From positions 2,995,375 through 3,059,374 of the forward strand of contig NC_087072.1 of the NCBI RefSeq assembly GCF_026151205.1: DNA of 64,000 nt. The letters are read 5' to 3'. Below are positions 1 to 64,000 of this stretch, piece by piece. Numbering within the stretch: position 1 is the first letter of the stretch; the number at the start of each line of letters is the position of its first letter. The DNA comes from Bolinopsis microptera. Lineage: Eukaryota > Ctenophora > Tentaculata > Lobata > Bolinopsidae. The notes beneath the pieces were generated by a model. That model was not told where the DNA came from, did not search any database, and saw only the letters and a list, made by a program, of their open reading frames with translations. The translations under genes and the position numbers were made by a program.

Positions 1-257
1 TACATAACACAACATAATGGCAGTTGGGGACTTAGTATCCGCGTAAGGCTTCGGTATTTAGATTATCTGTTGTAGACCATAATGTGGACCCGTACTACAG
101 TTGACACTTACCAACTTATAGACCTAACATCTATTAATAGTTCCCAAATATCCATGTTTGCCTGTTGTTTATCTCGGGAATGCAGCATGGCTCCTAAGTG
201 GTGTGCATTTTACGGATATTTCTTGGCAAAATATCTCTAATCTCCTCTCTCTCCCAG

Positions 258-3200
258 ATCTACAATCTGATGATGTACGGGAAGTACTGGCAGTTTACCA
301 GAAGTGATGACTATCTGAACCTCCTGGAGCAGGAGAAACTGGGCAAGTCGCCAATATTCAAGCACATCACCAGCCCCAAGGATGGGAAAAGGAAGAATGC
401 GATCAACGAGAACGCGCATAATAGCCGCAACCGGAAATTTTTCAGCTTCTTCGGGATAAGAAAACGTGAGTACATGGTTACAGTTACTATGGTTATCAAC
501 CTCTTAGTGATTTGAATTTTATTTGCTATCGGAATTTAGGATCGGTATTTGGATTTACACCTGTTATCATTAAAAGGAATTACTCAAATGATTTGACCAT
601 AATCGCACCGCCTCGAGACCTTTCCAGTGCAATGATTTAACGAAATTAGTAATTTTTGTGATTGCAGTGCCCTGCAGAGCCATGCAGAGTGGCTCCTAAA
701 ATAATGCTCGACTTATTAATCAGATCATCATTAATTGTGGAGCTTCCCCATTCCATAATACTTTAGTGCTAGGGTACTACTGCTACTTGACAGTTTATCA
801 TGAAATGCCATTTTATTCCGACACGTAGACCCGGCAGCCCTACTACCGAGCTTACAACATAGTATTAAGATCATCTCTATGGATACAACTTCAAAACATG
901 ATTATGAAAGAACTGATTTAAATATCTTAGTAAATACTCGTACATATCTGTTAAAGTAGACTCAACTCTATGATGAGCGTTAGCTGACGTGGAGTATAAG
1001 ATTGACATGTCAGTAATATTTATCTTTAATCTTGAGTCCCCAACCCTATTATATAGTTCACCTCAAATAACACTATTCCAACCCCAGGTGAAGAAACAGA
1101 AGTGATCCAGAGTAACAAACACAACAACCACATAAACAACAACAACAACAGCAACAACAACAACAACAAGACCCATCACCATAACAACAACCACCATAAC
1201 AACAACCATCACCACCACCACCCGGTTACCAAGCACCAGGTGTTGTTGGAGATGCCCAACTGTACCCTGAGGAGAGCTTACTACAACGGTCAGGAGAGTG
1301 TTAAGTCTTGTGTGGAGCGAGCCCTCGTTAACACTGGTTAGTAGTGTTACTCATGTTAGGGAGGCAATGTGTATTGTCAGGAGATATTATCCCTGAAATG
1401 ATTTAGTGTGAAAATGTGAAGAAAAAAGTGTCTTCCTGCTGGACATCAACATTCGATTGAGATTAACTTGGTTCATTATTAAATATGGTTAGTAGACAAG
1501 GACTAATGTATGTTGCTATTTTAACTCTTAAAACCCCAGGAGTGAATCTGAATTGTTACCACATCTGCATGAAGAAGACGGGAGAAGTTATCGACATTCA
1601 GCGACCTGTTAACCAGTTCTCCAACATGACTCTCAGTTTCCTGAACACTCCTACTTTTCAGTAAGTACCTGATCTTTTGCCAGGAGTTACTCCTTTGCTA
1701 TTACACATCAGCTCTACTCAGAAGAATTATTCATATCTGTCCGAAATTAGGTCATCGTGTTCATGTTGGTGATAATACGATATCAAATTTGCTGAGACTT
1801 AACAAATGTTATAACTAAAGGAGAATTGATGCCATGATGATTATGATATTTTTCTTGGAGATGGATGTAGTCTAGATAAGTCATTTTTCCACCTTTGTTC
1901 TACCAATGTTCAAGTTGAAGCCGTGAATCATCAAGTAGACAGAGGACAATAACTCGATTGAGCACTCCATTTCAAGAATATCCAAACTGCACTATTTGTG
2001 ATTTTGACACACTGTCTTTCCACTCCTAAGTTTCTATTTAAAACACAAGTGTAACTTGTAAACTTGGAGTGTACTAATTCTAGTGTCCAGCTCTGGATTA
2101 GTTTGGAAGAGTATTTGAACTCTGAGCTGTTGATGTAATGTCGAGACTAAATGTACTGTATAAGGACTGGATTTGAGGTAAAAGCATGATCTAGCTCTGA
2201 GGTTTATGTTACAGTGGTCATGTTTTACAAGAATCAGTGTTGCTATGGTTTCAGCTGCGCAGTTAGTGCGGAGTCGACATCTCGGTGGCTCCGCCAGTCT
2301 ATCTGTCCTTTAGGTCACGCTTGCAAATATCAGTTAGGAAGTTAGGAATTATCTCATTATGGTAGAGGCGCTAACATTAAATCCGCGGACTATCACTTAC
2401 GTCTGCGTGCCGAATACACTATTTTAAACTATTACCGAACATACTATTACACTGTTCATACTTAACAGGGCAGGGGTTATACTTCTCCACTCAAAAACTT
2501 TAAAGCTCTTAAAGTTCCGATCAGAGTTTTGAACTGTAAGTTTAAAATGTTGCAAGCGATTAACTGTGACTTTGTTTCAGGATCTCAATGTCTAACAACA
2601 AGAAGTTCAAGTTCTGCACGTCCCACGGGAAGACTTTGAAAGACATTTGTAAGAGCGTACTCAGTGAAAACAGCATCGATCTTAGATCTATCATCTTATT
2701 TGAGGTAAACACAATTATTTGTGCATCTAGGGTAAAAATAAAACTGGCAGTTGATTGATTATTCTTCAGTCATAATTTATCTCCCCCCAACGGCCACCAC
2801 CACATTTACGAAACCCCCCCCCCCCCCCCCCATCTCTCTGCTCTGACCCCCCCCCCCCCCTCCATCTCTCTGCTCTGACCCCCCCTCCATCTCTCTGCTC
2901 TGACCCCCCCCCTCTATCTCTCTGCTCTGACCCCCCTCCATCTCTCTGCTCTGACCCCCCTCCATCTCTCTGCTCTGACCCCCCCCCCATCTCTCTGCTC
3001 TGACCCCCCCTCCATCTCTCTGCTCTGACCCCCCCCCTCCATCTCTCTGCTCTGACCCCCCTCCATCTCTCTGCTCTGACCCCCCTCCATCTCTCTGCTC
3101 TGACCCCCCCATCTCTCTGCTCTGACCCCCCCCATCTCTCTGCTCTGACCCCCCATCTCTCTGCTCTGGCCCCCCACCTCTCTGCTCTGACCCCCCCTCC

Positions 3201-4490
3201 CATCTCTCTGCTCTGATTCCCCCCCCCCCCCCCCTGCCTCGCAAACTCACCCCTCCCCCCTTACAGCGAGACAGCAGAAGTTACGTCAGACTTGACACTC
3301 AGAGCATCCTGGTAGCCAACAAGAACCTAGAAGTGAGGGATATCTCCCAGAGATCTACTTCTGTTCCCAGATTGGGCATGAGGAAGGTACCCAGCAAGAG
3401 CAATGTCAGGCGCAGGTATGTCTCCTTATGCTTAGCTTGAATTTTGTGAAGATTTAGAATTAAGATGGTCCTAGAATCTTCTTTAATTTCATGATTTAAG
3501 TTGAGACCAGGAATTGCAGATCCGCTTTTTGTGGGTGAAGATTGTAACAATATCTTGTTACAGCGTGGAAGTAAAAAACCCTCGTTGCAGTGTGACGGTA
3601 GGCTGCAGTGGAAGTCTGGAGAGTAACCTGGATCTGCTGAGCAGTGTTATGGAGAGCTCAGACGATGACGCCACCGACTTTAACGCTAACGGTGGTCAGC
3701 TCGTCAGATCTCAATCTGAACTAGGTAATTCAGTGATACATTAATTTGTTTTAAACTTGTAGTTACTGGATTATGTAAATGTTTTATAAGTTTCGTGAAG
3801 AAAAACAGAGGTATGAATAAAGTATTTCACTGACAACTTAACAAAACCAACTAATTCTGCCATCCGTACTTTCATCAGAGAATATTTTGAAAACCCCATA
3901 TAATTGTTCAGGACAATCACCAAATTACTTATATATATTTTAATAATAACGGCTGAGTATCTAAAGTTTGTATAAATTAACGGCTGTTTTATTTCAGAGT
4001 TTTTCGAGTTGCTGAACAGAGTCCAGTGTGACAGACTTGACAATCAGCGCTGCTCTCATCCTACTGTATTGAAGAACTTGTCCCTGGGAAGACGCAACGA
4101 CTCAGTCAAGGTTTCATTAGACCTTATTTAGTGTTCTTCTACCAGCCTGCTAATAACCTTCTCGTAATGATCAAACCTTTCAAATAATATCACCAGCTTT
4201 CATTTGAATATGCATGTTACATGCACTGGCTGTTTCCAATATTTAACTTATATAAAACTTACACTTACTTTCCTCAGACCTCAAAGAAGGGATTTCCGAG
4301 CCGTAAAACCAGCAAGACAGACTCTCCCTCGCCCAGCAACGTGACTCCCCCACCTAGCTGTCCGGAGCAAGTGTCGCCTCAGAACCCGGATATCCGGAGT
4401 CCCTCCGAACCCTCACTCTCAACCAAACATTCCGTTTCCAGTCATAGTCCTGGAAGGGGTGACTCCGAGGAAGATATTGATTACTGCTGA
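258..4490 (+). CDS. RGS12/14: RGS12/RGS14-like regulator of G-protein signalling, 3' part (8 exons)
   Basis: Exons read as 258–465, 1088–1336, 1540–1660, 2581–2704, 3267–3415, 3564–3724, 3998–4110 and 4278–4490, with matching phases and GT–AG borders; stop TGA at 4488. The first exon holds the end of an RGS domain (YGKYWQFTRSDDY) and a basic linker. An Asn/His-rich run comes next, then two Raf-like Ras-binding segments (from about 1255 to 1660 and 2581 to 3340), then a GoLoco motif in exon 3998–4110 (FFELLNRVQ followed by LDNQR, the Asp-Gln-Arg triad that contacts Galpha). The last exon is a Ser/Pro-rich tail. This RGS–RBD–RBD–GoLoco order is that of RGS12/RGS14/loco: a GTPase-activating protein and nucleotide-exchange inhibitor for Galpha-i/o that also binds Ras/Rap. 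The 5' exons lie left of the window; bases 1–257 are intron with nothing else seen. Confidence 0.9.
1103..1223 (+). repeat. Asn/His low-complexity coding tract
   Basis: AAC/CAC/CAT triplet-rich stretch inside the second RGS12/14 exon. It encodes runs of Asn and His (such as NNNNN and HHHHH) between the RGS and first Ras-binding segments. The frame stays open on both sides, so it is translated linker rather than intron. Confidence 0.8.
2811..3236. repeat. Minisatellite, 22–27 bp unit, about 16 copies
   Basis: Pyrimidine-rich tandem units with the core ATCTCTCTGCTCTGA separated by C runs of varying length. It fills most of the RGS intron between exons 2581–2704 and 3267–3415. The array ends about 30 bp before the 3' splice site and may serve as an extended polypyrimidine tract. 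Long minus-strand reading frames across it are repeat artefacts. Confidence 0.9.
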
Positions 4491-5534
4491 ACTACTCTCG
4501 TCATCACGTGATATCTCGTCTTATACTGTGTGTGTCGTCACGCTGAAAATCACGCGTTACTTATGTGACGTCACGCTGAAAATCCCGCGTTACTTATGTG
4601 ACGTCACGCTGAAAATAATGCGATTATTGTCGCAGATTCAGGATAACGTATTGATCACGTAAAAGCGAATCCATAGAGACCAGACAATATTATTTTGTAC
4701 AGAGGAAGATATCACAAGTAATGCGATACGTCTTATCAAACTGTTAGTGATCGCAAGGGTTCGTGACGGTATCATTCATGTCACTACTTGTGACCTCAGT
4801 ACGTGTAGTATCTATAAAACTTTAGGATCAGGACATCTTCATTCCAAGTTCCGATGATCTTTGACAGTGAGCTTACAGTTACTCATTTTGGTCGACTAGA
4901 AGAAAATGCGTCAGCGTTTCTTTGTAACGCAGACAAGCGTTAGTTAAGTAAACTTTACAACCATTTCTGTTGTGATAATTGCTTTGTGGAAACTCTTGAA
5001 CAATTTAATTAGCTAACCTCTGTTAATTGAGCGGCTAATTAATTAGAAGTTGAACTAATTAAAATAATTAGTCTTTAATTAATTCGATATTTGTGTTTAA
5101 CAAGAGACTCGTTCCCTCTTAAATTTAACGTATTTGTTTATAATTATATCAACTGAATATAGTTTGTTGAATTTCAAGGTAAATGCCGCCTGGCCAGTAT
5201 AATTATTAATTTTAAATAAAGAAGAATAAAAAAGAAATTCGATACTTATCACTTTATCAATCATACTTTTTCCCGACATCATGATAAATTTGTACAATAA
5301 AATGTATAGCTTGTACGATCGTTTTTATCATGAAAAAACTCAAGGATGTAAAAAATGTCTAGTAAATTATTTAAAATTTGTTAAAAACAGTAAATTATTT
5401 TCAGCCTTTTCATTTACTTCATGTCGCTTATTTGTATTCTTATTCAGTGTAATGTTAAATATTTCATTCAAGTATTTGACTTTCATGGATAACTGAATAA
5501 ATTGTTTTCATCATTTCTTTGATTATAACAATCT
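4491..5534. other. RGS12/14 3' flank, no gene seen
   Basis: Likely 3' UTR, then AT-rich spacer. At 4539–4620 a roughly 36-bp unit is repeated about two and a half times, and each junction carries the palindrome TGACGTCA (a CRE/ATF core). AATAAA-type sequences occur near 5215. Open frames here are short and without recognisable domains. Confidence 0.5.
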
Positions 5535-5686
5535 AATTGTAGTTTCTGAATTATATTAAAGTTTTGTTAAGATCATGAAGAAAAACAACGGTATGACGGA
5601 ATAAAATACAATCATATTTCTGACTAAAGTATTTCACCGTCAACTGAAAACCAAACCAACTAATTCTGCCACCCGTACTTTGTTAA
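5535..5686 (+). repeat. Duplicated piece of RGS12/14 intron 6
   Basis: Clearly similar to 3755–3882 in the same orientation. Both contain the shared words GAAGAAAAACA, AAAGTATTTCAC and CCAACTAATTCTGCCA followed by CCGTACTTT. The copy has a roughly 25-bp internal insertion. It ends inside the esterase 3' end, and the matching continuation of the RGS segment reappears at about 9708. Confidence 0.75.
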
Positions 5687-7585
5687 ACTGAGGTGGGCTA
5701 AGTAGTGGCAAACCAGTTGTTGTGGCTCAGTCTCCGTTATCTTAGAGATCTGTGGGCTTCTCTCGAATTCCATGGATGTAGCAGGGAAGGGATTCCATCC
5801 ATGTTCCACATACCTGCTCCATGCCAAGTTCTTCAACATACTATGCAGGTGCGCTGCAAACTGATGCTCGGTCGGAGTCAGTGGTTTTATTATAGTTTTG
5901 TAAAGTCCAAATAGGAACCATGCATCATACCCGTGACTTGCTCTCAAACCTTCAGAGTGATGTGTAATGTACAGTCTGTATACTTCATGGTTCCGGCTGA
6001 GGGACATGGCTCCGACTACTTCGTTAGTGGGACATGTAGCCCGCATATCAGTGATAAGAAGACTGTAGGCATCTTTAGCCATTTTCCCAGGATAGAACTG
6101 CTTGTACACCATGTTGGGTATATCATTTCTGTGTGTAAGCTTTAGTAAGTTGGCTGTCATATGTATATGAGCGTCGTGGTGAGTCGGGAAATCCTTGACA
6201 GTTAGCCAATTTTCTTCGGCGGTATTGGACACTATAATTTTAATAGGTGACTTCGGAGCGAATGTAGCATCTTTCAGGTTTCTTGGCGATACTGTAACTA
6301 CTACAGGATCAATCATGATGTACCCAAAAGCTTCACCTTTAACACCATGAATCATTGGGAAACTGAAATAAGCAGACCCTTGAGCACCTTGTTTGGGAGT
6401 GTTAAACCTATTAGCATCTAGGTGCATCAAGCAGTGTTTCCGTGCCGCAGGGCTGGGCTGATTACACCCCAGGTAGTTGGAAACATAGTCTCGCTGAAAG
6501 AGGTCCCCTACAACGTGCGAGGCTCTCATCTCAGGTGCCGGACTCATGGAGACAGCTGCATGGAACTTGTTGTTGGCCATAGGAGAGCAAGTAAGGGCCA
6601 GAACGGAGGTGCCTCCCGCGCTCGTCCCAGCAATGGTGACGGAGTTCGGATCTCCTCCAAAGGCAGCTATGTTCTCTTGTACCCAATCCAGAGCTGCGAC
6701 CATATCTCTGATACCATTGTTAGCGTACACTCCTGCACGCTCATCCCACAACTCACTTACAGAGCTGAACCCCAGGAACCCAAGTCGGTAATTAATGTTG
6801 ACTGTTACAGCGTCTACTTGGTGGGTGGTCTCCGAGTCAAAAGAGTACCCTGGCATATTCCCAGAGCCTGACATAAGAGCTCCACCGTGAATCCAAACAA
6901 TAACGGGTCGGGAGCCTTGTAGGTCGGGAGATCGTACGTGCAAGAAGAGACAATCCTCAGTTCCGTTACCATGACCATCCACACAGGACATGTAGGTGTC
7001 ATCAGTTGCCATCACCTTGGTGGACTTAGGGACTGTGTGCCGCTGTGGCGGTCTAAATCTTAGGTTCCCTGTTGGAGCTTTCCCGTAGCGTATCTTGTGG
7101 AACTCGTGTATTTGCGTTGTTCCATCTTCCAACGTTACTGTCCTGCCTTGGATAATGCCAGCAGTGTTCGTCACAACCTGAGGAGCTTCTTGTTGGGCAT
7201 CACATAATTTACAAGTTGCAGGACATTCGTAGTTAGCAACAGGGTTGTGGAGGCAATGTCCATGAGCCAGGAAGTTAGTACACCCTACTACACTGGGCTT
7301 GTCCTGACACTCACAGAACCCACAGGTCGCCTTGCAGTTGTTAGGCATGGTGAGGTCAGTGAGACATTGTCCATGACGTTTGAACCCAACACAAGCATCC
7401 TTCTGCAAGGCATCCGTACACGTGCATATCCCACAAGTTAGCGGACAAACGTTTCTGAAATTTGCATCATTACAAAGTCCCTGGGTACCCTTCAAAGGAC
7501 AAGAGACGTGTAAATCCTGACACACGTGACCTTGGGCTGAAGCTATGAGAACAAATATGATCGTTAAGAATACCAACATGTTCAA
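5660..7585 (-). CDS. Secreted type-B carboxylesterase with three N-terminal ShKT domains
   Basis: One uninterrupted 641-codon frame. Residues 1–19 are a signal peptide. Three six-cysteine ShKT modules follow: Cys22–54, Cys56–91 and Cys93–128. The alpha/beta-hydrolase esterase domain runs from about residue 140 to the end. Visible landmarks are the oxyanion loop HGGAL (233–237), nucleophile elbow GTSAGG with Ser322 (usual consensus GESAGG), acidic residue in TAEEN (Glu457/458), and His551 in ASHGYD, so the triad looks intact. The family hydrolyses ester bonds; substrate is unknown. ShKT modules are common on secreted enzymes of cnidarians and other invertebrates and probably mediate binding. 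The gene is intronless next to intron-rich genes. A TATAAAA sits about 30 bp upstream of the ATG. Confidence 0.88.
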   Translation of the reverse strand: MNMLVFLTIIFVLIASAQGHVCQDLHVSCPLKGTQGLCNDANFRNVCPLTCGICTCTDALQKDACVGFKRHGQCLTDLTMPNNCKATCGFCECQDKPSVVGCTNFLAHGHCLHNPVANYECPATCKLCDAQQEAPQVVTNTAGIIQGRTVTLEDGTTQIHEFHKIRYGKAPTGNLRFRPPQRHTVPKSTKVMATDDTYMSCVDGHGNGTEDCLFLHVRSPDLQGSRPVIVWIHGGALMSGSGNMPGYSFDSETTHQVDAVTVNINYRLGFLGFSSVSELWDERAGVYANNGIRDMVAALDWVQENIAAFGGDPNSVTIAGTSAGGTSVLALTCSPMANNKFHAAVSMSPAPEMRASHVVGDLFQRDYVSNYLGCNQPSPAARKHCLMHLDANRFNTPKQGAQGSAYFSFPMIHGVKGEAFGYIMIDPVVVTVSPRNLKDATFAPKSPIKIIVSNTAEENWLTVKDFPTHHDAHIHMTANLLKLTHRNDIPNMVYKQFYPGKMAKDAYSLLITDMRATCPTNEVVGAMSLSRNHEVYRLYITHHSEGLRASHGYDAWFLFGLYKTIIKPLTPTEHQFAAHLHSMLKNLAWSRYVEHGWNPFPATSMEFERSPQISKITETEPQQLVCHYLAHLSLTKYGWQN

Positions 7586-7614
7586 ATAATAATGGGTCTG
7601 TAGATGATTTTCAA

Positions 7615-7621
7615 TTTTATA
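7615..7621 (-). promoter_or_regulatory. TATA box candidate for the ShKT-esterase
   Basis: On the minus strand this reads TATAAAA, 30 bp before the ATG at 7585. If used, the 5' UTR would be only a few bases long, so it may be chance in AT-rich DNA. Confidence 0.35.
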
Positions 7622-8780
7622 GTTTTTATGTCGCCAGGTGTTTCGTATGCCATGCTGGGTAGGTTAGTGGCAATCAAATGGGATAGAGTAAAAGTTGTAT
7701 TGTTCCTCCATTTCCAACAAAAGATTTGAGAAATAGAGTAAAAAGAAGTACGGTTAACAGTTAATGTGAGGTAGTATCTCCTGTTAGGTCTCCGTCAGGT
7801 GTGAAGGAATGTGAAATGATTCGTTTATCTTAATCTCTCTGATCGTGAACTAAAAAGTAATTGGTTTAACAGTTCAGGTCTGTTGGTTCCCTAAAGATGC
7901 TCTGCAGGGTGGTGGTCATTGCTCTTTGTTTAATAGTTTGAGTCCGTAACTTTTCCTTCACCAGATGCTACTATATTGTTCGACAGTTTTGTTCAACATT
8001 TTAAGGAGAAGGCACTAATAATATAATATAAAGCCCCTTTCCCTTCGTATTTTTTTGAAATGAGCGAATGAAAAATGGGTCACAATCTCGCCATTATTGA
8101 TTCCAGAAAGTATTATTATACGTTATAACAGCAATGCATTAAATTCCGTAATTAGTGCATACTGGATATAAAGTGAAACCTACACCATACAACTTTGACC
8201 TTGGGACAGACGTTCGTCGTGTGAATCTCGTTTAAAAAAATATATACAATGTATAATTATGGGTGCGGTGGTCGGTCGTGCATGGAATGAATGTGTTGGT
8301 AAAATTTAAGTGCAAGTAGTAGTACATAGTACTATAATAATAATATATAGTATTATATTAGATGTCAATCCAAATTACTGTTAACATTCTAGCATAATTG
8401 CAACTTTGCAGTTTTCAGGAATCATATCTTATATTCGAGATTAGGGTATGGCTATGAGGTAGGATCACAGACGCAAACACAACTACAGTATACAATGGCA
8501 CGTTTGCCTCACCGCATGATAACGGGCCATTTACTTAGGACAACGTCCGCCAAAATATCAAATTTTCATACCACCCCCTCCCTTGTTATATATAATACGT
8601 TGTATGACCCGCCGTATCATTGCAGGACCTAGTGAAACGACCGTGGGTGTCACAACGTGATACAACTCCTCCCCCTGTCCGGATGTGTCCGAATTTTCAA
8701 AACCACCCCCTCCCCCGGACGTCAGGATTTCCAGCTACTTTTAAAAGTACAATTAAAACCAACTAGTTTCATTGAATAAT
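7622..8780. other. Upstream flank of the esterase, no gene seen
   Basis: AT-rich spacer with no supported coding region. From about 8510 on it contains pieces (such as AACCACCCCCTCCC, twice) that recur around 9230, so the right part probably belongs to the neighbouring repeat complex. Confidence 0.4.
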
Positions 8781-9365
8781 TAGTTCACATAGCCATGTGT
8801 TGTAGCGCGATGCACTACTGGGTCGCGCGCGCATCAAATAATGCTTCTCGCAACCACAGATCTGAGATCGGCGAGATGCGAAGGATTGACATCGTGAATC
8901 AAAGCCATGTGTATACGCGTACTGCGTGACGCGCTTGTTTCGCGCGCTACTGCAAGCGAGAGGGAGCTCTGGTTAGAGCAAAGTAATTAGTGTCAAAGAG
9001 TTGAAATTAATGGAAATTTTTTGTTAATTCTGCCAAAATTTCCTTGTAGGTTTATAACCTACCAGGACGCGCGCCAAGTTGCGAGAAGCATTATTGGATG
9101 CGCGCGCGCGACCCAGTAGTGCATCGCGCTACAAGACTCGTCGACGGTCCTGTATAGTGTATATGTAATAAAATATATGGAACAGATATTTTACGAGTAT
9201 CACCCGTTAAAAATTTCCGGACGTCCGGATTTTCAGAAACCACCCCTCCTTTTGACGGATGTTACTCGTCTAAATTTCGTCGAAGTAGCGCGCGCCGCTT
9301 TCTTCTCGATGGCACGTGCTACGAAGTAGCGCGCGCCGGGCCAAATCATTAACAATGGTCAACCC
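8781..9365. repeat. CpG-rich fold-back repeat, copy 1
   Basis: Two arms of about 54 bp, 8801–8854 and 9078–9133, are inverted copies containing GCGCGCGC and TAGCGCGATGCACTACTG. Further pieces at 8905–8985 and 9250–9365 occur in reverse complement at 53130–53345. The CGCG density contrasts sharply with the AT-rich surroundings. The structure suggests a non-autonomous fold-back or MITE-like family; no transposase was seen. Confidence 0.7.
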
Positions 9366-9707
9366 TCCCTCTGTCAAACGTCCTAAGTTAAATTTAATTG
9401 GAGGACTTTGCCGCTTCGACATGGAATTGAAGGGTTGACATCGTCAATCAAGTCCTAAGTGCTAAGTAGATGGCCACGTTATCCAGATTGGTAGTCTCTT
9501 TGCTCTTGCTCTGTTCCCTTTGCTAGAAGCTCGAAAAAAGCGCCGCGCATTGTATTGGGATAGGCGCGCCTGGTAAGAATAAAATAACACGCGGTGAGGC
9601 ACACTACGACTTCTACTTCTAGTTCTATACACTATAAGTATACAGGGTGTGTAGTGTGTACGATGTTTATTCTTACCGCCAGTGTTGGGCCGCACCAATA
9701 AAGATAA

Positions 9708-9865
9708 TCCCACTCTACCGTACTGAAGAAGACGCGACTCAATGACTCAGCTCAGACAAGGTTTCATTATACCTTATTTAGCGTTTTTCTACCTAACCAG
9801 CCTGTTAATATCCTTGACGAGATGAGCAAACCTTTAAAATCATATTACTGCAGGTTTAACTTGAT
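9708..9865 (+). repeat. Duplicated piece of RGS12/14 exon 7 end and intron 7
   Basis: Similar to 4053–4205 in the same orientation. It shares TACTGAAGAA, GACTCAG, AAGGTTTCATTA-ACCTTATTTAG and the CAGCCTG and AGCAAACCTTT-type blocks. This is the continuation of the duplication whose left half lies at 5535–5686. The GoLoco-coding part between the two halves is absent. Confidence 0.7.
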
Positions 9866-10620
9866 ATAAATTTTCACATATTACGTAATCAGCCGAGGGG
9901 GGTTTCCAAATGATTACGCTAGCGTAGGAAGCCCACAGCAGAAAGCTTTTAACAAAACCAAAAACGAAAAGTTGTATTTTCAAAAATTTGTCCCATTTTC
10001 AAATATGAAATTTTCTGAACAAAAATTTGACAGATTGGATGACATTTTTTCCCAGAAACCAATTAGTCAGTATGAAACCAAATTGGGGTACTGGAAGTTA
10101 AAATCCCGAATCACGAATAAAATTGTAAAATCATATAATTGTCCCAATCTGTCCTATTTTCAGTTTCTGAAGATGAAATTTCCAGGAACGAAATTTTACA
10201 GTTTTGACTGAATTTCTCACCCATAACCAATTAGTAAGTCAACCATAGGTGGCATATGACACTATTGAGGTGCTGGAAGTTTGATTTCGGTCGTTGGACG
10301 CCCACAGCAGAAAGCTTAAAACAAAACGAAAAATTTTCCAATTTTTGTCCCATTTTCAAATTTATGGTATTTTCTGAACACAAATAGAATTTTGCCCAGT
10401 GACCAATTAGTCAGTTGACTGAGAATGGTATGAGACCAAATCGAGGTACTGGAAGTCTAAATCCCGAAGAGAATGGTAAAATCGCATTATTGCTTAAGTC
10501 TAACCTAGGGAAAATCAATGTCATTATTACTATGGATGCAAGGACTGTCTGGAATTCTGCGAAGAAAAAGCTGGCACCGTCCGATCAGGTGAGCATACAT
10601 GATATAGTAATTCTGTAATT
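9866..10620. repeat. Diverged tandem duplication, unit about 370 bp
   Basis: The segment starting CCCACAGCAGAAAGCTT near 9930 is repeated from about 10300, with a similar order of words (GTCCCATTTTCAAAT, TTTTCTGAACA, CCAATTAGTCAGT). No coding function is recognisable; short open frames are poor in complexity. Confidence 0.6.
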
Positions 10621-10639
10621 CTAGTTAGCAAACCTAACC

Positions 10640-10985
10640 AGCCGAAACTGACCCCCCCACCATTGACCATCCGACAATTGACCCCCGACAATATAATTTA
10701 ATACAATTAACCCTAACCCTAACCCGATCAATTGACCCCTGTGTAATTACATGAGTGGTCAATTGTCGGGGGGTCAATTGTTGTACTGAACCCTAGATTT
10801 CGCGACAATTGACCCCAGTGTAATAACATAGGGGTCAATTGTCGCGTCGGGGGGTTAATTGTCGGGGGGTCAATTGTCGGGGGTCAATTGTCGGGGGGTC
10901 AATTGTCGGTGGTCAATTGTCGGGGGGTCAATTGTCGGGGGTCAATTGTCGGGGGGTCAATTGTCGGGGGTCAATTGTCGCGGTA
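10640..10985. repeat. CAATTGTCGGGGG tandem array with inverted copies and CCCTAA repeats
   Basis: Units of 12–14 bp (TCAATTGTCGGGGGG) are repeated about ten times at 10840–10980. Inverted versions (CGACAATTGACCCC) precede them at 10670–10830. Three CCCTAA-type units at about 10698–10716 look like a tiny interstitial telomere-like tract. The array ends about 200 bp downstream of the POLR3A stop codon. Confidence 0.75.
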
Positions 10986-11192
10986 CCCCAAAACTATAGT
11001 ATAAAACAGCACTTCGACTTAAGGGTTGGATCCCTGTACCTGTCCCTCTCTTTTTGCAGAAATACTTAAAGTAACGTACAAATTGATTACAATTGTTTCG
11101 TAAAACTAAAAGATTAAAAAGATAATAAATTAAATGCACTCAATTACATAAAAAGTTAAAATAGACCCCGGCTACAATTGTAAAAAGTGAAT

Positions 11193-14100
11193 CTATCTGT
11201 CAAATATCAGTTCTCGAGGCTTGGGTTGTCTCCTATGATAGGGTTTGTGAAGTAGCTTGAATATTCCCGTTCCAATGTTCATAGGGAGTCCCATTATGAT
11301 GCACTCAGACACTCCGCTGATCTGAATTAGAATTGTGTTAGGTATTTAGTTGAATGCCTAGTTTATTAAATAATTAATTAGGGTACCTAACCAATGATAA
11401 TATTACTTTACTGCTTAAAAACACGAAAATTTTACGAAAATTTATCCTTCGTTGAAACCAAATTCAGCCCGCATTATTGAGTTGAATACTCGGTTGTAGA
11501 AAAGGGATATGCACTGCACTCTGCAGCTATAATAGACGTCAAAAGTGAACCTTCAAGAGAATGCGACCCAATAGAAATCGTATATTGTTTTGATTGTGTA
11601 ATCCTGCATGTGCTGTTTAAGAATATAATATCGTGACTTGAAAGTCATGTTTATATCAGTATAACTATAAGCAACATTTATTTGGACCTTTGGTAAACAA
11701 TGAAACATACTCTTGAGCTATAAAGTAAAACAAATAATTTTAAAATCAAAAAGTTATTCTTCTTCTTTAACATTCTCCAAACTGTTCATTCCTCCCATTT
11801 GTAGAAGGCCTCAGGAGCGTGAGTAGATTCTTTAGTGTGAAGTTGAAACACCACACTAATGAACCTTACGTTACACCTGCCCCGGCTACTGGAACCAAAC
11901 TTCTGGACAAAGGACCCAACACGAACCTCGTATCTATCAGACAACTGCTCGTACTCGTACTGCCGGTACCCTTGAGAGTCACAATCACCTCGCTGACTGT
12001 CTGAGAACTGGTTGCCAAAGTAGCGATCTCCGCCGAACCAGGCCTGGTTTCCAGCTCCCTTACAGAAAAGGTTGAACTTATTGTGATTCAGACCATCTAC
12101 AATCAGCTCGATGTGACCTGTTTGACCATTGTTGTAGGTGTACAGCTTGATCCTCTCGGAAGCGTCCTTAAGTAAGCATTTCACCTTCAGCCTAAGTTTC
12201 TTAAAAGAAGACGGTGCTTTCACATTTGCGAAGTTGGTAACTTTTGTCCAAGGGTTTTTTATTTTTTTGAGTGTTGGGTATTTAACATAATTCGCTATCT
12301 TGCAAATACTTGGCTTCTCGCGTGCCATACGTACGTATCCTTCCTCGCCCCATCCTGATCCCCAACTGTTCTTAACCTTCCAGAATCCGGCTTCATATCC
12401 CACCACCGTTACAGCGTGATTAACTCCCTTGGGAGTGTTGCAACCATCATACGAGCCGTGTTTATAGCTGAATAAGTCATCCTCTACTGTTATAGCGACT
12501 GCAGGTACATACTGAGCAGTAGCTGCAGCTAAGTTATTATCACCGGACACACTTCCGTATCCCAGGTATTGAACGTCATATGCTCCGTTTCTCTTGCCAG
12601 AGTAATTGCATGCTCCATCCTTGCCTTTGTAAGGGATCTCACTCAGAAGACCCAATCGTCCTGTATTCTGAATGTAACCCCATGCTTGCTGATACCACCC
12701 ACCTTTGCATCCATCCCTAGGATCTGAGTAGGTACAATCGAGAAGCTCCTGCTCAGCAAATGTCTTCAGATTCTTTGTTGCGATGGCATAGGAACCTTCG
12801 AATGAAGCAGCTGCAGCAAAAGCCCAACATGATTTACATGACCCACATCCGCCTTGGTTCTTTACATTGGTCACGTGATTTAGTGACGTGTGGTCGATGG
12901 AGGCAGGGGCAGCTGTTAGAGCAGAGAAGGGTGCTTCTGAAACGGGCAAGTTGAGGATCTCAGTTACATTTCCTAGTCCTAGGAACTGCTTTCTTTCAGC
13001 GTCAGTCAGCGCAGTAAACTCATTTACACCAGCCTCCCACGTCTTGTCAGGAAGAGAATTGTGAGCCTCTATCTCCTTGGCATGCAGCCGGAACAGACCT
13101 AGACGGAGCTTCAACTCAGGTCCAGAATATTTGGAGGTGAGGAAATTAGGAAAGCCTCCCGAGGGGGCAGAAAGAGCCACACCCACTAATGCTATGAGCA
13201 GAAAAGTCATGGTTCTTCGAAAAGTGTGAGTATGAACGCTTTGGAGGGGATACTTATACGTCTGTGACACCTGCCACGGTAAAATTTCGCGACTTTGTTG
13301 CTGGGGTCTCTCGAACCTGTCCTTTGTTTTGAAGAATTAGAACAAAAGTTTATGAATCAACACGTCTAGTGCCAATTTTCTGTAAAACCAACACTTGATT
13401 TATGAGAAAAAACATGGGATTATAACTATGTTTATAAGATTATAGCTCACAGTAAATATTCTCCGTAATTTCCAGTCCTTTAATAAAATTCACTGAACTA
13501 TTCAGCGCATAAAGGTGTTTATTCAGCTACTAATTACAACGTAGAGTTTGTAAGAGAATTACAACTCCGAATTAAGGTACAAGACTTAACTCTCTTAACT
13601 GCAAGAATACAGCTGGTCTGCTGTAGTAAGACGGTGAACAATGAACCTGGCCCATAACTAAGGCAGCCTCCTTTTAATTTCTTTCCACAAGAGGTCTTTA
13701 ACTGCTCGATGAATACACAGTGAAAATATGGCCGTATTCTTAATAAACATATGTTTTGAGGCGTAAAAAAAACTGAATTAAAGAAACGAGAAAAATGAAT
13801 AGTGACCACAAAATGCATATTTGTGGCTGAAATTTCCCCAGAGATTTCACAGATTTATCAATCTATGAAATCTCTGGGGAAATTTGGATTTCAATAAATT
13901 CAAAATTCGAGGGCGTCGCCCGAGAGCCACATCTGTGCCATATTCGTGGCCATCAGAATTTATAGTACACAAGATGAAAAGGTGAAGCAAAGTACAATCA
14001 TAGGAGCATCACTCCTAGATTATGTACGGGCAGTTTCGATAGTGGATCACTTTTAGAGTTTAAAGTACCATTTTTACACTCTGAGGAGCATCCGGCAGGC

Positions 14101-17100
14101 GGCATCGTACTGCAGTTTAGGAGTTAATGCCCAGCTAGCTTTTAGTGTTATAGTTATATCATGTTCAGACTAGTAAGCTTTTGTGATCTCAGATCTGCGT
14201 TCACCAAGCTGGCAGATAGATCAATGAGAAAACGTATACCAGCTCTTTTTAATATGTTTTTGGGCAGCGCACGCTGTAGCTTTGATAGCTTACTTTCAAG
14301 CTACGCGCGTTTGTTACGTGCGCGTTATAAAATCAATAGCACTCATTGCTTTAATTAATTGGAAAACGCCGCGGCGTACAAAAACAAAAACGATTGACAG
14401 TGACCGGCTCTTACCTTGTCGTTTAGGCCGTGGTAGGAGGCATCAAACAGGTGATCAGTGGTAGCTTCAAAGGACGCCAAATGTAGTACACTCTCCTTCA
14501 TCTTATCAAGACCAAAACGAGTATTACCGAGCACCTGAAACATTAGTCAATCAGATCTATTAATCTCTAAAATAGCATTTTTCTCCAGGGCGCCGAATAA
14601 TACAGCAAAATAAGAGAAAGAAATTGGAAAACATCAAAAGCGCAGATGCACGCACGTTTTACACAGTTTCCATAGAGACTCATCCCCGCACTTACCGTTT
14701 GCACGTGCATTCTACAAATAATACGTTCTACATTATCTTTTGTACCTAATCATAATGACAAACAATGTCAGGGGATCCTAGTTTGTCATTAGTGGTTGAA
14801 GCTAAGAAATGCAAGTACACGCTCATCCCCAAGAAGGTAACCTGCGATGAAGTTCTCCAAATTTGGATCACGGCCTCCCACTTCATCATAAGACGGTTAA
14901 TCGATCGAAAAGCTGTTAACCTCCCGGGAATTGGGCTTTTTTCCGTTCTCAGAAAGAAAATAGACGTCGGAAATAATGGAAAGCTATGGGTTCACCGACC
15001 TATCTTTATATTGTCGGAGAAGTTCGCCCAAACACACCGTGTTACCTACACCAAATACCAGTCAGCCGGTGAAATACCAGTAATACAACTGAATTATGCG
15101 ATGCTAGCGATAGAGGCAGGCTTTGAAAGGGATTTGGTTGAAGTTTGTATAAAGGAGATGATTGGGGCTTTCGCGAGGACCGTCAGTTCAAGCAGAAAAG
15201 GAGAGTTGACCTTCAGAGATGTGGGAAAACTCGTTATCAAGGATGGTAAAGCGAAGATGAAATTCCATACGGATTTCTTGAAAGCAATAGGAGGATCACG
15301 TCCCATCAGCTTGAGTCCACTGCCACTTGGTCGGCCTCGGACCTCGGATACGTTTATTTCACGAGATTCTGTTATGACCGACTCTTCATCGGGCTCTTTT
15401 AAATTGGTGCTCCCCAAAATTGCAACCAATGAAGGAGAATATGATAGACCAGTGTCAGTGATTAGCAATCATGATGGTCGATTACTTTTGTCACCTCTAG
15501 ATGTCTTGCCAGAAGAGGATAACCTGGTTTGTCGATTGATTTCATACTTACTATGATTGTACTTTCATGCCACAGAAATTAATACTCGAGTGATCGTTAC
15601 ATCATCTATTTTCGAACCGTTAAAACAAATAATCACAGGAGATCCCCACGGACGTAGAGATAGATGAAATGACGGGAAATATGTGTCATCATGCAACACA
15701 AGAAGATCACTTAGACGGTAATTCGTATATTAACCAGTCAGGCTCTGAAATTCTGCTAGCACCTGTGTCCAGCGTTAATGTTGCTTCACCACTTCACAAA
15801 TGTGGTGAGAACAAAAGAGTCAAAACAGATCTCAAACCCTCTAATTTAATATGCCGAAATACGAAAGAGGAAGCCAAGGACGGAATTGTTCCTGAAAAAA
15901 GCGTGCACTTTCATGAAGATGCCGAGAGAAATTTGAATGCAGAACAAGTTAAATGCGATTGTAATCACCAATGCGGTCAAGAGTTGTGTTACTTGTGTCA
16001 TCAGAGGCAACGGCGAAACATTCCTATCACTTTTGAGACTGAAAAGGTTCGATAAACACTAGCATATATTCATAACACATGCATGGCAAGCTTAAATTCT
16101 CGCTTAATGCTTGCAGGTTATTTGAAGCTTTGATAGAAATCATGTGCACGAATATGGCATGATACAAATTTCATTTCAGAAGAGAGACGAGCAGGAGCAA
16201 GACCGTGTTTTACAGAAGTATCAGCAACTCAAGGACCAGAAGTTTAACGAGAAAGAGAACAAACACCTACAATACGAGCGTCAACTGAGCAGAGAAGTCG
16301 CTCAATTCAATTTAACCGCATCAGAAACTTTAAAATCCGAGCAAGCTCTCCCGAAAAAGTTTCACCACTCCTACATCTTCCTGAACCGGAGCGACTCACC
16401 TTATTGGTACAAGCTGCGTGATCAGTACAGCGAGTCTCTGGGAGAGCAGCTGTGCAACAAAACGGAACGTCTCAGGAAACTAAAAGATGAAACAGACAGA
16501 CTGGAACAAGAAGAGCAGAGATATCTGGCCGCGGAGTTGGCAGCGACAAGAAAACAACAGCTCATGAACAAAGCCTTGTCCACTAAAAAGTACGAATCTG
16601 CTCTTCATACCCAGATTATGAACAAACCATTTCAACTTCCAAAAGCGCTGCCCGATTCAGATGGATCTGTTTTTGGTAAACTTGACACGACAAAAGAGAA
16701 ATTAGCGGCTAAGAGAAACAGAGCAAAAGACGTGCTAAACCATCAGCTAAAAACCACAAAGGAGAAAAAGGAGAAATCACGGTTGACGAAGGAGCAGAAT
16801 AGGAAACACGAAATGGATGTATTGAACAGAACGACAAAGGAGCTCCGAGAGGAAACCTGTAGGCGTCACGTGATAACCAAAGGAGTTAGAAATTCGCTTG
16901 AAAGGAGCTGGACCAGCCAACACACGGAGAAGAAAAGACAGGATAAACTGGATAAAAAACATCAGATGACGGCTGGTTTGCTACTGCTAGATCAGTGTAA
17001 GAAGTATAAGAGATGTGACCAGTGTCAGAGGAACTGTGAGAATATTGGAGTAACTAATGTGTGGCCAGAGAGCCGATATCTATCCGGATCCAGACTCATG

Positions 17101-20100
17101 ATTTGATTTTAAGATGCAAAAACTCGTCTTTGATATATTTTGGTTTTTATGATAATTCTAGAAATAAATGCTTTAAAATTGATTCTAATTACAATGAGTT
17201 TACCAACCTGCCCGACGTAAGTCATGATGTCACTGAGCAAGTTGACGTGTCGAATGTCAATGCTCATTCCGTGACTATTCATCGTGTACACGATCTCCGA
17301 TATGATTACTGAGCGAGCTGCCTCAATTCCTAGTGTCTTGGCAACCTGATAAGAAATAGACGATCATTATTTTAATAGCTCCAACTCAAAGCAATTCCGT
17401 CTCAGTGAAATTGTTATAAACTCGTTCATCATGAAAGCCGGAGCCGGTGTCTTAAACAATCATTCCTGTTTCGTGAAGCTCGAGCTCAACAAAGCCCGTT
17501 GTCTTCGCTAGCTCAAACTCACGACAAACAAAATATTGGGATGCACAAAATATTGAGATGCACACATTTTTGTCATCTCACCAACTTCTAATCATGTAAC
17601 ATTCCCATACCTCGAGTATGTGATTACTGGTAGTTTTCTTCCAGTCGACCCCACGTGTCACCATCACTTCGTTCAAACTCCTGCTCTCTACTAACAACTT
17701 GTACGTGTTATCTGTTGCTTCCTGGGACACACTTTATTTAGTGAGACGGCAAACTGGGTCACACTTGGGACAGACAGGGTCACACTTAATTTAGTGAAAC
17801 GATAAACTGGGACAGACTTAATTTAATGAAACGGTTAACTGGGTCACACTTTATTAAGTGAAACGGTAAATTAGGGTTCACAATTCTAGTATCTAGAAGA
17901 TAATAAGATTACCAGTTTCTTCAAAACAATCATAACCAAGTTGACAAAGAAAATAATGGCGTCTGTATCGATTAACAAAGACAGCCTTGATAAATTACAA
18001 ATTCCAAATAGCAAACTTAAGCATGATATCATACAGTGAGCAGCACATGATTATATTCAATTATGATTCGATATGCTTATGAATAATAGGCTTGAACATT
18101 ATTCCTTTGATTCAGTAACAATTTTCGATTCACCGCGCCCGTGTAAAATGTAATAATTACGTTTAAATATTTTCGACTATAAAGTAGCTGCTCGTTATTT
18201 CATATAGTATCAATTGTCCTGTGATACAAAGATTAAGCGCAACATTCAACAAAATCAAGTGCATAATTACTTTTCGTCTTGCTTTCATTCCCCGTATATC
18301 TAGGCTTCACTTAACCTTGTAAATTTATACCTTGTGAATAATAGCGCGATTGACTGTAGGGATTCCTTTGACTACGATGGCGGGCAGTATCTTCTTTATT
18401 TGCTGTATAAGAGAGTAGAGTGTTTCTGTTGATTGCTTTGTTTTGTTTTTAGTACCGCCAGAGGGTGGGTACACCTGAAAAACGGGTTATTTACTGATTT
18501 GTTACAGTGATGGCTCCAATTTCTGGAAATTAACTAAATAATAATAAAATTTGTGATAAACCGTCCTGACGAAGGATTACTCCAATCTCAGAACGGAACT
18601 CACCGCAAGACTAGTAGCGTTGTTAATCCTAACATCAGACGAAGTCAACTTCACTTTGCTGTTCTTGATGATACTCTTCATAACGGTGTGAGCGGTTATC
18701 TCCAGCTTTAACATCCGTATTCTCTGCACGTGCAGTTTCACGAAAATGTAGCAGTCTTGCGGCAGGAACACCTGAGGTTGACGGGGATTATCTCATGATA
18801 TCTAATACGGAGAATTATGAGATAAAATCTCACCACTTCCTCTATTTCATTGTTCATTAAATTTTTGAGAGTTGGCAACTTGGTTAGCATGTGAAACAGA
18901 CAAGTAAAGATCACTAAACCTCCTCGATGTACTCAGAAATCTCTCCCAGTAGTGTTTTCTCAATCCGTCCCTTAACAATCCGAGCTGAGTCAATACTTGT
19001 GGCAACTTCCAGTGGAGCAGTGATTATAGGGGTCCTGGAAAGTACTACCGTCAAACAAATTCGTTATAATTTAGTTACAGTTTAGTTAAAATTTATTTAC
19101 AATTTAGTTACAATTTAGTTAAAATTTATTTACAATTTAGTTACACTTACAGTTTAGTTAAAATTTATTTACAACTTCGTTACAATTTAATTACAGTTTA
19201 GTTAAAATTCATTTACAATTTAGTTACAATTTATTAATTATTTACAATTTAGTTACAATTTATATACAACTAGCGTACAATGCAGATTCCAAAAGTGTTG
19301 TACTCTCGTACAACACTAAAATGTACACATTTTATTCTTATTAATCTATTATTTCTCCTTATGATAGCTTGGTCTAAATGTCCTATTGTTTCTAACGTCA
19401 TTTCACACGGTTAGCAAGCAGAGTCCACCTTATAGCTGGTTGACATGCTTAATTTTAAGCTAATTATTGGATAGGTTCTGCCCGCATGATATTATTAGTT
19501 TTACGATTACATCACGTGATATGTGAGTCACGTGATATGTGGGTCACGTGATTAAGATTTCTTATAGAAAGTTTTAGAGATTGTTTTTGGATTCGATTGG
19601 ATTCTACACCGATTCTATTTTGTTGCTAGTTTGATTCTCGGTTGAATGCGATTGTGAACGCTACTACATTATATTCGTTAACTTGACATTTCTTTAGTAG
19701 TTATAAAGTTTATAGTGCTGTATTCTATTTTGAGAATGGTTTCAGTTCAAATTCTAGAGGTCCCTATCAAAACCTAACTATAGTTACTCTTCTGTCAACT
19801 ATGGTCTACATAAATGGTTATTCGAATCGGACAAAAACAACCGAGTTATGAGCCAGAGGTTATACTCATTTGTGGGCATTCGGGCAACCAAATTTTATAA
19901 CGTTCATAATATTGTATAATATAAATAAATGACAAATTTTGCATTAATTTGCATCTTTGGCAGTCGTAACATTATTTTGTGACCACCTTGTATTGTATCT
20001 TCATACGAATGATAATGATTTACATTCTTATATAGCCTACGTCACAAGCGTTGAGGGGTAATAATTTGAAGCCCTATATATCGAAGATGACCGTGAAACC

Positions 20101-23100
20101 TGATCTTAACAAAGACTTCACTTACTTCTTGAAAAACACTGAATTTTATGATTCACATCGTCACAGAATCAGAAGAAATGCAGTGCGGTGTTATTGGCCC
20201 AACACAGTGCTACGCTTAGAGAGGCTATTAAAGAAGATAACGAATTGTTCCTAAATGAAAATATGCATGTGAGCGAATGTCTGTCAGTTCTTTACGGCGG
20301 CTCCGTGATGATCACTAAGGAGAACTTTCAGGATATCCTAAATTTTATGGTGGCTTTCGACATTCCTGCACCCCAAAAAAGGTTTTAAGTGGTGTTCCCC
20401 AGGGAAGCGTTTTGGGGCCGCTTCTCTTTATCTTGTTCATCAATGATCTAGAACAAGTATAGTAGTGGACTCATCTAGGGTGAGTTTTTTCGCCGATGAT
20501 ACTAGAGTCTCCAAACAGATTGGCTATTTTGAAGACTGTCAGTTGTTACAAGAAGATATCTATAAGATTCTTGACTGGTCACGTAGCAACAACATGAAGC
20601 TTCACGAGCAGAAGTTCGAGCTGTTAAATCACCTTCATAACAGTAAGAGCTCATTCCCCGAACTACCCTTCTTTGCCGAAACACTGCGTTACAAAGTATC
20701 CAGTCAGGACATACTTTATCCTGTCGAAAACGTCCGAGATCTTGGAGTTATGGTTTCAAGTGATCTTAGCTGGTCGACACACATCGGCAACATGGTACCC
20801 AAAGCAAGGAGCACGCTATCCTGGGTATTCAGTGTGTTCAAAACTCGCGACAAGACCGTAATGACTACTCTCTACAAGTCACTAGTAAGAAGTTTACTAG
20901 AGTATTGCTGCCCACTCTGGAGCCCTACCAAGGTGACTGAAATACAGCTGATAGAGGGGGTGCAAAGAACTTTCACCAGTCGTATTGGCGGTCTTCAACA
21001 TCTCAACTATTGGGAAAGACTCGTACAGCTTAAATTAATGTCTCTACAGCGCAGACGGGATAGGTATATCATCCTAGGATGATGTGGAAGATTCTCCATA
21101 ATGTGGTACCAAACTGTTGTGATATCAAGTTCAAGGTGACCCCAAGACACGGGGATGTAGCTGTCATACCCTCATTGTCAAAGTCAAGTTCCTTACGCAA
21201 CCAGTCACTGTACGACAGGTCTTTTGCAGTTCAAGGACCGAAGCTGTGGAACAAAGTGCCTCACACAGTAAAGGCTGATTCATCCTTTGACATGTTTAAG
21301 TGTAGTTTGTCGAACTTTCTTGCTTTGATACCGGACAACCCTTCGGTCGCCGGCTACAGCTGCAGTTGGTCAAACTCACTGGTCGACTACTCGCCATCCA
21401 GGTGGTCAGATATCTGATGACCCTTCCGGCTCCACGGATAAACTCAACGAAGTAACGAAGTAAGTAAAGTTCTGGATTGGATGGCTGAAACTAGATCGAC
21501 TTTGGACGACTCCAGTTTGTTAATCAATGGTTTTATGACTGCCGCCAATGCCTGTGGTAACGGACCACCAGAGTGTGTTGGTTCAGAAGAATCTCTTAAA
21601 GAACAGATTTACCGACCTTGTAGGCTGTTGTTTGTAAAACACCTATTTACAATGATTCATCCTGGAGGCAATGATTCAAAGTATCAAAACCTTAACAGTG
21701 CTATAAAGTATGTTATTTCAGAGGTTAAGGACAAGAAGGAATTGCTGGTCCTGCTGATGCATCAAGATCTTATCCTTGACTATCTTTCGTCGATCATAAC
21801 ACTCATAGACGAGACCAGTTACAACATCTTCTTTGATTCCCTTGATAGACCTAAAATTTCAAATGCGATGTCTTTCTCCACCCGTACACAATTTGGAGAA
21901 CTATTTGACAAACTTTGAAAACAGTACATTGAAAGAGCACAAGCAGTTAAACAAATATAAGATGAAGATTCACGATAAAATTATTTTTGTTCAGTTATTG
22001 AAGTTCATGAAAGAGAGGCTGTCTTTACTCTTGCTGGAAGGCATTTGATGCAGATTATCTGCATCGGCATTTAGTGGGTAAGCAACTCTATGAACACATT
22101 TTCAAATGACCACACGTACATTTATCGTAAGCCATTAAAATAGAAAGGAAGAGAAACAATTGAAACGATTACATTTTTATCCGGACCTGGGAAAGCTTTG
22201 GTCAATTACGAAACTGCGTTCAAGATGATTAATATATTTGTTATAGAGATGATTTCCTGCACTTTCTGTAATATTTACGTTTTACTAAGATAAATTACTT
22301 TACTTTTTTAAACGAAGATTTTCATTTCATTTTAATCGCCGTTTACAACTTAACTGACAAATCAACGGACAAATTGCAAAAACAGCACGGAAGCTGTAAT
22401 TGTCAACACAGATTACTGTTCTAGTATATACCAAGGTGTTAAACGTTCAGTCGTTCTAATACAGATGGATTATTTAAAGTTAAGTAATTCAAAGATTTTA
22501 ATATCGAGGTTTCATAACAAAACGGACTTGCTTGGTCTCTTGTTCTTTCATTTTTGCAACAAGTATCATGCAAACGGAATGTTTTCAATATCAGTATTCA
22601 GTAAAACTGAATGGTTGGTTAGTGTAAATATTAGAGATGGCGCCCTTGTGACTAGATTACTTAACTGTTATCTAAGTTATTAAATAAAATAAGTATAACT
22701 AAGTAACTAACTTAGTACCTGATTCAGTTACTAAGTAACGAAGAATTATTTAGCGAACAGCACGTTTGAGCAGCATACTTTTAGGATTGAAACCCAAAGT
22801 AACTGAAGCTACTACTAAGCTAATTCTACTTCTTTTTCTACTACTGAAGATTTAAAGCTTTAAAACAGCTCGTCTCTTCGAGTAGCCTGGCTACAATCAG
22901 CACAGTCGGCATAAAACAAGGCAGAGAGGAGTTCACTAAAGTGTTCATACTGTTACGTAGTCTTGCGTGATGCTGTGCTGCTGTGTGTAGCTTGATTGTG
23001 GGTTACTTCTCACACGGATATAATATATATAGTGGAGATGTGGCTACTATTTGTGGCTAATATTTGCAGCCGCAACTCATTTCGCTTTGCTCGTTTATCT

Positions 23101-26100
23101 GATAAAATCGTATTTCTACGTCTGAATTAGAAATGTTGCTATATTCTGTCCTTATTGACCATTGACCAATGCCGGGATAACTCACGCTATATTATTAGCA
23201 GCATTAACAATCTCCTTGATTCTGGGGACCCCCAGTGTGATGTTCATGGTAGCTACCCCCGCAAAATGGAACGTCTTCAGGGTCATCTGAGTAGCGGGCT
23301 CGCCGACACTCTGTGCACCTAACGCTCCAACAGCAGTCCCTGTGTTAATCGCTCATGTTAATAGTTATATAAATTGTTAATATCAATGTTTAATTTATTT
23401 CAAGTTGTTTAATAGTTATATAAATTGTTAATATTAGTGTTTAATTTATTTCAAGTTTTGTGCACGTTTTTAGTTTTAACCGTCGTGTTTATTGTTTAAT
23501 GTGCATTTCACAGCATCCTTAAATCGAGATGCTTTAACAACTTTGCCGTATTATATTTAGTTCCGAAATCGCCGGAAACGGACGAATTTATTTATGAAGC
23601 GAGGTTTATTATGAGAATAAACATGATTGCATATTTGTGGGAATACAGCAATAACAGCATTTATTGCATAATAGTTGTTTACGAATAACCATTTCGGAAG
23701 TGTTGCTATATCATCGGCCTTACTAGCTAGATTTAATGAACAGGAGTTTATGTCATTTCCCCACAAATAGTACTCAATAGTACACCCTACACCCTACACC
23801 CTACACCCTACACCCTACACCCTACACTCTTAACCCGGCCCCTCACTTACCAGGTTCCACTTTACAAGCCATGAACTTCTTGTACATGAGTTTAAGGAAC
23901 TACACTCTTAACCCGGCCCCTCACTTACCAGGTTCCACTTTACAAGCCATGAACTTCTTGTACATGAGTTTAAGGAACTACACTCTTAACCGGGCCCCTC
24001 ACTTACCAGGTTCCACTTTACAAGCCATGAACTTCTTGTACAACCCGGCCCCTCACTTACCAGGTTCCACTTTACAAGCCATGAACTTCTTGTACATGAG
24101 TTAACCCGGCCCCTCACTTACCAGGTTCCACTTTACAAGCCATGAACTTCTTGTACATGAGTTTAAGGAACTTCTCCAGCTGACTCGCTGTAACACGTTT
24201 AGTTTGCAGTACTACAGAGTGAGAAGGTCCGGCCCGAGCAAAGTAGTCCTCCACTACACCAACTTCTTCTGCAAACTTATACAGGAAGTCTTTGAGATTT
24301 TCACGGAGTTTGATAAAGATATCCTCAAAGACATCGTCGAACTTTGTTTCAAGGACTTGAATGATTTGTGCTCGAGTCAGCATCGGTTCTTCCCTGAAAG
24401 TCAGTTTTTTGTTATTTTAAAATCTTGGGATAGTTAAAAAGAGTGGCATGCATTCAAAAATGACATAAGTTACTAACGTTTATGACATAAGTTACTAACG
24501 TTTATTTGTACGTGTCTCCAGTTGTGACGATGATCTTAACCGATGATTGATTGATGTTTTTCCTTATTTCTGATCACAGAGTTGTATTTGACTAGACAAG
24601 TTGCAACGTCTATGTTAAGCCTATTATTCCTACCAACATCAGTAATCATTGCATCCTATCATTTTTTAGCTCAATCTCAAATCCGTCCGCAAAGCAGTTT
24701 ACTTTAGGAAAACATGTGTGCGGTGCGATTCAAATCGGTCCTTAGCCAATGAAATTGAAGGCATTTGTTGAATGTCGTTTGATAAGACCAGTGCCAACAG
24801 GTACTCAAGTCACATGAATGGAAAAACAGCTGTTATGAATTTTGCATACGAATCAAACAACAAAATGGTCAAAGAATCTTTGAATGGTTTATTTCCATTT
24901 CATGCTGTTGTTGAATGTAGCAACTACAATAGTTGTCTTGTTTTTTAATTAATCTATCCAACCAGCCTAGGAAGTGAAGTCTGAAACTGAACTGTAACTA
25001 CAGTAGTTGTCTTGTTTTGATACTAATCTCTCAAACCAACATAGGAAGTGAAGTCTGAACTGCCCTCAAGATGATATACTTTATCTGGTGCATATTCATG
25101 AACATGGCTCCCTTCAAGGTCATCACGCTAGACGACATGTGGGACCAGATGAACCGCACTGTTATGTACGCCTTGTGCATCACTATCGCTTGTTTTATTG
25201 ACTTTGGCCTTATATCAGGGAGCCCTATAAAATGTACGGGGTTTCAGGAGACTTTCTCTTATGAGTTTGCGGAGGATTATTGCTGGACTCAGGGTAGGTC
25301 GGGAGCTGAATCAGAACTAAGTTTTATGTACTGAGAAATAGTTTAAGTAGTTAATATTCACCAGGATCTAACTTACTTTTGGGGAGTTTGGATTGAACAA
25401 TTACTACATTAATTATTGAATTGGTTTTAACTACATTTTCATAACGATTAACGGTTAATACCGCCCACTATACAGGAATATACACGATAAAAGAGGCGTA
25501 TGACATGGAGAACACGGCAGTACCTTATCCCGGACTCATCCCGGAGGAAGTTCCCTGGTGCAGGGATGGGACCAGAGGGGACGGAGTCAGGATCACCTGT
25601 CCCGACCAAGATGATCCTCGTATTAAACCTCCTACTAGGGTTTATCATCTTTGGTATCAGGTTCTTACTTTTCTCATTATATTTCAAAAACTAACGATAC
25701 TTATAATATTATATTATGGAAATTTAGAAATGCTCTCATTTTTTAAATGTTTTCCATCTCGACACATTTAGTGAATGTAAACGAACCATGATTCTATAAA
25801 ATAAAATGAAAGCCTTGAACGACTCGCCTAATTATTAGATAAGGTTATTATTTGATTATTAGACCTTCACACTCATTTCATTTCAGTTTGTACAGTTCTA
25901 TTTCTGGGTAGTATCAATGCTCTTCTACATGCCCTACATGATATACGCCAGCATGGATATAGCTTACGTAAAACCCCTGATAAAGATGCTGCACAACCCT
26001 GTAGTTACTCCGTACGAACTATCAGAGCTGATAGATAAAGGAGCTAGGTGGATGAGAATGAGGTTTGATTTGTACACGGCTGATAAGTCCAGTTACCAGG

Positions 26101-29100
26101 GCGTGGTCCACAAGAGGAATGCTCTACTTTACACTGTCCTGGCAACTAAACTCATGTACTTGTTCTTCTCTGTGGGTATAATGTACGGGACAGAGAAGAT
26201 GTTTAAAGTTGGTAGTTTTATAACTTATGGTATAGACTGGGTGGGCTCCTCAGCTCCTAACGATTCAGTCTCAACCCTCCCCCAAGACAAACTCTTCCCC
26301 AAGATGGTGGCATGTGAGATTAAGAGATGGGGTCCTAGTGGTATAGACCTCACACGAGGATGTGTATATTAACACAGAACGTTTGTAACTCCTACTTATT
26401 CCTAGTGTTCTGGATAGTTCTGGTGATCACTATATCAGGGAATGCTATCGGTCTGAGTATCACTATTTTAAGAACAGTGTACGTAAAGGCGGGATATCAT
26501 AACCTCATCTCCTACACTCTGAACCATGATCCGTACGTTGAGAAGTTATATAACAGTGTGGGACCATCAGGTCGGATAGTACTGTTACAACTAGCACAGA
26601 ACTTGCACCCCAACACCTTTGAGAGACTTATTAGAAGATACAGGTGGCTTAAAAAATATGAGCATGTTGAATATAATGGACACTTGAAAAGTTCGTAAGA
26701 AATAGTGTCTTTAAAAAGACAGGAATGTTTTTAAAGACATGGTAGATTTGATGCTGACAGTGTTTCTGTTGATTTATTTAAATCTATTTTTAATTAATCA
26801 TTAACCTAATATCGTGATCATTATGTAAGCGTGGGAAGTATTTGTTAATTCTAATTTATTTGTTAATATCAAATTCAATTATCATTCACAGTTAAATCTC
26901 ACGAATGAAAACCAAGATAATTTGCAAATTGTTTCACTGTTATATTATAATAGGCCAAATATTTGCTAAATGTTCCGTGTACGAGTCAATCGTTGCAGAA
27001 AATTGATTTACAAAAAATATTTCACTATCGAAAAACTTAACGCCGCCTCCCCACCAGTAGTAAAGTCAATAAACTAAAAGTATTAAGTCAATAAACTAAA
27101 ATCTACCCAAACCTGGAGGGTATGATGTTTTGAACGTGTTGGAGAACTCTGAGTGGCTCCACAGGTATCCCTTTACCCTCAATGTTAGTAGGATCCAGCC
27201 CGTCGTCCCCGTACGTAAACTGTACGATTCCTCCCGTGCTGTTTCGTACTGTCTGATCGTACTGAACACACAGGTCCTCTATTGATTTAGTGAGACGGCG
27301 CTGCATGTACCCTGTCTCTGCTGTTTTTACTGCTGTGTCCACCAGTCCTTCTCTGCCTGCAGGAGAGTGTTATAGTAAACAGACCAATTATGTGTTTTAA
27401 TGGACTTTCACCCAGATCGAGTGAATTTCTGCTGTTTCTTAAGCCTTTGTAGAATTGTAAACGTAACATCGGTAGCGTGATTTCCCTGACTATTTAAGCG
27501 GTCTTAACAGCAATCACCATCTAACAAACTGCCTTCGCCTTCTAACAAACTGCCACCACAATTTAACGCGCTTAAATTTGATTCAGTCCCGCTTAACTTG
27601 GATGGATCCTTATGACCTTTATAAAGGACGCTTAAATAATAATTAATACAATGATGTTGCTATTGAATAGAAGCTCGTTTAAATCTGTACCACCAGTGCA
27701 GGAACACTTTGCTATTGAAATAATTTTGCCCGTCATGAATTCGGTAGCGTTGCCCTTTTTCGTAGCACAGAGAACAGCTGGAAAGAGGGGAAAGCGTCTG
27801 AGATGACAATTTGTAGGACTAAATCAGGGGTGATAGTGATTGTGGCTTTTAATTCCAGTATTGTTTCAGAAGATGATTATGATAATGATCAAGCTGAATC
27901 ATAGTTTACCTATTCCAACTTTTTATACTTTTACTGTTTTAGTTTGAATTATATCTATACTGAGACTATATTCTAATATAAATTAAACGGTCGGAACCAA
28001 GGATGTCAATTTTAGCAATATGATGTCAGTTTATTGGATATCATAGTTTATTGTACGACATAATACAAGATTCCTGTCCGAAACTTTTTATAATCGAGAC
28101 TAAAGGAAAAGCATTGAAAGCCTATATTATTCAAAAAACAAATCGAGTTAAATGAAACCCAATCTATTGTCAAAAAAGTAAAAACAAATTACAAATATCA
28201 TAACCGGACCATAATATCAAACAGTCAATAGAACTAGAAAACATGCTTTAAATAATCAATCTATGTCCGTATTGGAAATAAAGCTTCAAATTACACGAAG
28301 AGACTGCACGTGCACATTGTTTTGGCATCTCAGTGTTCAAAGTAAGGCATATCATCTCCACATTTAGTTACTCCGCAATACTCCCATCTCACCCAGAAGC
28401 TAGAAGTGTAGCACCAAGGAGAGTGAGTGTTCCCTGGGTCTGGGTTCCTACAGAGGTTGTGACTGCCCAGTCCGTAAGTAGCCACGTTGTGTGAACTTGG
28501 GTGGAACTCCGGGTGCACGTGCGGATAGTCCTTGTTCCATGCCTGGCACGCGACAACAGAACCTCCCTCTATTGTCACGTTGTTGGCAGATCCCCGGTAT
28601 CCTATACCGTCCCCTGCTGAGCACTTCACATCCCAGATACACTTGGGAATACCACAAGGGGACTTAGTTACCTTACCATCATTCACCACACAGTGGGGCC
28701 CCATCTCGTCACCGTCAGTGTTCCTGCAGAACGAATCACAGGGCTGGCCGAGGTGGTCTTTCGTTTGGTATCCAGCAAACTGCTGGCCATGTCCCTCAGT
28801 GTCCTTGTAGCAGAACACGTTGCCAATCATTGGTTCCAGGACAAGTTGATTCAGAGTGATGTCCAGGACTAGTCTGTCTCCCTGTTTGACGATGTGGTAC
28901 TCAGTGTACGGGTTTAGTGGCAGCCTAACTGCCCAATCTCCACTCAATGCCATCAGCACCACAGTTTTATCTCCTCCGACAGTGATATTCTTAAGATCTG
29001 TTAACTCAACAGCTCTATCTTTCCCGATCGTGTATTTTAGCAGTGGTCCCTGACAGTCCTCAGCTGACTTGGAACCCACGTTGTAAGTAGTGTAGGTTTT

Positions 29101-32100
29101 ACTGTCCCGACACTCCTTGCACGTGCTGCCCCCGGCGCGATCTTGATAGGATCCCTTGGCACATTGAGCACAATTAATTTGCCCAGTCTGGTCTTGGTAA
29201 GATCCTGCTTCACATTTTGTACAGTCGGCGCTACCTGGATCTGTTGAGAATGTACCAGGCTCACAGAGAGCGCATAAGTTAGAGCCAGGACCGGCAGCAC
29301 TTCCTGGAGAGCACTCAGTGCAGTTAACAGCTCCAGGCTCTGAAGAGAAGGAACCAGCAGGACAGTCGTCACAGGAGATAGCACCTGCATCTGCAGCATG
29401 TGTGCCAGCAGAGCAAGCCCCACAGGCTAGAGCACCTACATCGTCTGAAAAATAGCCTGGAGCACAAGGATCACACATAGCTGATCCGGCATCTTTAGCA
29501 GCTGATCCTGCGGCACAAGGATCACACGTAGCTGATCCGGCATCTTTAGCAGCTGATCCTGCGGCACAAGGATCACACGTTGCTGATCCGGCATCTTTAG
29601 CAGCTGATCCTGCGGCACAAGGATCACACATAGCTGATCCCGCATCTTTAGCAGCTGATCCTGCGGCACAAGGATCACACGTTGCTGATCCGGCATCTTT
29701 AGCAGCTGATCCTGCGGCACAAGGATCACACGTAGCTGATCCGGCATCTTTAGCGGCAGAGCCTGGAGGACATAGGGTACAGTTTGCAGAGCCAGCATCA
29801 GAAGCAGCACTACCGGCAGCACACAGATCACATATCTCAGAGGCGGCCTCAGAAGAGAAGGATCCAGCTGAGCATGCAGAGCAGGCTGATGAACCAGACT
29901 TATCAGCAAAAGATCCAGGAGAGCAAGCGTCACACTCAGTAGAACCGTTGTTTCCAGCAGAATAACCAGGTAAACAGAGAGTGCAGTTTACAGAGCCAGC
30001 AGCAGAAGAAATACTACCGGCAGCACACAGATCACAGATCACAGAGGCGGACTCGGATGAGAAGGATCCAGCTAAGCATGCAGAGCAGGCTGATGAACCA
30101 GACTTATCAGCAAAATTTCCAGGAGAGCAAGCATCACATACAGTGGAACCGTTATTTCCAGCAGAATAACCAGGCTCACAAGAGTCACACTCAACTGATC
30201 CGGTGCTGTTAACAGCAGACCCTGGTGAGCAGAGTGTGCAGCCTTTGGAGCCAGCTTTGTCAGCATAGCTACCAGCAGCACAAAGAGTACAGGTCTCAGA
30301 CCCTTTACCAACAGAGAAGGATCCAGCAGCACAGTCCGCACAAGAAGTCTGGTTACTAAGAGGGTTAGATGTTCCAGCATCACATTTTGTGCACTTTGTA
30401 GCATTGACACTTGAACTAAAGGTTCCTGGAGGACAGGCAACACAGGAACCATCCTTCTTTTGTCTCTCCCCTGGAACACAGGTCGGGTCATCTGTGGGGA
30501 TTTTCAGTTCCTTCCAGACCTTGTTGATGAGTTCCTCCCAATACGATGCTGGGTTAATTTCATCCTCTCTAGTGATGGACACCGCTCCTGCTAGCAGACA
30601 GAGCACACTCAAGCTACAGAAGAGGACCAGGGATCTCATACCTTCAGATAATAGGAGAGTTAGAACTTCTATAACAATTTACACAGACAAGTATTGAAAG
30701 GAAAATCGAGGAACATAACATATACAAATTACAAAATTGAACAAGGACTTATGTCACATAAGGGTCTTATGCTCTTATGTCACATATGGGTGACATAGCC
30801 ATGCAAGTCAGAATAATAAATGTAACAAATGTGTTAGTGAATTTAGGTAAAGCTCGCTGAAGAGATTCATCATATTATCATGTAAGCGGTAACGACAAGC
30901 AGAGAAGTCAAGTGGCAGGACGGTCAAGCTTAGAGAAATTTAACAGTTCATAAAATTATATGACAAACGCAACCACGAGACCGCTGACCGCAGTGAAGTA
31001 TGAGCTCTAAAAATACACCTTATCAGACTCAGTGAAGAGAGTCACAAGATCACCGAGCTGTAATAGAATATCCTACTTTATAAACAGCTCACTCTCTAGA
31101 ATCACGTACTGTGGGTCTGGCACCCTTAGTACCACTGCGGTACCTTCTAATACAATCAACTTATCAACTCTCAGCTATCACAAAATAAGGAACTTAAAGA
31201 ATTTAGCTGCATGATCTCATGTGATGTTTAAAGTAACATGTAAAACATTTATATCGAGCATGGTGATGTCAAGGTAGTTAATACAGGCCTGTGGCCTCTG
31301 GTCGGACCCTGGTCCTACTCAAAACACAAATCCGGATAGAAAAACGGTTTCTCTAAAACTTTGTAAAGTATAAGTTTTCTGAAAGAAGGAGGCTGGTAAA
31401 AGGCCAGAGTATATGATATAGTGTAGATTATGACAGTGATTCAAACTTTAATCGCTATTATATCCTCCTCGACTTTTAATATCATTATAACAATTGCAAT
31501 TGTCTAATAGTGTGTTATTTATTTACTAATAAAACAATGAAGTGGATTATAATATTATTAAAACAATTCAATTGAAATCATTATGATAAAGATAGCATCT
31601 GGGAATAAATTAAAATTCGGTACCAATCATTTTGCAAATCAAAGATATAAAAAAAGGACGCAATAAAAAATTAGGTTGATAACTCCATCCAGTGGGTCGC
31701 GGGTACATATCACGTGATATTATTGTCATGGCAACCATAAAATAGAGCTGTCTCTAAGCTACAGTATCAACTCAATCTATCCACAGTATAGGACAATACT
31801 GACTCTCAATGCTTAAAATAAGTCCTGACTCTTAATGCTCGAAATAAGGTATGTCGGCAGTACATTGGGGCACGTCACAGTAGTCCCACCTAACCCAAGA
31901 GCTGTTGGAGTAGCACCAGGGACCTTTAGTAGTGACCTGTGGGTCTGGGTTCCTGCAGTAGTTGTGTTTCCCCAGTCCGTAGATCTCCTTATTTTTAGAG
32001 GTTGGGTGGAAGTCTGAGTGGTGGTGAGGATAGTTGCTGTTCCAACTCTGGCACGCTATTTTCACTCCAGCCTCTGTCAATGAGTTCACATTTCCCCTGT

Positions 32101-35100
32101 ACTCTACTCCTAGACCAGCAGAACACTTGACGTCCCACACACATTTGGGAATACCACAAGGAGAGGGAAGGTAGGCATGTCCAGCAACTTCACAGTGAGG
32201 TCCAATGTCTTCTCCGTCGTAGTTCCTGCACTGGGTCCTGCACTGACGGCCCAGGTAGTCCTTGGTTTGGTATCCGCTAAATCTCTGACCATGTCCCTCC
32301 GTGTCTTTGTAGCAGAACATATTTGTTATCAGCGGTTCAATGTGCAGACTCTTGTGCTCTACTCCGTTAAGATAGATCTTCTTTCCCTGCTTCACAATGT
32401 GATAATCAGTATAATGATGCTCTGGAATCCTGATGAACCAGTCTCCGCTCACAGCATGGAACTCAATCTCACTCTCATGCTTACTAACATCAATAGTCTT
32501 AACATCAGTCAGCTCATGAACACTATCACTCCTCAGAGCGTATCTGATAAGGGGACCATGACAGTCGTCAGATGATGTGGCGCCAGTGTGGTATGTGGTG
32601 TAGGTGTTTTTATCACGACATGCCGTGCAGCTTAAACTGCCTTTGTCGTGCTGGTAGGTTCCTTTAGCACACAGGTTGCACTTTTTCTGTCCCTCCTTGT
32701 CTTGATAGGAGCCTGAATTGCACGCAGCACAGTGAGTGGAACCAGTACCCGGAGCCACACTCCCAGAGGAGCAGAGAGAGCAAACAGCAGTTCCTGGTTT
32801 GGAGGAGAAGGACCCAGCTGAGCACTTGGAGCAGGATATTGAGCCGATATTATCAGCGAAGGAGCCGGGGGAACACGCGTCACATTTGATGGAGCCTTTC
32901 TTTCCAGCAGAAGAACCAGGTTTACATTTGTCACATGATAATGCACCGGTTTTGTCACTGAAGCTTCCAGCCGAGCATGATGAGCAAGATGTCTGGTTAG
33001 TGGAGGGGTTGAATGTGCCGGCAGCACATGATGAGCAGCTTGTAGCGTTCACATCAGGACTGAAGGTGCCTGCTGGACATGCAACACACGTGTCATTAAC
33101 AGTCCTATACTCACCAGGGAAACAGGAGTCACCCAGACATTGCACTTGGTGACTGTCTGGATGTGTTCCTGATCCACACTCAGTGCAGTTCACTGAACCA
33201 GATTTACTAACTGAGCCAGAGCTGCAAGCAGCGCAGGCTACACTTCCGGTGGTGTTTGCAAATGTTCCTCCAGCACAGTCAGCACAAGAACTAGAGCCGT
33301 TCTTTCCCGCAAAATGTCCTGGAGAACAGAGAGTACAGTTAACAGAGCCAGCACCAGAAGAAGCACTTCCCGCAGCACACAGATCACAGATCACAGAGGC
33401 AGACTTATCAGCAAAGGAACCAGCAGAGCACACAGCACATTCAGTGGAGCCATTATTTCCAGCAAAATGACCAGGTTTGCAGCTATCACATGACAGAGAT
33501 CCGTTTTTAGCACTGAAGCTTCCAGGAGAGCATGCTGCACAGGAAGTTTGGTTTGTAGAGGGGTTGAATGAGCCAGGAGCACACATTGAACAACTTGTAG
33601 CGTTCACATCAGCATTGAAAGTACCTGCTGGACAGGCGACACAGGTACCATTCTCAGTTTTATATTCACCAGGGAAACAGGAGTTACCCAGACAATGTAC
33701 TTGATGACTATCAGGGTGAGTTCCTGGATCACACTGACTGCAGTTTACTGAACCGGCTTTACTAACTGAGCCAGAGCTGCAAGCAGCGCAGGCTTCACTT
33801 CCGGTGGTGTTTGCAAATGTTCCTCCAGCACAGTCAGCACAAGAACTAGAGCCGTTCTTTCCAGCAAAATGTCCTGGAGAACAGAGGGTACAGTTAACAG
33901 AGCCAGCACCAGAAGAAGCACTTCCAGCAGCACACAGATCACAGATCACAGAGGCAGACTTATCAGCAAAGGATCCAGCAGAGCATGCAGAGCAGGCTAA
34001 TGAACCATACTTGTCAGCAAAAGATCCAGGAGAGCAAGCGTCACACTCGATGGAACCGTTATTTCCAGCAGAATGGCCAGGTTCACAAGAGGCACACTTT
34101 ACTGATCCGGTGCTGTTTACAGCAGAGCCTGGAGCACATAGGTTACAGACAGTGGACCCGGCTTTGTCAGCATAGCTACCAGCGGCACAAAGTGAACAGT
34201 TCACAGACCCTTTACCATCAGAGAAGGATCCAGCAGCACAGTCTGCACATGAAGTCTGGTTACTAAGAGGGTTGGATGTTCCAGCAGCACAACTGGAGCA
34301 GCTTGTAGCATTGACACTTGAACTAAAGTTCCTGGAGGACAGGCAACACAGGAACCATCCTCTGTTCTCTTCTCGCCTGGAACACAAGTATCAGTTAAAC
34401 ACTGTGCCTTGTGACTGTCTGGGTGAGTCCCTGGACCACAAGCTGTGCAGTTAGATGCTCCTGCTCCACTCACTGTTCCAGCTGGACAAGAAGAGCACGT
34501 GTCGGTGGGTTTGACACTGAAGGTTCCTGGAGCACACTTCTCACACTCAGTATGGTTGGAGGCACTGTATTCCCCAGACTTACAAGCATCACAGTCAGCA
34601 GCAGCAGAATCTTCACTGATGTAACCAGCAGCACAAGCAGAACACGTGACAGAACCTGTGTGGTTAGCAAAGGTTCCCTCACTACACGGAGTACAGGTCT
34701 GTTGTCCAGGTTTGGAGTTGAAGTAACCGAGAGGACAGGGAGTACAGCTCTTCTGTCCGGCAAAACTGTACGACCCAGCAGCACAGGGTTCACATTCTTT
34801 AGTTTTGGTGTTGTAGAAGGTTCCGGCGGGACATGTGGGCCTGTCTACATTGTGGTCACCCCACTCGTTTAGTAGGTTGTTGAGGGACCTCTCCTAGACC
34901 CAGTCTCTGCTCCTTACTATCAACACTGTTTCCAGGGAGGTACGCAGATTCTCCCAGTAGTAGGAGGGCTACAAACAAACAGAGCTTCAACATCCTGCTG
35001 GTGGAGTTATCAAGAGATTAGACTCTGTTAAATTATACTGGTAACATTTTCACTGGCTTTTTAATGTGCTCAGATGAAAAACAAAACTTACGGTAAAAGA

Positions 35101-38100
35101 AACAATTGCGAAATAAAGAAATAAAGGAAGGTTACAATATTAGTATCTAGATAATTATTGAATAATCCCAATATTACTTTTAAAATAAAATGTTAAATAC
35201 AGTACTAGAGATCAAAGATAAATTGATAGATCAAAGATAATGAAATTCGGGAAATATTGATTCTTGATAATAAAATATATCGCATTAAAAAGTCATTAAG
35301 CTGATAACGATGGCCTCAGATAAAATATAGCGAGCACACAAAATCTTACTGATTATCTAAAAATAATCCACTGAGTTCGAGATTTGATTAACCCTATTAT
35401 ATATATAATACAGAGAAATGAAATCACTACGAGATTGATTTACATGTCCGGTTGAATATGATTTCTTGGCCCGAATCAATTTCAGACTAAGATGCTACCA
35501 AATATGAAAGTAAAGTTAATATGTAAAGTTTCGTCCCTAGAGTTTGGAGATCTAGCATGCACATCCATAAAGCAAACGTGACATTGATGCAAGCAAGCAA
35601 AATTGCAGTATTATAAAAGATGTATCACAAGACAGTTATTTGAATGAGTTAACCTTTCTATCACCTGACTTCCTGTTATCACTACAACTTTAGATTCGAT
35701 TAAAACCAGAGAACCTCTCATAATATACCGTGACAGAAGGGACACAGTTAACAATTATCTAAAAACCTCGTACGAACTACGGTCCAGTTATATTTAGAAC
35801 CACGTACGTTAAGTCTGCATAAAATATAAAATATAGTTGGAATAAATGAGATGACAAAGAATAGACCTGTAGTTTCATTGCTTCATTAAGCAATATTGAC
35901 AGTTGACCCTCGACCTCTTGCTAGAAACATTTTTTGCCCAAAATATTTGCGCTAGATATCTAATCAGGTAAAACTTCAGTTAAAACTTCCGGAGAAAGGT
36001 ACAGATCAAATACTCAGGTAGGCTAGGCTAGAGTGCAATTACTAAGAAATAAAAACCAAATTCTAAGAAACCACAAACCTCCCATAGTATGAAAGAAGAA
36101 CTCAGTAGGAGTTAGACCGGAGTAGAAACTGTTAGCCACGAACCCCTTAGCATCAGGAATCACACTGTTTCGAGGGAAGTGGGGCAAGGACCGAGCTTCA
36201 AACCCATCTGGGGTCCGTTTACCGTTTATAGCTTGCTGTCCAACACATGCTATCATCTGGTGGAGGGGGAGGTAAGGGTTAAATGTGTTTTACAATGTGT
36301 TTTACAATGTGTTTTACAATGTGTTTTACAATGTGGTTTTATTTTTACAATAACGCTGTTCAAAAGGTGGGGTTTTCTTCTCAAACAATGAAGTTAAATT
36401 ACAAGTATTGCAAGTACCTGCGAAATGTTGATGTTGCTACCCTTACTCCCACACAGAGCCATGATCATGGGGGCGTTTGTTTTATCTAACTCTGACAAAC
36501 ACGCTTTACCAGCATGCTCTCGTATCACCTGTACAAGTTAATTATCAGCACAGTACTTACAAATGAGGCAATGCAAGTTCATTATTAGCACAGTACTTAC
36601 AAATGAGGCAATACAAGTTCATTATTAGCACAGTACTTACAAATGAGGCAATACAAGTTCATTATTAGCACAGTACTTACAAATGAGGCAATACAAGTTC
36701 ATTATTAGCACAGTACTTACAAATGAGGCAATACAAGTTCATTATTAGCACAGTACTTACAAATGAGGCAATACAAGTTCATTATTAGCACAGTACTTAC
36801 AAATGAGGCAATACAAGTTCATTATTAGCACAGTACTTACAAATGAGGCAATACAAGTTCATTATTAGCACAGTACTTACAAATGAGGCAATACAAGTTC
36901 ATTATTAGCACAGTACTTACAAATGAGGCAATACAAGTTCATTATTAGCACAGTTCTTCAGTTAAGGTATTACAGAATATGAGGTAGATTGAGACGGTCA
37001 CACGAATATCTCCGAAATATACCACAACCAATAGTACTCACAGACGATCACACGAATATCTCCGAAATATACCACAACCAATAGTACTCACAGACGATCA
37101 CACGAATATCTCCGAAATATACCACAACCAATAGTACTCACAGACGATCACACGAATATCTCCGAAATATACCACAACCAATAGTACTCACAGACGATCA
37201 CACGAATATCTCCGAAATATACCACAACCAATAGTACTCACAGACGCTCACACGAATATCTCCGAAATATACCACAACCAATAGTACTCACACGAATATC
37301 TCCGAAATATACCACAACCAATAGTACTCACAGATAGTTCCCTGAGGATGACAGCCTCCAGTGTCTCTGATGCTGTGCACCCAGGCTGTGTTTCCAGTTT
37401 CCCCAGTTTAAAGTCCTCAATGTAACCGTCACACGCTGCGTAGCCCTCCTCTAGGAGACGCTGTTTAGCCTCGATCAGACCCTGTCCTGGTGTAACGTCT
37501 CCTATACCTATGCTGAACCTGGTCAGTATTATTATATCTTACTTATTATACTTTGGGTAGGAACAGTAAAGTGTATAGTAGTTATATTGAGTAGCTGATA
37601 TGATCGTTTAGATAGTGATCAGTATCTTACACTTTCAGTGAGATATTGAGTTCCTTCAAGACAAGTCATGGTCTTACGATTTTCTAGACGATCAATATAA
37701 ACGCTAATCATACAATCTTGATGTATCCTAACTTACAGCCATGAGCCATCATCTTACTCAATTTTTAGAAATATGTAATTCTGATAAGCTGTACAGCAAG
37801 ACGAACCCTCTATGAGATAAGAAAGTGGGTATGAGTCTAGCTAGACGTGACATAGCATCAGCACTAGCGTCAGGCCCGTAGTCCCTGAGGAGGATGTAGA
37901 ATATGTTGGACTTGCTGCCTCCCCCCAGTAAGGCCTTGTCCAGTGCTCCTGCCAGCAACTCACTGTTCTGGAAAGGTTCGGCATGAGAGCAGAATTATAG
38001 CAGTAGTTGGGTAGTAAGTTACTATTATATTTAAATGGGCATTTTCGAAGCTATTTATAAGAAATAAAAGTTTTTTTCCAGTCGGTAAAGTAAAAAGGAG

Positions 38101-41100
38101 TCAGCAATAAGTAACTTACTCTTATTACGACAAATCCGTCTTTGTGACAGAGCTCCTCTCCCGAAGTATACTGTTTGTTCTTAGCTCTGTGGTTCAGCTT
38201 GATGGTATTGTCAGGCGATATGATAAGACCGAACACCTGCTTCCCTGTAATTTAATTAATTCACATATTTGCATATTTACAGATAAAGTCACATATCTCC
38301 TTATTCGGAGTTGTAACTTGAATAATATTATGGGTTATTAGCGTTATCATCCAAACCAAGCAGACAAATTATTGAAATACTTTCCATACAAATATAATGA
38401 ATATTCCAAATTATACTACTAAATATAATATTCCAAATTATACTACTAAATATAATAAAGATAACAGTTTCGGACCTGTCCACATTTTAACAGGTTTGAG
38501 GAGAGCTGGAGGAGGAAGGACCATCTTCAGAGTTATGTCCCTGCCAGCAACTACTGAACTGCAGATCTGCTCAATGTGGGACCTGTCCAGGAACACCTGA
38601 TAAAGAGAGAGGTTAGCTAGACTTACTACCAGGTGCCAAACCTGAATATTAGTTACTTATAGTAACCAATAGTAACCAATAGTTACCAATAGTTACCAAT
38701 AGTTAAAGAGAGAGGTTAGCTAGACTTACTACCAGGTGCCAATTGCCAAACCTGAATATTAGTTACTTATAGTTACCAATAGTAACCAATAGTTACCAAT
38801 AGTTACCAATAGTTACCAATAGTTAGTAGTTACCAATAGTTAAAGAGAGAGGTTAGCTAGACTTACTACCAGGTGCCAAACCTGAGCAGTGTTAATAAAA
38901 ACAATAATAGCTCCAGGATCCAGGTTATTATCAAAATGTCTAATATTCACAATGGAACTTACGTCCTTATGACTGAGAAGATAAGCTCCGGTAATAAAGT
39001 CCTGGATAGCAGCTATGAGCGGCTCCCCGTTTCTAGGTGTCGCTAGGTTAGCTTTAACTCCCATCAGAGCTTCTGCTTCCGCTCGGGCTTCCTGAAAATT
39101 GTAAAACTATGTTAATTGTATCCTTTTCAATCGTAGCTTGCGCCCCATTTACCGATAAAGTGCTGTATACAATTTGACTGTATTTATTTTTATTTCCCCA
39201 GTTCTCTGATAGGCTGATAAGAAGAATGCATGATCGTGTTGAAGTAGATTCTGCACAAACCTGAGTTTGAGGAAGATGAAGGTTCATCTCGTCTCCATCA
39301 AAGTCAGCATTATAAGGATTACAGACACACTCGTTAAACCGGAAGGTTCTGTGCGGCTTCACCACCGCATAGTGAGCCATCATGCTGACTTTGTGAAGAC
39401 TGGGCTGTCTGTTGAACAACACAACGTCCCCGTCCTTTAGATGTCGCTCTACTTTATCCCCTGGTTTCAGTAGTTTTGCTACTTCGTCCCTGTTTGCAAA
39501 CTTCAGGAACTTCTTTATGGACCCTTCTTTGTTTGCTTGGTAGAATTTGGCACCTGGCCAGCGGTCAGGCCCGTTTTTAATTAACTTTCTCAATTCGTTG
39601 ATATTCGCTTTTGTGACAACTTCTGGGAATGTCATTATCATTGCTACGTGCTTTGGGACAGCAACCTGGGATAGAAAAAGTTATAACAATGAGGGCCAGG
39701 GGGTAGTAAGAATAATTTCAAAGGCGCTATATACTGTAATAATAACTTCCATGATCAGGCTTCTCAGCTAGGTGCTTTGAAATGTATAATGCTAGAACAA
39801 TAACCATATGCATATATTACAAACTAATTGACGAATCTCATGTTGGATAATATTATGGTCAACCGTTTGAATCTTACCTCGTCAATCCTGAGATTAGGGT
39901 CGGGGGATATTACTGTTCTGGCTGAAAAGTTGACACGTTTTCCAGACAAATTACTTCTAAATCGGCCCTGTTTTCCCTTTAAACGTTGGTAAAAACATCT
40001 CGCAGGTTTCTTGGGGGCCATGTTGAGTGGAATCCCAGATGTTTCTGAGTTGATGTACAGAGCACATTGTATTTGGAGGTAATCCCACGTCTCCATTAGC
40101 TTCGATACCTGAAAGTTGTAAATTTAGTGGACCATTAAACCATTAAACGTCATAATCAGTATTAATTTGATTTACCAATTACCCTAGAAGAATAGTATTA
40201 TGTTTCAAGGAACGACCACTGAATGAAAGTAGTGTGAAATATTCTAAAAGAGGGGTTATTTTTGTAAACTTCGAAAATATGTTGCATTAGCAACATTTTT
40301 TCTCGCCTAATGAGACGGCCAAATGAAACATTAAGCCTACCAAAAAGTTTATATTTTCAACTACAAATCACTATTACATTTAATTTGAGTGGTACTTGAG
40401 CACCTCCCTAGAGAGATTTATGCTTAGATCCCAAGTTCATAGTGAAGTTGTTGATTTATGTAGATAATATCAATATATAGACCCCTAAAGAATAAAGTCT
40501 TGTGTTTGACATGAGGGAACAACAATCACGAATTAAAATAAGTATCTGACAGCGTTGTAGTTTTGTAAAAATCACTGATATGATTAACATTTTTAATTCA
40601 TTCGACTTCAACCTTCATCTTTCACGGTAATCGTGGCTAGGCCAGCTGCCAACTGCCAAGTTACCCATAGTTACTACTAGTTACCAATAGTTACCAATAG
40701 TTACCAATAGTTACCAATATAAATAGTTACCAATTGTTTCCAAATTTAGTTACCAATAGTTATCAATAGTTACCAATATAAATAGTTACCAATTGTTTCC
40801 AAATTTAGTTACTTATAGTTACCAATAGTTACCAATAGTTACCAATTGTTCCCGAATTTAGTTACTAATAGTTACCAATAGTTACCAATTGTTCCCGAAT
40901 TTAGTTACTAATAGTTACCAATAGTTACCAATAGTTACCAATTGTTCTCGAATTTAGTTACTAATAGTTACCAATAGTTACCAATAGTTACCACTAATTA
41001 CCTGAGTGCCACTCTGCATGTTTGTCTGAATAACATTGTTCAAGAACACGATCTCAGTTAGTTTAGTAGTTAGATCGTCCTCGTTAGTAGTAGAAGCGTC

Positions 41101-42845
41101 CACCTCCACAGTGGGACGAATACAGAGAGGCGGGACTAGGATCCGCTGTAAGATCAGGTCACAGGGACGTCCTATGTTAGGGTTCATCCCCAGCAGGACT
41201 ATCTGATATATTATCATGATTAGTGTAATGATATGTTAGTGTAATGATATGTTAGGGTAATGATATGTTAGTGTAATGATATGTTAGTGTAATGATATGT
41301 TAGTGTAATGATATGTTAGTGTAATGATATGTTAGTGTAATGATATGTTAGTGTAATGATATGTTAGTGTAATGATATGTTAGTGTAATGATATGTTAGT
41401 GTAATGATATGTTAGTGTAATGATATGTTAGTGTAATGATATGTTAGTGTAATGATATGTTAGTGTAATGATATGTTAGTGTAATGATATGTTAGTGTAA
41501 TGATATTTTAGTGTAATGATATGTTAGGGTTCATCCCCAGTAAGTAAGCAGAACTAGATATGATACAAAACATAATTAGCAGGATGATAAATCAGCGAAT
41601 ATCACGAACTTGGCCCTCTGTGACTAACCTCGTCAGGTCGGATGTTCTTAAACAGTTCCAGAGCTTTAAGAGGAGTAATAATCTCCACAGCCTTGTTGAC
41701 GAGGGGAGCTACCTCCTTATTATACGAGATAGCATCTCTAAACAGGGTGTTGTGTTTACTGATAGTGTCGTGTTTCTTAGTCTTGCCTGGACTGCGACCG
41801 TAGTCGTGTACTATTTTCAGGAGGGCTGCTTTCTTTACAACACCGTTACTGACCCCACAGGCGGGACAGGACCCTTTCTTCTTGCAGGACACTATTATCT
41901 GGGAGGGAACACAACGTTATATGTGTACAAGTTCTGGGGTGCAGTCATTATACTTATTGCACTTTTATTTTTTAAAGTATACAAATTCTCCTTCATATTT
42001 GCACTAGTAGTAGTCGTGCGAATGAGTATATCAGGGAAAAAAAACCTTTTTCATGAGTGCCTTCTGAGTGATCCTGTTCATATTGAGCCGTTTGAACATG
42101 GTGAGATACTTGTTTCTCTCAGAAAGCGGCAGGAGAACTGCAGAACAACTCTTACAGATACACTGCAGGATCTGGGTTATTGTCTTGAAGTAGCCGATGT
42201 GAAATACCGGGAGTTGGAGCTGTATGTAACCGTAATGTCCTATACACTCCGCCAGGGGCAGGTTACATGTTGTACAGTCTACTTTCTTCGAGCCCGCTCC
42301 TAATCTGGATTTTGAGACGAATTAATTAGTCTCGTTTTATGGAGTCACTGGATGAAATAATCTCGGGATATTTCTGATAGGAAAAAATTGGTAATTTCTC
42401 GTTTGGCAAGTCCATACGACAATCAGCATGAACATGTTACATGACGTGTTTGATACTTTACAACATTACAAAGTAAACTTACCTCCTATCTAAAACTCCA
42501 TATAACAAAGTAAACTTACCTCCTATCTAAAACTCCATAAGGCACAGCCTCTCTCGTGTTCTGGCTGTGATCGTACAGATTCTTGTTCACCACCTAATTA
42601 TAATTATTATAGGGACCGTTATTGCAACTTAGTAACAATTATACTTGGAAACAATTACAACAACTCCTAAATTTCTAATTCTAGTGGTACACAAAAAGGT
42701 TGGATTACGAATGATAAGGATGAAATCAAGAATAAATTACCTGAATGTGGGATGTTTTAGCCATATCATCAGGAGAGAAGATACTGAACTGTATCTCTGC
42801 TATCTTCTTACAGACATCAGCCTCGTGGTACTGCTCTTTAACCAT
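11193..42845 (-). CDS. POLR3A: DNA-directed RNA polymerase III largest subunit RPC1 (24 exons)
   Basis: Exons from the start: 42741–42845, 42520–42593, 42046–42304, 41629–41898, 41002–41202, 39878–40108, 39261–39665, 38963–39091, 38476–38596, 38120–38244, 37807–37967, 37332–37518, 36418–36528, 36079–36256, 27113–27356, 24122–24393, 23186–23339, 18920–19034, 18604–18771, 18331–18474, 17611–17721, 17208–17345, 14415–14534, 11193–11321. Phases join throughout, giving about 1383 aa against roughly 1390 in human. Seen: N-terminal zinc-binding CTTC and [13 protein letters not shown], the Mg-binding [12 protein letters not shown] (exon 7), the bridge helix (exons 14–15) and the trigger loop [11 protein letters not shown] (exon 17). 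It forms the catalytic core of Pol III (tRNA, 5S, U6). All key residues look intact. Donors at exons 3, 9 and 11 are non-consensus but GT. Several other genes lie inside its introns. Confidence 0.96.
11786..13210 (-). CDS. Papain-like (C1A) cysteine protease with extra C-terminal domain
   Basis: Single-exon frame of 474 codons nested in POLR3A intron 23, same strand. I start at 13210 because the following residues ([13 protein letters not shown]) form a signal peptide and a TATAAGTA lies 41–48 bp upstream; an in-frame ATG at 13270 is upstream of that box. An I29-like propeptide (about 25–95) precedes the protease. Active-site features: Gln119, Cys128 before WAF, His265 in GVNHAV, Asn281 in KNSWGSGWG. 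The nucleophile motif is [10 protein letters not shown], three residues longer than the usual CGSCWAF. From about residue 315 a roughly 160-residue cysteine-containing extension follows that I do not recognise. The family degrades proteins in lysosomes or the gut lumen; the substrate here is unknown. Confidence 0.87.
   Translation of the reverse strand: MTFLLIALVGVALSAPSGGFPNFLTSKYSGPELKLRLGLFRLHAKEIEAHNSLPDKTWEAGVNEFTALTDAERKQFLGLGNVTEILNLPVSEAPFSALTAAPASIDHTSLNHVTNVKNQGGCGSCKSCWAFAAAASFEGSYAIATKNLKTFAEQELLDCTYSDPRDGCKGGWYQQAWGYIQNTGRLGLLSEIPYKGKDGACNYSGKRNGAYDVQYLGYGSVSGDNNLAAATAQYVPAVAITVEDDLFSYKHGSYDGCNTPKGVNHAVTVVGYEAGFWKVKNSWGSGWGEEGYVRMAREKPSICKIANYVKYPTLKKIKNPWTKVTNFANVKAPSSFKKLRLKVKCLLKDASERIKLYTYNNGQTGHIELIVDGLNHNKFNLFCKGAGNQAWFGGDRYFGNQFSDSQRGDCDSQGYRQYEYEQLSDRYEVRVGSFVQKFGSSSRGRCNVRFISVVFQLHTKESTHAPEAFYKWEE
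13251..13258 (-). promoter_or_regulatory. TATA-like box of the nested cysteine protease
   Basis: Minus-strand TATAAGTA, 41–48 bp before the ATG at 13210. It supports that start over the in-frame ATG at 13270. Confidence 0.4.
13826..13886. repeat. Perfect-type hairpin, 26-bp arms
   Basis: AAATTTCCCCAGAGATTTCA is followed, after a very short loop, by its inverted copy; about one mismatch in 26 bp. It lies in POLR3A intron 23. It may be a small palindromic element remnant or cruciform-forming site; no terminator function is implied in an animal gene. Confidence 0.7.
14765..17106 (+). CDS. CCDC81: Coiled-coil domain-containing protein 81 (CCDC81), three exons
   Basis: Exons 14765–15526, 15639–16046 and 16180–17106 join in phase 0 to about 698 aa. 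The N-terminal 200 residues match the two HU-like domains of CCDC81 ([30 protein letters not shown]). The second exon ends in a Cys-rich [15 protein letters not shown] segment that the family also has. The third exon is a highly charged coiled coil ([10 protein letters not shown]) with a terminal [12 protein letters not shown]81 is a centrosome/cilium protein found across ciliated animals. The gene sits on the opposite strand inside POLR3A intron 22. AATAAA at 17163–17168 lies only 40 bp from POLR3A exon 22, so the two transcripts nearly or actually overlap tail to exon. Confidence 0.88.
17163..17168 (+). terminator. Polyadenylation signal of CCDC81
   Basis: AATAAA, 57 bp after the CCDC81 stop codon. 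POLR3A exon 22 begins (in + coordinates) at 17208. Confidence 0.55.
17735..17880. repeat. Imperfect tandem repeat, about 33 bp unit
   Basis: Units with TTTAGTGAAACGGTAAACTG and GGGTCACACTT occur four to five times in POLR3A intron 20, starting about 15 bp upstream of the exon 21 acceptor. No coding content. Confidence 0.7.
19056..19275. repeat. AT-rich tandem array (ACAATTTAGTT-type units)
   Basis: Irregular 11–33 bp units built from TTTAGTTACA and AAAATTTATT, beginning about 20 bp upstream of POLR3A exon 18 (intron 17). Confidence 0.75.
20087..21918 (+). pseudogene. BTB-domain gene, frameshifted and split by a LINE
   Basis: The left part (20087–20382) encodes a BTB-like fold ([30 protein letters not shown]) in shifting frames: at least two single-base shifts between about 20150 and 20200. 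The right part (about 21476–21918) continues it with an ORF containing [20 protein letters not shown] and no introns. Between them lies a LINE fragment. Without the insert the text reads on naturally from MVAFDIPA to VLDWMAETR. It lies in POLR3A intron 17 on the opposite strand. The intronless, decayed state suggests an old retrocopy or dead gene; parent unknown. Confidence 0.65.
20383..21475 (+). mobile_element. 5'-truncated LINE (CR1/jockey-type) reverse transcriptase fragment
   Basis: Encodes the RT block [20 protein letters not shown], then the catalytic FADDT (a YADD variant) and the thumb/C-terminal text typical of CR1/jockey elements ([24 protein letters not shown]). Stops at about 20460 and a frameshift near 21080 make it inactive. 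The 3' end repeats AACGAAGTAA-like words, as non-LTR tails often do. It interrupts the BTB pseudogene; no clear target-site duplication was found by eye. Confidence 0.8.
21919..23185. other. POLR3A intron 17, left part, no gene seen
   Basis: AT-rich sequence after the BTB pseudogene. Short frames lack recognisable domains. In neighbouring intron 16 (23355–23455) a roughly 55-bp AT-rich unit (TTAATAGTTATATAAATTG) occurs twice. Confidence 0.4.
23778..24121. repeat. CACCCTA microsatellite and 78-bp array containing copies of POLR3A exon 16 end
   Basis: At 23778–23827 the 7-mer ACACCCT is repeated about seven times. From 23828 to 24121 a 78-bp unit, with some deletions, is repeated four times up to the real exon 16 border (24122). 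Each unit holds the last 40–54 bases of exon 16 and its donor (minus strand GAACCTG|GTAAGTGAG). The result is a ladder of decoy 5' splice sites immediately downstream of the genuine one. Confidence 0.85.
25071..26698 (+). CDS. Innexin gap-junction channel protein (three exons, one 2-nt frame disruption)
   Basis: Exons 25071–25293, 25476–25660 and 25887–26698. The product has the innexin layout: N-terminal cytoplasmic segment, TM1 ([17 protein letters not shown]), a first extracellular loop with PIKC, YCWTQG and PYPG, then [10 protein letters not shown] leading into TM2. A cytoplasmic loop, TM3, second loop ([16 protein letters not shown]) and TM4 follow. Innexins form hexameric or octameric gap junctions and hemichannels. 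At about 26365–26372 an extra TA in GTGTATATTA puts a stop in frame; the rest of the second loop and TM4 continue in another frame to 26698. This is either a sequencing or allelic error or recent loss. The gene is nested on the opposite strand in POLR3A intron 15. Confidence 0.85.
28330..30639 (-). CDS. Secreted Cys-rich GCC2/GCC3-repeat protein with C-terminal kringle (copy 1)
   Basis: Single exon, 769 aa, inside POLR3A intron 14 on the same strand. Residues 1–19 are a signal peptide. Some thirty short repeats of the ephrin-receptor-like GCC2/GCC3 type (C..C..G..) fill about residues 50–520. They include six nearly identical 17-residue units ([16 protein letters not shown]). A linker of about 80 residues follows, then a kringle-like segment ([20 protein letters not shown]) and a full kringle (about 675–760; ACQAW, LCRNPD, PWCY, WEYC). 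Many NXS/T sites suggest glycosylation. There is no transmembrane helix, so it is probably extracellular matrix or a soluble binding protein; partner unknown. Confidence 0.82.
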   Translation of the reverse strand: MRSLVLFCSLSVLCLLAGAVSITREDEINPASYWEELINKVWKELKIPTDDPTCVPGERQKKDGSCVACPPGTFSSSVNATKCTKCDAGTSNPLSNQTSCADCAAGSFSVGKGSETCTLCAAGSYADKAGSKGCTLCSPGSAVNSTGSVECDSCEPGYSAGNNGSTVCDACSPGNFADKSGSSACSACLAGSFSSESASVICDLCAAGSISSAAGSVNCTLCLPGYSAGNNGSTECDACSPGSFADKSGSSACSACSAGSFSSEAASEICDLCAAGSAASDAGSANCTLCPPGSAAKDAGSATCDPCAAGSAAKDAGSATCDPCAAGSAAKDAGSAMCDPCAAGSAAKDAGSATCDPCAAGSAAKDAGSATCDPCAAGSAAKDAGSAMCDPCAPGYFSDDVGALACGACSAGTHAADAGAISCDDCPAGSFSSEPGAVNCTECSPGSAAGPGSNLCALCEPGTFSTDPGSADCTKCEAGSYQDQTGQINCAQCAKGSYQDRAGGSTCKECRDSKTYTTYNVGSKSAEDCQGPLLKYTIGKDRAVELTDLKNITVGGDKTVVLMALSGDWAVRLPLNPYTEYHIVKQGDRLVLDITLNQLVLEPMIGNVFCYKDTEGHGQQFAGYQTKDHLGQPCDSFCRNTDGDEMGPHCVVNDGKVTKSPCGIPKCIWDVKCSAGDGIGYRGSANNVTIEGGSVVACQAWNKDYPHVHPEFHPSSHNVATYGLGSHNLCRNPDPGNTHSPWCYTSSFWVRWEYCGVTKCGDDMPYFEH
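29450..29760 (-). repeat. 51-bp coding tandem repeat in kringle gene copy 1
   Basis: Six near-identical 51-nt units encode the 17-residue block [17 protein letters not shown]. Adjacent units differ at few positions, which suggests recent unequal exchange. Copy 2 of the gene lacks this expansion. Confidence 0.85.
31832..34994 (-). pseudogene. GCC2/GCC3-repeat plus kringle gene, copy 2, with two frame disruptions
   Basis: Tandem paralogue of 28330–30639. The start is ATG at 34994 with a signal peptide ([11 protein letters not shown]). Two frame changes follow: one near 34890, before the segment beginning NEWGDHNVD, and one at about 34329. At the second, the bases coding PPGTFSSS have lost one C relative to copy 1 (AACTTT against AACCTTT). 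Downstream 34325–31832 is one open frame of over 830 codons. It has about 35 Cys-rich repeats, including two similar blocks of about 210 residues, the linker, the kringle-like segment and a full kringle ending near 31840. The long intact part suggests recent damage or assembly errors rather than old decay; if repaired it would be a secreted protein of about 1050 aa. Confidence 0.75.
34995..36078. other. POLR3A intron 14, left part, no gene seen
   Basis: AT-rich sequence upstream of kringle copy 2. It presumably holds that gene's promoter; no clear TATA position could be chosen. No coding frames with recognisable domains. Confidence 0.4.
36279..36340. repeat. 12-bp tandem repeat (TGTGTTTTACAA)
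   Basis: About five perfect copies in POLR3A intron 13, about 20 bp upstream of the exon 14 acceptor. Confidence 0.85.
36530..36955. repeat. 40-bp tandem array at POLR3A exon 13 acceptor
   Basis: Ten to eleven nearly identical 40-bp units (GCACAGTACTTACAAATGAG core). The unit next to exon 13 carries the real acceptor (minus-strand CTTGTACAG); the other units read CTTGTATTG at that place, so the AG is lost. Each unit also includes the minus-strand word GTAAGT. Confidence 0.9.
36986..37331. repeat. 50-bp tandem array at POLR3A exon 12 donor
   Basis: About seven units (CACACGAATATCTCCGAAAT core). The genuine exon 12 donor (minus-strand TCT|GTGAGTAC) lies in the last unit, and every full unit recreates TCTGTGAGT. 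With the 40-bp array, this means intron 12 is almost entirely two arrays. Confidence 0.9.
38599..38885. repeat. Repeats of POLR3A exon 9 acceptor region plus ACCAATAGTT 10-mers
   Basis: The acceptor-proximal stretch (minus-strand CTAGCTAACCTCTCTCTTTA) occurs three times, at about 38601, 38703 and 38840. The copies are separated by runs of a 10-bp unit AGTTACCAAT. All lie in intron 8. Confidence 0.85.
40672..41001. repeat. 10-bp AGTTACCAAT array at POLR3A exon 5 donor
   Basis: More than twenty imperfect 10-bp units abut the exon 5 donor at 41001. The minus-strand unit ATTGGTAACT itself looks like a donor. The same 10-mer is present in intron 8. Confidence 0.88.
41215..41530. repeat. 16-bp tandem array at POLR3A exon 5 acceptor
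   Basis: About 19 near-perfect copies of TGATATGTTAGTGTAA in intron 4, starting 13 bp from the exon 5 border. Near 41524 a fragment of exon 5 text (GTTAGGGTTCATCCCCAG) is repeated at the far end, so the array arose by expansion that included exon sequence. Confidence 0.9.
42467..42540. repeat. 37-bp duplication of POLR3A exon 2 end and donor
   Basis: The text ACTTACCTCCTATCTAAAAC with its flanks occurs twice in direct order. It covers the last bases of exon 2 and the donor GTAAGT, so two equivalent 5' splice sites stand 37 bp apart. Using the distal one would add 37 nt and shift the frame. Confidence 0.8.
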
Positions 42846-43845
42846 GATAGTATCTTCTTCACCTCATATCCAGATACTATCAGGTGGTTTTACTATGTGT
42901 TCTCCTCTTCTGGTCCCGCTACATACTTTGGAAATGAAAATCAATACAAGAACTTAATTCCTCTCATCTAGGAGAATGTTTGAGATGTTTACATGAAATT
43001 ATTGGTGAGGAAAAAATAATTAATTTTTATAGAATTTACAGTATAATTATTAATTATAATTATCAGTAGTAATTATCAGGTGACAAAACAAGACAAAAAG
43101 GTTATTTACAAGAAAAAACAAACAATGAAATTAATCCAATAAAGGTAAGAACTAAAGACGATCACTCAGCAAGACAGCAAGGCTTTCCACAAACACAGTT
43201 TTCAAAAGTAAAGAGTAAAACTTTTAAAATATTGATATGTTGAAGAAAATAATCACTTTACGGAATGATAATTTCAAATCTATGGATATGACTAATACAA
43301 CTAGTTGAGTTTATATTTACAGTACAATGCAATGGGGAACTAAAATGAATAAGAACAATAAGATATATATTATTATATTTGAATGAAAAATGTATGCAAT
43401 TAATAATAATTTAAATATAACTCCCTCTATGTTCCGCGAGAACGAGTCTCTAGGAATAATAAATCTTAACAGGGAAACTTTACCAAAATGAAATACAAAT
43501 TTAACAAATTCAAAGCAGCACAGCAATGCTAAGTAACTATAATATATTAAGCAGCGGAAAGTAATAAGTTCAAATGATCATTACCTTCGAATCCAAAATT
43601 TAAGCGGTTACTCTATAAGTTTATGCGACTACAGTTTTAGTTTGATAAAATCAATAATGAATGCACAATGTTCACAGTTCAACAAATAAATAGTAGAGTC
43701 AGTGAGCTCTATAGTTTACATTTAACCATCAAGTTGACTGAATCGTTTCAAGCACAACAAGTTTCTCTTTCATTGTTATGGAAATCAGTATTCACCGACC
43801 ATCGTAATAATTCATCAATAATAAATCATCAAAATACCACTAAAA
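42846..43845. other. POLR3A upstream flank and Kelch-gene 3' flank, no gene seen
   Basis: AT-rich spacer of 1.0 kb between two genes on the minus strand. It should hold the POLR3A promoter and the Kelch gene 3' UTR; no definite motif could be assigned. Confidence 0.4.
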
Positions 43846-46800
43846 TTAGATATCTCTAATAACTCCGACACCAGCGCTAAACCGATGAGTATCCATGCTG
43901 GCCATCTCGCTCCATTCGCCTGCGCGCGGATCATAGCACTCCACCGTTCTCAGCGCTGCGCTACCGTCGTGTCCTCCCACAGCGAATATGCGCGCGCCGA
44001 GCGTGCAGACTCCAACACCACCACGTGCCTGACGCATCGACTTTATCTCCTTCCACACGTCAGCGTTGGGGTCGTACATCTGAAACAATCGGGGCTTTGT
44101 TAGAACTGCATCAAATAACAATTGTTATAGCGGTTCTCTAACAGGTGGTACTCTATTCTTTACTACATTTGCTGCGACACACAGTACACACAGTACACAC
44201 AGTACACACAGTACACACAGTACACACAGTACACACAGTACACACAGTACACACAGTACACACAGTACACACAGTACACACAGTACACACAGTACACACA
44301 GTACACACAGTACACACAGTACACACAGTACACACAGTACATTTGCTGCGACTGTGTCCAGCTTCTAAAATAAACTTGGTGGCTATTATTCTATTTCAAT
44401 ACGACAATACTTGGTGGGGGTAGCAGCTGTAATATAGTTATTATTATATTTATGTCACTTGATACGTGGGACACACAACTCAATACGAGATGTGTAATAA
44501 TTGTAACTTGGCGCTGGGCCAGGGAGACAGATAACAGGCTATTAGTAATAGTTGTAGTTCTAGTGTTCAATAACTGCAGTGTAAGTAACAGTTACAGTAG
44601 GTCATTGTGGGTTAAACAGGGAAATGGAGCTAACGATCTGTTAGCTCAGCCCGGGAATAATGGTGTACAGTGTACCAATGCAAATGGCTATTCTATACTA
44701 TGTACTATAGAGTGGTACCATGGTAGTATAGAATAACCTTGTACAATATGGTCTGCGAAATAATACGTATGTATTGACTATTTACGTATTATTATGGTAT
44801 CACGAGGACTGTGCTTGACGTACAAGTAACTAATTATTTAATTTACTAATTGTATTAGTGTAATTATAACAGGCTCACGGCAACTGTAAATAGGAGATCA
44901 CCATTCAATCATCCTTATTTACACAATATTCAAGATATTCAACTTAATTAGTAATATTAAAGAAAGGGCAGTTGACTCACCTCGACTGTATTAAGATAGG
45001 ATCTACCGTCGTGTCCGCCCACAGCGTACAAGTTACTGTTAAGTGTAGCTACTCCCACTCCGACCCGTGACACAGCCATCGGTGCTACTTTACTCCACTG
45101 GGAGGTGATTAGAGGTAATTAGGGGTGATTAGAGGTAATTAGTTGTTGTGTAAGACTATGTGTCATGTCTTATATTGATAATTATAGTTAATATTTAATA
45201 ATAGTTAATAGTGCTATGTTTACAGTATGCACTGAAGGGGTATCCTAGGAAGTTTTATAATTACTTTGAGCTGGATATAAGCCAAGATGAAATATTTTAA
45301 GAGAACATTGTACAGTGGAACTTCTATTCGCACTAGTACATCAAATAATGGACCTGTAAGATTGCCGATGCTAGTGTATACTGTATGTATTGGCAATACC
45401 AACTAGTATTGTATTATAAGAGGGGCTACAATCACCGATTACGCGCGCATTATAATATGGTGGTCCACTCTGTAGCAGAATATTCAGCTCTAGAATGTGG
45501 GCTTATATAAGCTCCCAAACGTCAAAACCAGCACACTCAAATATGTGATAACGCAGTAAATCCATGAATATTGAATATGATACGTTGAATATTGCATAAC
45601 ATACATAGTACAATACTATAACTTATAATACAGCACTTTTATAGACAGTAGCAATTACTGTACTACCAACCTTGGCCATGTGAGGGTCAAACATCTCCAC
45701 TGAGTTGAGTCTAGAAGAGCGGTCATCACCGCCCGCTACAAAGAGGAAGTTATGTAGAGTTCCACACCCTGCTCCGCCACGGTGAGTTAGCATTGAGGCT
45801 ACCTGGAGGTGAGTTAGTGTTGAGGTTAATAACAGGGTACATGAGAGTGGACTTAGTATTTGGAAGTATCTAGATCAGTAAGTAACAACTAAAACGATAA
45901 GATAAAAGGTCGTTACCAAATCATACAACAGATCTCTGTTTGATATATATGATAGAAAATATAGGGAAACTCTATTCATCCAATATTATGACAAAAGAAA
46001 TTTAATAGTACATTCTGCCTATAATGTACTTTATTTGCACCTTATGGTCACTAAATCCTGGTAAATAGAGCTGAATTACCTTAGTCCAGCAGTTACTCTG
46101 AGGGTCGTACCGTTCCACAGATTTGAGGGAGCTAGCACCATCGTACCCACCGAGAGCGTACATTGGACCACCAAGCACTCCAAGTGCAAGCGAGCGCCGC
46201 GGAGTGTTCAGAGGTGCTATTGCTACCCAGCTGTTCAGGATTGTGTCGTATCTCTCACCTGTACTGGAATGAGGAGGGAAGTTCAGTTTCATCCTTACAC
46301 TTACACCCAGTACACACAGTACACACAGTACACACAGTACACACAGTACACCCAATACACACAGTACACACAGTACACACAGTACACCCAGTACACACAG
46401 TACACACAGTACACACAGTACACCCAGTACACACAGTACACACAGTACACACAGTACACACAGTACACACAGTACACCCAATACACACAGTACACACAGT
46501 ACACACAGTACACACAGTACACACAGTACACACAGTACACCCAGTACACACAGTACACACTGCACAGTACATATAGTACACACAGTACACCCAATACACA
46601 CAGTACACACAGTACACACAGTACACACAGTACACACATTACATATAGTACACACAGTACACCCAATACACACAGTACACACAGTACACCCAATACACAC
46701 AGTACACACAGTACACCCAGTACACACAGTACACCCAATACACACAGTACACACAGTACACCCAATACACACAGTACACACAGTACACACAGTACACACA

Positions 46801-49800
46801 GTACACACATTACATATAGTACACACAGTACACCCAATACACCCAGTACACACAGTACACACAGTACACACAGTACACACAGTACACCCAATACACACAG
46901 TACACACAGTACACACAGTACACACAGTACACCCAATACACACAGTACACACAGTACACACAGTACACACAGTACACACAGTACACACAGTACACCCAGT
47001 ACACACAGTACACACTGCACAGTACATATAGTACACACAGTACACCCAATACACACAGTACACACAGTACACACAGTACACACAGTACACACATTACATA
47101 TAGTACACACAGTACACCCAATACACACAGTACACACAGTACACCCAATACACACAGTACACACAGTACACCCAGTACACACAGTACACCCAATACACAC
47201 AGTACACACAGTACACACAGTACACACAGTACACACAGTACACACAGTACACCCAATACACACAGTACACACAGTACACCCAATACACACAGTACACACA
47301 GTACACACAGTACACCCAATACACACAGTACACACAGTACACACAGTACACACAGTACACACAGTACACACAGTACACACAGTACACCCAATACACACAG
47401 TACACACAGTACACACAGTACACACAGTACACCCAATACACACAGTACACACGTACTGTGTGTACTGTGTGTATTGGGTACACACAGTACACCCAATACA
47501 CACAGTACACACAGTACACACAGTACACAGTTTCAAGATATTTATATCTTTTTCAAGATATTTATATCTTTTTCAAGATATTTATATCTATCTTCTTTTA
47601 TAAAAAACCTCTTAATCTGTAGTATATAAGGATATTGTAGAACTTACTTGAGATAAGAGGTACCGTTGTAGCCACCAATAGCGTACAAATGCTGATCCAG
47701 CGTAGCGACGCCGACACGCCCACGCTTAGAACTCATTGGGGTGCTGAGATCCCAGCTGTTAGACCGGAGATCATACACCTCCACACTTTCAACAGCAGCA
47801 GCGTCCCAACTACTGTCAATACCTCCACACACGTACAACTGTCCTGTTAGATCAGGGGAGTACGGCTTCAAACTGCAGTTATTTATCACATGTGGTGAAA
47901 AATAAATTAAATCTTTGAAAAATATCACGACATCTAGATGTTTTCACAAATTTAAACTTTAACATACCACAGGTACTGAGACGGGGTTGGAAGCGCTCCT
48001 GTGACATGACATTAGTAGCCATCTTGGGACAGAGATGATAGTTCTTAGCCTCATCTACTAGGTCCCTACAAGCCAAGTTCTTCCTTATAAACGGAGTTTG
48101 CTCCACCTGCACAATGTTTAACGTTATTATTTACTTATATAATATATATAATACTTAATACTTATATATATAACTTAATTCGAACAATTGGAACAAATCA
48201 AATTGGCGGGCAAACAATCCGTTTCATGATATGTATAAAACAATACCAATCATCATGTCAGTGCCAAATAGAATAATGAATTGTAGCGTTATGACATGTT
48301 GCTCCTTTATAAAATAATTATTATCGATCATGAAACATTTTCAAAATATCAAAATTTACAAAATGTCCAAAAAAACTTCTAAACAAAAAAACTTTTGGAC
48401 ATTTTGTAAATTTTGATAATTTTGAAATGATGATTATCAAATTACGCACAAGGACAGTGTAAGTATTACCTCATACAATAGAAATGGGGTATTACCTTGG
48501 ACATGAGGTATTCAGGAGAGAGTTGAGGTAATCGCACGTGGTTGAGAAGTCTAGGACAAGCGACCTGTCTCTCAGAAGGAGTAATATCACTGTCACTGCT
48601 AATGTAGCTGACCCATCTCTGAACCGCTTCAAACACCTGCTCCTCACTTTTTATTATTATCTCGTCTCTACACAAGATGTCTGACACCTGGTTAGAGGGG
48701 AGCAGGGGGAACTCCTCACCCTCCACTACGTCCATAAAGTGGGTATCCACAAACTTGAGGGAAGCTAACTTGAGGTCCTGGCAGGAGTGGATCTCTGCAA
48801 AGTTGAGGATACCCAGTGCGTTAGTGGGGTGGAGTTGGGACTCCAGGAACGAGCAACACACCTTCATAGCCGCTGAAATGAACATCTCTTTTAGTAGAAG
48901 CAGTGTTAGTATTAGTAATATTACTTATGCTATGTACTTCTATTTTAGTAACTTTCACTTAAATAAGTTAACTCTCAGTTTAACGATTATTTTTTTAAAT
49001 GTACATTAAGTTTTTGAGAATAACAAACCAGTTTGTAAAGATAAAGATCATAACAAAAATAAAATTTACAGTGAATCTGGAGGAGATTGGACGCTTGAAA
49101 AAGAGACTGGACGTTTGTTACATTGACATCAAGGTATCCTGTGTACACAAAGTCAACAAGAGCTTTCAGTGCTGAAAACTCCAACTCTTTTATCGTTACA
49201 CACGTCTGCGGAATAAGTTTTGCTAGTATTAAATAAGTAGATAAGGATATATCACATGGTAGTGTTATTCAATAAGTAGCTGATCAGTGGTTTAAAACAC
49301 GACAAATACCTAAATAAATTGCTTCACATTCTGGCCGGCCACGTGACAATGTTCCACATACCTCAACAGACTCCTTCATGTCGTTAGTGAACATAGCACA
49401 GAAGTAAGGGCTGCACGCACTCAGAACTACCCTGTGAGCAGGCAGCTTCTCACCCTCAGCCTGACAAAGAGGGAGTTAGCTTACACTCTACACAGTATGT
49501 TCTACTAAATGACCCTGTTTATCAATTTGCTGATCATGTTCGAGGCGGGGGTTCCAGAAAATAGGCTTATAATTCTAATCATATTTAAATATGATTTAAA
49601 TGTATCCAAGTTTCATGAAAACATACCTCAAGCCAGATATCACACAATTTTTCTTGTTGCCTGAGGTCCTCCATATTGCTGAGCAGTGACGATGCGTGTG
49701 GCACATCAGGACACCCCAAACTTCCTTGGGAGGAACTTGTCAACATTCCCAGTCCGGAGCGACAGAGTCTCCCAAACGAGCCCAGGCTCAGGTTGTCTGG

Positions 49801-49824
49801 ATTTGTTCTGAGTCTGGCAGCCAT
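43846..49824 (-). CDS. BTB–BACK–Kelch protein (KLHL family), ten exons
   Basis: Exons: 49627–49824, 49362–49460, 49070–49205, 48496–48872, 47964–48106, 47648–47872, 46080–46263, 45671–45802, 44981–45097 and 43846–44079. Phases agree throughout; the product is about 610 aa. The BTB domain spans exons 1–3 ([19 protein letters not shown]), BACK is mainly exon 4 into exon 5 ([24 protein letters not shown]), and six Kelch repeats follow, each with a GG and a distal W ([32 protein letters not shown]). Such proteins are substrate adaptors of Cullin-3 ubiquitin ligases. The N-terminus resembles KLHL18, the BACK region KLHL20; I do not assign an orthologue. The exon 5 donor (AT|GTTAAA) was chosen to keep the frame and is the weakest junction. 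Confidence 0.88.
44178..44341. repeat. 9-bp satellite (CACACAGTA), about 18 copies
   Basis: Pure 9-bp tandem array in the last intron of the Kelch gene, flanked by a short direct repeat ACATTTGCTGCGAC at about 44165 and 44339. The same unit forms the much larger array at 46300–47530. Confidence 0.9.
46303..47530. repeat. 1.2-kb 9-bp satellite with CACCCAGTA/CACCCAATA variants
   Basis: About 135 units in the Kelch-gene intron between exons 6 and 7. Variant units (CACCCAGTA, CACCCAATA, CACATTACATATAGTA) recur in higher-order blocks, and a longer block is clearly duplicated (46560–46830 resembles 47010–47180). At about 47452–47479 a few units are inverted, making a hairpin. Because the unit is a multiple of three without stops, all frames on both strands stay open for hundreds of codons; none is a gene. 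Confidence 0.92.
47531..47590. repeat. 20-bp tandem repeat
   Basis: Three copies of TTTCAAGATATTTATATCTT directly after the 9-bp satellite in the Kelch-gene intron 6. Confidence 0.85.
48336..48428. repeat. Large hairpin, arms of about 34 bp
   Basis: TCAAAATTTACAAAATGTCC and its inverted copy face each other around a 20-bp loop in a Kelch-gene intron. The pairing extends imperfectly outward. It looks like a small palindromic element. Confidence 0.7.
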
Positions 49825-50459
49825 CTTATATCTTTTTGTTGTTCTTTTATCAGGTCTTCATCATGCTAGATATTAGAATGGATTATATTCGTCAAATGTA
49901 AAAATGTTGATATTTCATTATTATCTCTGGGAAAACAAGGATACCAATATTGGAATTCTCACAATAGACTGAAAAATAGAATTTGAAATAATATCAATAC
50001 TTTACACAACATTTCACAATTTACACAATGTTAAATTAGTAAAACAACCAGTTGCTTATACTTTATAGTGATGCAATAATGCAACAGAGAAGTTTTGAAA
50101 TGAACCAGGCTTATGCATTCTCCATGTAAAGCTGACCAATTAAAAGTAAAAGAATAAAAGTTTCTCTTTCTAAGAATGAAAATTAATCTGGAACATCTAC
50201 CTTTAAAATTCAATTTGCAGCATACATAAGGAATTTAAGAATTATCAAACTGTCAAGCTTATCATATCAAAAACAAATTAACATCTGACATTGTACTCTT
50301 TAAGTGGGATACATTAACAACTCTCACAAGTCACGATAGATACCTTTTATAAGTAGTACAATATTATAACTCATAAGTTACTGAATTACCAAAGCTAAAG
50401 GGCCTATAGGATTAGATGGAAATCCCTTGCAATTAGCTAAAATACGAGTGCAACAAAGG
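49825..50459. other. Kelch-gene promoter region and ERCC8 3' flank, no gene seen
   Basis: 635 bp of AT-rich spacer. Reading frames are short and without domains. Confidence 0.4.
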
Positions 50460-51650
50460 TTACAGGTCATCGTCACTGTCACTCCAGTTATCCTGATAAA
50501 CAGTCTTTGTTTGAGCATTACTTTCATCCGTTTTATCTGATGCTCCAGGAGGTTCCCAGAGAAGTATTGTACAGTCACTAGAACAAGAATATAACTGTGC
50601 AATAGCTTTGTTGAAACAAACAGCATTTATTCTGCCAAAGTGCCCAGAGAGATCAGTGATGTGTTGACCAGTTAAAACGTCATAAACTGATACATCACTA
50701 CCATTTGGTAAATATAGCAATCCAGGGTAACACGAATAGAAGGAAACAGCTGCACCAACTGATTTAATGTCTGCACAAGCTGCAGTTCCAAAGTTAGTAA
50801 AAGTGTTTTCCCCAGTTGTCATGTCCCAGCAGCGCACTTGCTCATCTTGGCCAGAACTGAGAAGATAAAGACCTCCCTCTGTCTGTGATAAACTTGTCAC
50901 TGATCCACTATGACCTTTGTCTGAGTTTCCATTGAACTGATCAAAATAATGCACCGCTGCTTTTGATCTTCTTACATCCCACATGACTATTTTTCCATCT
51001 CTTCCAGCAGAAATTAAGGCATAAGCGTTTCTGTTTGACCAGATAACATTATTAACTGCTGCTGTATGTCCTCTCAAAGTATGAGTGTCAGATCCAGACT
51101 TCATATCACACAGCTTCACTTGATGATTTGATACAGCAGCTGCAATGAGATGGGATGTTTTTCCACCTTTCGCTGATAATTGAGCATCATAAACATGTCC
51201 AGAGAACTTGAACTTATCAACAGCAGCCATCTCATTGGTGTCCCAGACTTGTACACATTTATCTGACGAGCCTGATATGAATATGCCTGTGTCTTTAGGG
51301 AACCACTTAATAGAGTTAATACTGAATTTATGACCTGTTTTTGGTTCATAACATGTTGGTTTGACCTCATTAACAGAGTTAACCTCCAGCTCATTTATCT
51401 GATGTATGCTGACACCACCAACAGAATCTCCAGATAGCAGATATTCTCCATTAGTATCTATGTCAATTGCTGTACTGGCATATTTAGTTTCTGATGTCAC
51501 AGTCGTGTTGTTTGAAATTTCAAAAGAAAGAGTCTGATTTGATCGCAAATTATGCACATATTTTGAGTCAAACAATTGCTTTTGTCTATCATTGATTAAA
51601 CGCAAAACATTACTCATGTTATTGACAACTGAGATGGAGGGAGTAAGCAA
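50460..51650 (-). CDS. ERCC8: DNA excision repair protein ERCC-8 (CSA), WD40 substrate receptor
   Basis: One intronless frame of 396 codons, the same length as I recall for human CSA. It has seven WD40-type blades with typical ends (VQVWD, VKLCD, IVMWD, VRCWD, ILLWE). Family-specific text includes LLSGDSVGGVSIH, SIKWFPKDTGIF, GENTFTNFG and the acidic C-terminus WSDSDDDL (human ends in a similar WSSSDEE). CSA is the substrate receptor of the DDB1–CUL4 ubiquitin ligase and acts in transcription-coupled nucleotide-excision repair at stalled RNA polymerase II. The start is either the ATG at 51650 or the one at 51617. No intron is visible, unlike the multi-exon vertebrate gene. Confidence 0.93.
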   Translation of the reverse strand: MLTPSISVVNNMSNVLRLINDRQKQLFDSKYVHNLRSNQTLSFEISNNTTVTSETKYASTAIDIDTNGEYLLSGDSVGGVSIHQINELEVNSVNEVKPTCYEPKTGHKFSINSIKWFPKDTGIFISGSSDKCVQVWDTNEMAAVDKFKFSGHVYDAQLSAKGGKTSHLIAAAVSNHQVKLCDMKSGSDTHTLRGHTAAVNNVIWSNRNAYALISAGRDGKIVMWDVRRSKAAVHYFDQFNGNSDKGHSGSVTSLSQTEGGLYLLSSGQDEQVRCWDMTTGENTFTNFGTAACADIKSVGAAVSFYSCYPGLLYLPNGSDVSVYDVLTGQHITDLSGHFGRINAVCFNKAIAQLYSCSSDCTILLWEPPGASDKTDESNAQTKTVYQDNWSDSDDDL

Positions 51651-52440
51651 AGGAAACTAATTCATGATCTTCCACCTAATATTTTTTAAATAGATGGTTA
51701 AAATCAAATGACATAAATTAGATGTATACGTAAATCAGGTGAAAAGTTGTATTTTACACGTGGTTTTATTTTAGACATGGTGCAGGGCATGTCATTAAAG
51801 GACAAGGTAAGAAATTTTACATTGTTTGATAGCCTATCAAATGCAATCAAACAAGATTCAGAGCAGCAGATGTAAAACGGTGGGTATCATACAGGAACAA
51901 CATTTATGAGAAAAATTTAACTTGTAGCTCACTTATCTGGTCAATGATCTAGTATTAGGGGAACCTGTACATGGTAGAGCATAATGATACCGACCATGAA
52001 AGAGCTATACATGCCTATTACTAAGCTGAAGGAAGTTGAGACTAATTCTTAAAAGGAATAGTGAACCAATACTTTTGATAAAAATTTATTTGGATAGTGA
52101 AATTAAAAATTGATATAAAGATAACTAAGGTATGTCCCTGCCAAAAAACACTGAAACTCTCATTGTCAGAGTTTGTACTTTGATTTTATCAATACGTTCG
52201 ACACAGTACCCACTTTGTTGTTTATGTTGGTTTAATCGCATTATTTATATTATTCTCTTAGTGACCAACTGAATGTAACCGGGTTACCTTTTTTAGCAAT
52301 GACGACCAAGTGACTATTGAATTTACGCCAATCCCTGTGCACGGTACTCTTTTCAAGCTTCTCCCGAGAGAATCGAGCAATAATCTACATCTAGGTAAAT
52401 ATTTGATTCAGGATGTCAATCCTTCGCAGCTCGGTGAGGC
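51651..52440. other. ERCC8 upstream flank; possible tiny divergent first exon
   Basis: Mostly AT-rich spacer. At 51777–51806 an ATG begins ten codons (MVQGMSLKDK) followed by a good donor GTAAGA. This could be the first coding exon of a plus-strand gene sharing a divergent promoter with ERCC8, but I find no convincing next exon. Confidence 0.25.
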
Positions 52441-53640
52441 CCAGTGGTCGCATCCCGCCGTTCTACCGAAGTGGTTGCGAGAATACTTATTTGATGCGCG
52501 GCGTGGCCCAGTAGGGCATCGCGCTACAAGGTAAATATTAACAGGGTGATACTCGTAAAATATTTGTTCCAGATATTACCGTCGACGAGTCCAACTCGGC
52601 AAGCGTCCTGGTAGGTTGTAAACCTACAACGCGCGCCGGTCCAGACCATTAACAATGGTTAATATAAAAGTGCAACATTTTCATGTTCATTTTTGCAAAA
52701 TTTGCTGTGCGCGTCGTGCTGGATCTTTAAATGATTATGATGTATATTCAACATGGTGCAAGTGTAATTTAATTTAATTTTGGTTCGTCTATCACGTTTA
52801 TTTTTTAATAAATTAACCCCAAACCCGGCGCTTGTAGGTTTACAACCTACCAAAACGCGCGTTGACGGGTGATACTCGTAAAATATCGGTTCCATTTATC
52901 TGCTGATGCTACAAGACGCGCGCTGAGTTGGACTCGTCGACGGTCCAAATATATGGAACAAATATTTTACGAGTATCACCCGTTAACCCGGCGCACGAGC
53001 TAATTTGAAAATATTTGAACGTGCATCATTTACTAAACGTTGTATACTTTTTATTTGTTGTATATTTCTTCTTTATTATATGGCGCGGTCTTTGCTTCAG
53101 CTTCGGCCGCGAAAAAAGTATATTACGTAGTACCTTGACCATTGTTAATGATCTGGCCCGGCGCGCGCTACTTCGTAGCTCTTGCCATCAAGAAGAAAGC
53201 GGCGCGCGCTACTTCGAAGAAATTTAGACGAGTAACATCCGTCAAGTAGTACTTACTACCTTGCTCTAACCAGAGCCCTCTCGCTTGCAGTAGCGCGCGA
53301 CCGTGAAACAAGCGCGTCACGCAGTACGCGTATACACATGGCTATGTGAACTTACTACCTAGGCATAGATTACTTGTCTATTGCTTGCTCCTCTCACGTT
53401 GAGGAAGATTGAAAAGAGCATTGTAGGTTTATAACCTACCAGGACGCGCGCCGAGTTGGACTCGTCGACGATGCTGAAACAAATATTTTAAGAGTATCAC
53501 CCGTTAAAAAATAGCACCGCGCACAGGGACTGGCAATTGGCATTCCAGGTAAATTAAAAAGGTATACAGTGTATGTCAATGTATCATTCATTTGGCGTTC
53601 ATGTTAATGGCCGGCGCCACTATAGTGATCGCCGGCCATA
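52441..53640. repeat. CpG-rich fold-back repeat, copy 2
   Basis: Contains GCATCGCGCTACA (52514–52526), GTAGGTTTATAACCTACC-type palindromes and TTTTACGAGTATCACCCGTT words in both orientations. The block 53130–53345 is the reverse complement of two separate pieces of the copy at 8905–9365. GGCGCGCGCTACTTCG appears twice. No transposase frame was found; short ORFs across it are accidental. Confidence 0.7.
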
Positions 53641-54206
53641 TTTTGAGTCCCAAATATCATAAAAATGTTACAGTTGTGAGTTGCAATTAATAACGTGTAA
53701 ATTTTGTGTACTAATTGATTAAAATAAGTACTATGAAATGAAACTAAAAATATCTTACAGCATACAGATGTACAAATAATACACTCATTCTTACATCTTA
53801 TATTACAATTTTCAGTCGTGTCAAAACATGAAATCAAACTCTTTTTCCGTTTGATTCTGCAGCGATTATTATGCATTCAACAACATGCACAGTTAATGTT
53901 ATCAGTTATACAACATCTAAACGGTTTTTTACTTTGAGCTCACAACCTTCTGATTTGTCACTTTCTGCGCTGTTTTGGATTAACACAAAAGTTACAAAAA
54001 GCATTTGAATATCGGCTATAAGTTTGGCAGTGGCGTCTAGCGTACTAGTACTTTAAACTTGATGAACATGTCAGAACAATGAACAATGAACATCTAAATG
54101 TTAAGTCTTTTGCAATAACGACCGGCTGCACACGAGTAGCTATTTAAGGTGATCACACGAAGCCATGAAGCAACCAGTTACAGGTAAACATTTAACAATC
54201 TCGTTC
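53641..54206. other. DNAI1 3' flank, no gene seen
   Basis: AT-rich; no coding content recognised. Confidence 0.4.
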
Positions 54207-57200
54207 TTATTTGTCACTCAGATTCTCAGCTGGCTCTCGGACCAGTTCGAGAAGTTTCTCCATCTTAGCTATCTCGTTCTCATTCGAGTACGCTTTGTCC
54301 TGTGGAGAAGCCTTCTGTTATTGTCAGTAACGCCAAAAATGGCCGGTGTTCTGATTTTGTAGCAAATGAAACTTAACTTTGTTAAAGGTGACACTTAAAA
54401 AGACCATGAGGCAACGTGGTGAGTAAAGCGGTGAGCAAAGTGATGAATAAATTGTGAGTAAAATGGTGAGTAAAGCGGTGAGCAAAGTGGTGAGTAAAGT
54501 GGTGAGTAAAGTGGTGAGCAAAGTGGTGAGCAAAGTGATGAGTAAATTGGTGAGCAAAGTGGTGAGTAAAGCGGTGAGCAAAGTGGTGAGTAAAGTGATG
54601 AGTAAAGCGGTGAGCAAAGTGGTGAGTAAAGCGGTGAGCAAAGTGGTGAGTAAAGTGATGAGTAAAGCGGTGAGCAAAGTGGTGAGTAAAGTGATGAGTA
54701 AAGTTGTGAGTAAAGTGGTGAGCAAAGTGATGAGTAAAGCGGTGAGCAAAGTGGTGAGTAAAGTTGTGAGTAAAGTTGTGAGTAAAGTGGTGAACAAAGT
54801 AGTGAGCGAGATGGTGATAACGACGCACTTTACATAGAAATAAATAATAAGAGTAGGGCTCCACAAACAAAAACAGTTCAGACGACACAGAAGATTTGTT
54901 TTCCTACCGGCGTCTTTTTGCTTTTGTTCTGAAAGCAAACTCGACCATCAATCATCAATAATTAAATTGCAATTTTAAAAAGAAATATAAAAACTTGGTT
55001 ATAGCTTCAAAATGTATGCAATTAAGCCAAATGAATTGTTAAATGAACCTTTAGGCATTTTCTGAGGTTGGGGCTAAGTTTTAGAGTCAAAGCGTTGCCT
55101 CGGTCATCTCCAACAAGAATTACAGGATAGTGTTTGTTGAACGCCAAATGATTAACTTTTGTTCTCTTTTTCTGCACAACTGAAAAGTACTTAAGTAGGT
55201 GAATGGTCAAAGTGTATTTATTTGTTTTCTTACGTTTAGTGTAATTAATGCGCATAAATTCAAAAGTGGAATAATACTAGGACAACATCAATTCTTGGCT
55301 GATTACGAAACTTAATTCTGCGCTCACAGCTCAACCTGGAAACCCCAACTTTAACATTTCACGTTCACTACTCCTAGAGCTCCTACCTGACTGCTGACAG
55401 AGAGGACTGTATTTCTCCTGACTCAGGTCGAATATGTGCACCTGACCATCGTCCGTCACAGCACCGAACACAGTTGCAGAATAGGGCGACCAAACCACGT
55501 CACCGACTGAGTTCCCCAGGTCAAACGTGAACATTGGCTCACTGAAATTAAATCTCCAGGTAATATGTGAACATTGGCTCGCTGAAATTAATGTCCGGGT
55601 AAAACGTGAACATTGGCAATTGAAGGAAATAAGTCGGAAGAAAACTTTATCTGAATGAAGTGCATCGCATCCCTTTATTGCGCCGTCAAGTTGGGAGAGA
55701 ACACAATTAACGCATTCATATATATCGGATCGCATTCGTGCCTTCGGCACTCGTTGAATAATTTCCGATATCTCATGTGGGAATCACACAACAATCCCTA
55801 TTCATCATGTTACCGCTCAAGTCATAACAAACATCTATAAATTATTTGAGAAATAGACCTGAAAGTTATCCAGAAAAACTTGGCGCGCGTGACACGTTGA
55901 GCCATACACGAGCGTGCAAAATGATATAACCATATCTTTAAAGTTCAATTTCTGGCGCCCATTTTTGAAGTTATGTCCTAATAATAAGGCAGGTACATGA
56001 TAGCAATAATCGCGATGATTACAAATAAGTTACAGGTGAAAGTAAAAGTAAACCTGTAGTTATGATCCCAGATCTTGACGGTCCAGTCAGCACTGCAGCT
56101 AGCAAAGACTCGAGGATGGAAGTTGTTCCAGCGGACAGCGTACACGGCCATGTGATGGGCGTGGTAGGTATCCAGATATTGAGAACTGTAATGTTTGCTA
56201 CACTTGTGGATCTTGCCCTCCTCCGTTCCCACCAGGAACAGGTAGTCCGTGAACTTGTGGAAGTCGAAACACGTTCCACATGCTGGAGAAACAAATGGTG
56301 AGTCGTAGAGTGAAGTTAGGATTTAATTTTACACTTTTAAGGTGAAAGAGTTTAGTTCTCACTAACCGGCCATGTTTGAAAATCTGACATATCAGCCATC
56401 AGGTGTGGCAAACCTTGATTTTCATAACATTTCCCAAACGTATGGTATTAAATTTAAAACTGTACATACCTACAGTACCTAAATCATATCCTAAACATGC
56501 TGCTTTATCAGTTTATGTACCTAAATCAAGTCCCCCAGCCCCAGGGTCGGGCTCTGCTGTGGTGTTCAGTCGTATTAGTATGATATCAGTGTTGTGCAGC
56601 TCGTTCTTTATCAGACTCCAACACGTCACCCTACCGTCACTTGAGATTGAGAAGAAGTTCAGGTTGTTGTCCAGATCGTTCTCTTGCCAGTACACCTGCA
56701 GACAACGAAATGAAATCGAAAATAAAATAAAAGTGAAAGTTAAATTAACGATACCCAGAAATTAAAGGAACAAGATCGAGGGAAATGTTCTAGAACATTA
56801 CCTGCCACACGGTGTCAGTATGTTTGCCATTCTTGGCAGAAGACGAATAGTTTGGTTCGTTCATCTTATCCCGGAGATTGTAAACTGCCACACCGCCATC
56901 ATAGAACCCCACAGCCATCAGCCAGGGGTGCTCGGGGTGAAAATCTAGGGTCATAACCCCACTCTCGGTGGTGTAGGTGAACTCAGGAAAAGATGGGTTC
57001 TTCAGAGAGTACACACATATCAAGCCAGACCCTTGTTTCAAGAAATCATAGCTGCCATGACCCACTGCGAACATATCATCATACTCCGGATTGAAAACAA
57101 CAGCAGTAACCGACAGTTTCTTAGCTTTATCCGACTTGAAAGGCCAGAGGGGCAACAGAGTACCTTCATTCCCCTTGAACTCATCTGATGCATCCTCCCA

Positions 57201-59504
57201 GTACTTAAAATCCTGCGCAATCTCATCGTGTGTGTTCTGATTAACCATCCTCTCCACAATCTTAGCAGGTGTCCCTATCCTCTGAATCTCGTCTCCCTGG
57301 TTCAGCTCCGGTACTGAACTCTTGCCTCTCTTCTCCACCTCCTTGTCACGTGACTTTTGTTTCTCTTTCTGTCTCTCTTGCCGATCCATTTCTTCTTGGT
57401 ATGCGTCAAATATTTCCCACTGGTTGGCTGTTGCTGAGAAGTTTGTGCGGGGAGGTGGTTCTGTAGTTGTGCCACGTTCCTGGTCGAGAGTTTAGTGTAA
57501 AATGAGGAGCAAGAGAAGACAGAATATTACAGATTTATTGTGCGACTTAAGGTACCACCTTGAAACCATTTAAACAATTCTGCAACTAAAGAACAAATAG
57601 ATCTTAAGGCTGAGCGTGAGTTTGAGACGAAATTAGCTTTCATTTTAGACTTCACGTCTCCCGAAATAAAACTGCGAACAAAGTGAAACAAGGAACTAAG
57701 TAAACTGTAAAACCAAATTTTCGTCACGCATTGGACTTTATCAAGGTTACACTGAAAAGGGGGGGTTTGATCTCTGAACCAGAGAGTGTGGTAATTGGGT
57801 TAGGAAAGTAAACATACATGCGACAAAGATCAGGGTTACCATTAGGAAGAAAATTTCAGCAAAATTTGTAGAAAAGGGGTGTACACATCCATGCGAGAAA
57901 AAATCGGGTTACCAATAAGAAAAGATCTGTACATAGGAGCTTCAAGACGACCTATTAGAGGTCGAATCTACGAACACGAGTCTAGCTTCCGACTCAACAA
58001 CAGCAGGACCACACTAGGATACCACGCTGCTGAACACCGCAGAGCAGACGACCCACACTACACTCCCATATCGGGAAAAAGAGACTTAGCAAAATTCTTC
58101 GAAAACTACGAATTTAGCATATCAGAACAATGTAAGGATACCTTAGATACCTTTATAAGAGAAGGCTTAGCAATAGAACACACTAAACCGAAAATCAATA
58201 ACATGTGTGGAAACGGTTTTACAGACTAATTTCTAGTACACTTTTACTACGCTGATCTGAGGGTTGTAAACTTTCTCTGTTGTGATTTTTTCTTATTGGT
58301 AACCCGATTTTTTCTCGCATGGATGTGTACACCCCTTTTCTACAAATTTTGCTGAAATTTTCTTCCTAATGGTAACCCTGATCTTTGTCGCATGTATGTT
58401 TACTTTCCTAACCCAATTACCACACTCTCTGGTTCAGAGATCAAACCCCCCCTTTTCAGTGTAACCTTGATAAAGTCCAATGCGTGACGAAAATTTGGTT
58501 TTACAGTTTACTTAGTTCCTTGTTTCACTTTGTTCGCAGTTTTATTTCGGGAGACGTGAAGTCTAAAATGAAAGCTAAATTCGCAACTAAAGAAGGAAAA
58601 TGTCTGACCCTGTAAGGATTGTTGAAGGTTTGTGAAGCTCGTTCACTGTAGTTGAATTGGTTTCTCAGAGCAGATTCTGGCTTCACCGCTGCAAGGACCT
58701 CCTTAGGAGCATCCCTTTCCGCCTCTTCTCCCTCCAGCTCCAGTTCCAGTTCCTCTTCTCCTGGTATCTCTATTTCATTGAGGTTCTGCTCCACACCTGT
58801 CCCAGAGTCTGACAGTCCTAGCCGTGTAAGCTGCCGTCGTCCCTCGTCACTCTCCTTATGTAACATGTTACCGTCCATTGAGAAGTGGATAGCTAGCTGG
58901 TCAACCCCCATCTTCATCTTGTAACAACGCTCCTGAGGAAGGGAAGTTTGTGACACTTGCGATCTTAATGATTGTTAGTTGCACCATGAAAACTTTAATG
59001 GATAATAATGTTTAATTTGTAAGGGCTCTTACTTTGAAACTGTAGCGAACAATATTGTTGGGGGCGTGAGGATTGTTGGCAGTCAGGATTCTAGTAAACT
59101 CCTCCTTCAGCTCCTCTGGAGACAGATCTAGCTGGTCGTCTGGCTTCATCAGGATTTTAGGCTGAAAGAGAAATGGCTCACTACTTGATTTTTGAACAGA
59201 AGCAAGGTCGGGTACTGTAATATTGAACTGATTGTAACATCAGGTCTCACTAACATAACAACAATCACAGTATCACACATTGCAAGTGAGCTCTGTTGAA
59301 AATCGGAGATTTTACAAGGTTTTATTTAGATGTTAGAATTGTGAAAGAATGCACGTGTGTATGTCCGTCGGTTATTTTTTTGTAGAGTGTCTGAATGTTT
59401 GAAACCTGGAGTAGGTTAGAAGAAGACCCTATAGAGGAGCCGCTTGTTCCTTGAGTTGGGGTTCTAGAAATCAACCTGTTTTGGGCCTTCACTGCCCGGG
59501 CCAT
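54207..59504 (-). CDS. DNAI1: Axonemal dynein intermediate chain 1 (nine exons)
   Basis: Exons: 59406–59504, 59033–59161, 58609–58932, 56802–57479, 56521–56695, 56054–56282, 55387–55541, 55049–55179 and 54207–54299. Phases join to about 670 aa (human about 699). Strong family text: [96 protein letters not shown] and the terminal [13 protein letters not shown]. The C-terminal half is a WD40 propeller. DNAI1 (Chlamydomonas IC78) anchors outer-arm dynein to the doublet microtubule in motile cilia. The exact start is uncertain: ATGs at 59504, 59528 and 59543 are in frame, and ATGTCAGCAATGGAA before GTAAGT at about 59556–59570 could be a separate first exon. A mobile element sits in the intron before exon 4. 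Confidence 0.93.
54418..54832. repeat. 12-bp tandem array (GTGAGTAAAGYG-type)
   Basis: About 34 units alternating GTGAGTAAAGTG, GTGAGCAAAGTG and similar in the last DNAI1 intron. It stays open in several frames on both strands (for example VSKVVSKA), but no frame is supported as a gene. Unit variants occur in a higher-order pattern. Confidence 0.9.
57582..58594 (+). mobile_element. Inverted-repeat element with GIY-YIG-like ORF (Penelope-like remnant?)
   Basis: Two essentially identical 297-bp arms, 57628–57924 and 58287–58583, face each other around a unique 362-bp centre. A 12-bp direct repeat GCAACTAAAGAA lies at 57582–57593 and 58583–58594 and may be the target-site duplication. An extra 34 bp separates the left copy from the left arm. 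The centre encodes a GIY-YIG-like endonuclease segment. Long terminal repeats that can be inverted, plus a GIY-YIG nuclease, are hallmarks of Penelope-like retroelements; no reverse transcriptase is present here. It lies in a DNAI1 intron, 15–26 bp from the exon 3 donor. Arm identity implies recent insertion or gene conversion. Confidence 0.7.
57891..58229 (+). CDS. GIY-YIG endonuclease-like ORF of the inverted-repeat element
   Basis: 113 codons from ATG 57891, which lies inside the left arm, to TAA 58229. The text [18 protein letters not shown] resembles the YIG…R…H core of Penelope-type GIY-YIG nucleases. It is followed by a GYHAAEHRR block and the end EHTKPKINN (family consensus E…P.LN). 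The canonical first GIY half is not evident because upstream residues come from the repeat arm, so activity is doubtful. The frame has no internal stop. Confidence 0.6.
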   Translation: MREKIGLPIRKDLYIGASRRPIRGRIYEHESSFRLNNSRTTLGYHAAEHRRADDPHYTPISGKRDLAKFFENYEFSISEQCKDTLDTFIREGLAIEHTKPKINNMCGNGFTD

Positions 59505-59570
59505 AACACTTACTGACAGTGTTGCCATGGTAACCAACAACACAAATTTTACTTACTTCCATTGCTGACA

Positions 59571-60900
59571 TGACGCTATATATCCAATGAAGTGCTGGAG
59601 ACACAAGAAAATAGCAGATACACGATACAAGATATTAGGTACTGTTAATATGCACAATGAGCTAACGAGACAAAATGATAGTGTACTGAAGGCACTGCTT
59701 TGTCCTGTACTCGTACAGGGAGCGTGTTGGTTACCATGGATACACCTAAATACAACGCCAGGTGTACTGAAGCCCCGTGTTCGGGCTCAAGGCATGTAGC
59801 TCGTTAATTAATTAAATGTACTTTCTACTTTCATAACTATTACGTATATAGTTTATATATATAAACTTATCAGCTAATGACTGCCATTTTGTCCTTAATG
59901 GAGTTTAAAAGTAACAGTTGTTAGGACGGTTTCAGTCTTAGTTCAGATGAAAGAAATTCGGAAATAGGATATCAAGAACTATATAATAATATAACATTAA
60001 CCATATAGTATAATGATCATAATAATATAATAATCATAATGACATATCGAATATGGCCCACCTCCCAAGCTAAGTATTCCATATCATAGGTATTGATTAT
60101 TGACTATTCTGATGAAGAGTAATCTTGAATTAAATAACGTATTCACTATTCTATTCCCCAGTGTGTTATAGTATAGATAAACAATATTTGACCCGTGGGA
60201 TCAAAGTTGGTGGATGGTCCAATCAGGAACAAGATACCGCATTATAAACAAGTATCACATCACGCGACCTTCCAAGTTTAGGTGCGGGTCAACTGTCAAC
60301 TAATCTGCTATGTTTTGTTTATAAAGTTAAACGTAGCAAAAATACCGATTCAAAGTGGATGATGGAGTTAACAAAGAGTCGAGCACCGACTCTAAATTTT
60401 AACAAGAGAGTCGAGATTCCAATCAGTTGAGGTCCAATAGGAATGCAGTTTTCCAGGTCACGTGATATTAAGTGACCAATAGGAGAGCTCTTGGATACCT
60501 GCCTCCAGGGGGTCCGGCTGAGCCAGCTTGTCCGATTATCTTAATCAGAAATGTGCTGGTACCAGCAGATGAATAGCGAACAGACTGATTGATGCCTACA
60601 CATGTCGGGAAAGCTGATATGATGGGGTTGGGTTTCGAGTGCTTGTGTTGGGTTTCGAGTGCTTGTGGTTCACTGCCTACATCCCAGAACTTCTTGTGAT
60701 TATAAGTTGATGAACGAAAGTAATAAGGTTCTCTATTAGCGCGAGTAGTCAATTAGTCAATTAAAAGCTCCCAAGTGAACCCTCCAAGTCCAAGAGAAGA
60801 AGTGTTTAACGCAATTACTAATCCCAATACTAATCACAAATACACATTTGTGGAGTGTTCGGACAGGATTCTAGTTACAAAAATTTCGCTCGGTTATTCG
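59571..60900. other. DNAI1 upstream region, no gene seen
   Basis: AT-rich spacer. A minus-strand frame at 60468–60752 has mixed composition and spans a 20-bp tandem duplication (CACTCGAAACCCAACACAAG). I do not support it as coding. Confidence 0.35.
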
Positions 60901-60987
60901 TTGAACTGTTCTCAATCCCTCTGAAAGTATGTATTTCGGATGTGATTGCATCGGACCATAAAATTGCCTGTACCAAAAGAAACTAAC

Positions 60988-61092
60988 CGTTTCAGCACCG
61001 TACAGGTCCCCAAATTCGTCATCCAGGGCTCTACTAGCTCGTCTCATATCAGTTCGGGAAACTGTGGACTTATTCAAAGCTAACATGGACAT
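60988..61092 (-). CDS. Candidate first coding exon, unidentified
   Basis: ATG at 61092 opens 35 codons (MSMLALNKSTVSRTDMRRAS, then DDEFGDLYG) ending at a consensus-like donor GTTAGT at 60987. Composition is protein-like with no repeat character. It could be the first exon of an unknown minus-strand gene or an alternative upstream exon of DNAI1: it ends in phase 0, as DNAI1 exon 2 requires. No match is recognised. Confidence 0.4.
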
Positions 61093-61182
61093 TTTGTTTG
61101 CTCACTAGGTTGTGAAAAGAGTGGCAGTGAGTAAATATTTTTGTTAAGATTAGATATACTCAACATTAGAATTAATACAGCT

Positions 61183-61232
61183 GAACCTCTATATAGCGTG
61201 CATCTGTATACCGGGTACCATTATATAGAGGT
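61183..61232. repeat. Short terminal-inverted-repeat-like hairpin
   Basis: GAACCTCTATATA and its inverted copy TATATAGAGGTTC are separated by about 24 bp. It resembles the fused ends of a DNA transposon (such as pogo/Tigger-type ends); no internal sequence remains. Confidence 0.45.
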
Positions 61233-61239
61233 TCTATTG

Positions 61240-62732
61240 TATAATAAATACCGATAATATACATATGTATTAAAAATAATTTCTACACCAAAGTCATGTA
61301 ACAGCCGTCTAGACCTAGACAAAATTTAAAATGAGAAATTGTAAAACCACTAACAAGCCGCAGTTAAAACTGCCGGTAATCAATAAAACCTATAATGTGT
61401 GAAAGACCGCTTTTGCAAAATAATAATCTGCAACAAATTGATAACGCGTCTACAACTGCCCGTATATAGAAGCTGCTAACAGTACAGCCGCCCAACACTG
61501 CTAATCCAAACAAATTGTCTTTAAAATAAATCTCGAAACTAGCCAGTAGCCAGTCTATAACGTAGCAACGCAGTGCTCTCGAACAAATTGATAGTAGTGA
61601 CAGTGTGGAGAGCAGAATATGCAACTTAGGTAGGATTCAGACCACAATAGCGGAGTTATAAGTAAGTAGCGTTAAACACAGCTGGTAATAAGCACATTGT
61701 AGTGGATCATGTGAATTCCCACCAAACAGTCCAAACCCTGTTAAGCTAACCAGTAGCAGTGCCTACTGCCTATATCATCTTACAATTATTGTCTATTTCA
61801 GTATGTGGTAAGTAAGATAAGTGAGATGAACTGAAAGCCAACACAGAAATGATATAAAAGCGATCAATCCTATGCGAGGTTTCGAGAGAAAAAACAGTTT
61901 GAAATAAATTGTACTCCAATTCCAACCGTAAATATAATGTTCGGTTTGTTACTTAGTAACGACTTTAAGTCTAGCCAGGTTCATCAAGTAAGTTACACAT
62001 TTTTAGAACTGTGGAATATGATCGAAGATTAGCAAAAACCACAATACAATCCGTTACATGTCGGACAAGATGGTGGATTTTGCTGAATGAGACTGAAAAT
62101 ACGCGCCGCCGCCTCTTCCGCCGATCACTCTTCAAATAATGATGCGCTCGACCGTCTCTTCCACAAACCACTTACAGAAGGCGTGATAGCTAGCGCGTTA
62201 CCAGAATATCGTGTGGAATGTTTGGTAACATTCCGCACCTTACTATTTGCTTAGTCGTGTAATTGGGAGTTGGGACCTTGGTTCCTTATCTGATAGGCAA
62301 ATATGTGACTGCAGGGTGGTGGCACGATCAGTTTGCCGTACCTATCACATAACAGCATCGCTATTCCAAGCTTTTTAAACTGCTTACTTGCAACTATTAG
62401 TATTACCCATCCATATTCCATCTCCTAACTCACTATTAGTTAAGTTTGTGTTTCGTCGAGGAGCACAGTTCAAACTTAAACAATTCTCCTATCGAGGATA
62501 TACCAAATGACAGATACCCTCCAGTTCTTACTAACTTTAGTTAACTTTACTTTCTAAAGAACACTTGGAGTTCTGGGATTCTCCACATGCAGTCGAAAAA
62601 GGAACGAACTTGACGGTTTTAGGAGATTACTCCATTTCACGGTCCATCCGTAAATTTGTGACTTTTTATGAAAACAAAGTCAATTAATAATATTATTTAT
62701 ATATCTGAGTAAAACATTTGAGTATAACATAC
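61240..62732. other. Spacer or intron, no gene seen
   Basis: AT-rich sequence between the candidate exon at 60988–61092 and the exon at 62733–62780. Short frames show no recognisable domains. Confidence 0.35.
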
Positions 62733-64000
62733 CTGCATCCATTCGTCTTCGTCTTCCAGTATTCTAAAATCATCGTCATCCTGTAAAACATATTTTAGTC
62801 TAAATTTTGACGAATTTTTCACTGAAATTTGTATCTATATACAAATTCTCGATATCTTAACCTTATAAACGTGTAAAATGGAAAGTTTTTGTTGTTGATT
62901 GAAGGATTTGATAAACATGGCATCGTTCTACCCGATTAGTCGAATTTACATCCTCAAACAAATCACAACTGCGTTAGGTTGATACAAATTTGAATGTTTT
63001 GGTTACTTAATTAACTTTGCTCACCTTACCTTGTATCTCCTCATACTTAGCTTCCCCTGCATCTTACTGCTCGATAGCGCGTTCATTCCTGCATTCTGGA
63101 AAGATAAAGTTTATCTCTTATCTCTTATCGTTATCACCATTCATTGATATCGTTGAGGGTATAATATCAGTGGTCTCCGGACTAGTAAGTGTCCGAACCA
63201 AATTAACATTTTCCTGATCTCTAAGTTAATTTTTGGTGGCCACTGTGAATAATAATTTATTTTTTATTCTTTCGTCTAATTTGGGTTTTTAATAGTGATC
63301 ACGAAATCGTGCATTATAAGACAATGTAAAATAACAATGTAAAATAACAATGTAAAATAAGATAAATGTACTTACAGCAAAGGAAACGCTGCGGCGTCGC
63401 TCGGATATGTTCTGCATGAGTCCAATAAAGGGGCCCTGTTTTGTCAACACTCCTCGTGTCCTAGTTGTCTGCAGGTTCCCACCTCGCACTCTGGAGTGGA
63501 AGATATTTACATTTCTTAATTGTTGCAAATTACAATGAATAATCCATATAAAAAGTAATCAAAATCCCTCCCTCCGTCCCTCCGTCCCTCCGTCCCTCCG
63601 TCCCTCCCTCCCTCCCTCCCTCCCTCCCTCCCTCCCTCCCTCCCTCCCTCCCTCCCTCCCTCCCTCCCTCCCTCCCTCCCTCCCTCCCTCCCTCCCTCCC
63701 TCCCTCCCTCCCTCCCTCCCTCCCTCCCTCCCTCCCTCCCTCCCTCCCTCCCTCCCTCCCTCCCTCCCTCCCTCCCTCCCTCCCTCCCTCCCTCCCTCCC
63801 TCCCTCCCTCCCCTCCAACTCACCCTATGCTGCGTCTCCTCTCTTGAACTGCTGCACCAGGACTCCCATTTCCTCCACTGTTAAAGGAAAGTCCAAGCGG
63901 GCTGAGCTCGTCTTGAGGGGCCGGGTATTCAATCTCCATCAAGTAACCAAAGATACCACTCTGACCACAGTTTCCACAGTTTCCACAGTTACCACAGTTT
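62733..64000 (-). CDS. Unidentified multi-exon gene, partial (four exons seen)
   Basis: Four exons chain in consistent phase: 63825–64000 (continuing past the edge), 63376–63490, 63030–63095 and 62733–62780; each ends at GTGAGT, GTAAGT, GTAAGG or GTATGT. The first has four NCG repeats, then YPAPQDELSPLG. Two exons end or begin near Arg-rich words (QERRRSI; SERRRSVSF), which look like basophilic phosphorylation or 14-3-3 sites. The last is acidic (DDDDFRILEDEDEWMQ). I do not recognise the family. Further 3' exons may lie toward 61 kb. The (GGGA)n tract lies in its first visible intron. Confidence 0.5.
63565..63814. repeat. (CCCT)n microsatellite, about 250 bp
   Basis: Nearly pure CCTC/CCCT tetranucleotide array with a few CCGT units at the left end. 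It lies in the intron of the unidentified gene, ending about 10 bp from the donor at 63824. It stays open on the minus strand (Arg-Glu-Gly-Gly repeats), but this is an artefact. Confidence 0.95.

Follow-up and report, generated by a model that had tools for sequence, protein, structure and literature searches.

What kind of element is formed by two near-identical sequences that face each other around a lone nuclease-like reading frame, and how did its arms come to be inverted? The question is raised by a locus in a 64,000-nt stretch of the Bolinopsis microptera genome (contig NC_087072.1), here called the window. The inverted repeat is a recently inserted, broken, 5'-truncated copy of a Penelope-like retrotransposon (PLE), and the element consists of two 5'-truncated PLE copies placed head to head. 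Very probably it is a dead insertion built from two cDNAs, one per cut strand, which were started 34 nt apart on one RNA and then joined head to head.

Table 1. Features of the inverted PLE insertion in the window and of the intron that holds it.
Feature	Position	Strand	Basis
Host intron, phase 0, GT..AG, 1129 bp (128 bp without the insertion)	57480..58608	-	Splice sites read from sequence
Target-site duplication, left copy, 12 bp, GCAACTAAAGAA	57582..57593	.	Direct repeat; flank control between insertions
34-nt tail, 3' end of the shorter inverted PLE copy	57594..57627	-	Extension recurs at other tailed ends
Shorter PLE cDNA copy, pLTR and tail, 5'-truncated, inverted	57594..57927	-	Comparison with the L012 unit
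Antisense pLTR codons fused in frame to the nuclease remnant, including a chance ATG at 57891	57846..57923	+	Sequence comparison
Head-to-head junction, 5-nt overlap AGATC	57923..57927	.	Junction analysis
Longer PLE cDNA copy, 3' end of GIY-YIG ORF and pLTR, 5'-truncated, tail-less	57923..58582	+	Genome matches
Truncated GIY-YIG nuclease remnant, DLYIG to stop, GIY strand lost	57924..58229	+	Identity to L012; Pfam
Inr-like TTTTCAGTG stretch, A at 58458; family 5' truncation hot spot, probable RNA start	58453..58472	+	Arm-start counts
PLE ORF sense start ATGAAAGCTAAATTC at pLTR end, cut off at the tail-less start site	58568..58582	+	Sequence
Target-site duplication, right copy, GCAACTAAAGAA	58583..58594	.	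Direct repeat

As described in an earlier note on this DNA, the facing arms are nearly identical, a 12-bp direct repeat flanks the whole, and one side alone carries an extension of 34 bp (Table 1). The arms (57628-57936 and 58275-58583) are 98% complementary across 309 nt; their homologous stretch has 1 substitution per 295 nt, and a local alignment gives 2 differences in 299 nt, one of them adjoining the junction. Read in the sense direction, the 34-nt tail corresponds to the opening codons of the PLE ORF that follow MKAKF. All copies were placed on the unit found at locus L012, positions on which are given as U coordinates. On this scale the left copy is inverted and runs from U2904 to the pLTR end and on into the tail, while the right copy starts at U2543 and stops at the tail-less end. 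Not one of the 115 further matches listed in the genome, with 40 of 58 candidates scored, spans the internal junction, and the structure therefore looks private to this insertion. The insertion sits within what the splice sites in the sequence indicate to be an intron of a host gene on the opposite strand. The exon downstream of this intron has weak WD40 matches, below the cut-off, and the exon upstream has no WD40 match.

The ORF across the centre (57846-58229) had been likened to the C-terminal GIY-YIG nuclease of PLEs, and this proved correct: from DLYIG on, its 101 residues are identical to the C-terminus of the 1006-residue frame of L012. A profile search returned the GIY-YIG family of Pfam, but at E 9e-4 and 19.9 bits the match is sub-threshold, the curated cut-off being 22.6. 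The strand matching GIY, which in relatives reads HYVY, is absent; the junction lies directly before YIG, so that the GIY half of the nuclease has been lost. The window copy is thus a truncated member, in which the complete RT-EN ORF is reduced to its last 101 residues. AlphaFold2, run on the single sequence of the ORF, gave a mean pLDDT of 35. The suggestion that one arm supplies the start codon stands in so far as an ATG at 57891 lies within the arm, but the codons there are antisense pLTR, and the sequence indicates that this ATG is a fusion artefact of the junction and that the arm provides no genuine start.

In the window's own genome (264.65 Mb) the whole element has at least 116 matching stretches, its own included, with 40 of 58 candidates scored. 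Regions from the genome search were examined in sets of twenty, then twelve, then fifteen. Three of the loci contain long frames, measured from stop to stop: L012 (1006 residues), L014 (1008) and L010 (849). Each has RT-like motifs upstream of the same GIY-YIG nuclease, in one ORF. The nuclease matches Pfam GIY-YIG over profile positions 2-77 or 2-78 of 78 in all three frames, with E values of 0.0024-0.0092, all below the curated cut-off. The RT-like motifs were picked out by eye in frame P0001, at 576 (DVENMYP), 639 (QGIGTGSHSSG), 677 (YVDD) and 738-753 (YQKPT..YLHYDSH), and we take them to resemble those of PLE RTs. No RT profile match was obtained for the long frames in Pfam, PDB sequences, NCBIfam, PHROGs or PADLOC, and for this reason our assignment of the family to the PLEs, which the sequences indicate with high certainty, falls short of complete certainty. 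The nuclease remnant, the target duplication and the 34-nt extension all agree with the original view of a recent mobile element of the Penelope class.

The arrangement of these full-size copies is also informative. The genome search recommended in the earlier note, for full-length copies with RT between inverted arms, is answered by L010: an inverted copy precedes its ORF, and the RT-like region and the nuclease thus lie between inverted ends. L012 and L014 have instead a direct 5'-truncated copy immediately before the unit that carries the frame of 1006-1008 residues, a partial tandem, and this is the pLTR arrangement described for PLEs. At L014, the pLTR is broken by approximately 930 bp of other sequence (5480-6409), with U2993-3014 present on both sides.

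A hammerhead ribozyme at the junction of pLTR and ORF has been reported in PLEs; its presence is not treated here as required. Rfam searches of the window stretch and nine loci found no hammerhead. The hammerhead core pattern, CTGANGA..GAAA, is absent from both strands of the window element and has two matches inside the L012 ORF. A tail-less end determined by a hammerhead was considered, since by eye the site falls in a GAGACG/CGTCTC inverted pair, but it was rejected because no hammerhead core was found there.

To count ends genome-wide, a 26-nt pattern at the pLTR end was used with up to 3 mismatches. It found 74 pLTR ends (reversed-pattern control, 0), which the script classed as 28 tailed, 43 tail-less and 3 internal to tandem copies; the plus end of L043 was scored tail-less, yet the tail is present behind a small duplication. 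Fifty of the 74 ends fall in 26 two-ended insertions, and 21 represent single-ended insertions. L044 and L055 each have one end without the pattern, which was added by hand from BLAST; the tails of these two insertions and of L043 were classed by hand, and those of the remaining 23 by script. In every one of the 26 two-ended insertions, one end is tailed and the other tail-less. L055 and L029 have the same flank, and counting the two once leaves 25 out of 25 independent insertions with a single tail, which at best odds would have a probability of 3e-8 were the ends independent. Among the 21 single-ended insertions, 4 are tailed and 17 tail-less (4 and 15 after removal of L048, a duplicate of L023, and L053, a duplicate of L052), and exact target repeats of at least 9 nt occur at 9 of the 21 in the raw count.

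The tail is not bound to one kind of arm. In 15 of the 26 two-ended insertions the arms differ by more than 13 nt. Eight of these have the tail on the shorter arm (L001, L010, L017, L025, L043, L044, L047 and L050), the class to which the window insertion belongs, and seven on the longer (L013, L015, L016, L022, L034, L035 and L036). Neither arm can therefore in general be a copy of the other, and we conclude that both ends began as separate starts of reverse transcription. Twelve insertions are mirror images with arms of about 30-130 nt, made up of the pLTR end and one tail and no other content (L029, L030, L031, L032, L033, L034, L035, L036, L045, L046, L047 and L050). Taken alone, they would pass for MITE or foldback elements.

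All 26 two-ended insertions are flanked by target duplications, of 9-19 nt, with 19 of them at 11-13 nt. Duplications were sought with up to 2 mismatches and scored as length minus 3 per mismatch. True pairs score 9-18; of 650 false flank pairs, 553 score 0 and 648 no more than 8, the two that reach 9 being those formed by the duplicates L029 and L055. Outward of the duplication the host sequence shows an A-rich preference and then T, the same on both sides, and the tailed and tail-less sides are indistinguishable (a difference as large as the observed one arises in 1356 of 2000 label swaps). An asymmetric target, with a stronger CAAA motif beyond the tail-less end, was tried as a candidate and abandoned when a leave-one-out test with label swaps gave no difference between sides.

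The two arms of an insertion were compared in 17 of the 26 two-ended insertions (L025, L033, L043-L047, L050 and L055 were left out), and the nine with a shorter arm above 200 nt were treated as informative. In seven of the nine (L001, L009, L010, L011, L015, L016 and L017) each arm has its sibling as nearest relative. Siblings are identical in L009, L011 and L016, and identical pairs include 1742/1742, 884/884 and 362/362 nt; the next relative of the L009 arms, which agree across 1742 nt, is 6 substitutions and 2 indels away. In the window insertion the sibling arm beats the L011 arms by one indel only. The sibling is nearest for only one arm of L013 and for neither arm of L022. For all eight short-armed insertions compared, the sibling is not listed as nearest and falls at ranks 10-38 amid many ties, and 4 substitutions separate the siblings in L030 and again in L031; arms this short carry too few marks for templates to be told apart. 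Arms could also have come to look like products of one template through gene conversion between them. Given that siblings are alike and that each insertion has a tailed and a tail-less start, the simplest reading is that a single RNA was copied from two starts.

The points at which arms are cut off bear on where the RNA begins. Among the 74 arms that extend to the pLTR end, 26 have their start in U3072-3091 (duplicates included), whereas 2000 random placements of 65 points beyond U2300 never put more than 10 in any 20 nt. This interval holds TTTTCAGTG, which resembles the initiator (Inr) consensus. From the hot spot together with this stretch we infer run-off at the 5' end of the RNA, and many of the short insertions would be such run-off products. 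The arms of other insertions begin at many different points. At the head-to-head junctions an overlap of at least 2 nt is seen in 15 of 23 cases against about 16% by chance, a count which BLAST ends may inflate; L033, whose long overlap is part of a palindrome, was left out along with L025 and L044, and L055 was kept. L034 and L035 have the same junction, U3080/U3124 with a 7-nt overlap, at two places with dissimilar flanks, perhaps through short homology and an RNA 5' end that was used more than once.

On the basis of these observations we hypothesise the following course of events. The element protein, acting as a symmetric pair, would cut an A/T-rich site on both strands, with a stagger of about 12 nt and 3' overhangs. 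Each 3' end would then prime reverse transcription on the same RNA, one from the tail site, which lies within the beginning of the ORF, and the other from the tail-less site 34 nt upstream. The two cDNAs would halt at different points and be joined head to head by end repair, often at a few matching bases, and this joining would yield inverted arms, a single-copy centre and the flanking duplication. Such a scheme must treat the 21 insertions with a single pLTR end, 17 of them tail-less, as half-products. Against it count the identification of RT by eye only and a GIY-YIG match below the curated cut-off, as well as the sibling misses of L022 and L013, the narrow margin in the window, the ranks of the short arms, and near-palindromic junctions that fit self-priming.

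This last possibility, in which the 3' end of a cDNA folds back and primes a copy of that cDNA as the inverted arm, is the rival with most in its favour, and we nevertheless consider it unlikely. Junctions off the hot spot are near-palindromic in L009, L011, L028, L045 and L046, the identical arms noted above speak for it, and self-priming on an antisense template has been proposed for PLEs in the part of Arkhipova (2013; PMC3846280) drawn on here. Self-copying, however, predicts outer ends that are the same, and in all 26 two-ended insertions a tailed end is paired with a tail-less one. In the eight unequal cases with a tailed short arm, the window included, the shorter arm has 34 nt that are missing from the outer end of the longer arm, and it is these tailed short arms that lead us to disfavour snap-back. 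The longer copy of L010 does hold the 34 tail letters, internally, at the start of its ORF. For some insertions the near-palindromic junctions keep self-priming alive.

The other alternatives are much less probable. The earlier note had proposed a non-autonomous but nuclease-bearing derivative or a distinct family. A separate family with fixed inverted arms would account for the clear arms, the ORF and the target duplication; with a junction private among the matches listed, arm starts at many points in other insertions and a nuclease truncated to the loss of its GIY strand, this proposal was not upheld and we regard it as very unlikely. That two PLEs inserted by chance at the same site in opposite orientation would give the head-to-head arrangement, yet there are 26 such structures, each bracketed on the outside by a single target duplication, and in seven of nine informative cases the siblings are each other's nearest relatives, so that coincidence is highly improbable. 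A DDE-type or foldback DNA transposon with long terminal inverted repeats, which the long arms and the nearly constant length of the target duplication might recall, has a negligible chance of being correct: arm length differs between insertions, the outer ends are regularly unequal, single-ended 5'-truncated copies exist, and relatives carry GIY-YIG and RT-like motifs. The traits of a TIR DNA transposon, fixed terminal repeats in all copies and a DDE transposase, were not seen, arm starts being variable; a Pfam scan of the three long frames gave no transposase.

Two cDNAs made from the two strands of one break, and mutually inverted, are familiar from twin priming in LINE-1, where one inverted 5' piece is joined inside the element. 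The present insertions are unlike that case in that the element's 3' end forms both of the outer ends, with 34 nt between the two defined sites. Among PLEs, the family resembles the Penelope/Poseidon type (Penelope of Drosophila virilis, PAc of Anolis) in its single ORF ending in GIY-YIG, in pLTRs derived from partial tandems and in a tail of 30-40 nt inside the start of the ORF, as these are given in the portion of Frangieh et al. (2024; PMC11167929) used here, and in its 5' truncation, as given in part of PMC8969392. It differs in that no hammerhead was detected by Rfam or core pattern, in that its RT is beyond the reach of Pfam, and in that the window copy is a nuclease fragment only. According to the same portion of PMC11167929, the purified PLE protein cuts and extends both target strands and is predicted to dimerise, internal initiation occurs at two sites that bound the tail, and later steps are still to be validated. 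The two-cDNA reading agrees with this biochemistry, obtained for the Anolis element in vitro.

Pen2a_Av of Adineta vaga and its relatives, as described in part of PMC3846280, are alike in having an inverted pLTR on the 5' side, an optional 31-bp tail on one inverted pLTR, palindromes at head-to-head junctions, and target duplications of 9 and 10 bp. The difference is that 26 insertions can be counted here, with one tail each and target duplications mostly of 11-13 bp; our two-cDNA reading also departs from the self-priming model of that source. Inverted pLTRs, one-sided tails, palindromic junctions and target duplications have thus all been described already, in the parts of PMC11167929 and PMC3846280 consulted; what this genome adds is one more member family, together with a test of end pairing based on counts. 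As far as those parts go, the origin of inverted PLE pLTRs and of the tail at one end is unsettled between the two. Counted insertions, several of them young, separate the models by one tail on either arm, by alike siblings and by a symmetric target.

A more general rule could equally well prove right or wrong. It holds that a paired enzyme is obliged to reverse-transcribe one RNA twice, once per cut strand and from sites 34 nt apart, so that exactly one tail is left per two-ended insertion. The inverted ends of PLEs would then be a direct product, and MITE-like mirror repeats of approximately 110-300 bp would come from the same reaction, many as run-offs at the 5' end of the RNA. A retrotransposon can leave behind lone short inverted repeats, a warning against taking them for DNA transposons.

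Some other repeats were noted. At L017, similar frames of 328 and 332 residues (SVINAGKF..., FICPKCEAHF) lie on either side of the element, at 349-1332 and 3142-4137, and a similar stretch occurs in L021, a multicopy gene beside PLE insertions. Elsewhere in the window, repeats with periods of 51, 153 and 204 bp, all multiples of 3, at 29454-30174 are possibly a repetitive coding stretch, and two minisatellites, of 40 bp (10.7 copies) and 50 bp (7.1 copies), adjoin at 36532-37334. There are also two long 9-bp arrays, one of ACACACAGT at 44177-44341 (about 18 copies) and one of TACACACAG at 46302-47529 (about 138 copies).
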